From positions 1-33,393 of the IMG/VR virus record IMGVR_UViG_3300037227_000085: 33,393 nt of DNA; one strand, 5' to 3'. The stretch comes from a virus. Below the pieces are notes generated by a model. The model had not been told where the DNA came from and made no database searches. It saw only the letters and a list, made by a program, of their open reading frames with translations. The translations under genes were made by a program, and so were the position numbers. Each line of letters starts with the position of its first letter. The stretch's first letter is position 1. Below are positions 1 to 33,393 of this stretch, one piece after another.

Positions 1-2479
1 CGTGGTGCTTGTGGCCGCCCAGAGTGACGCGCCCCAGGTGCTCGTAACCCTCGTCGCGCAGCAGGCTGGCTACGTACTGGCCGCTGATGCGCGTGCTGCT
101 GCGCCCCTCCATCATCTGCAGTAGCACAGCGCTGCTGAGTACGTCGGGCTTGACCAGCGGATTGTCGCCCTCGGCAATCAGCTCACGCATGATGGCCAGC
201 GGATCACTCGCGCTGTCCTGCACCAGCTGCTGCATGAAGCACGTGAGCGGCGCCGGGCCGTCCGTAGGAAAGTCGTCTGGTATCGGCACGCTCTCCAGCC
301 AGCTGCGCAGGCCAGCTGGCAGGTCACGCAGCATGGCGAACAGGGGCGTAAAGTATCCTGGGCCCAGCAGCTCCACCTGGTCACGGGCCTGGAATCGGGC
401 CTTGAGCACAAAGTACCGCCGGTCGTTGCCCGTCACGGGCAGCGCGTCGTGGTGGTTGGTGAACAGGATGTAGTTGGTGTGGTTCGGCACGCTGCGGCTG
501 TCGCGGAACCGCTGATTCACGTTGACAGGCGAATTGGTGATCAGGGGCTTCAGCGTGTTCATCACCTCGTGCCGATTCTGCCCTGCCACACGCACCTCCT
601 CGAGCGCGACTACCTGGGCGCCGTAGGCCCAGTCGTTCCACTGGCCACACAGCGCGTTGCCGTCGATGGGGCGCACATGTCCGGGACCGAGGACGGCCGC
701 CAGTGCCTCGGCGAAGAATGTCTTGCCGCACCCTTCCGCGCCCTGCAGTAGCACGGCCCAGCGGATCTTGACGCCGGGGCGCTGCACCACGTGAGCTATC
801 CAGTGCAGCAGCGTCGCGCGATACCCGGCGTCCTCAATGAGCAGATCCAGATGCGCCTGAAACAGCCGACCCGCCTCCGCTGCCTCCTCCGGAGCCGGCT
901 CAGGATAATTGCGTACGTATGTATTGGCATAGGCTTTGCCGTCCTGATGCAGAAATGCATCGTTGGGTTGGCTGGGATCGTACAGGTAGTCGTACACAAC
1001 GGGCACCTGCACATGGTTCAAAAGATAGTCCTGAGGCGCGACGACGGGTCGACTCCTCGTGTTCAGCGATGCATCACCCGCCTCCTTCAGCTGCTCCTCA
1101 CTGGGCAGCAGCCTATTGCCGTACGCGCGGTCCAACGCCTCAGGACTAAGCTGTTCGCCCGTAGCCGGGCGGAAAAACTGGTTCACATGGCCCACGTAGC
1201 ACATGCCCTTGGCCCACGTGGGGACGCGCTCCTTGTGCTCCTTTTGCTGGCTGGCACGCTGCTTGTGGGCACGCAGATCCTTACGCAGTGACGCTAGGCT
1301 GGCCTTAATGTCCTCCTGGCGCAGACGGCGGATCACTTCCTGCAGCAGGGCCTCCTCCTCGCTCTTGGTGAGCAAGGGTGTGGCTGCGATCCAGTCGATG
1401 CCCTCGTGCATGAGACGTTCGATGCTCAGGTCCGGGTAGGCACGGATCCGATCGCGCACGCTGGCGAACAGGCGCTCCTGTGTGGTGCCCGAATTCCAGC
1501 CGGCCGCCTTGGCACGGGCCAGCACGCTGCGGATAGTGACGGGCGCCCGGCCGCGTGGCTGCGGGCGCAGGCTGCGCCACTTGGCCGCCGTGTCCTCGGG
1601 GCCGACGTACTTCTGGCCTCCGCTGGACCACTCGTCAAACAGGGCGTACGCGCGGTCCGCGTCGGGATCGTTAGGGAACTGGTGGCGCAGGGCAGCGGCC
1701 ACGTCCAGCCACTCGCCATAGGCGCAGTCGGGGTCCAGCGCTGCGAGGGCGCTGGCTGCATCGGCCAGCGTGACCTCGTCCACCACGGTGCGCAGGAAGT
1801 CCAGGTCGTCGTCTGTGCCAGATGCATCTGGTGTTGGCGTGGTGGGCACGTCTCCGTAGAGCATGTCCATCGCAGTGAGATCCGCCGCTGCGTATGCACG
1901 ACCGTCCGTGGTGGCCCACACCAGCGGATGGCCCTCGTCGCCCTTGAAGAGTGTTGGCAGGTACATGGGCTGCACCACGACGCGGCTCTCGCGCGTAATC
2001 GCGGGCAGGCCCAGACGGCGTGCTATGTCGAGGAGCGCCGCCGTGTAACAGTCCAGGGGCAGCCCGGCCGCCTCCACAAGCACACGGACGCGGGGCGCCG
2101 TGGGTGTGCTGGACGCCGTCGTGTGCACGGCGAAGTTGAACGGTGCCAGCTGGCCAGCCACAGTCTCCGGACTGGAAACGAACGGCGCGGCCTGGTGTGC
2201 GTCGTCTACGTCCAGACACAGCAGCGTGACCACCTGGGCCAGCTCCAACAGCCGGGGACTTGGGCTCTGCGCGAACGTGCATGGCACCACGTAGGGCACG
2301 CGCTTGGCGCGCTGGCGGGTGGCCTTGTCCATGGCTGCGTATTGGGCACGTGTCACGTTGAGGGGCACGGCCATGTTGAGCACCTCGTCGACGAGGGCAC
2401 GGAATGTGGCCTGGGGCAGCTGGCGAACGTGACCGAGATCGGACGCGTCGCCGCCGAAGAACGCTGGGGCGAATATCAT
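1..2479 (-). CDS. Phage primase-helicase (AEP-like primase + PriCT-2-like + D5/SF3-type helicase), 3' end cut by window edge
   Basis: A frame open from ATG at 2479 to the left edge gives 826 codons with no stop. It should prime and unwind phage DNA at the fork. The N-terminal part carries an archaeo-eukaryotic-primase-like acidic motif, LCLDVDD (Asp90, Asp92), followed by HTTASSTPTAPRVRVLV (about 119-135). A PriCT-2-like stretch starts with EWLDVAAALRH (about 256). The helicase part has Walker A GAEGCGKT (about 579-586), a Walker B-like VVALEEV about 45 residues later, a sensor-like NYILFTNHHDALP and then RRYFVL, the order seen in D5/DUF5906 primase-helicases. The AEP motif II histidine is not obvious. 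No good Shine-Dalgarno precedes the ATG. It is transcribed away from the packaging genes across the repeat-rich gap. Family assignment of the helicase is firm; primase activity is inferred. Confidence 0.88.
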   Translation of the reverse strand, partial: MIFAPAFFGGDASDLGHVRQLPQATFRALVDEVLNMAVPLNVTRAQYAAMDKATRQRAKRVPYVVPCTFAQSPSPRLLELAQVVTLLCLDVDDAHQAAPFVSSPETVAGQLAPFNFAVHTTASSTPTAPRVRVLVEAAGLPLDCYTAALLDIARRLGLPAITRESRVVVQPMYLPTLFKGDEGHPLVWATTDGRAYAAADLTAMDMLYGDVPTTPTPDASGTDDDLDFLRTVVDEVTLADAASALAALDPDCAYGEWLDVAAALRHQFPNDPDADRAYALFDEWSSGGQKYVGPEDTAAKWRSLRPQPRGRAPVTIRSVLARAKAAGWNSGTTQERLFASVRDRIRAYPDLSIERLMHEGIDWIAATPLLTKSEEEALLQEVIRRLRQEDIKASLASLRKDLRAHKQRASQQKEHKERVPTWAKGMCYVGHVNQFFRPATGEQLSPEALDRAYGNRLLPSEEQLKEAGDASLNTRSRPVVAPQDYLLNHVQVPVVYDYLYDPSQPNDAFLHQDGKAYANTYVRNYPEPAPEEAAEAGRLFQAHLDLLIEDAGYRATLLHWIAHVVQRPGVKIRWAVLLQGAEGCGKTFFAEALAAVLGPGHVRPIDGNALCGQWNDWAYGAQVVALEEVRVAGQNRHEVMNTLKPLITNSPVNVNQRFRDSRSVPNHTNYILFTNHHDALPVTGNDRRYFVLKARFQARDQVELLGPGYFTPLFAMLRDLPAGLRSWLESVPIPDDFPTDGPAPLTCFMQQLVQDSASDPLAIMRELIAEGDNPLVKPDVLSSAVLLQMMEGRSSTRISGQYVASLLRDEGYEHLGRVTLGGHKHH

Positions 2480-2595
2480 AAGCTGAACACGGGAAGCACA
2501 TGGCTGCCGCAGCGTGCAGAGGAAGGCAAGCTAAATCGGTGTGACATTCGCAAATCTTATGCATCTCATTCGAGCCAACAACTGATTAAGGTCCT

Positions 2596-2618
2596 GGACC
2601 GATTAAATTAATCGGTCC
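2596..2618. repeat. Perfect 23-bp inverted repeat
   Basis: The arms GGACCGATTAA (2596-2606) and TTAATCGGTCC (2608-2618) are exact reverse complements around a single A at 2607. The outer eight bases of each arm are the same element that recurs in tandem at 2639-2654. It could be an operator for a dimeric repressor or part of an origin. Confidence 0.85.
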
Positions 2619-2638
2619 CACAGGTTTCACCTCGACAG

Positions 2639-2654
2639 GGACCGATGGACCGAT
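2639..2654. repeat. Tandem GGACCGAT direct repeat
   Basis: Two abutting copies of GGACCGAT lie at 2639-2646 and 2647-2654. They match the outer bases of the 23-bp palindrome just upstream, so four copies of the element fall within 60 bp. Confidence 0.85.
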
Positions 2655-2737
2655 TGGGACGAACCTTTAAAGAGCGCGGGCGAGGAGTAACATGATGAAT
2701 TTCTGTAGCCGGGGGGAAGAGAATAAGAAGAAGCATC

Positions 2738-2768
2738 CGGTCCGGTCCGTCGGTCCGGATTCGGTCCG
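2738..2768. repeat. CGGTCC repeat cluster
   Basis: CGGTCC occurs at 2738, 2743, 2751 and 2762, the first two overlapping by one base and most followed by G. This is the inverse-orientation core of the GGACCG element, so the gap contains two groups of related iteron-like sites. Confidence 0.75.
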
Positions 2769-2801
2769 GCTTTGGGCTGTTCAGTCGCTTTTGAGCTTGT
2801 G

Positions 2802-2819
2802 TTTGGGACTACTCCCAAA
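2802..2819. promoter_or_regulatory. Inverted repeat (7-bp arms) before the RHH-like gene, possible operator
   Basis: TTTGGGA (2802-2808) and TCCCAAA (2813-2819) are perfect arms around CTAC. It ends 19 bp before the GTG at 2839. TTGGGA (2803) and GATTAT (2825) are spaced 16 bp and could form a weak -35/-10 pair, which would give an almost leaderless transcript. An operator role, perhaps autoregulation by the adjacent RHH-like protein, is inferred. Confidence 0.4.
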
Positions 2820-2838
2820 TTAAGGATTATCTTTTAGC

Positions 2839-3114
2839 GTGGAACCCTCCTTAACAACATGGCCTGGTCGACGTGTCCGGAAGCATCGCTGCGTGACGAT
2901 GCGGCTCACGGACGATCTGGTACGGATGGCGGACGCGCTCGCGCAAGGCTCAGATGCGCCGCGCAAGGCCGTACTGGAGTTGGCCTTGTTGCATGCGCTG
3001 CGAGATCCTGCGTTCCTGGTGATGGTGCAACGCTACATCATGGAGGTACGTGGTGTGCGCCGAAAGATTCGTCTTGCCAGGCAGCGCGTCTGGAACCATA
3101 GGAGGCTTTTATGA
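2839..3114 (+). CDS. Small ribbon-helix-helix-like protein, putative DNA-binding regulator
   Basis: This 91-aa protein starts at GTG 2839. Residues about 19-52 read as an RHH pattern: a short strand CVTMRLTDD, helix LVRMADALAQ, then a basic turn and helix RKAVLELALLHAL. CopG/Arc/MetJ-type RHH proteins bind operator DNA as dimers through the strand. Starting at the internal ATG (2899) would cut the strand, so I prefer the GTG. The C-terminus is very basic (RKIRLARQRVWNHRR). The stop overlaps the start of the terminase small subunit gene by 4 nt, so it is the first gene of the packaging operon. Placement before terS suggests a regulator or a terminase accessory; the fold is a motif-level call only. 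Confidence 0.55.
   Translation: MEPSLTTWPGRRVRKHRCVTMRLTDDLVRMADALAQGSDAPRKAVLELALLHALRDPAFLVMVQRYIMEVRGVRRKIRLARQRVWNHRRLL
3100..3105 (+). promoter_or_regulatory. Canonical Shine-Dalgarno AGGAGG
   Basis: AGGAGG lies 5 nt before ATG 3111. It is worth noting because few other genes in the block have such a site, and it fixes the start of the terminase small subunit. Confidence 0.8.
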
Positions 3115-3674
3115 GCCACGACAACATTCTCACTTCCCTGGACCTGCGTAACCTGGGAGATGGCGGGCCGGAGCCGATGACGCCGGAGGGCGCACTGGCA
3201 CTGAGGCAGCAACCCTTCTACTGCCCAGTCGATCCTGAAGAGCTTATCGACCTGCCTGCCAGTCAGCGTCGGCGCCACATCCGCCTAGCCAAACTGGCAC
3301 AGGAGTACCTGGTGGACTTTGATCTGGTGCGTGCATGTGCACGGGCCGGCGTCGATTGGGATCTAATACGCACAGCAGAGCGTGATCCCATCTTCATCAT
3401 GATGGTGCGTGATCTGCTTGATTGCATGCCACCCGAGGCCGTAATCACACGTGCCGAGATTCTCCAGATGCTCAAGCGTGAGGCATGCACCGCAGGCAAG
3501 GCCAGCGATCGCATCAATGCTATTGCGCAGTTGGCGCGTCTGGGTGGCATGGAGTTGGGCGATGGTAAGGATGCCAGTAAGCAAGCACCCACCATCAACA
3601 TCACTTTAAACGGCGTGCCTGCTGCAGAGCGACCCACCATCAACGTAACCCCAACACCAGCACAACTCCTATGA
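3111..3674 (+). CDS. terS: Terminase small subunit (likely)
   Basis: This 187-aa protein precedes the terminase large subunit by three genes. It has a helix-turn-helix-like region (about 56-80: LVDFDLVRACARAGVDWDLI) followed by a helical stretch ITRAEILQMLKREA and SDRINAIAQLARLGGM (about 115-150), an arrangement typical of small terminase subunits. The C-terminal 40 residues are Thr/Pro/Asn-rich and probably flexible. Small terminases recognise pac/cos DNA as an oligomeric ring and hand it to the ATPase subunit. The start is set by a strong AGGAGG. The stop overlaps the next gene by 4 nt (ATGA). Confidence 0.75.
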   Translation: MSHDNILTSLDLRNLGDGGPEPMTPEGALALRQQPFYCPVDPEELIDLPASQRRRHIRLAKLAQEYLVDFDLVRACARAGVDWDLIRTAERDPIFIMMVRDLLDCMPPEAVITRAEILQMLKREACTAGKASDRINAIAQLARLGGMELGDGKDASKQAPTINITLNGVPAAERPTINVTPTPAQLL

Positions 3675-3946
3675 GTGGTCCTCCCCAGGCAGTCATCAAC
3701 TTGTCCAGACTCACCGAAGACGAACGCATCATGGTCGTCGGCGCGCAGTGCATGCGGCAAGGTCTGCGTGTGAGCATGATTACAGACAGCACTCCGGGCA
3801 AGGCACAGCGCTACGCGGACAAGCTGAAGCTCAACTTCCCCGGCATCGTCATTACCACCATGGCAGGCCCCACGGCGGGCGTGGTCACCTTGTTTCTGAG
3901 TGCACCGGCAACGCATGCACCTTCAGGACATGTCGGCAGCAACTGA
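3671..3946 (+). CDS. Hypothetical protein, packaging module
   Basis: This 91-aa protein is translationally coupled by an ATGA overlap to the terminase small subunit. The sequence alternates predicted strands and helices (INLSRLTEDERIMVVGAQCM, then YADKLKLNFPGIVITTMAGP) and resembles a small alpha/beta domain. I recognise no family. It overlaps the next gene by 17 nt. The context suggests a packaging accessory or simply co-expression. Confidence 0.65.
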   Translation: MSGPPQAVINLSRLTEDERIMVVGAQCMRQGLRVSMITDSTPGKAQRYADKLKLNFPGIVITTMAGPTAGVVTLFLSAPATHAPSGHVGSN

Positions 3947-4193
3947 CCGTCGTTGGCCGGGCACGGGTTGGGAAGTCCTGAGACCATGCTGGCAGGATCC
4001 CTTCCGCCATGTTGTGCCACGGGATGATGAGCGAGTGCACGTGCCACGTGGCACGGGTTGCTGGTGCGCGCCGCGCGTTGAGTATGCTGATCCAGAGAGT
4101 GGTGCCCGTTACCCCGCACCCATCGTCGTGCATCATGCAGCAGACTGCCGTGAACTGGTGGAGGAAGCGGAGCGAATTGCTCGCCGCACATGA
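3930..4193 (+). CDS. Hypothetical protein, packaging module
   Basis: From ATG 3930 this is an 87-aa protein rich in Trp, Arg and Pro, with a WCAP stretch and an acidic/basic C-terminal helix (CRELVEEAERIARR). An upstream in-frame ATG at 3900 would give 97 aa but would lengthen the overlap with the preceding gene to 47 nt, so I prefer 3930 (AGGA lies just upstream). The stop overlaps the terminase large subunit start by 4 nt. No family recognised. Confidence 0.55.
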   Translation: MSAATDRRWPGTGWEVLRPCWQDPFRHVVPRDDERVHVPRGTGCWCAPRVEYADPESGARYPAPIVVHHAADCRELVEEAERIARRT

Positions 4194-5650
4194 GCACGCT
4201 CACGGACAGCCAGGTCAACATCGTGCTGCATCCACGGCAGAGTCAGGCATTCACCAGTCGTGCCACGGAGATCTTGTACGGTGGCGCGGCCGGCGGAGGC
4301 AAGAGTCATCTCATGCGCGCCGCGAGCATCGTGTGGTGCAGCGAGATCCCAGGATTGCAGGCATATCTGTTTCGGCGCATCAGTGACGATCTGTTCAAGA
4401 ATCACATGGCCGGGCCGGGCAGTTTTCCTGAGTTGCTGGCGCCCTGGCTCAACAGTGGACTGGTGACCTACAACGGAGGGAAGAACTTCCTGCAATTCTG
4501 GAACGGGGCACGCATCTGGATGTGCCACTGCCAGTACGAGAAGGACATGTTCAAGTACCAGGGTGCTGAGATCCACGTACTGCTCGTCGACGAGCTCACC
4601 CACTTCACTGAGAAGATCTATCGCTTCCTGCGTGGTCGGTGCCGCCTGGGCAGTCTGAAGATCCCGCCCAAGTATGCCGGGCTGTTTCCTCGGGTGCTGA
4701 ATGGCAGTAATCCGGGTGGCATTGGGCACACGTTCGTGCGTCGCATGTTCGTGAACGGCGCCGCGCCCATGGATGTACGTCTGCAACCCAAGGGCGAGGG
4801 TGGTATGCTGCGGCAGTTCATCCCAGCGCGCATTCAGGACAATCCCACGCTCATGGACAACGACCCTGGCTACCTGGAACGCCTGGATGGTCTGGGCAGT
4901 CCTGAGCTGGTGCGCGCTCTCAAGGAGGGCGACTGGAACATCGTCGCCGGCGGCGCACTGGATGATCTATGGACGGAGAAATTGCGCGTGCCCAGATTCA
5001 AGGTGCCCGCCGGATGGCGTCTGGACCGCAGTCTGGACTGGGGCAGTGCGGCACCGTTCAGTGTGGGCTGGTGGGCAGAGGCAGATGGCACAGAGGCCAC
5101 GTGGCCCGATGGCACCAAGTGGTGCCCACCCAAGGGCACGTTGGTGCGCATTCACGAGTGGTATGGCAGTCCCGAGGTGGGCACCAACGTGGGTGTGCGC
5201 CTGGGGAGCACGGCTGTGGCTCGGGGTGTCAAGGCAGAGGAGGAGCTGCTGCGCATGAAGGGCTGGATCGCTGGCGATGTGCGCCCCGGTCCGGCGGATA
5301 ATGCCATCGAGTCCGTCGAGGATGACGAGAGTGATAGCATCGCCAAGAAGATGCGCAAGGAAGGTGTGGCCTGGACGCCGTCGGACAAGTCGCCTGGCAG
5401 CCGCAAGGTGGGCCTGCAGTTGGTGCGTGATCGCCTGACGAGCAGTCACACAGGCGAGGGCCCAGGGCTGTTTTTCTGCACGAATTGCACCGTCGCCTTC
5501 GCCACACTGCCCGTGCTCCCGCGCGATCCACGCGACCCTGAGGACGTGGACAGTGGCAGTGAGGACCACCTGTACGACGAGGTGCGCTACCGCTGCCTGG
5601 CGGACAGGAAGCGCTACGCTATGGCCGTCCCAGTGCGGTGGCCAACTTAG
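4190..5650 (+). CDS. terL: Terminase large subunit
   Basis: This 486-aa protein is the ATP-driven packaging motor with an endonuclease that cuts concatemers. The N-terminal ATPase has Walker A GGAAGGGKS (31-39), Walker B VLLVDE (130-135, with the catalytic Glu) and a coupling motif NGSNPGG (171-177). The C-terminal RNase H-like nuclease has LDWG (Asp283), DVRPGPAD (Asp370) and a final acidic group EDHLYDEVRY (458-467). The length is normal for the family. It starts by a 4-nt overlap with the upstream gene and has no Shine-Dalgarno of its own, so it is probably made by translational coupling. Confidence 0.97.
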   Translation: MSTLTDSQVNIVLHPRQSQAFTSRATEILYGGAAGGGKSHLMRAASIVWCSEIPGLQAYLFRRISDDLFKNHMAGPGSFPELLAPWLNSGLVTYNGGKNFLQFWNGARIWMCHCQYEKDMFKYQGAEIHVLLVDELTHFTEKIYRFLRGRCRLGSLKIPPKYAGLFPRVLNGSNPGGIGHTFVRRMFVNGAAPMDVRLQPKGEGGMLRQFIPARIQDNPTLMDNDPGYLERLDGLGSPELVRALKEGDWNIVAGGALDDLWTEKLRVPRFKVPAGWRLDRSLDWGSAAPFSVGWWAEADGTEATWPDGTKWCPPKGTLVRIHEWYGSPEVGTNVGVRLGSTAVARGVKAEEELLRMKGWIAGDVRPGPADNAIESVEDDESDSIAKKMRKEGVAWTPSDKSPGSRKVGLQLVRDRLTSSHTGEGPGLFFCTNCTVAFATLPVLPRDPRDPEDVDSGSEDHLYDEVRYRCLADRKRYAMAVPVRWPT

Positions 5651-5719
5651 TTCTTGCCTTTTGCGGAACAATCGGGCAGGAGCGGGTTCTGCCGACAGCC
5701 AATTAACTCCTCTTCTCCT

Positions 5720-6106
5720 ATGCCATTCAACGACGACCAACCTCGCGATGACAAGGGAATGTGGACCAGTGGTGGCAGCACCACGGGCGCCCAGGGGCTG
5801 CCGCCCAGCGCCTACGCGGCCGGGATGCGCCCGGTGCCAGCACCCACGGCGCCCGTGTCCATCGGACAAGAGGCCACAGCGAGCGCCAGTGTGCACGACT
5901 TTCTGAATACGCACAACACGACGGCCAAGGCCATGGCACGGCTGGCTACGCATCCACTAGGCAAGCTCCAGGCGGCGCTGAAGATGCTGGAGGAGTCTGG
6001 CAAAATAGATCTGGCCACGCGCACCATGGATGACTATCTGAGGAAAGCTATTGCGGCACGCGGACAAGGTGATTTTCGTAACAGTGCGTTCCCACGTCGT
6101 CCGTAA
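5720..6106 (+). CDS. Hypothetical protein between terminase and portal
   Basis: This 128-aa protein starts at ATG 5720; a TTG at 5654 in frame is less likely. The first 45 residues are disordered (Gly/Ser/Pro/Ala-rich, starting PFNDDQPRDDKG). The rest is helical, including an amphipathic segment (LGKLQAALKMLEESGKIDLATRTMDDYLRKAI). The position just before the portal suggests a virion or head-assembly accessory, but I do not recognise the family. The leader is pyrimidine-rich (CTCCTCTTCTCCT) with no Shine-Dalgarno. Confidence 0.65.
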   Translation: MPFNDDQPRDDKGMWTSGGSTTGAQGLPPSAYAAGMRPVPAPTAPVSIGQEATASASVHDFLNTHNTTAKAMARLATHPLGKLQAALKMLEESGKIDLATRTMDDYLRKAIAARGQGDFRNSAFPRRP

Positions 6107-6118
6107 TTTCACATCACT

Positions 6119-7795
6119 ATGGCAACCCCCGACCAGCAAGTCAACGCCCCAGCAACTTCCATGAGCAAGGGCACCCGGCGCGGTCCCAATGTTGGCTACA
6201 TCCGTCCGGAGTTCACTGACCTGAAGCCACGCTGGGACTTGATCCGTGACTGCCTGGCCGGCGAACGGCAGGTGAAGAAGCGCGGCGATCTGTATCTGCC
6301 CCGACCCAACGTCATGGATCTGAGTCTGGAGAACCGCAGCCGCTACGACCAGTATCTGTTGCGCGCCGTGTTCTACAACGTCACGGGACGCACGCTGGCG
6401 GGTCTCGTGGGGCAGGTGATGCAGCAGGAGCCGGAGAGCAAGATGCCCACGCTGCTGGATCCCATTGTGAAGGATGTGGACGGCGCCGGCAACAGCTTGC
6501 AGCAGCAGGTGCAGAAGACGTTGTCCTTGGTGTTGGCACACGGGCGCGCAGGTCTGTTTGTGGACTACCCAGTTGCGCCCCAGGCAGCCACCAAGGCGCA
6601 ACTGGAGGCGGGGGACATCCGCCCGAGCGTCATCCTGATGGAGCCGTGGGACGTCATCAACTGGCGTACGGTCACGGTGGGTGGTGTGGTCAAGCTGGCA
6701 CTGGTGGTCATCAGCGAGGACTACGTCACGGATGACGATGGCTACCAGCAGGAGTTCGCCCCGCAGTGGCGCGTCCTGCGCCTGGACGAGGATGGTCTAT
6801 ATGTGCAGGAGGAGTGGATCAAGGATCCCAACAACGACCAGGAGTTCATCCTCAAACCACTGCCCGGCACCGAGGGCGCGGGCGAGAGCTACTTTGAACC
6901 CACGGGCGGCGATGGCAAGCGGCTGAACTTCATCCCGTTCACCTTCATCGGCAGCGTCAACAACGATTCGTCACCCGATCTGCCTCCTCTGTATGACATG
7001 GCGGCGCTGAACATTGCACACTTCCGCAACAGCGCCGACTACGAGGAAATGTGCTACATCGTGGGGCAGGCCACGCCGTGCCTGGCAGGCCTGACGGAGG
7101 GCTGGGTCAAGGACGTGCTCAAGGGCACCGTGCAGCTGGGCAGCCGGGCGGCCGTGATGCTGCCCGAGAACGCCAGCGCCACGCTGCTCCAGGTGGGTGA
7201 GAACACCATGCCGCACGAGGCCATGATGGACAAGGAGGCGCAGATGCGCGCCCTGGGTGCCAAGCTGGTGGAGCAGCAGAAGGTGCAGCGCACCGCCAAG
7301 GAGGCCAGCATGGAGAACGCCAGTGAGCAGTGCGTGCTGTGCACCGTGGCCTGCAATGTGAGCGACGCGTACGAGGCCGCGCTGGCCTGGGCGCTCATGT
7401 TCCTGGGCGGAGGCGACGGCAAGCCGGACGACAATTTGACGTACGACCTGAACACCGACTTCAGTGTCAACCAGCTGGACGCCCTGGCGCAGGCGCAGCT
7501 CATCGCCGAGTGGCAGGCCGGCGCCATTACAGACGAGGAGATGCGTTCGTCGCTCACGCGCACGGGCATCGCCTGGAAGACCTTCGAGGAGTGGCAGCAG
7601 CTGCGCGAGCAGGAGATGCTCACCAAGCCCATCACGGCGTTCGGCGCCGCGCTGGCGGGCACCGACCCGACGACGGGGGCGCCGCTCACGGCCAAGCAGA
7701 AGATGGACCAGCAGCAACAGGGTGGCACTCCGCCCGGCGCCAAGCAGCCAGGCACAGGCACGCCACCACCACCACCACCGCCACCTGCTAAGTGA
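6119..7795 (+). CDS. Portal protein, DUF4055-like
   Basis: This 558-aa protein forms the dodecameric DNA gate at one capsid vertex. Its order (YIRPEFTDLKPRWDLIRDCLAG, then YLRRAVFYN-like helices, GRAGLFVDYP at about 140-150, ILMEPWDVINWR at about 176-187) is that of the DUF4055 phage structural family, which acts as portal. Long helices at 360-430 fit the stem and wing. The C-terminus is a Pro-rich tail with eight consecutive prolines before AK. It lies directly downstream of the terminase and upstream of a Mu F-like minor head gene, as expected for a portal. The leader TTTCACATCACT has no Shine-Dalgarno. The last 4 nt overlap the next gene. Confidence 0.88.
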   Translation: MATPDQQVNAPATSMSKGTRRGPNVGYIRPEFTDLKPRWDLIRDCLAGERQVKKRGDLYLPRPNVMDLSLENRSRYDQYLLRAVFYNVTGRTLAGLVGQVMQQEPESKMPTLLDPIVKDVDGAGNSLQQQVQKTLSLVLAHGRAGLFVDYPVAPQAATKAQLEAGDIRPSVILMEPWDVINWRTVTVGGVVKLALVVISEDYVTDDDGYQQEFAPQWRVLRLDEDGLYVQEEWIKDPNNDQEFILKPLPGTEGAGESYFEPTGGDGKRLNFIPFTFIGSVNNDSSPDLPPLYDMAALNIAHFRNSADYEEMCYIVGQATPCLAGLTEGWVKDVLKGTVQLGSRAAVMLPENASATLLQVGENTMPHEAMMDKEAQMRALGAKLVEQQKVQRTAKEASMENASEQCVLCTVACNVSDAYEAALAWALMFLGGGDGKPDDNLTYDLNTDFSVNQLDALAQAQLIAEWQAGAITDEEMRSSLTRTGIAWKTFEEWQQLREQEMLTKPITAFGAALAGTDPTTGAPLTAKQKMDQQQQGGTPPGAKQPGTGTPPPPPPPPAK

Positions 7796-8889
7796 GCAAG
7801 CTCGCCCTCAGCACCGTAGCCACGCGACATCAGGTGTTCCTGGAGCGCCTGAAGACGCAGACGGCCGGCGACTTTGTGCGTGTGCTGCCCCAGTTGGAGA
7901 AGTCCATTCGGGACGTCATCTACAGCCTGCACGTGGACACGCTGGACGCGCTCAGCCGCGCGCAGTTGCAGCGCGTGCTGGGTCAGTTGGAGCGCGCGCA
8001 GGCGCAGCAGATTACGGAGGCGAAGAAGTTGCTGCTGGGCGATCTGAAGGGCCTTGCCGGCTACGAGGTGGGGTTTGAGGCACGCACCCTGGAGGCTGCC
8101 ATCAAGACCGCTGGGCTGGACTGGGGACTTAGTAGTGTAACTGCTAATGACGCGTATAAGTTGGCGCTGGAGCAGCCTCTCAGCGCCACTGGGCAGCTGC
8201 TGGAGCCGTTCATTGACACCTGGGGCACCAAGCAGATTGCCGGCGTGGACGCTGCGGTTACGCGCGCCTGGGGCGAGGGGCGCACCATTGGGCAACTGGC
8301 GCAGGAGATCCGAGGCACAGCCGGCGCCAACTACAAGGACGGCCTGGTCGCGGCCAGTCGGCGCCAGGCGGAGGCCGTCGCGCGCACCGCCGTGCAGCAG
8401 GTGGCCCAGCAGGCGCGCGGCGCGCTGTGGCAGGCCAACACGGACATCGTGGAGGGGCGCATCTGGGTGAGCACCATGGACAGCCACACGACCACGGAGT
8501 GCCGCGCCCTGGACGGTGAGAAATTTCCCCTGGACTCAGGACCGTGGCCCCCACTGCACATCGGCTGCCGCAGCACCACCATCGCCAAGCTGCCCAAGGA
8601 GCTGGACTTCCTGGACGAGGGCGCCACGCGCTCAAGTGCCAGCGGCCCGGTGCCGGCGGACCAAAGCTACTACGAGTGGCTCAGCGACCAGCCGGCCGCA
8701 TTCCAGGACGAGGCCCTGGGCGCAGCGCGCGGCACGCTGTTTCGGGACGGAGGCCTTACGGCGGACGAGTTCAAGTCGCTCAGCCTGGACCGCAACTTCC
8801 AGCCCATGACGCTGGACCAGATGGCCGCCAAGGAGCCGGCCGCATTTGCCCAGGCGGGCCTGGACGAGTACATCCCGCCAGGAGACTAA
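7792..8889 (+). CDS. Minor head / head morphogenesis protein (SPP1 gp7 / Mu F-like)
   Basis: This 365-aa protein begins at a GTG that overlaps the portal stop (GTGA). The conserved C-terminal domain reads VSTMDSHTTTECRALDG (226-242) and PPLHIGCRST (253-262), the D-T-C...H..CRS pattern of SPP1 gp7/Mu gpF proteins. These associate with the portal and are carried in the head. The N-terminal 200 residues are helical. The region after about residue 270 adds an acidic, Pro/Gly-punctuated extension ending EYIPPGD. Coupling to the portal gene fits stoichiometric co-production. Confidence 0.9.
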   Translation: MSKLALSTVATRHQVFLERLKTQTAGDFVRVLPQLEKSIRDVIYSLHVDTLDALSRAQLQRVLGQLERAQAQQITEAKKLLLGDLKGLAGYEVGFEARTLEAAIKTAGLDWGLSSVTANDAYKLALEQPLSATGQLLEPFIDTWGTKQIAGVDAAVTRAWGEGRTIGQLAQEIRGTAGANYKDGLVAASRRQAEAVARTAVQQVAQQARGALWQANTDIVEGRIWVSTMDSHTTTECRALDGEKFPLDSGPWPPLHIGCRSTTIAKLPKELDFLDEGATRSSASGPVPADQSYYEWLSDQPAAFQDEALGAARGTLFRDGGLTADEFKSLSLDRNFQPMTLDQMAAKEPAAFAQAGLDEYIPPGD

Positions 8890-8954
8890 TTTTTCGGCCG
8901 GTCTGTGACCGGTCATCAACCCAACCCCCACATAGAAGATAGGAAGTTCCTACC

Positions 8955-9695
8955 ATGGCACTGAAAGCAAAGCTCGACAAGAAGGCCTACGATAAGCTCA
9001 GTGAGCACATCAAGGGCGAGTACAAAGAGTCCGACACCGAGGAGGGCACGTACGTTCTCGAGGTGGACGGCGCCGAAGACACGGGCGCCCTCAAGCGTGC
9101 CAAGGAGCACGAGAAGGAGGCGCGCAAAAAGGCCGAAGACGCAACCAAGAAACTCCAGGAGCAGCTGGAAGAGCTCCAGGGGCAGCTGGAAGAGCTCCAG
9201 AACAAGGGCAAGTCCGGCGACGACAAGGTGGCCGCCGCTGAGGCGAAGCTCAAGGCCCAGCTGGCCAAGCGCGAGAAGGAGCTCACCGACCAGCTCACCA
9301 GCACCCAGGCGGCGCTCAAGGCCCAGATGGTGGACAGCGTGGCCCTGCGCATTGCCACGGAGCTGGCCGGCGACAACGCCGAGATCCTGCTGCCTCACGT
9401 CGCGCGCCGGCTCCAGGCCGACATTGCGGACGGCAAAGCGGTGACCAAGGTGCTGGCCGCTGACGGCAGCGCCACGGACCTGACACCAGAGGGGTTGCAA
9501 AAAGAATTCTTGTCAAATACCAAGTTTTCGAGCATCATTGTTGGATCAAGGGCTTCCGGTGGCGGTGCCGGCGGAGGCCGGAAGGGCGCCAGTGGCGTCA
9601 AGAAGTTGTCGGAAATGACCGCCACGGAGGAGGCCAAGTTCGCCAACGAAAACCCCGAGGTGTACCAGCAGATGGTAGCAGCCGAGGCCAAGTAG
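8955..9695 (+). CDS. Capsid scaffolding protein (GP20-like)
   Basis: This 246-aa, highly charged protein has a long coiled coil at about 50-120 (KEHEKEARKKAEDATKKLQE and the repeated QLEELQ units), typical of phage scaffolds that template procapsid assembly. It lies immediately before the major capsid gene, the usual scaffold position. A Gly-rich linker (about 201-210) leads to a conserved-looking C-terminal motif SEMTATEEAKFANENPEVY, probably the capsid-binding end. An AGGAAG lies 9 nt before the ATG, one of the few Shine-Dalgarno-like sites here. Confidence 0.85.
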   Translation: MALKAKLDKKAYDKLSEHIKGEYKESDTEEGTYVLEVDGAEDTGALKRAKEHEKEARKKAEDATKKLQEQLEELQGQLEELQNKGKSGDDKVAAAEAKLKAQLAKREKELTDQLTSTQAALKAQMVDSVALRIATELAGDNAEILLPHVARRLQADIADGKAVTKVLAADGSATDLTPEGLQKEFLSNTKFSSIIVGSRASGGGAGGGRKGASGVKKLSEMTATEEAKFANENPEVYQQMVAAEAK

Positions 9696-9745
9696 GCGGC
9701 ACCCTGGGGAGAGCGCGAAATCAAGATCTCAAACTGTTCCCAACT

Positions 9746-9765
9746 CATAACCCACTACTACCATG
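9746..9765 (+). promoter_or_regulatory. Conserved leader element at the major capsid start
   Basis: The bases CATAACCCACTACTACCATG end in the start codon of the major capsid gene. The same 20 nt with one change (C to A at position 10) precede the tail tube gene at 14023-14042. There is no Shine-Dalgarno. A role in translation initiation of the two most abundant virion proteins is inferred. Confidence 0.5.
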
Positions 9766-10785
9766 TCAGTCGTACAAATCGCCGATATCTATAACCCGCT
9801 TACCTTCGGGCGTCGTGCCCAGGAGGCGCAGACCCAACTCAACCGTTTCCTCAACAGCGGAGTCGCCGTTGCGGATGGCCAGATCCAGGCCCAGATCGCC
9901 CAGGGCGGTCACCTGGGTGAGCTCACCAACTTCGCGCCCCTCACGGTGGGGGAGCCGAATTACTCCAGCGACGATCCCACGGTGCTCAGCACCACGGACA
10001 AGATCAGCAGTGAGCTGCAAAAGTTCCGCAGCGCCGCGCGCAACAAGAGCTGGAGCACCATGGACCTGGCGCGCGAGCTGGCGTTGCAGGATCCGGTGGG
10101 TGCCATCACGGGCCGCATCGGCGCGTTCTGGGCCACGGACGACGAGCAGCGCATCATTTGCAGTTTGCTCGGCATCATGGCGGACAACATCGCCAACGAC
10201 GGCGGCGACATGGTGGTCAACGTGGCCACGGATGACAGCTCGACTGTGGCCGATGCCCAGCGCATTGGCGGCGAGCGCGTCATTGACGGTCTCCAGACCA
10301 TGGGTGACCATGCGGACGCTCTCACGACCATCGCCATGCACAGCGCGATCCACGCCCGGTTGCAGAAGCAGAACCTGATCCAGTACGTGCGCGACAGCGA
10401 CAACAACATCATGTTCGAGACGTACATGACCAAGCGCATCATCGTGGATGACTCGTTGCCCGCCGTCGCCGGCAGCAACCGGATCACGTACACGGCGATC
10501 ATGTTCGGCGGCGCCGCCATCGGCACCGCGAACGGCCAGGTGCTCCAACCCAGCGAGCTGTTCCGCAAGCCCAGCGCCGGCAACGGTGGCGGGCAGACGG
10601 AGATCTACAGCCGGGTCAACAACGTGTGGCATCCGTACGGGTTCGCGTTCCAGAGCAACACGCTCACGGGTGGTGCGGCCAGCTGCCGCTTCGCCAGCTA
10701 CGCCGACCTCAAGTTGGCCGTCAACTGGAACCGAGTGTGGCAGCGCAAGAACATCCCGGTGGCCTTCCTCAAGGTCAACGACTAG
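9763..10785 (+). CDS. Major capsid protein
   Basis: This 340-aa protein follows the scaffold and precedes connector genes, the canonical major capsid position. It has an N-terminal arm (ADIYNPLTFGRRAQEAQTQL), a core with QDPVGAITGRIGAFWATDDEQRII and SLLGIMADN helices, and a strand-rich C-terminal half (RIIVDDSLPAVAG, ITYTAIMFGGAAIG, NNVWHPYGFAFQ). The motif order fits a HK97-fold coat protein of the SPP1/P22-like type. No processed N-terminal delta domain is apparent, consistent with a separate scaffold. Context makes the call secure even though the subfamily is not certain. Confidence 0.9.
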   Translation: MSVVQIADIYNPLTFGRRAQEAQTQLNRFLNSGVAVADGQIQAQIAQGGHLGELTNFAPLTVGEPNYSSDDPTVLSTTDKISSELQKFRSAARNKSWSTMDLARELALQDPVGAITGRIGAFWATDDEQRIICSLLGIMADNIANDGGDMVVNVATDDSSTVADAQRIGGERVIDGLQTMGDHADALTTIAMHSAIHARLQKQNLIQYVRDSDNNIMFETYMTKRIIVDDSLPAVAGSNRITYTAIMFGGAAIGTANGQVLQPSELFRKPSAGNGGGQTEIYSRVNNVWHPYGFAFQSNTLTGGAASCRFASYADLKLAVNWNRVWQRKNIPVAFLKVND

Positions 10786-10833
10786 GCCAGCACCGCGCGC
10801 TCCAGTAGTGTGTATGTGAGATCTTGGGGGCTG

Positions 10834-10869
10834 GGGCGCCCGGCAAGGCTGGTGCTGCCGGCAACGCCC
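10834..10869. terminator. GC-rich two-tier stem-loop after the capsid gene
   Basis: An outer GGGCG/CGCCC pair (10834-10838 with 10865-10869) encloses CCGGCA/TGCCGG (10840-10845 with 10856-10861) around a 10-nt loop. There is no T-tract, so it may be an attenuating or RNA-stabilising hairpin and not a true intrinsic terminator. It sits in the 128-bp gap between the capsid gene and a small Pro/Gln gene. Confidence 0.35.
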
Positions 10870-10913
10870 TGGCCCTCTGTGTTAGGTAACCAAAGGAAAG
10901 GTATAAAAGTCAA

Positions 10914-11069
10914 ATGAATACGCATAATAATCCGCAGCCCAAGCAAGAGCCGAAGCAAGAACCCAGGCAGCCCAAGCAAGAGCCGAAGCAAGAACCCAGG
11001 CAGCCCAAGCAAGAGCCGCAGCATCCGGCGTCGGAGCCGCAGCATCCGCAAGCCGAGCCGAGGGAATAA
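10914..11069 (+). CDS. Small Pro/Gln/Lys/Glu repeat protein
   Basis: A 51-aa open frame begins at ATG 10914 behind an AAAGGAAAGG purine tract (10893-10901 region), a plausible ribosome site. It is almost wholly low complexity: two full copies of an 11-residue unit QPKQEPKQEPR and a partial third, then QHPASEPQHPQAEP. It has no hydrophobic core and is surely disordered. It sits between the major capsid gene and putative head-decoration genes. Coding is supported by the ATG, the ribosome site and a repeat length divisible by three. The function is unknown. Confidence 0.55.
   Translation: MNTHNNPQPKQEPKQEPRQPKQEPKQEPRQPKQEPQHPASEPQHPQAEPRE
10935..11018 (+). repeat. 33-bp tandem repeat, 2.5 copies
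   Basis: Units at 10935-10967 and 10968-11000 are identical and a third partial copy covers 11001-11018. The unit length keeps the reading frame of the small protein at 10914-11069, so copy number can change without frameshift. Confidence 0.85.
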
Positions 11070-11117
11070 TAGTCCACGGCTCACACAAGCAGCACAACAA
11101 CCTGCTTAATTCACATC

Positions 11118-11318
11118 ATGCCAGCTCCCATCCAACAGTCCAAATCCGAGGTACCCGCCCAGGCGCCTCTCGCGCTCGTCAATCTCCTGTGCCGTGGTAT
11201 TCCCATGGCGGAGGCGCGTCGTCAGCTCGGCATGGTTGCCGAGCAACCCGTGGAGCAGCCCAGGTCTGCCACCCAGGAACCGCCAGCGCCGGCCGCTGCG
11301 GACGAGGCCCTTCTCTAA
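11118..11318 (+). CDS. Small hypothetical protein in head module
   Basis: This 66-aa protein is Pro/Ala/Gln-rich at both ends around one helix (ALVNLLCRGIPMAEARRQLGM). The leader TTAATTCACATC lacks a Shine-Dalgarno, as for its neighbours. No family recognised. The position between the capsid and a putative decoration protein suggests a small virion component, but nothing in the sequence proves it. Confidence 0.5.
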   Translation: MPAPIQQSKSEVPAQAPLALVNLLCRGIPMAEARRQLGMVAEQPVEQPRSATQEPPAPAAADEALL

Positions 11319-11355
11319 CACTACCTGCCAACGATTGTAACTCTCAATACATCCC

Positions 11356-12279
11356 ATGTCTCGCACCTTTCTCTCCCGCCAGAAGTCTGGCTACCTGGGC
11401 GTCAACGCCCTCCTCGGCACGTTGCTGCCCCATGCGGCAGCGGCTGCACCCACCAACGCCGTGGTGGCCACGCTCACGGTCGACCCAGCCGGAGCCAACA
11501 ACAGCATGACGTACACCGCCAAGCGCAAGGGCGCCTACGGTAACGGTATCCACGTGGCCTATGCCACACCGCTTACGCCCAGCGCCGCGCTCTCCGTCGG
11601 AGTCGTGGGCAAGGTGATCACGGTCAATCTGGCCACCGGGCCGGGCACCGTGCAGGTGGAGACGGCCACGGTCACGGCCGCAGCTGGTGCCACGTCCAAC
11701 GGCAACCTGGCAGTCACAGTCACCAGCGCTCTCCTGGTTTCGCCGGCTGCGGTGCAGGTGGCCCTGGACACCACCATGGACACCGCCACCAAGGTGGCTG
11801 CGGCCATCGCTGCGGCGCTCACGGCGGACCCGGTGTTGGGTGCGCTGTGGACCTTTGTGGGCAACGCGGCCACCATCGTCATGACACGCAAGGCGGCCCA
11901 GGCAGCGGCCAACGACGTCACTGAGAATCTGGCCATCGCGGCCGGTCTCGGCGTCACGGCTGCGGCCAACAGTGCCAACAGCACGCCAGGTGTGGCATCG
12001 GCCGCCACCAGCACGGCCGCCCAGGTGAAGACGGCCATTGAGGCCAGTGCGGCAGCGGCTGCCCTGGTCACCGTGGCCAATGCGGGCGGCGACAACGGCA
12101 CGGGTGCCTGCGCGGCCGTGGCCGACGCGCCCATGACCAGCGGAGTGGACGGCACCGACGGCGAGCCGTGGGAGTGCGTGGTCTACGGTGGCTGGGTCTA
12201 CATCAACGTGAGTGACGACGCGGCCAACACGGGCGCCGTGGACACGTGGTACAAGCACCAGCTCACTCTCGTCACCTGA
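11356..12279 (+). CDS. Structural protein, putative head decoration/fibre
   Basis: This 307-aa protein is Ala/Thr/Val-rich and strand-forming. It contains NNSMTYTAKRKGAYGNGIHVAY (about 49-70), a repeat-type motif found in several phage structural proteins, and helical segments of the form DTATKVAAAIAAALTADPVL (about 140-160) and AAQVKTAIEASAAAAALVTV (about 220-240), which suggests two related modules. The C-terminus (GEPWECVVYGGWVYINVSDD) looks like a compact beta domain. It lies just downstream of the capsid gene, so a capsid-surface or decoration role is the best guess. The leader is CA-rich without a Shine-Dalgarno. Confidence 0.6.
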   Translation: MSRTFLSRQKSGYLGVNALLGTLLPHAAAAAPTNAVVATLTVDPAGANNSMTYTAKRKGAYGNGIHVAYATPLTPSAALSVGVVGKVITVNLATGPGTVQVETATVTAAAGATSNGNLAVTVTSALLVSPAAVQVALDTTMDTATKVAAAIAAALTADPVLGALWTFVGNAATIVMTRKAAQAAANDVTENLAIAAGLGVTAAANSANSTPGVASAATSTAAQVKTAIEASAAAAALVTVANAGGDNGTGACAAVADAPMTSGVDGTDGEPWECVVYGGWVYINVSDDAANTGAVDTWYKHQLTLVT

Positions 12280-12321
12280 CGAGCCAACTCCCGCAACACA
12301 GCAGCGAACTCTTCCCATACT

Positions 12322-12825
12322 ATGAGCTTAATTGTTGAAGACGGTACTGGTGTTGCGGGTGCAATTTCCTACGCGTCGGTGGAAGACGCGCGGGCCTATG
12401 CTGCCGAGCGAGGCCTGGTGCTGCCAGTGGACGATGCGGCCGTGGAGGTGCTACTGGTTCGCGCCTGTGACTACCTGGAAAGCCTGGAGAGCCAGTACAA
12501 GGGCGTGCGCACCACGCCCGGCACCCAGGCCCTGGCGTGGCCCCGGTCGCTGGTCTTCCTGTTCGGGAATGCCACCAGCATTGACGATGCCCTGATTCCC
12601 ACCCGGCTGCGGCAGGCGCAGTGCCAGGCCGCGTTCGACCTGCAAACTGCCGATCCCCAGGCCACGGGCACCGGCCGCGAGGTGTTAAGTGAAACCATCG
12701 GGCCGCTCTCCACCACGTACGCCAAACGGGGCACGGCGGCCGTACGCCCGGTGCTCACCAAGGTGCTGGACATGCTCCAGCCGCTGATGCGTCAGACGGG
12801 ACCGCTTTCTACCATCCGTGTTTGA
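12322..12825 (+). CDS. Head-tail connector, DnaT-like family
   Basis: This 167-aa protein carries the pattern ISYASVEDARAYAAERG, then LLVRACDYLES and QALAWPRS (about 70-77), characteristic of phage proteins usually named 'DnaT-like ssDNA-binding' but placed at the connector position. Helical adaptor proteins of this kind sit under the portal. The end overlaps the next gene by 8 nt. The name DnaT should not be read as a replication role here. Confidence 0.75.
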   Translation: MSLIVEDGTGVAGAISYASVEDARAYAAERGLVLPVDDAAVEVLLVRACDYLESLESQYKGVRTTPGTQALAWPRSLVFLFGNATSIDDALIPTRLRQAQCQAAFDLQTADPQATGTGREVLSETIGPLSTTYAKRGTAAVRPVLTKVLDMLQPLMRQTGPLSTIRV

Positions 12826-13183
12826 CTATTCCTCAGCCGCAGCCACCGCCGTCCGTCTGTTGCAGCAGTACGGGGCACCCACCACGCTCACCAAGAAGGC
12901 CAACACCGTGGCCAGTGCAGCAGCCGGCACCGTGACCAAGGTGGAGACACCCTACACCGTGATCGCGGCCGTGCTGCCATACAGCGGCGCCCGGGACGAG
13001 AAATTCAGTGACGCTCTAATCTGGGGCAAGCTGGCCACCGTGCTGGTGGCAGCCAACGGTGCGCGCCCCGCCGTCGGGGATGACATTGCCGTGGACGGTG
13101 GTCCGGCCAGCGTCATCGGGGTTACGCCAATCGCGCCGGCCGGCGTGCCGGTGCTCTATACCTGTAGCGTGCAAAAAGGATGA
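12818..13183 (+). CDS. Putative head closure (stopper) protein
   Basis: This 121-aa protein starts at a GTG that overlaps the upstream connector. It is strand-rich (TPYTVIAAVLPYS, LATVLVAANGARPAVGDDIAV, GVPVLYTCSVQ), consistent with the small beta-barrel stoppers that follow the adaptor in siphovirus gene order. The call rests mostly on order, size and composition. It ends with an ATGA overlap with the next gene. Confidence 0.6.
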   Translation: MFDYSSAAATAVRLLQQYGAPTTLTKKANTVASAAAGTVTKVETPYTVIAAVLPYSGARDEKFSDALIWGKLATVLVAANGARPAVGDDIAVDGGPASVIGVTPIAPAGVPVLYTCSVQKG

Positions 13184-13590
13184 GCAACGTGGGCACATTC
13201 TCCGCGCAGGTCGCATCCTTCGGCCAGGGCACCATGGCCAAGGTTGAGAAAATTCGCCGTGGTGTGGTGCTCAAGCTGTTCGGCGCCGTGATCATGGACA
13301 CCCCGGTGCTCACCGGTCGGCTGCGCGGTAATTGGCAATGCAGCGAGGGCACTCCCGTGCTGGACGCGTTGGACAGCGTCGATCCCAACGGCGGTCCCAC
13401 CGTGGCTATGATGAATCAGGTAGTAGAGAAGAGCAAAGGAGGCGACGTGGCCATGTTCCTCACCAACAATCTGCCGTATGCGGCACGCATTGAGTACGAT
13501 GGCTGGAGTCATACTAAGCAGCCCGAGGGCATGGTGCGCAAGAACGTGGTGCGGTTTAACGGTCTGATCAAAGCGGAGATCGCTGCCTAA
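13180..13590 (+). CDS. Tail completion/neck protein, HK97 gp10-like
   Basis: This 136-aa protein has an N-terminal helix (AKVEKIRRGVVLKLFGAVIMDTPVLTGRLRGNW, about 19-52) in which DTPVLTGRLRGNW is the hallmark of HK97 gp10-type proteins. A C-terminal strand region follows with NNLPYAARIEYDGWS and an EGMVRKNV helix. These proteins join the head-completion complex to the tail tube. It is coupled at both ends (ATGA with the previous gene, TAATG with the next). Confidence 0.85.
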   Translation: MSNVGTFSAQVASFGQGTMAKVEKIRRGVVLKLFGAVIMDTPVLTGRLRGNWQCSEGTPVLDALDSVDPNGGPTVAMMNQVVEKSKGGDVAMFLTNNLPYAARIEYDGWSHTKQPEGMVRKNVVRFNGLIKAEIAA

Positions 13591-14027
13591 TGGGCACTAC
13601 TAATCATCAGTTTGTTTCCGATGTGCGCGCGGCACTGGTGCAGGCCGTGATGGACGGTGCCTTTGTCAGCTCCACGGTGGTGGCGTTGCCCAACATGATC
13701 TTTGAGCCGCCCGAGGGTGCCACCTGGCTCAAGGTGTCCTTTGTCCCGGCGCATGTGGTGCCAGCGTCACTGGGTGCCCAGGGTCTGGACGAGGTGAGCG
13801 GTTTCCTCCAGGTGGACGTTAACACTCCCGAGGGCGAGGGCGAGGCCGCTGCCATGGTGCTGGTGGACGCCCTGCGCGCCCGCTTCTACGCGGGCAGCCG
13901 CTGGTACAGCAGCGACGCCGTGGTGCGCGTCAGTTCGTGCGTGCCCAGCCAGGGCCGTCAGGTGAACAACTTTTACCGGATCAGTGTAACCATCATGTTC
14001 TATTCCCAAATCAAGCGCAGCGCATAA
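13590..14027 (+). CDS. Tail terminator protein
   Basis: This 145-aa protein is in the tail-terminator position, directly before the tail tube gene. It has the alpha/beta layout of gpU-like/DUF4128 proteins: an N-terminal helix (FVSDVRAALVQAVMDGAF), strands WLKVSFVP and GFLQVDVNTPEG, the helix EAAAMVLVDALRARF and a final strand NNFYRISVTIMFY. It caps the tail tube at its defined length. It starts by a one-base stop/start overlap (TAATG), and its stop lies inside the conserved leader of the next gene. Confidence 0.78.
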   Translation: MGTTNHQFVSDVRAALVQAVMDGAFVSSTVVALPNMIFEPPEGATWLKVSFVPAHVVPASLGAQGLDEVSGFLQVDVNTPEGEGEAAAMVLVDALRARFYAGSRWYSSDAVVRVSSCVPSQGRQVNNFYRISVTIMFYSQIKRSA

Positions 14028-14042
14028 CCCAATACTACCATG
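14023..14042 (+). promoter_or_regulatory. Conserved leader element at the tail tube start
   Basis: The 20 nt CATAACCCAATACTACCATG end in the tail tube start codon and match the major capsid leader at 19 of 20 positions. The first part contains the stop codon of the upstream gene, so the identity is not explained by coding constraint there. Confidence 0.5.
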
Positions 14043-15215
14043 GCCGACAGCTCAAGACATAATCTGCATTTCGTCGCGGAGACCACCTACGGCACCACGC
14101 CGGCGACCCCCGCTCTCACCAAGTTTCGGCACAAGAGCTGCACCCTGGCCCTGGCCAAGAGCAGCGTCGTGTCCGAGGAAATTCGGGCCGATCGTCAGAT
14201 CCAGGACTTCCGGCACGGCACCAAGCAGGTCGGCGGCGACATTGGCGCCGAGCTGTGCTTTGCTGCCTTTGACGCCATACTGGAGGCCGCGCTGTGCGGC
14301 ACCTGGGCCGTTGCGGCGCTGGTTACCTATGCGGCAGCCACCATCAGCGCGTCCAGCACGGACAACAGCCTCAACGACAGCGGGGCCGGGTTCCCGGCGC
14401 TTTCGACCGGGGACACCATCAGCATCGCCGGATTCATCACCAATCCGGGCAACAACGGCACGGCGACCGTCGTGACACGCACGGCCAGCAAGATCGTGAT
14501 CAGCGGGGTGACGCTCACCACGGAAGCGGCCAGCGAATCGATCACCATCACCAAGACCGGTCCCAAGACCGTGCTCAAGGCGGGCACCACGCGGCGCTCG
14601 TTCAGCGTGCTGCGTGATTTCTCCGACATCGTCACCGGCCGCTATCACCTGTTTGCCGGCGTGGAAGTGACCAAGGTGGACCTCAAGGTCACCCCAGGCG
14701 CCATCGTGGAGCTGGGCTTCGGTGTGGTGGGCCAGAGCATGATTGCGGGTGACACCGCGCCGGCCGGCGCCACGTACCCGGCCGCCGACACCCATGCGCC
14801 CATGGACGCGTTCAGCGGCGCCGTGCTGGTGGACGAGGTGCCAAACGGCGTGGCCACCGAGCTGGCCATCACGCTGGAGAACGGCATTCTGCCACGCTTT
14901 GTGGTGGGGAGCGCCGAGACCATTGAACCCAGCATCGGCCGGAGCAACCTGACCGGCCAGGCGACGTTCTACTTCGAGAACGCCACCATGATCAACCAGT
15001 TCCTCAACGAGGACGAGGTGCCCATCAAGTTCACACTGGGCGACGGCTCCGCCGGCAACACGTACGAGATCCTGCTGCCACGTGTCAAGTTCACGGGTGG
15101 CCAGCCGGACGTGAAGGGCGTTGGACCGATCACTCTGGCCATGCCCTTCCAGGCGCTGTTCGACCCCACCTCGGGCACCCAGATCCAGATCACGCGCATT
15201 CCGGCCGTTGTCTGA
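14040..15215 (+). CDS. Major tail (tube) protein
   Basis: This 391-aa protein has the tail-tube signature start FVAETTYGTTPATPALTKFRH (about 11-31), typical of the phage tail tube family, followed by SEEIRADRQIQDFRHG and QVGGDIGAEL. A strand-rich insertion (about 100-180: SSTDNSLNDSGAGF, ATVVTRTASKIVISGV) resembles an Ig-like surface domain. The C-terminal part (ILLPRVKFTGGQPDVKGVGPITLAMPFQAL) completes the tube fold. It is followed by the frameshifted chaperone pair, the standard order. At 391 aa it is longer than minimal tube proteins, matching the inserted domain. Confidence 0.88.
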   Translation: MADSSRHNLHFVAETTYGTTPATPALTKFRHKSCTLALAKSSVVSEEIRADRQIQDFRHGTKQVGGDIGAELCFAAFDAILEAALCGTWAVAALVTYAAATISASSTDNSLNDSGAGFPALSTGDTISIAGFITNPGNNGTATVVTRTASKIVISGVTLTTEAASESITITKTGPKTVLKAGTTRRSFSVLRDFSDIVTGRYHLFAGVEVTKVDLKVTPGAIVELGFGVVGQSMIAGDTAPAGATYPAADTHAPMDAFSGAVLVDEVPNGVATELAITLENGILPRFVVGSAETIEPSIGRSNLTGQATFYFENATMINQFLNEDEVPIKFTLGDGSAGNTYEILLPRVKFTGGQPDVKGVGPITLAMPFQALFDPTSGTQIQITRIPAVV

Positions 15216-15226
15216 TTCCCCTTCCC

Positions 15227-15640
15227 ATGTCAACCCCCCAAGCGCAGTTCCACACGCGGGCAGCCGCCAACGAGGGCATCAAGCTTCCGTTGACGCTGCC
15301 CGACGGCACAGCCACCGAGGAATGGCTGCAAATTCGCAGCATCGACTCCGACGCATTTCGCGCCGCCGAGGCTGCCAGCAACCGACGCCTGTTGGAGGCC
15401 ATGGCCAGCAAGGACCGGGCCGCTGAACTGGACAGCCAGGAAGAGCGGTACGTGATGCTTGCGGCCCTGGTCGCCGCGTGGTCGTTCCCTGCGGCCTGCA
15501 CGTCGGAAGCGGTGCAGGCATTTCTGAAGGAGTCACCGCAAATCGCCGCCGAGATTGATCGCGTCAGCGCGAGCCGGCGCTGTTTTTTCAAGAGCAGCTC
15601 GAGCTCCTCGTCCAGTACACCCGTGCAGAGCTCGAGCTGA
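15227..15640 (+). CDS. Tail assembly chaperone, unshifted G-type product
   Basis: This 137-aa zero-frame product of the G/GT locus has a folded helical N-terminal domain (about 1-118, including RSIDSDAFRAAEAASNRR and EERYVMLAALVAAWSF). After the slippery site it ends in a Ser-rich tail with eight consecutive serines, the sort of unconstrained end expected when the zero frame is only a by-product of a coding -1 frame. G-type chaperones coat the tape measure before tube polymerisation. The leader CCCCTTCCC has no Shine-Dalgarno. Confidence 0.85.
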   Translation: MSTPQAQFHTRAAANEGIKLPLTLPDGTATEEWLQIRSIDSDAFRAAEAASNRRLLEAMASKDRAAELDSQEERYVMLAALVAAWSFPAACTSEAVQAFLKESPQIAAEIDRVSASRRCFFKSSSSSSSSTPVQSSS

Positions 15641-15933
15641 CCGCGCCACCGTTAGGTTCTTCGACATCGCTAAAGCAGCACCTGTTGGCCGTCTGGAAGG
15701 CCACGGGCAAGAAACCGGTCCAGCTCGTGGAGCAGCCTCCGCTGCCGCCCGCGCTGGCATACCTGTGGGGTTGGTTTACCGAATTGCAGCAGGGCGCTGC
15801 ACCCCTCAGCTATCAGGAGATCCTGGCCTGGTCGCAGCTCACCGGGCGCCAGGCCACCGGAACCGAAGTGCAGGTGCTGCGGCAGCTAGACGCCATCTAC
15901 TGGAAACCCAATCCCAATGTCCGACACAACTGA
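15227..15933 (+). CDS. Tail assembly chaperone, -1 frameshift GT-type fusion
   Basis: Slipping back one base on T TTT TTC (15583-15589) joins the first 121 residues of the G frame to a second domain read from 15589: QEQLELLVQYTRAELELTAP, then VWKATGKKPVQL, AYLWGWFTELQQG and QVLRQLDAIYWKPNP, ending at TGA 15931-15933. The T domain has no plausible start of its own near the junction. The resulting 235-aa G-T protein recruits tail tube subunits to the tape measure in lambda-type phages. The end overlaps the tape measure start by 17 nt. Confidence 0.88.
15583..15639 (+). promoter_or_regulatory. Programmed -1 ribosomal frameshift signal
   Basis: The slippery heptamer T TTT TTC (15583-15589) is in the correct zero frame. 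After a 5-nt spacer (AAGAG), CAGCTCGAGCTC (15595-15606) is the exact reverse complement of GAGCTCGAGCTG (15628-15639), a perfect 12-bp stem with a 21-nt loop. The 3' arm overlaps the G-frame stop. Spacing and stem length are those of known stimulatory structures. Confidence 0.92.
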
Positions 15934-18415
15934 TCAAGTAGCACGCCTGGTCGTTCAGGTGGATAGCGACAAGGTCACCACGGCAAATAGTGCCCTGGGC
16001 AACCTTACGGCGTCCGCCAGCAAGGCCGAGACGGCTACCAAGGGCCTGATGGGTGGCGCGGCCAGCCTGGCGGTCAAACTGGCGGGCCTGGCCGGGGCAG
16101 CTCTGTCGCTGCACGCGGCCTATGAGGCGGTGGTCGCCAGCACGGAGAAGAATCAGGCCTTGCAGGCCAAGGTGGCCGCCAGCGGTGTGCAGTCCAACCA
16201 GCTGGTCAAGGAGATGGTGACCCGGCTGCGCGAGATGGAGACGGTGCGCGCCCCGGTGGAGGATCTGACGGAGGCGTTCGTGCTGTTGCGCAATCGGGGT
16301 CTGGATCCCAGCAGCACCGCGCTGCTGGCCTACCGCGATCTGGCGGCCGGCACAGGCAACAGCGTGAGCACGGTGGCGAACGCCATCGCTCAGTCGTCGC
16401 AGGGCATGTACCGCGCCCTGAATCAGCTGGGCATCCGCGCCATGCAGGAGAGTGACGGCCTGCGCGTGGTGTTCCGGGGCAACGCCGAGAAGATCAAGGG
16501 CGACGCGGCCAGCATCGAGGCCTACGTGCAGAAGATTGCCACCCAGAACTTCGGCGGTGCCAGCGGGCGCATGGACGGTATTGAGATCATGGCCACGGCG
16601 ATGCACGACCTGGAGAAAGCCTGGGGCGGTCTGTGGCGCGCCGTGGGTGAGAGTGGCATCGGTGATTTGATTGTGAAGGGCTTTGGCCTGGCCACGGACG
16701 CCGTGCACGAGCTCACCACCATGGTGGCCAGTGGGCAGTTGCAGGGGTACATTCAGGCCATCATCGACAAGTTCGATGCCTTCGGTGTGGCCGCCGTGGA
16801 CGCGATCAACTTTGTGCATGATACTTGGACGCGTGGCATGCACCTCATCGGTCTGGAGGGCGACAGTGCGTTTACCTTCCTGCTGTCATCCATCAAGAAT
16901 CTGCCCGAGAACGTGACCGCCGTCGTCAAGGGTATTGGAGCTTCGCTGGGGCTGCTGGTGGAATACGCTGTGGCCACGGGCAGGGGCATGTACGCGGCCA
17001 TCACGGGGTACCTGAACTTTGCCTGGGAGTCGGCCAAGAACATCGGGCACCTGATCGTGGAGGCCATCAAGAATCCCCAGCTGGCCACGGCGGCCCTGGG
17101 CGAGTATGTGGCCAAGCAGACGGCGGATCAGACGGCGTTCGCCGGCACGCTGAAGAGCATCTGGACCAGCACCACGGACAGCATCGGCAACGCCACGGAC
17201 GCGTACACCGAGGAGATTACGGCCATCATGAACGAGCGCGACGCGGCGCTCAAGTCCTTTAATGACAAGACAGCCGCAGCCGACAAGCTGCGCGCGGCCT
17301 ACGACGCGGTGCACAAGGCAGGCCCCGGCAAGCTGGATCCCCTGAAGGGCGAGCCGATTACTCGAGGCACGGACACTGCCACCGAGGCCCAGGTGGCCGC
17401 GTACGAGGCGCTGAAGAACAGTTTGCAGCTGGAGGAGAAGGCCATCCAGGACAGCTACACCAAGCGCCTGGCGCTCATCCGCAACATGACCAAGGCGGGC
17501 AGCAAGGAGCAGGTGGACATGGAGCGGGCGCTGAATCAGCAGCTGGTCATCGACATGGACACGGCCAGCGCGCAGCGCCTGGACAAGACCATCCAGCTGG
17601 AGCAGGATCTGCGCGACGCCGTGGCCAGTGGCAACCTGATGAAGGTGGACCAGCTGCGAGCACAACTGGACCAGGAGAATCAGAAGGTAGCGGAGGCCTA
17701 CGAATTCCGCAAGCAGCTTATTCTGAACGCCACGGGCATCACCGAGGAAGAGCGGCAGAAGAAACTGGTGGCCCTCGAGACCAGATACACCGCCATGCAG
17801 CGGCAGCTGGAGCTGGCGCGCAATCAGGCCACGCTGGCCACAGCGGCGGACTTCTTCGGCAACCTGTCCAAGGCGGCCAGCGCGTTCGGCAGCAAGGGGG
17901 CCAAGATTGCCAAGGCAGCGGCCATTGTCCAGGCCACGATCAAGACCTACGAGAGCGCCACCAGCGCCTACGCTGCACTGGCGGGCATTCCCTACATCGG
18001 CCCGGCCCTGGGCGCTGCCGCAGCTGCGGCTGCCATTGCCGGGGGCATGGCCAACATCGCGCAAATCCGCGCCCAGGACTACTCGGGCGCCTACGCCATG
18101 GGCGGCTCGATCCCGGCCGGGAAGTACGGTCTCGTAGGTGAGGCGGGCATCCCTGAGCTGGTCCAGGGACCGGCCACGGTCACCGGAGGCGCCGCTACGG
18201 CTGCCCTGTTGCGCGGCGGTGGCACGACCATCAACATCATCAACAATGCCGGTGTAGACGTGAGCACCCAGACCCGTGACACCGACGACGGCCAGGTGGT
18301 GGAGGTGCTGCTGAAGAAAGTTGAGGACCGGCTGAGCTCCGGTCTGCAAACCGGGGGCACCAAGCTGGCCCGCACCATGGAAGGTCTGTACCGTCTTAAC
18401 CGCGCCAACGCATGA
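15917..18415 (+). CDS. Tape measure protein
   Basis: This 832-aa protein sets tail length. It is largely helical and Ala-rich. The N-terminus (TTDQVARLVVQVDSDKVTTANSALGNL) and the block ETVRAPVEDLTEAFVLLRNRGLDPSSTALLAYRDLA (about 108-143) match the TMP N-terminal region. Hydrophobic stretches around 335-350 could cross the membrane. A long coiled coil spans about 440-640. A Gly/Ala-rich region (about 693-720) precedes the usual C-terminal motif AMGGSIPAGKYGLVGEAGIPELVQGPATV (about 729-757). By the general 1.5 angstrom per residue rule the tail would be roughly 120 nm. It follows the chaperone locus with a 17-nt overlap. Confidence 0.93.
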   Translation: MSDTTDQVARLVVQVDSDKVTTANSALGNLTASASKAETATKGLMGGAASLAVKLAGLAGAALSLHAAYEAVVASTEKNQALQAKVAASGVQSNQLVKEMVTRLREMETVRAPVEDLTEAFVLLRNRGLDPSSTALLAYRDLAAGTGNSVSTVANAIAQSSQGMYRALNQLGIRAMQESDGLRVVFRGNAEKIKGDAASIEAYVQKIATQNFGGASGRMDGIEIMATAMHDLEKAWGGLWRAVGESGIGDLIVKGFGLATDAVHELTTMVASGQLQGYIQAIIDKFDAFGVAAVDAINFVHDTWTRGMHLIGLEGDSAFTFLLSSIKNLPENVTAVVKGIGASLGLLVEYAVATGRGMYAAITGYLNFAWESAKNIGHLIVEAIKNPQLATAALGEYVAKQTADQTAFAGTLKSIWTSTTDSIGNATDAYTEEITAIMNERDAALKSFNDKTAAADKLRAAYDAVHKAGPGKLDPLKGEPITRGTDTATEAQVAAYEALKNSLQLEEKAIQDSYTKRLALIRNMTKAGSKEQVDMERALNQQLVIDMDTASAQRLDKTIQLEQDLRDAVASGNLMKVDQLRAQLDQENQKVAEAYEFRKQLILNATGITEEERQKKLVALETRYTAMQRQLELARNQATLATAADFFGNLSKAASAFGSKGAKIAKAAAIVQATIKTYESATSAYAALAGIPYIGPALGAAAAAAAIAGGMANIAQIRAQDYSGAYAMGGSIPAGKYGLVGEAGIPELVQGPATVTGGAATAALLRGGGTTINIINNAGVDVSTQTRDTDDGQVVEVLLKKVEDRLSSGLQTGGTKLARTMEGLYRLNRANA

Positions 18416-18810
18416 TCACCTGGACCACCTATTCCCTGCCCAATCCCACGGCCGACATCGGCAACAGCACGACCGTCTCTACCATCCGCACCAAGATGGA
18501 CAGCGGTCGGGTGCGGCAGCGCAGCCGGTTTACGGCCGCCGTGCGCAGCGTGCCCTGCACCTGGGAACTCAGCGATGCCGAGTTCAAGGTGTTCCAGGCT
18601 GTGTACCACTGGAAGCTGACCCAGGGCGCTGACTGGTTTACGATTCCCCTGGCCCTGGGTGCCAGCCTTACCACCTACACTGCGCGTTTTGCCACACCAT
18701 GGTCAGCCAAGGGATCCGCCGTGCTGCGCTGGACGGTGTCCGCGACTCTGGAGGTGGAAGTGGGCAGCGTGCTCACCGAAGCTGAGTTGGATGCACTTTT
18801 CTCCTCGTGA
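18412..18810 (+). CDS. Minor tail protein, lambda gpM-like position
   Basis: This 132-aa protein is coupled by ATGA to the tape measure. It is strand-rich, with VRQRSRFTAAVRSVPCTWELSDAEFKVFQAVYHWKLTQGADWFTIPL (about 35-81), resembling small distal-tail proteins that follow the tape measure. Order (H, M, L, K, J) supports an M-like role linking tube and tip. Sequence-level family identity is moderate. Confidence 0.7.
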   Translation: MITWTTYSLPNPTADIGNSTTVSTIRTKMDSGRVRQRSRFTAAVRSVPCTWELSDAEFKVFQAVYHWKLTQGADWFTIPLALGASLTTYTARFATPWSAKGSAVLRWTVSATLEVEVGSVLTEAELDALFSS

Positions 18811-18860
18811 ACACTTTGTTTCTAACCCAACCGATAGCACAACCTCTGCCGTTACCCTAC

Positions 18861-18865
18861 AGGAG
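18861..18865 (+). promoter_or_regulatory. Shine-Dalgarno AGGAG deciding the start at 18873
   Basis: AGGAG sits 7 nt before ATG 18873 and outranks the in-frame GTG at 18807, which has no site. It is one of a minority of true Shine-Dalgarno sites in this block. Confidence 0.75.
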
Positions 18866-18872
18866 ATCATAT

Positions 18873-19187
18873 ATGTCGAAACTGTTTCAAGGCTTCTTCC
18901 ACATCAACATCGGGCATATTGCCATCGCCACCATCTTTGTATTCGGCGTGGGCAAGTCATGGTCCAAGTACGATGCAAAAATTGACACAGCCATCAACAC
19001 TGAGTTGACCCATTACACGGCGCTCAAGGAGACTGATCTGGCTGCCTCAACGCGCATCGAGAAGGCTGAGGCCCAGACAAAGGACATCGCCGCGCTGACC
19101 ACGGCGGTCGCGGTGCTTTCCACCGAGGTGAAGAATCTCAGTGAGGAAGTGAAACGCCTGCGCACGCATGGCGCAGCGGAGGACTGA
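18873..19187 (+). CDS. Small membrane protein with C-terminal coiled coil
   Basis: This 104-aa protein starts at ATG 18873. It has one transmembrane helix (about 13-28, GHIAIATIFVFGVGKSW) and then a heptad-rich helix (ASTRIEKAEAQTKDIAALTTAVAVLSTEVKNLSEEVKRLRTHG, about 57-99). It interrupts the tail-tip gene series. Holin-like and spanin-like roles are both conceivable, but there is no diagnostic motif. The 179-aa protein at 28113 has the inverse architecture (coiled coil then TM). Confidence 0.65.
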   Translation: MSKLFQGFFHINIGHIAIATIFVFGVGKSWSKYDAKIDTAINTELTHYTALKETDLAASTRIEKAEAQTKDIAALTTAVAVLSTEVKNLSEEVKRLRTHGAAED

Positions 19188-19192
19188 CTGCA

Positions 19193-19702
19193 ATGCCCAG
19201 CACTGCTCTTACTGCCGCGATCAAGGAGGCCTACGCTTCGGCGCCGTCCAATGTGGTGCCCTGGGAGACGCTCCAGATTTCGCACCCGCTGCTGCCCGAC
19301 GGGTCACTGTTCCTGATCAAGGACCAGCAGGACCGCACTCTGCGTCTGGAGGACAGCAGCTACCAGCTGTTCAAGGCGTGCAGTTTCAACCTGACGCTGC
19401 CTGCTGCGGGCAACAATGGGGTGCAATCCATGTCCATCAGCGTGGACAATGTGGATCGCCAGGCGTCCGACTTCTTTGAGACCGTCAAGGACTCCGACGT
19501 GCCAGTGCTGGCCACGTTCCGGCCCTACCTGAGCACGGATCCAAACACTCCGCAGATGAACCCGCCGCTGGTGCTCTGTCTGTCAGATGTGGAAGTGCAC
19601 CTTACCGATGTAAGCGCCAAGGCCAGTTTCGGCAACCTGCTCAATCGGCCGTACCCGAGCGAGCTCTACACCCGGAAGCGTTTTCCTTCCCTGGGTCAAT
19701 GA
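19193..19702 (+). CDS. Minor tail protein, DUF1833 / lambda gpL-like
   Basis: This 169-aa protein has the DUF1833-type pattern: an N-terminal helix ALTAAIKEAYASAP, strands WETLQISHPLL and FLIKDQQDRTLRLEDSSYQLFKACSFNLTLPA, then QSMSISVDNVDRQASDFFE and VPVLATFRPYLSTDPNTPQMNPPLVLCLSDVEV. It occupies the gpL slot before the NlpC/P60 tail peptidase. GGAGG at 19178-19182 lies 10 nt before the ATG. The C-terminus ends in PYPSELYTRKRFPSL, typical of the family. It overlaps the next gene by 4 nt. Confidence 0.82.
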   Translation: MPSTALTAAIKEAYASAPSNVVPWETLQISHPLLPDGSLFLIKDQQDRTLRLEDSSYQLFKACSFNLTLPAAGNNGVQSMSISVDNVDRQASDFFETVKDSDVPVLATFRPYLSTDPNTPQMNPPLVLCLSDVEVHLTDVSAKASFGNLLNRPYPSELYTRKRFPSLGQ

Positions 19703-20133
19703 GCGCTCCCCACCACTGGATAGCCAAGTACGTCGGGGCACCCTGGCAACTGGGCGGCCGGGGGCCGCGTGCCTTCGACTGCTGGGGCTTGCTTTGGTGG
19801 GTGTACCGCACAGAATGGGGCATTGAACTGCCAGAATACGCGCACGTGCTCACCTATGACGCCGGCATCGTTGCCCGCGTAATCGACCAGGCCGTGCGCC
19901 AGGGCGCCCAGTCGGGCGAATGGCGACCCCTGGCGACGCCTGTGGATGGGTGTGCCGTTGCCCTGAGCACGCGGGAAGTCTACCACCACGTAGGAATTTA
20001 CGGTGACGTGGACGGGGGCCTGGTCCTGCATGCAGCGGACTACAAGAATGCTGCTGCACAGTCGCTCCTGGCCCTACGCGGCCGGGGGTATCGCAAAATC
20101 AACTTTTTTCAACACCATGGCTCGCATCGTTGA
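19699..20133 (+). CDS. NlpC/P60 family tail-tip peptidase, lambda gpK-like
   Basis: This 144-aa cysteine peptidase domain has the catalytic Cys in FDCWGL (Cys28) and His in HHVGIY (His96/97), with His111 in LHAADY as the third polar residue. These enzymes cleave peptidoglycan peptide stems and sit at the tail tip, opening the wall locally during DNA entry. It is ATGA-coupled to the gpL-like gene and overlaps the TipJ-like gene by 17 nt. This is a virion-associated enzyme, not evidence of a lysis endolysin. Confidence 0.9.
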   Translation: MSAPHHWIAKYVGAPWQLGGRGPRAFDCWGLLWWVYRTEWGIELPEYAHVLTYDAGIVARVIDQAVRQGAQSGEWRPLATPVDGCAVALSTREVYHHVGIYGDVDGGLVLHAADYKNAAAQSLLALRGRGYRKINFFQHHGSHR

Positions 20134-23100
20134 GATCTCCAACCCGTTTGAGCCGTTCTCGGATACCAAGGTGTCCGAGCACCCAGGTGGCATCACCATC
20201 CGCGAGTGGCTGCGGTTTGAATACCCCGGATTTGTGGAGTTTGAGCGGCCCACCATCTGCCTGCTGAACGGAAATCCGCTCATGCGCATGAACTGGAGCA
20301 CTCATCGGCTACAGAGGACAGACATAGTCAATTTCGTCACGATACCCAACGCGCCGGGTCTGCTGTATTGGATCATCATGGCCGTGGTGGTCATCGCCAG
20401 CGTGGTCATCGCACTGTCGGTGCCCAAGCCCAAGATACCCGGCGAGCTGGGTGGCCCGGACCCGGTGTACGATCTGAAGGGGCAGCAGAATCAGATGAAG
20501 CTAGGGGCGCCCATTGAGGATCCATACGGACGCTGCCGTTTGTGGCCGTCGTATGCGGCACGGCCCTACGGGCGGTACATCGGCAACGAGCAGTACGCAT
20601 ACGAGCTGTTTTGTCTGGGCCAGGGGGAGTTCGACATTGAGGCCACGCAAATCGAGGACACCCCCATAAGCAGTTTCCCCGAGGTGACCGTGGAAATCTA
20701 CCCGCCAGGCACACCAGTCACCCTGTTCTCGGACAACGTGGTTACCAGCGTGGAGGTGGCCAATCTGGAGCTTCTGGGCACCAACGAGACTGGCTACGGC
20801 TGGCTGGGTGGGTACATAGTCAATCCGGCCGGCACGCTTACCACTCTGCTGGAGGTGGACGTGACCCTGCCCCAGGGGCTGTACTTCATCGATGGCAAGA
20901 ACAACATGATCCAGCTGTCCTGCAACGCGGTGTTTCAGTACCGCGCTGTGGACGACACCGGGGCGCCCATTGGCAGCTGGACGGAGCTGGCCTTCTTCGA
21001 CAAGACGCTGGCCACTCAGACGCCACAGCGGTTTACCCTGTCGATTACGGTGCCCAGTGGGCGCTACGAGGTGCGGGCACAGCGTGGCGACGCCAAGGAT
21101 CTGCGCAGCCAGGCGGCCAACGTCATTCGGTGGGAGGCGGCGCGGGCGTTCCTGCCCAGCACCAAGAACTACGGCAATGTGACCATCGCGGCCATGAAGG
21201 CCAAGGCCACCAACAATCTGAACAGCAACTCGCAGACTCGGTTCAACGTCATCGCCACGCGCAAGCTACCCATCTACAACGGCACGACCCACACCTGGAG
21301 CGTCCCGACGGCCACGCGCAATCCAGTCTGGGCGGACTGCAACATCTTCCGGGCGGTCTACGGCGGACAGCTGGCAGACCAGTACCTGGACCTGCCCACA
21401 CTGACGACGCTGGCTGCGGCCTACGACGCGGCGCACATCTACTTCGACTGGGTGTTCGACCAGCTCATCACCCTGTGGGATGGTGCTACCACGGCGCTGC
21501 GCGTGGGACGGGCCATTCCCATGCTGGACGGCAGCCGGATCACGGCCATTCGCACCATACTCAAGACCGTGCCGACGGCCGTGTTCAATCAGGAGAACAT
21601 GGTGGACGGTAGCTTCAAGTACCAGATCAAGACGGCGGCCGTGGGGGACAACGACGGGGTGGAGATTACCTACATCGACTCAGTGACTTTTGCACAGGAA
21701 ACCGTACTCTGTGTGCTGGACGGCGAGGCAGGGGACAACCCGGAGAAGATCACCCTGGCCGGCTGCACCGACCGCACCCGCGCCTGGCGCGAGGGCATGT
21801 ACATCCGCGCCTGCCGGCGCAAGCTGCGCGAGAACATCATCTTCAGCACGGGTCTGGAGGGGCACATTCCCACCTACGACGATCTGATTGCGGTCTCCCA
21901 CGACCTGCCGCGCTGGGGCCAGGGCGGTCTGCTGCTGGGCATTGACGGGTACACCTTGGCGTTGAGTGAGCCGGTGACGTTCACACCCGGAGTGACCAAC
22001 GTGATTGCCTTCCGCAAGAAGGACGGCAGCGTGCTGGGGCCTTACACGGTGGTGGCTGGTGACGACGCCACGCATGTGGTGGCTGGCACACTGATCGACG
22101 CCGGCAATTTCCATTTTGACCACGTCAACGAGCTACCCCTGTTCCTGTTCGGCCAGGCGGCCGCCTGGGGCAAGCTGTGCCGCGTGCAGGGCCTGGCACC
22201 AGCCGGTGATGACTCGGTGGAGGTAACCTGTGTAGGAGACAACCCGGCCGTGTTCGACAAGGACGCAGCCACTCCGCCAGAGGTGGTGGACAACGGAGGC
22301 ACGCCAGATCCACCGCCCAGCGTGCCCCTGCTTGATTGTTCCAGTGTGCAGATTCAGCGCGACCCGATCAATGCTGCCAAGTGGAACGTCAGCTGGCGCC
22401 CGACACTGGGGGCCACGTCCTACATCCTGTACGTGTCCTACGACGCCGGCGACAGTTGGTCCCTGCTGGCCAGCAATGTGCAGGCACCCTACTATCAGCT
22501 GACAGCCGCGTCCACGCCGTTCAGGGTGCGTGTAGCGGCCGTGGGTGCTGCCCTGGGTCCAGCGTGCGACAAGGACAGCGGTGACGTGCTGCCAGGCCCT
22601 GTGCCGCCACTGCCTCCGGGTGAGCCGTTAACGTACGGTGACATCATGCCTGGCTGGCTGCCCGGTGGTGCTCTCAGTGTTGAGTGCAAGACGCGTGGAG
22701 GTGGCTACGGAATCGTCGGTTTCGATCCCTACATCAGTTCCATTCCTGTCAGGAAGTTTTTGCGATGGAGGGTTTCCGCAGGCAATGTCTATGGTATCCA
22801 CCACGGCGAGGAACCCGGTGGAAAGGGGTTTACCTGTTACATTACGGAAATGTCGGAGCGCACTGTCGATCCCATTACTGGGTGGACGACCCCTCAACCC
22901 CTGATTAGTACCAAGAATTTCAATGGGGCAGTAAATCCCCCATGTACTGGTGGTGGGACTGGTGGGACTGGTTATCATTCCGAAAGGTTGGACATGCAGG
23001 CTCAACCGAACATGTCCGGAGTTTCTGTCACTAAGACCGCAACAGTTTGGTCCTTTACTTCCGAGGCTGGGGTTGCGGCTCTTTTCGGTGGGGCGTGCCC

Positions 23101-23536
23101 GATTGCCACTGTGTACTTGCCTTCCCCACCGGACCCCGGCAGTATCACCTACACCCTCGACAACGAGGACACCGATGAGGCTGCCAAGGCTCGCCTAGAT
23201 GCAACGCTGGCAGCGTGGGATGATATTGTTTATGGGACCTGCGTGGCCCAGACTGCGATTTGGACGCAGCGCACTACAGGACTCTATGCTTTCTACCGTG
23301 ACCTCAAGTGGCACGTCTTCGGCACAAGTTTCCTGCCCTTCTGGGATTATGAGCTTTCTGTTGTCTTCTCACGCCGGCCAGTCGACGAGAGTGGCATAGC
23401 GACTGGTGCCTGGGCAGAGTACCTCACAGACACCTATTCTCTGGCACCGGGCCTGGATGGCGGAGTGGATCTGGTCGTGGACGTGCCCAACGAGAGGGGC
23501 TGGGAAACGCGCGTGGAGCGAACGGAGTGGGTATGA
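20117..23536 (+). CDS. Tip attachment / host specificity protein (TipJ, lambda gpJ-like)
   Basis: Starting at ATG 20117 this is an 1139-aa protein. It has an N-terminal domain followed by a hydrophobic helix (about 81-101, GLLYWIIMAVVVIASVVIAL) of the kind seen in gpI/TipJ proteins. The conserved TipJ core follows: KGQQNQMKLGAPIEDPYGRCRLWPSYAARPY (about 122-152) and LFCLGQGEFDIEATQIEDTPIS (about 165-186). A fibronectin-III-like domain covers about 738-825 (WNVSWRPTLGATSYILYVSYD). The last 300 residues are encoded in DNA with visibly different codon use (many T-ending codons) and have no recognisable domain, probably the receptor-contacting end. An alternative start at 20003 would overlap the NlpC gene heavily and is rejected. 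Confidence 0.9.
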   Translation: MARIVEISNPFEPFSDTKVSEHPGGITIREWLRFEYPGFVEFERPTICLLNGNPLMRMNWSTHRLQRTDIVNFVTIPNAPGLLYWIIMAVVVIASVVIALSVPKPKIPGELGGPDPVYDLKGQQNQMKLGAPIEDPYGRCRLWPSYAARPYGRYIGNEQYAYELFCLGQGEFDIEATQIEDTPISSFPEVTVEIYPPGTPVTLFSDNVVTSVEVANLELLGTNETGYGWLGGYIVNPAGTLTTLLEVDVTLPQGLYFIDGKNNMIQLSCNAVFQYRAVDDTGAPIGSWTELAFFDKTLATQTPQRFTLSITVPSGRYEVRAQRGDAKDLRSQAANVIRWEAARAFLPSTKNYGNVTIAAMKAKATNNLNSNSQTRFNVIATRKLPIYNGTTHTWSVPTATRNPVWADCNIFRAVYGGQLADQYLDLPTLTTLAAAYDAAHIYFDWVFDQLITLWDGATTALRVGRAIPMLDGSRITAIRTILKTVPTAVFNQENMVDGSFKYQIKTAAVGDNDGVEITYIDSVTFAQETVLCVLDGEAGDNPEKITLAGCTDRTRAWREGMYIRACRRKLRENIIFSTGLEGHIPTYDDLIAVSHDLPRWGQGGLLLGIDGYTLALSEPVTFTPGVTNVIAFRKKDGSVLGPYTVVAGDDATHVVAGTLIDAGNFHFDHVNELPLFLFGQAAAWGKLCRVQGLAPAGDDSVEVTCVGDNPAVFDKDAATPPEVVDNGGTPDPPPSVPLLDCSSVQIQRDPINAAKWNVSWRPTLGATSYILYVSYDAGDSWSLLASNVQAPYYQLTAASTPFRVRVAAVGAALGPACDKDSGDVLPGPVPPLPPGEPLTYGDIMPGWLPGGALSVECKTRGGGYGIVGFDPYISSIPVRKFLRWRVSAGNVYGIHHGEEPGGKGFTCYITEMSERTVDPITGWTTPQPLISTKNFNGAVNPPCTGGGTGGTGYHSERLDMQAQPNMSGVSVTKTATVWSFTSEAGVAALFGGACPIATVYLPSPPDPGSITYTLDNEDTDEAAKARLDATLAAWDDIVYGTCVAQTAIWTQRTTGLYAFYRDLKWHVFGTSFLPFWDYELSVVFSRRPVDESGIATGAWAEYLTDTYSLAPGLDGGVDLVVDVPNERGWETRVERTEWV

Positions 23537-23766
23537 TTCTGAAGAACAAGCACACCACCGTTCTCCGGCCAGACATGGTCGGTCCCAGACATCCGGAAGC
23601 TACCTTCGGCTTGGGTGACGTTGTGGAGGTGCTGGCCAAGCCGGTGGCGATCGTTTCTGATGCCGTCCTCAAGACCAATTGGAAGAACTGCGTCGGCTGC
23701 GGCGAACGCAAAGCGGCGCTCAATCAGGCCGTGCCTGACGTCAACCCTATCCACCTACTGCGATGA
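23533..23766 (+). CDS. Small phage protein with C-x-x-C-x-x-R-x-x-A-L-N motif
   Basis: This 77-aa protein begins at ATG 23533 (ATGA overlap with TipJ) and ends with an ATGA overlap with the fibre gene. The segment NCVGCGERKAALN (about 52-64) is a CxxC motif followed by RKxxLN, seen in small phage proteins near tail or lysis genes; two cysteines could bind a metal as a dimer. Its function is unknown. Tight coupling on both sides suggests that it is needed with the tail-tip proteins. Confidence 0.7.
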   Translation: MILKNKHTTVLRPDMVGPRHPEATFGLGDVVEVLAKPVAIVSDAVLKTNWKNCVGCGERKAALNQAVPDVNPIHLLR

Positions 23767-25529
23767 CTCGTACACCAGCAAACACCATCGTACCCATCAC
23801 CGGCACTGAGAAGCAGCGCCAGGCCCTTCAGGCTCTGGGTGCAGACGATCCAATCCTGGCCAATGAGCTGCACACCACCAAGGATCAGACGCGCCTGTTC
23901 CTGAAGCATCTGCTGGTCAGTGGCAGCAAGTTCCTGGGCACCGTGGCTGACGCTGCGCATCGCTACAGTTTCAACGCAGACTTCCCACACGTAGGCTGCT
24001 GGCCCGGCGACGTGATCAAACAGACTGATCCCGCTGGTGCGTTCATGTGCATCAGCGAGCATGGTGGCAGCGACAGCGACTGGATCGCTTTCGGTGGTGA
24101 CAGTGGCGGTGGTGGGGGTGCTGGTGACAACGGCTGGACGCCTGAGTTGGCGATTGTCACCGATGACGAGCGGCGCGTGTTGCAACTGGTCGGCTGGACC
24201 GGCGGTGGTGGCACCGCGCCTACTGCGCCGCTCTACGTCGGGGCGACCGGCTTTACTACTGTACTTGCTGATGCGGTCGATATTCGCGGTGCTGCGGGTG
24301 CAGATGGTGGCGGTGGCGGTGGTGGCGGTGGTGGCGGCGGCGGTGGGGGTGACTTGGTGCTCATCGCGGGCAGCACTATCGTGAGCGATCAAGTATCGAT
24401 TGACATCACGAGCATTCCTGCAACTTTCCAGCATCTGAAGCTCGTTGTCAGTGTGCGGGCATCGTCGAGCGGAGGTCCGGCTCTAGTTGCCGTTGTGAAT
24501 GGAGACACCACGGCAGCCAATTACATTGGCACACTCTTGTGGTCACTTCACTCTCAGGTGAATGCCGGTGCGGCAGCTAACCTGGCCTACGGCGCGAGCA
24601 TCGTGGGTTCAGCTTCAGCGGCAGGCGCTTTCACGGGGATGGAGTTCACCTTCTTCGACTATGCGAGCACGGACAAGTTGAAACTCGTGAAGGGCCTCGG
24701 TGGGTACGTCTCTACTTCAGGGGATCAATACTCCTATGACATTACGACAAATTGGACTTCTATGGCCGCGATTAACCGGCTCACACTTTCTTCCACTGTG
24801 GGCAACTTTGTAGCTGGTTCAACATGGGCGCTTTATGGTCTTCGAGTTGCCGGGGCCGGCGAAGGCTTGAAGATCGGGCAGACTGATGACTACCCCACGG
24901 CGTTCGACGGGCTTGACACGTTCAATGGTGCATCGGTCACCCCGTTCGTGGATGTGGTTGCCTTCTCCTCCAAGAGCGTGGTCAACAGCCGCATCCTGAA
25001 ACTTGTTTCAATGGGTGCTGGACTGGACCAGCGAGTGCGGGTCACCCTAGCCACTCCCAAAGCGGGTGCGTTTAATGTTCGATTGGCTTTTGCGGCATTC
25101 TGCTCCCACTGGGCCTCTGATGAAGACTATTGGTGGGAAGTGCGACTGTCCGCTGCCGATGATACCCAACTTGCCCTCTTTCGGCTTTACGGCAGATTCA
25201 GTACCACTAATTTTACCTGCATGCGTCTCTGTTCAAAGTTTGGCACAGGCGCGCCTCCCAGTGCAGGTGCAGAGTACGACACTCTGGTCACGGTAGGTTT
25301 GCCGGTCACGCTGCAAATTCTCCGGGATGGAAGCAACAACCTAACAGCTAACTTTGGGTTGGGCAATCTACCCCTTGCTCTTGTCCCGTTCAATGACGGC
25401 GGCCTCCAGCCGAAGAGTCAGAGTGTTTCGGGCACCCTAGCACGGGTGGAGATCGCAGCGCACACTTATTCAGCAGGTGGCTCAACTGCTCAAATATCCT
25501 TCTTCCTCGACTACCTGCTGTCACTCTGA
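23763..25529 (+). CDS. Tail fibre / receptor-binding protein
   Basis: This 588-aa modular protein starts with a helical tail-attachment region. It contains the fibre module GWTPELAIVTDDERRVLQLVGWTGG and VGATGFTTVLADAVDIRGAAG (about 121-181), a common phage fibre linker. It then has 15 consecutive glycines (about 182-196). Two strand-rich domains follow (about 197-365 and 375-588), which look like jelly-roll or carbohydrate-binding folds and contain the phrase VNGDTTAANYIGTLLWS typical of fibre tips. The C-terminal domains are coded by T-richer DNA than the structural genes, a sign of module exchange. It follows TipJ, as expected for the host-range determinant. Confidence 0.82.
   Translation: MTRTPANTIVPITGTEKQRQALQALGADDPILANELHTTKDQTRLFLKHLLVSGSKFLGTVADAAHRYSFNADFPHVGCWPGDVIKQTDPAGAFMCISEHGGSDSDWIAFGGDSGGGGGAGDNGWTPELAIVTDDERRVLQLVGWTGGGGTAPTAPLYVGATGFTTVLADAVDIRGAAGADGGGGGGGGGGGGGGGDLVLIAGSTIVSDQVSIDITSIPATFQHLKLVVSVRASSSGGPALVAVVNGDTTAANYIGTLLWSLHSQVNAGAAANLAYGASIVGSASAAGAFTGMEFTFFDYASTDKLKLVKGLGGYVSTSGDQYSYDITTNWTSMAAINRLTLSSTVGNFVAGSTWALYGLRVAGAGEGLKIGQTDDYPTAFDGLDTFNGASVTPFVDVVAFSSKSVVNSRILKLVSMGAGLDQRVRVTLATPKAGAFNVRLAFAAFCSHWASDEDYWWEVRLSAADDTQLALFRLYGRFSTTNFTCMRLCSKFGTGAPPSAGAEYDTLVTVGLPVTLQILRDGSNNLTANFGLGNLPLALVPFNDGGLQPKSQSVSGTLARVEIAAHTYSAGGSTAQISFFLDYLLSL
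24306..24350 (+). repeat. Poly-glycine codon tract (15 Gly)
   Basis: Fifteen consecutive GGN codons, mainly alternating GGT and GGC, separate the attachment part of the fibre from its tip. GGTGGC units are prone to slippage in steps of three, which would change hinge length without breaking the frame. Confidence 0.9.
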
Positions 25530-25546
25530 ACCAACCCCCACACCCA

Positions 25547-25804
25547 ATGAAACACGAAACGTCCCAGCCTCACCTGATACCAGAGTCCCTTGATCGAGAG
25601 CGTGCCCTGCTTGCGCAGTGCTTTGAACGGTTGAGCGACCTGGAAAAGAAGCTCGCCCCGGTCATGAGGGCACCAGTAAAGCCCATGGCCAACATCTCCT
25701 GTCCGGAGTCAGCCAACGTGCTGGAGATCATCGAAACGTACAACCGCGAAATCGAGGCACTCTTCGGAAGGATTGACTACATCCGAGAGAGTGTCCAACT
25801 GTAA
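25547..25804 (+). CDS. Small coiled-coil hypothetical protein
   Basis: This 85-aa protein is mostly helical, with heptad-like stretches RERALLAQCFERLSDLEKKLAPVM (about 19-42) and NVLEIIETYNREIEALFGRIDYIRESV (about 58-83). The leader CCAACCCCCACACCCA has no Shine-Dalgarno. It lies between the fibre and a membrane protein, so it could be a fibre chaperone or part of a lysis set. No family recognised. Confidence 0.6.
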   Translation: MKHETSQPHLIPESLDRERALLAQCFERLSDLEKKLAPVMRAPVKPMANISCPESANVLEIIETYNREIEALFGRIDYIRESVQL

Positions 25805-25810
25805 CCTGCG

Positions 25811-26152
25811 ATGAACACCTTTACCAGTTTGATAATCCACTACGTCTACGGCCTGTTTGCCCAGTCGTGGAACGGTGCCATCGCTACTATCGTCGTCCTG
25901 GTCAAGGACACCACCGAGAACAAGGCGGGCGCCCTGGCCTGGTCGAACATCTGGCACGCATTCCTGATCGGGCTGGCGGTCAACGCCATCCTCTACCTAT
26001 ACGCCAACAAGCTGCCGCCCGCGCTTCCGCCAGGCATCGCTGACACACCGATGGCTCGGCTGCGGCAGGCTGCCAACCCAGGGGCCACCTTAATCCAATC
26101 ACGCGCCACTGACGACGCCACCCTTGCTCCCGCTGGAATGCACGCCCCATGA
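25811..26152 (+). CDS. Small membrane protein, holin-like
   Basis: This 113-aa protein has an amphipathic N-terminus with hydrophobic stretches (FTSLIIHYVYGLFAQSW and GAIATIVVLV) and one clear transmembrane helix at about 50-66 (HAFLIGLAVNAILYLYANKLPP), followed by a polar, probably disordered tail. Size, topology and place after the tail genes fit a holin-type or lysis-related membrane protein. There is no sequence motif that proves it. The stop overlaps the downstream lipoprotein start by 4 nt. Confidence 0.6.
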   Translation: MNTFTSLIIHYVYGLFAQSWNGAIATIVVLVKDTTENKAGALAWSNIWHAFLIGLAVNAILYLYANKLPPALPPGIADTPMARLRQAANPGATLIQSRATDDATLAPAGMHAP

Positions 26153-26793
26153 AATCGCTCGCTGTTTGTCTGCTCTTGCTCGCTGCACTGCTAGGCGGGT
26201 GCACAACTCCCACCCAGACCACACCCGACGTCAACTACTGGTCCTACAGCGGAGATGCCAACGGTTCGCTGTTCCTGACCAACCCGGACAATCCGGCCGG
26301 AGTGCAGCTGCGCCAGGGGCCGCTGCCCGTGTTCGTGATCCCGGGCATCACGATCATCCTGCCGGATGCGTCCGGCTACAACGACGTGCTCAAGTTCAGC
26401 CACGTGGTGAACATGCTGGTGGACGGACCGACCACGGTATATACTGGTGGCAATCAGAAGGAGAATGCCATCGACATGAACAATCTGTGTTCCAACATTA
26501 CCTTCCGTGCGGTGACACTGCAAGAGGGCAAGGAAAACGCCTGGACAATCAAGGGTGGCTGCACGGGCATCCACGCGGACACAGTCACGCTCACCGGCCC
26601 GTTCTCGGGCGAATGCGATATGGAGCTGGGTGGCGTTTCTGCCCAGGCCCCTACTCAGCGCACCACAGGGGTATCCATGGGCAGTCTGGATCGCACGGAC
26701 GGCCAGCCGGTGCGCGTGCGCGTGTGGTCGTCCAAGGCTGATTCTCCTTTAGTTAACACCGGCAACGTGGTAATCACTACCATTCACCTGTAG
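26149..26793 (+). CDS. Phage-encoded lipoprotein with beta-solenoid-like body
   Basis: This 214-aa protein begins with a lipoprotein signal: a basic start, a hydrophobic core (LAVCLLLLAALL) and the lipobox LGGC, with Cys at about residue 18. The mature part is strand-rich with short repeated turns (NNLCSNITFRAVTLQEG, IKGGCTGIHADTVTLTGPFSG), reminiscent of a right-handed beta-helix. It would be anchored in the host envelope or carried by particles. It is ATGA-coupled to the membrane protein upstream. Superinfection exclusion or surface modification is possible; no family recognised. Confidence 0.65.
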   Translation: MKSLAVCLLLLAALLGGCTTPTQTTPDVNYWSYSGDANGSLFLTNPDNPAGVQLRQGPLPVFVIPGITIILPDASGYNDVLKFSHVVNMLVDGPTTVYTGGNQKENAIDMNNLCSNITFRAVTLQEGKENAWTIKGGCTGIHADTVTLTGPFSGECDMELGGVSAQAPTQRTTGVSMGSLDRTDGQPVRVRVWSSKADSPLVNTGNVVITTIHL

Positions 26794-26816
26794 CTCAACT
26801 CAGTCACCAACCCAAC

Positions 26817-27194
26817 ATGAAAAACATAATCCGAATCCTTGCCCTCGGCGCGCTCTTGTGCGCAGCGGTGGGCCTGCCCTCAGCCTGTGCCTCCACGGCC
26901 GTGACCGTGGTGGGCAAAACCATCACCATTGCCTACGTGGCCAACGGCAGCCAGCCGTTCACTCAGCAGTGGCAGAAAGACGGCGTCGCTATCCCAGGTG
27001 CTACCGCGCCTACCTACGTGATCCAGGCGGCCAAGCTGACCGACGCTGGCGTGTACACCGTGGTAGTATCCAATGCGGCCGGATCCACCACGTCGGACAA
27101 CGCCACCATCTCGTTCCTGGTCGCCCCTTCGGGCGCGGTTACGGGGGTGCAGGTCACGCTCAAGGGAGTGACAACCTTTTACCCCGTGGGTTAG
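26817..27194 (+). CDS. Secreted single Ig-like domain protein
   Basis: This 125-aa protein has a signal peptide (MKNIIRILALGALLCAAVGL, with likely cleavage near SACAS at about 23-27). One immunoglobulin-like domain follows, with the diagnostic FTQQWQKDGVAIPGATAPTYVI, then LTDAGVYTVVVSNAAGS (about 46-92). This exact Ig pattern is widespread in Verrucomicrobia exported proteins, so it may have been acquired from the host. A short C-terminal strand region follows. The leader is CCAACCCAAC. The role may be surface binding or blocking; this is inference. Confidence 0.7.
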   Translation: MKNIIRILALGALLCAAVGLPSACASTAVTVVGKTITIAYVANGSQPFTQQWQKDGVAIPGATAPTYVIQAAKLTDAGVYTVVVSNAAGSTTSDNATISFLVAPSGAVTGVQVTLKGVTTFYPVG

Positions 27195-27253
27195 GTACAC
27201 AGCCACGCCCCCAATTTCCGTCAGAGTATAAACGCCAGTAAACAGAAAGTGTC

Positions 27254-27736
27254 ATGAAACCCAACCGCAATATCAGCCTCCTCGTCACGGTTGCCCTGCT
27301 CAGCATCACGCTGGCCGGGTGTCCGAAGACTCCCACCCTTGAAGCGGGTGGCCCCTACAGCAGCGTGGCCAACTATGAGATGGATCGCTCCATTCTGGAC
27401 GGTGTGAAGGTCTTGAACGACTTCACTGCCTGGACGGACGCCAACTCTGCCTACCTGACCGCCAACGCGCCCCAGGTAATGACCCTGGCCGTGCAGATCA
27501 AGGCGAACAAAGACATGTGGGAGACCCAGGCGCTCAACGCCCGGTCTGCCTATGCCTCGTCGGTCAAGGCGTACAACGACGCCGTGGCCGCTGCCAAGGC
27601 CAACAACACACCGCTGCCGGACGGATCTGTAGTCGCCACAGCGCACGACAAACTGCTCGGCGCCATGGCGGTGATTCAGAACCTGCTGCCGGTCATCGCA
27701 CAGTTCCGCAGTACGGTGGTCATCAAGACATCGTAG
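27254..27736 (+). CDS. Helical lipoprotein of unknown function
   Basis: This 160-aa protein has a lipoprotein signal peptide ending in the lipobox LAGC (Cys at about 23). The mature protein is helical (MDRSILDGVKVLNDFTAW, MTLAVQIKANKDMW and LNARSAYASSVKAYNDAVAAAKANN). It is too long for a classical Rz1-type outer spanin and lacks its Pro-rich form. It is one of three exported proteins in a row, which suggests a common envelope-related job. Confidence 0.65.
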   Translation: MKPNRNISLLVTVALLSITLAGCPKTPTLEAGGPYSSVANYEMDRSILDGVKVLNDFTAWTDANSAYLTANAPQVMTLAVQIKANKDMWETQALNARSAYASSVKAYNDAVAAAKANNTPLPDGSVVATAHDKLLGAMAVIQNLLPVIAQFRSTVVIKTS

Positions 27737-27779
27737 CTCCCCCGACCGCAACCACAACTCACAGTAGCCACTCATTAAT

Positions 27780-28052
27780 ATGACAGCCAATAAAGCCCAA
27801 CTCGATGCCGGCGCCGATGATGCCATGACGGTTATCAACGTCATCGGCCAGCTGGTCAACGCACTCGTCCCCGGTGAGGCGCAGGTCGTCGCAATTGCGA
27901 CGGGCGCCGCGTCTCTGATCCGCAACACGCTCGTTCCGATGTTTGAGCACCTGACGGAGGAGCAGATCACCCTCGCCGAGCAAGTTGCCACCAAGGCCGA
28001 AGTCGACGCCGAGCGCCTGCGCCTCGGCATGAAGCCCGACCCGATCAACTAG
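27780..28052 (+). CDS. Small helical hypothetical protein
   Basis: This 90-aa protein has a moderately hydrophobic central region (VINVIGQLVNALV and VVAIATGAASLIRNTLV) flanked by charged helices. It could be membrane-associated or simply a packed helical hairpin. The leader CAACTCACAGTAGCC has no Shine-Dalgarno. It is followed by a stem-loop and the tail-anchored protein gene. No family recognised. Confidence 0.55.
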   Translation: MTANKAQLDAGADDAMTVINVIGQLVNALVPGEAQVVAIATGAASLIRNTLVPMFEHLTEEQITLAEQVATKAEVDAERLRLGMKPDPIN

Positions 28053-28054
28053 GT

Positions 28055-28103
28055 GTAGTCATCCAGTTCCCGGTGCCCAGCGGCCGGGGACTGCATTGAC
28101 TAC
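28055..28103. promoter_or_regulatory. Two-tier stem-loop in the leader of the last plus-strand gene
   Basis: The outer arms GTAGTCA (28055-28061) and TGACTAC (28097-28103) enclose the inner arms AGTTCCCGG (28065-28073) and CCGGGGACT (28084-28092), which pair with one G-T wobble. It lies between a stop codon and the ATG at 28113 and lacks a T-tract, so it may control translation or mRNA stability more than termination. Confidence 0.45.
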
Positions 28104-28112
28104 TCCTCTTCC

Positions 28113-28652
28113 ATGAAAAACTCCCGACGTTGGACCATAGAGACGCTGCACGAGCATTTTGATGAGACCATGGTGCTGCGAGATCGGCTCAACGATGAGC
28201 GTGCCGTCTCGCAGGAGAAGGCCGTCATTGCTGCACTGGCCTCGGCAAAAGAGGCAGTGAACAAGGCGGAGGCTGCGGCGGAGAAACGATTCGAGAGCGT
28301 CAACGAGCTGCGCGGCATGGCTACGGACATCCTGGCCAGGACGGTAACCCGCGATGTGTTTGAGGCAGCAATCAAGGCAATCGACGCCAAGATCGTGTCT
28401 GCCGTGGACACGTGGGACAAGCGCCACCTAGAGAGCGTGGACCGTGTGGTCTCTCTGGAGAAGCGCCAGGCTGTTGCCATCGGCGAAAAGACTGGTGCCA
28501 AGGACACCGTGGACAACAGCCGGGCCAACATCGCGCTGATCATTACGGCGATTCTGTTCGCGGTCAACTTTCTACAGTTCATGTGGAACTTCTTCCCGCA
28601 CACGCCCATCGTGCAAGAAGTAATCCCAGCGGTTAAGACCATTACCCCTTGA
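28113..28652 (+). CDS. Coiled-coil protein with C-terminal membrane anchor
   Basis: This 179-aa protein is a long charged helix (about 1-135, with stretches like AKEAVNKAEAAAEKRFESVNELRG and KRHLESVDRVVSLEKRQ) followed by one transmembrane helix (about 139-158, NIALIITAILFAVNFLQFMW) and a short Pro-rich tail. The layout suits a tail-anchored membrane protein, possibly a lysis regulator or inner-membrane component, but there is no family motif. It is the last plus-strand gene and overlaps the oppositely oriented gene at its 3' end by 11 nt. The leader GACTACTCCTCTTCC has no Shine-Dalgarno. Confidence 0.65.
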   Translation: MKNSRRWTIETLHEHFDETMVLRDRLNDERAVSQEKAVIAALASAKEAVNKAEAAAEKRFESVNELRGMATDILARTVTRDVFEAAIKAIDAKIVSAVDTWDKRHLESVDRVVSLEKRQAVAIGEKTGAKDTVDNSRANIALIITAILFAVNFLQFMWNFFPHTPIVQEVIPAVKTITP

Positions 28653-29034
28653 CTGGGGTGTGGTAGGCGCCCTCGCCATCCGCCGCGCCGAAATGGCGCC
28701 TGGGGTGCCGGCTCTCCTCGAACTCCAGGAGGGCCTCGTTGGCTAGGTCCACCAGGTGCTCCAGGTTGCCCGTCTCGGCGTAGAAGGAGGCCCGCCGGCG
28801 GATGGAAGCCACCCGGTCATACTGACGTTTGCCAGGAGCGTGGAGGAGGCCGTAGCGCAAAGCGCCCATGATTAAGCGATTGCGCATCAGGAGCTCGAAC
28901 CGAGGGCTCCATTCGCTCCTCTCCAGGGCTTCCAGGCGTGTTTGGGGGTCGCCGAAGGGGGGTGGTGGCAACGCCAGGCCCGCCTGGGCCTCCAGACGGG
29001 CAGATAGGACGTGGTGGACGTACTGGTACCTCAC
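28642..29034 (-). CDS. Conserved phage hypothetical protein
   Basis: This 130-aa protein starts at GTG 29034, overlapping the HD gene stop (GTGA). It carries a pattern I associate with a recurring uncharacterised phage protein: FELLMRNRLIMGALRYG (about 47-63), YDRVASIRRRASFYAETGNLEHLVDLANEALLEFEESRHPRRHF (about 72-115). The conserved Asp/Asn/Glu in a helical setting recalls all-alpha nucleotide-pool enzymes (MazG-like), but this is only a resemblance. It is the last gene of the putative nucleotide/DNA-modification operon. Confidence 0.72.
   Translation of the reverse strand: MRYQYVHHVLSARLEAQAGLALPPPPFGDPQTRLEALERSEWSPRFELLMRNRLIMGALRYGLLHAPGKRQYDRVASIRRRASFYAETGNLEHLVDLANEALLEFEESRHPRRHFGAADGEGAYHTPVKG
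28644..28659. terminator. Short stem at the convergent gene junction
   Basis: ACCCC (28644-28648) pairs with GGGGT (28655-28659) around TTGACT, exactly where the plus and minus operons collide and their stop codons overlap. A bidirectional terminator is expected here, but the stem is short and has no T-run. Confidence 0.3.
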
Positions 29035-29612
29035 GTGGTGGGCGCCCAGGCGTCGGCCAGGAGGTGGGCGCGGTTAACTTCCTGCTGGAAAAGGGCAGCG
29101 GGGATGGTCCTGTCGTTCTCTGGATCAATGGTCGGGGAACCGAATTTCTTCAGGGCATAGTCCAGGGCCTGGACCCAACGGCCGGTGACAAACCCGTTGC
29201 CGGCGACCTCCGTCTTGCGGCACCAGATGAGGCCCTCCAGTGTGTCACACACCTTGAGGACGGCCTCGTCGTGGGGATCCAAGGAGACGGCACCCATAAC
29301 CAGGAAATCGTGAATGTGGATCTCGAGTTCGCGGAACCGGCGCTTGACCTCAGGATGGTCACGCTTGACGGTGAAGGGCACGTCGCCGATGAAGATCTCG
29401 GCGGCATCGTGCATGATGGCCTGCTGAAGCAAGGCGGCGCTGGGAGCGCCCCCGGTGATGTAGACGGCCAGGACGGCAACGCCCCAGCTGTGGAGGCCGA
29501 CGGTCTGGGGAGCCACGGACGGTGCCGCGTGGTAGCGAGCGACCCGGCCGGACTCGAGCGTGTTGGCGGCGCGCTGGTGAGTAGCGATGGCAATTGCAGG
29601 GGGAGGAGTCAT
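29031..29612 (-). CDS. HD-domain phosphohydrolase, YfbR-like 5'-deoxynucleotidase
   Basis: This 193-aa protein has the HD metal ligands in order: VGLHSWG (His41), MHDAAE (His68, Asp69) and VCDTLEG (Asp123). The phrase GRVARYHAAPSVAPQTVGLHSWGVAVLA fits the YfbR/HDDC2 group of dNMP 5'-nucleotidases. Phages use relatives to deplete a canonical nucleotide when DNA carries a modified base (DatZ in Z-genome phages is an HD enzyme). Its place next to a thymidylate-synthase-like gene supports nucleotide-pool editing. The substrate is not readable from sequence. The leader is C-rich without a Shine-Dalgarno. Confidence 0.82.
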   Translation of the reverse strand: MTPPPAIAIATHQRAANTLESGRVARYHAAPSVAPQTVGLHSWGVAVLAVYITGGAPSAALLQQAIMHDAAEIFIGDVPFTVKRDHPEVKRRFRELEIHIHDFLVMGAVSLDPHDEAVLKVCDTLEGLIWCRKTEVAGNGFVTGRWVQALDYALKKFGSPTIDPENDRTIPAALFQQEVNRAHLLADAWAPTT

Positions 29613-29645
29613 GGGTGGTGGGAGATGGGTTAAGGGAAGAGAAGG

Positions 29646-30671
29646 TCAGCGCGCAGAGGCAGGGGTCACGGCGTGGCGATTCAGCCAGCCCTGGACGGCC
29701 AGGCGCCAGTCGTCAGCCTGAATATCCGACGCCCACTCGTCAGCTTTGAATTGATCGCCGAGCTTGCGCATGTGCCAGGACATGAACACGGGCATGGCCA
29801 CGCTGTGGATGAACAGCGACTGGCACGTCTTGCGGAAGGCCAGCAGCGGCGCATAGTCCTGGTGGCGCACAGCGTAGACGCACGCAGTGATGAAGAGGGC
29901 GAGGTCGGAGTCGAACCGGGCACGCTGCCCTGGTTCAGCAAACAGCGGCGGGCAGCCCTGCACTGCGGGGGTGCCGTAGTGGTCAGTCATGCGCGCGGCG
30001 CACACGGCAGCCCACTGAGGGTTGTCCGTGTAGACATGGAGGTTATTAGCCACGTGTGTCCATGGGCCCAGTTCCTTCCCCAGGGCGCAGGCCACGTACT
30101 CCTGGAAGAAGGACATATGAACCACATTCGCGCCGCTGAGGATGCCCCAGATGGCATCGTTCGAGCGGTTGAAGCTCGTCATGCACAACCGACCATCCAC
30201 CAGCTCAAACAGCAACATTAGGTTGCAGGCCTTGTCCTTGGTGGATCGGATAAGATCACGTGGGTCCCACAGGCATGCCACGGCCTGGCGGCTGTCAGGC
30301 TTGGCGGCGAGCTCCTCGATGACAGTTTCCAACTGGTCACCCCACTGCTCGCGAAGCCGGGTGCCATAGAAAGCATTGTAGCGCTCCCCGTCGTCGGAGT
30401 AGTTGCGCATGTTGGCGGCGAAGTAGCTCAGGAACTCCACACTGTTGTAGGCGGCCAACATCGCCATGGCCTCCATCAGGTGGAAGAACGGGTTGGCGTC
30501 CCGGGCAGGACAGAAGTTCACCCGTTCGCGCGGGCGCTGAGCCACCAGGGTGGTGCAGCCGGGGAGCCGCAGGACTGGTCCGTTGCGGCTGGTCGTGGGG
30601 ACACCACGCCGAAGGAGGTCCGCGTAGACCTGGAGGGCGAGGCGATTGTGGTTGCGGTCGGTGTATTCCAT
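29646..30671 (-). CDS. Thymidylate-synthase-like enzyme, putative dUMP/dCMP hydroxymethylase
   Basis: From ATG 30671 this is a 341-aa ThyA-fold protein. The catalytic Cys lies in KDKACN (Cys149), with NRSND (Arg169, Ser170, Asp172), LHVY (His212, Tyr214), WDPRDL (135-140) and a helix containing Glu67 (HLMEAMAM), all matching ThyA landmarks. Where ThyA has the dUMP-contacting Asn in LPFN, this protein reads ILSGAN, so that position is Gly or shifted. Altered residues at this site occur in deoxynucleotide hydroxymethylases (T4 dCMP hydroxymethylase has Asp). It therefore probably methylates or hydroxymethylates dUMP or dCMP using folate. An ATG at 30716 would overlap the upstream gene by 44 nt and is less likely. 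It extends about 75 residues past classic ThyA. Confidence 0.82.
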   Translation of the reverse strand: MEYTDRNHNRLALQVYADLLRRGVPTTSRNGPVLRLPGCTTLVAQRPRERVNFCPARDANPFFHLMEAMAMLAAYNSVEFLSYFAANMRNYSDDGERYNAFYGTRLREQWGDQLETVIEELAAKPDSRQAVACLWDPRDLIRSTKDKACNLMLLFELVDGRLCMTSFNRSNDAIWGILSGANVVHMSFFQEYVACALGKELGPWTHVANNLHVYTDNPQWAAVCAARMTDHYGTPAVQGCPPLFAEPGQRARFDSDLALFITACVYAVRHQDYAPLLAFRKTCQSLFIHSVAMPVFMSWHMRKLGDQFKADEWASDIQADDWRLAVQGWLNRHAVTPASAR

Positions 30672-30672
30672 G

Positions 30673-31566
30673 TTATGGGTATGTGTGTAGACGGGCAGTC
30701 TCTCCGTGCAGGACACGCTCGTGCTTGTCCCACTCGCAGAAGCAGTTGGCCAGGTTGTTGGGATCGTAGAATGTGGTGTTGAAGAAGTTCTCGTCTGAGA
30801 GTGTCCGGCGGATCTCGAGCAGACGTGCGACGTAGGTTTGCTGCGTCCGGCTGAAGTTCAGTGGTCCCTCGGGGCCAAAGCCGGCGTAGCGGTCCAGACC
30901 GCGCCGGGTGCCCGGGCCGCAGAGGACGAACGTGCCCTTGTCGGGCATCGCGGCGCCCCAGGGTGTGTGGCGCAGGTCGGCGCAGACCTGGTTGGCGAGG
31001 AAGTCGCCAATGCCCATGATCTGCACCAGCCGCGTGGCCACCTCGGCCAGCGACCGCATGTCGCGCCACGTGACCGTCTGTGCCTCCTCGACGGCGGCCA
31101 TGTAGTATTGGTCCACGGTGCGCCCGCGGCCGTTGTTGCCGTGCACGGGCATCATGTAGGCGCCGCGCATGGTTTTTCCGCCGGCTGCGCGCAGGGCGTC
31201 CAGCTTGCGCAGGGCCACGGCGGGGATGATCACCGGCAGGATCACCGCCAGCGTCGGCGGGTGGTTCCAGATGCGCGTGGCCAGGAGCTGCACGACGAGC
31301 TGCTCCGGCCCCTGCTCGAGGAAAACCAGCTTGTCACGCACGTTGGCCTTCACCCACCGCGTGACGGCGTCGTCCTCGCGGTTGATGTTGCAGAAGCGAT
31401 TGACGGCGATGATGGGGTCGTTGCTGTGGGGCGGCGGCCCACCGACGAGCTCCTTGACCAGGCGCGCTTGCTCGCGGGCCTCGACAAACAGGCGGAAGCG
31501 CGTAGGCGCCCCCCGCATGCGACGGTCGGCCTTCCACAGTTCATCGGACTGAAGTATGTGTTTCAC
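30673..31566 (-). CDS. DNA base hypermodification protein (5-hmdU DNA kinase helical-domain / aGPT-type family)
   Basis: This 297-aa protein starts at GTG 31566 (GTGA overlap with the HAD gene). It matches, by pattern, the helical family found in phage thymine-hypermodification clusters: IIAVNRFCNINREDDAVTRW (52-71), GKTMRGAYM (130-138), MGIGDFLANQVCADLRHTP (184-202), CGPGTRRGLDRYAGF (216-230) and NLANCFCEWDKHER (271-284). Proteins of this group act on 5-hydroxymethyl-dU in DNA, as kinase-linked helical domains or as transfer enzymes that replace the activated hydroxyl. I see no P-loop kinase motif in it. The exact reaction is unresolved; the family-level call is good. Confidence 0.75.
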   Translation of the reverse strand: MKHILQSDELWKADRRMRGAPTRFRLFVEAREQARLVKELVGGPPPHSNDPIIAVNRFCNINREDDAVTRWVKANVRDKLVFLEQGPEQLVVQLLATRIWNHPPTLAVILPVIIPAVALRKLDALRAAGGKTMRGAYMMPVHGNNGRGRTVDQYYMAAVEEAQTVTWRDMRSLAEVATRLVQIMGIGDFLANQVCADLRHTPWGAAMPDKGTFVLCGPGTRRGLDRYAGFGPEGPLNFSRTQQTYVARLLEIRRTLSDENFFNTTFYDPNNLANCFCEWDKHERVLHGETARLHTYP

Positions 31567-32054
31567 AGGAGAGGGGAGTAGAAGAGCTCGGGCGTGGCGG
31601 GGCTGTCCTTGTCCCAGAAGAATAGCGTGGCCTCCGGCAGCAGGGCTGCCATGGCCTTCAAGACGGCGCGGTTGTCCTCGACGAATGCGTCGATCTCGCA
31701 GTCACGCAGCACACCAACCTTGAACGCGGCTACGTTGCGGATGGTGCGCCCGGTGCTGAGCAGGTACAGGGGTACATCGCCCAGGTCGTTGCCCTCGAGC
31801 CAGGCCAAGGTGCACGCGCTCACGTCCGGCGTGGCCTTGCGGGCAGAGAGGATGATCGTGGGGCGCACGTCCGGCTGGCCCAGGGCCTCGGCGCCGGCGT
31901 ACCACGCCAGGGTGGCGCTCCGGGCGGCCTGGCGCTCCGGGCCGTTCATGCGCATCCAGGGGATGTCGTACGGCGGGGGCTTGACGGCGAGGACGCCGTC
32001 CAGGTCAAAGCCCCAGCGTGTGTATTGCAGCGTAGCCAAAGAGATCGGTTTCAT
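31563..32054 (-). CDS. HAD-superfamily phosphatase/hydrolase
   Basis: From ATG 32054 this is a 163-aa compact HAD protein with all four motifs: FDLDGVL (Asp17, Asp19), IILSAR (Ser70), FKVGV (Lys112) and FVEDNRAVL (Glu126, Asp127). The small cap and size suit a nucleotidase or small-molecule phosphatase. It sits between the glycosyltransferase-like and base-modification genes, so it may dephosphorylate a nucleotide or a modification intermediate. A longer in-frame start at 32150 would overlap the upstream gene by 146 nt; the chosen start still overlaps by 50 nt. Confidence 0.78.
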   Translation of the reverse strand: MKPISLATLQYTRWGFDLDGVLAVKPPPYDIPWMRMNGPERQAARSATLAWYAGAEALGQPDVRPTIILSARKATPDVSACTLAWLEGNDLGDVPLYLLSTGRTIRNVAAFKVGVLRDCEIDAFVEDNRAVLKAMAALLPEATLFFWDKDSPATPELFYSPLL

Positions 32055-32985
32055 CGGAGGAGACGGCATTGCGCTGGTCGCGCACGATGGAGCGGCGGAA
32101 GCCCTCGTCCAGGAGGGCGGAGGCAAGGTGGCCAAGGGTGGAGCAGTCACTCACCTGCATGCCCCACCAGAGGGCGGGATTGCCAGGGAAGGTGAGCACG
32201 GGGACGCCCGCGGCCAGGGCGTGGTAGGCGCGGCCGGTGCGCCAGCCCAGCACGGCGTGCGTCCGGTCGAACGCGCACACGACGCCCAGGTAGCGGCGAT
32301 AGGCCGCGCGGCGTTCCGCCTGCTGGGGCGAGGCCACCACGGGTACGTGGTACGCAGCCCACTCGGCAGCGCTGCCCATGATCTCCACCACGCCGGAGGC
32401 CACCATCTCGGCGCACTGGACCTTGCGACCCCCTGGGCGGCCGGGGTAGACGAGGCGCTCGGCGCCAGCCGCAGCGCTCTCGTTGTACTCGTCCTGGGGC
32501 AGCCCCACGCCGGGGTTGAACTCGCGGTAGGCAGCCTCCTCGGGCGCGCCCAGCACCTCCGGGGCCAGGCCGGGGCTTTGGCAGTTGAGCAGGAACGTCC
32601 AGCGCGACCAGTCATCCTGGGGCACGTAGCGGCACACGCTGGGCTTGAGCAGGTCGGGGTCGTCACACAGGTAGGCCACGGGGACACCCGGATGCTCCGC
32701 GAGGAGCTCCTGCGTGCGGGTGTAGTCCTCGGCGTACCAGGAGCCGTTGCTCGGGCCGAACTCGAGCACGATCAGGTCGGGGTGCTCGGGCTGCGCGTAC
32801 CAGTAGTCCTCGGGCGGGGCAGCCACGGTCGCCTTGGTGAGGCGCGTCGCGATGCACATCTGGTGACTTCGGCCGTGGAGCCAGCGCAGCACGTTCCGGC
32901 GCTTTTCTACCCAGGCGCCACGCGTCCCGGACTCGTGGTCCGTGAGGCCGATGGCGCCGCTGATGCGGTGGTAGAGTATTCTCAT
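32005..32985 (-). CDS. Putative GT-B fold glycosyltransferase
   Basis: This 326-aa protein looks like a two-domain GT-B enzyme: an N-terminal Rossmann-like half (DLIVLEFGPSNGSWYAEDY, VPVAYLCDDPDLL) and a C-terminal half with RLVYPGRPGGRK (about 187-198), VVEIMGSAAEWAAY and the donor-site-like TGRAYHALAAGVPVLTFPGN (about 247-266), where His/Ala-Gly-Val-Pro resembles the sugar-nucleotide motif of glycosyltransferases. In this operon DNA base glycosylation is attractive, but a receptor or capsid sugar is also possible. An SD-like GGAGAGGAG precedes the ATG, and it is ATGA-coupled to the upstream small gene. Confidence 0.55.
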   Translation of the reverse strand: MRILYHRISGAIGLTDHESGTRGAWVEKRRNVLRWLHGRSHQMCIATRLTKATVAAPPEDYWYAQPEHPDLIVLEFGPSNGSWYAEDYTRTQELLAEHPGVPVAYLCDDPDLLKPSVCRYVPQDDWSRWTFLLNCQSPGLAPEVLGAPEEAAYREFNPGVGLPQDEYNESAAAGAERLVYPGRPGGRKVQCAEMVASGVVEIMGSAAEWAAYHVPVVASPQQAERRAAYRRYLGVVCAFDRTHAVLGWRTGRAYHALAAGVPVLTFPGNPALWWGMQVSDCSTLGHLASALLDEGFRRSIVRDQRNAVSSDETDLFGYAAIHTLGL

Positions 32986-33182
32986 AGGAGCTCCTCTCCG
33001 GGGACGGGCACATCCACGTCCTCCTTGTGCACGACGGGGTGCTTGGTGGTGACGCGCGCCTCTAGCTTGGGGTGGTAGTAGTCGAAGAAGCGGGACAGCC
33101 AGTCGACGGTGTCTGAGACGGTGCTGCCGTGCGGAATCACGACGGAGACAACCAGCTCCAGGCGTTCTTGGGTGGTGATCAT
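32982..33182 (-). CDS. Small hypothetical protein
   Basis: From ATG 33182 this 66-aa protein has a strand LELVVSVVIPHG, a helix DTVDWLSRFFDYYHPKLEA and a strand RVTTKHPVV, then an acidic tail. It may be a small alpha/beta protein. It lies 2 nt from the upstream partial gene and overlaps the glycosyltransferase gene by 4 nt. An in-frame start at 33332 would lie on top of the upstream gene and is rejected. No family recognised. Confidence 0.6.
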   Translation of the reverse strand: MITTQERLELVVSVVIPHGSTVSDTVDWLSRFFDYYHPKLEARVTTKHPVVHKEDVDVPVPGEELL

Positions 33183-33184
33183 GG

Positions 33185-33393
33185 TCAGACGTAGTTGATG
33201 CACTCCGGGCCGAAGCCCGACTCGATGCTCTCGGGGACAGTAAGGGTGCGCCCGCAGCGACCGCAGCGCCCCTCGTGGTGGACGGTGCAGCGCGGCAGCG
33301 GCCGGCGCTCCAGCAGGTGGCCGAACAGCCACGCCGCCGCCATGGCGCTCGGGGCCGTGGGGCTGACCTTGCTGCGACGGCCGTGCTGGTAGA
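33185..33393 (-). CDS. DUF6011-like zinc-ribbon protein, 5' end cut by window edge
   Basis: The last 69 codons of a gene entering from the right edge are visible, open to the edge. The end reads HHEGRCGRCGRTLTVPESIE and SGFGPECINYV: a CxxCGRxLT...PESI...G.GPEC zinc-ribbon pattern of the DUF6011 type, common as a tail on phage nucleic-acid enzymes. The upstream part (TAPSAMAAAWLFGHLLERRPLPRC) is Ala/Leu-rich. What the main domain is cannot be seen. It begins the visible part of the minus-strand operon. Confidence 0.75.
   Translation of the reverse strand, partial: YQHGRRSKVSPTAPSAMAAAWLFGHLLERRPLPRCTVHHEGRCGRCGRTLTVPESIESGFGPECINYV

Follow-up and report, generated by a model that had tools for sequence, protein, structure and literature searches.

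A conserved cassette of predicted exported proteins, shared by metagenomic phages, points to a function at the host envelope

What might a phage gain from encoding three exported proteins in a row downstream of its tail genes? We analyzed this question in a window of 33,393 nt (the whole stretch of DNA examined, positions 1 to 33,393 of virus record IMGVR_UViG_3300037227_000085). An earlier note had proposed two lipoproteins and an immunoglobulin (Ig)-domain protein within positions 26149-27736, and all three open reading frames, LipoA, Ig and LipoB, are present there (Table 1). The TGA of the gene before LipoA overlaps the LipoA ATG, and the cassette lies on the same strand as the tail tip gene J, separated from it by a fibre gene and at least two small genes. 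A promoter scan found no promoter-like excess; terminator-like sites numbered 7 against 4.0 ± 1.9 expected and were not used as evidence.

Table 1. Tail tip gene and cassette genes in the window.
Feature	Position	Strand	Remarks
Tail tip protein J	20003..23536	+	phrog_469 E 1.6e-149, phrog_31 E 8e-88; cassette downstream
One-TM, holin-like membrane protein, 113 aa	25811..26152	+	First conserved gene of the cassette
LipoA, 214-aa lipoprotein, predicted short right-handed parallel beta-helix	26149..26793	+	Lipobox LLGGC
Exported single-Ig protein, 125 aa	26817..27194	+	Signal peptide ending PSACA, followed by ST; Pfam Ig_2/I-set
LipoB, 160-aa lipoprotein, predicted three-helix bundle	27254..27736	+	Lipobox TLAGC
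Conserved 90-aa protein of moderate hydrophobicity, next after LipoB	27780..28052	+	
Coiled-coil protein with C-terminal TM, 179 aa	28113..28652	+	Ends the rightward gene run

Export was called by rules combined with conservation. LipoA begins with MKSLAVCLLLLAALLGGC followed by TTP (lipobox cysteine C18), LipoB with MKPNRNISLLVTVALLSITLAGC followed by PKT (lipobox cysteine C23), and the Ig protein with the signal peptide MKNIIRILALGALLCAAVGLPSACA followed by ST. Both lipoproteins and their homologues combine an N-terminal basic residue, a hydrophobic stretch and a lipobox cysteine within residues 15-35. When all six-frame ORFs were screened with a PROSITE-style lipobox rule, the window gave three matches, two of which are LipoA and LipoB, versus a mean of 2.1 in shuffled windows, so a single match is weak evidence on its own; a stricter rule misses LipoA, which has Gly at -2. 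Signal peptide and lipobox recur, however, in homologues only 53-70% (LipoA) and 37-67% (LipoB) identical, and PSACAST is invariant in the Ig signal peptide of three phages. Because they are conserved in such diverged homologues, these export signals are not due to chance, and the earlier assignment of two lipoproteins and a signal-peptide Ig protein, whose domain passes the Pfam cut-offs, holds. We infer that LipoA and LipoB are lipidated and membrane-located, and the conserved cysteine makes it possible that the Ig protein is a non-canonical lipoprotein.

The same note had placed membrane proteins on both sides of the trio, which proved right in part. The coiled-coil protein has a clear transmembrane segment near its C-terminus (residues 140-158, hydropathy 2.14), the protein encoded just before LipoA has a single borderline one (residues 47-65, mean hydropathy 1.70), and the 90-aa protein has no clear one (mean hydropathy 1.44). 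PHROG and Pfam searches assigned neither the one-TM nor the 90-aa protein to a family, and a search for sequence homologues of the coiled-coil protein in the other phages found none.

One 47.7 kb contig (G001) is 100% identical to window positions 20149-32790. More informative are two further viral contigs, G002 (24.3 kb) and G003 (38.9 kb), that both encode LipoA (53-70% identity), Ig (54-55%) and LipoB (67% in G002, 37% in G003). The one-TM protein is found in the same place in both (44% in G002, 60% in G003), as is a homologue of the 90-aa protein (71% and 38%). Gene order is kept, except that Ig precedes LipoA in G003. Searching 37 window proteins against the two contigs by tblastn, we recovered the one-TM protein, LipoA, Ig, LipoB and the 90-aa protein from G002 and all of these but LipoB from G003, where LipoB emerged from a separate genome search (E 8.4e-20, 41% identity). 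These five adjacent genes are the only whole-gene matches. Terminase, portal, capsid and tape measure had no tblastn match in G002 or G003, and J had one weak partial match in G003 (E 1.5e-5, 29% over 124 residues). By family, the window has portal phrog_145 and capsid phrog_247 and G002 has portal phrog_113 and capsid phrog_1005; both large terminases weakly match phrog_2, and the five G003 proteins scanned matched no family. We therefore call the phages unrelated in the sense of no detectable virion-gene similarity at tblastn sensitivity, which is not proof of separate ancestry.

Since only cassette genes match over their whole length in these phages, the cassette appears to move as a unit between otherwise unrelated phages, each time beside fibre-like genes. 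What is new here is that phages otherwise unrelated in their virion genes share one cassette. The proteins are under purifying selection, with dN/dS against G002 of about 0.15 for LipoA, 0.23 for Ig and 0.33 for LipoB at dS near saturation. A fourth contig (L018, 9.8 kb) encodes an exported Ig protein (48% identical) after a tail-protein-like gene; the genes behind it specify a 117-aa lipoprotein of another kind and small hydrophobic proteins.

The regions around the cassettes of G002 and G003 hold further exported-looking proteins. Two long proteins in fibre position have signal-peptide-like N-termini, which is odd for phage fibres: L003:2415-4724 (MKTVFKLILMAAVLIIAVVIFS), with no tail-fibre PHROG match, and L004:250-3456 (MKKLLFGLLLCVAARLAAVS), with one at E 5e-7. 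Directly upstream of the cassette lie extra small signal-peptide-like proteins (L003:4737-5216, L003:5213-5611 and L004:4225-4650) that have no significant Pfam or PHROG family. A DUF1617-like reading of an exported G002 protein gained no support from Pfam.

Export signals, together with exchange between phages unrelated in their virions, point to a partner in the host envelope. A host-envelope function is well supported, and the cassette probably alters either the infected cell's surface or its lysis. The least probable reading is that these proteins are tail-associated virion components with unused signal sequences: a tail fibre gene adjoins and phage structural proteins often carry Ig domains, but the lipoboxes and signal peptides are conserved, and the block is common to phages with different virion genes. 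We favor, at a probability of roughly 0.4, a transferable host-envelope cassette whose effect is superinfection exclusion or surface shielding. Its proteins would be made late, along with the tail genes; LipoA and LipoB, neither of which has Asp at +2, would by the E. coli rule go to the outer membrane; and the folds of the beta-helix and Ig domains, which would suit surface binding, might let them attach to or mask a conserved part of the envelope in hosts of one shared kind. By analogy with the small exclusion lipoproteins that other siphophages encode past the tail tip gene, the likeliest effect, tentatively and slightly ahead of lysis, is that the infected cell and its debris cease to adsorb phage. 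The earlier suggestion that the proteins block superinfection or alter the host surface is possible, and agrees with the position of their genes behind gpJ and the fibre genes.

The exclusion and lysis systems used here as yardsticks are those of coliphages. Like Llp (T5), Cor (T1, phi80) and Rtp45 (Rtp), LipoA and LipoB are putative phage lipoproteins encoded downstream of tail tip or receptor-binding genes. Unlike these small single proteins, they have mature lengths of 197 and 138 aa, other predicted folds and an accompanying Ig protein; no sequence similarity was found, with Llp and Rtp45 set apart by description and Cor through PHROG. Known exclusion lipoproteins are small (Rtp45 is about 6 kDa) and tailored to the receptor of the phage that encodes them, whereas the cassette persists as a block across phages with different tail genes, which argues against exclusion. 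In favor of exclusion is the location of the cassette downstream of J and fibre, though not immediately after J; siphophage exclusion lipoproteins are encoded directly downstream of gpJ (PMC9586334, PMC12685063). Comparison of LipoA and LipoB with PHROG (including Cor), Pfam and PADLOC gave no significant match to any superinfection exclusion family, and the sole Cor-family match was weak (E 0.03), to the signal-peptide half of another phage's lipoprotein.

Exchange that is independent of virion type would suit lysis genes, and we regard a lysis module as a doubtful but serious alternative. In such a module the one-TM protein, the 90-aa protein or both would be the holin, and the lipoproteins would act like spanins at the outer membrane, at the end of the late run. 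The cassette does lie at the end of the structural genes, with membrane proteins around the lipoproteins, as Rz/Rz1 and T1 gp11 spanins pair an outer-membrane lipoprotein with membrane proteins made beside it. The G000/G001 proteins scanned (a set that left out some small ORFs, from contigs of which G001 may be incomplete) included no recognisable endolysin or spanin, and the NlpC/P60 protein at 19699-20133 occupies a tail-protein position. A Septimatrevirus relative carries lipoprotein, holin, lysozyme, Rz and Rz1 genes upstream of terminase, where the window has nothing comparable. However, no enzyme was recognised in the cassette, and spanin membership, which is defined by topology (PMC6139136), fails on that ground. 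In both LipoA and LipoB the signal peptide is the most hydrophobic segment and a C-terminal TM is lacking, unlike in a unimolecular spanin; nor does an i-spanin with N-terminal TM and coiled coil adjoin them, the TM of the coiled-coil protein being C-terminal. Their folded domains are also larger than those of spanins. The sole N-TM/coiled-coil protein noticed is a small protein among the tail genes (18873-19187), which has a weak holin match (phrog_1296, E 0.0011).

An AlphaFold2 model of LipoA built from three sequences (pLDDT 75) is almost all beta and predicts a short right-handed parallel beta-helix. Beta-helix proteins gave its best VIA matches, namely the tailspikes CBA120 TSP3 (Z 10.5, rmsd 4.0, 142 aligned) and Fri1 gp49 (Z 10.1), with the P. 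merdae protein 4mxn at Z 9.7; the best viral model match was an uncharacterised Caudovirales protein (E 0.0098, prob 1.00). Tailspike depolymerases, polysaccharide lyases and polygalacturonases are among its closest structural counterparts, and acidic residues are invariant among LipoA homologues. These features would fit a surface-anchored, depolymerase-like LipoA that strips host polysaccharide with help from the Ig protein. We nonetheless consider this improbable, as the resemblance is one of fold (about 10% identity; the best Foldseek match in the PDB, at E 0.27, is not significant), the domain is short and non-enzymatic beta-helices are common. By sequence, a resemblance of LipoA to ribosomal L34 (E about 0.5) was taken as noise.

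LipoB is predicted to be a three-helix bundle (AlphaFold2 block pLDDT 89-97 over residues 41-150). Against PDB structures it matched helical bundles without specificity (Z up to 8.8), and its sequence gave one PDB match, at E 0.46. Neither lipoprotein has recognised relatives in isolated phages, Pfam or PHROGs; they represent two such protein families that can be expressed directly. In tblastn against isolated phages, LipoA, LipoB, the 90-aa protein, the coiled-coil protein and two L018 cassette proteins had no match, and LipoA and LipoB sub-alignment searches added no viral contigs. The cassette had no match in PADLOC. A search for homologues of LipoA, LipoB and the one-TM protein in 388 sampled Verrucomicrobiota genomes, a set without a positive-control genome, found none; a single weak Verrucomicrobiota match to the one-TM protein had no other cassette gene nearby and was judged to be chance.

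The Ig domain is similar to repeats found in large proteins, most of them from Verrucomicrobiota. It matches Pfam Ig_2 (E 1.5e-7, 32.0 bits, cut-off 27) and I-set (E 4.7e-6, 27.0 bits, cut-off 23.7), as well as PDB profiles. Its description as Verrucomicrobia-type agrees with the listed set of 80 cellular Ig loci, 58 of which carry Verrucomicrobiota titles, although Bipolaricaulota, Verrucomicrobiota and Acidobacteria share the top scores (49-51% over one domain). The Ig domains of Verrucomicrobiota multi-Ig proteins are thus similar (up to about 50% identical), but at the eight cellular loci inspected closely the matched proteins are multi-domain, multi-Ig proteins of 651-4018 aa, unlike the single-domain cassette protein. 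The cassette domain is also 41-46% identical to that of Guernseyvirinae Hoc-like or neck-whisker Ig proteins, and two phage structural-type domains compared are somewhat more distant (47-49 bits versus about 71). Unlike the VSe103 Ig protein, whose gene adjoins that of the capsid and whose annotation is neck whiskers protein, the cassette protein has a signal peptide and sits among lipoproteins. A host origin for the domain is plausible; with the best match at about 50% over one domain, any capture would be old.

Shine-Dalgarno motifs precede 5 of 28 genes (window positions 3111-28113; background 0.11). The other three phage loci use them at 0-10% of genes; the corresponding fraction is 0.11 for Verrucomicrobiota loci and 0.02 for Bacteroidota, against 0.41 for two gammaproteobacterial phage relatives, suggesting a Verrucomicrobiota or Bacteroidota host rather than a gammaproteobacterial one. 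Because the Ig relatives are tied across phyla and this usage is only suggestive, we treat a Verrucomicrobiota host as a lead, not a result. We think it rather unlikely, though less so than a depolymerase, that this is a mobile envelope-conversion cassette of a Shine-Dalgarno-poor, probably Verrucomicrobiota host, with three proteins that jointly block adsorption in general and not through one receptor. More broadly, the apparent movement of such a conserved export cassette among phages that are otherwise unrelated suggests that its target lies in the envelope of a little-studied group of hosts.

Two other features of these genomes were noted. Adjoining minus-strand genes at 29034-31566 form a probable hypermodified-thymine DNA island; they encode an HD nucleotidase (YfbR-like), a protein resembling thymidylate synthase (phrog_5131, E 1e-79) and the helical domain of a 5-hmdU DNA kinase (PF18723, E 9e-26). 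On another locus, the minus strand at L011:9609-10115 encodes a Cys-rich protein consisting mostly of CxxCxx repeats.
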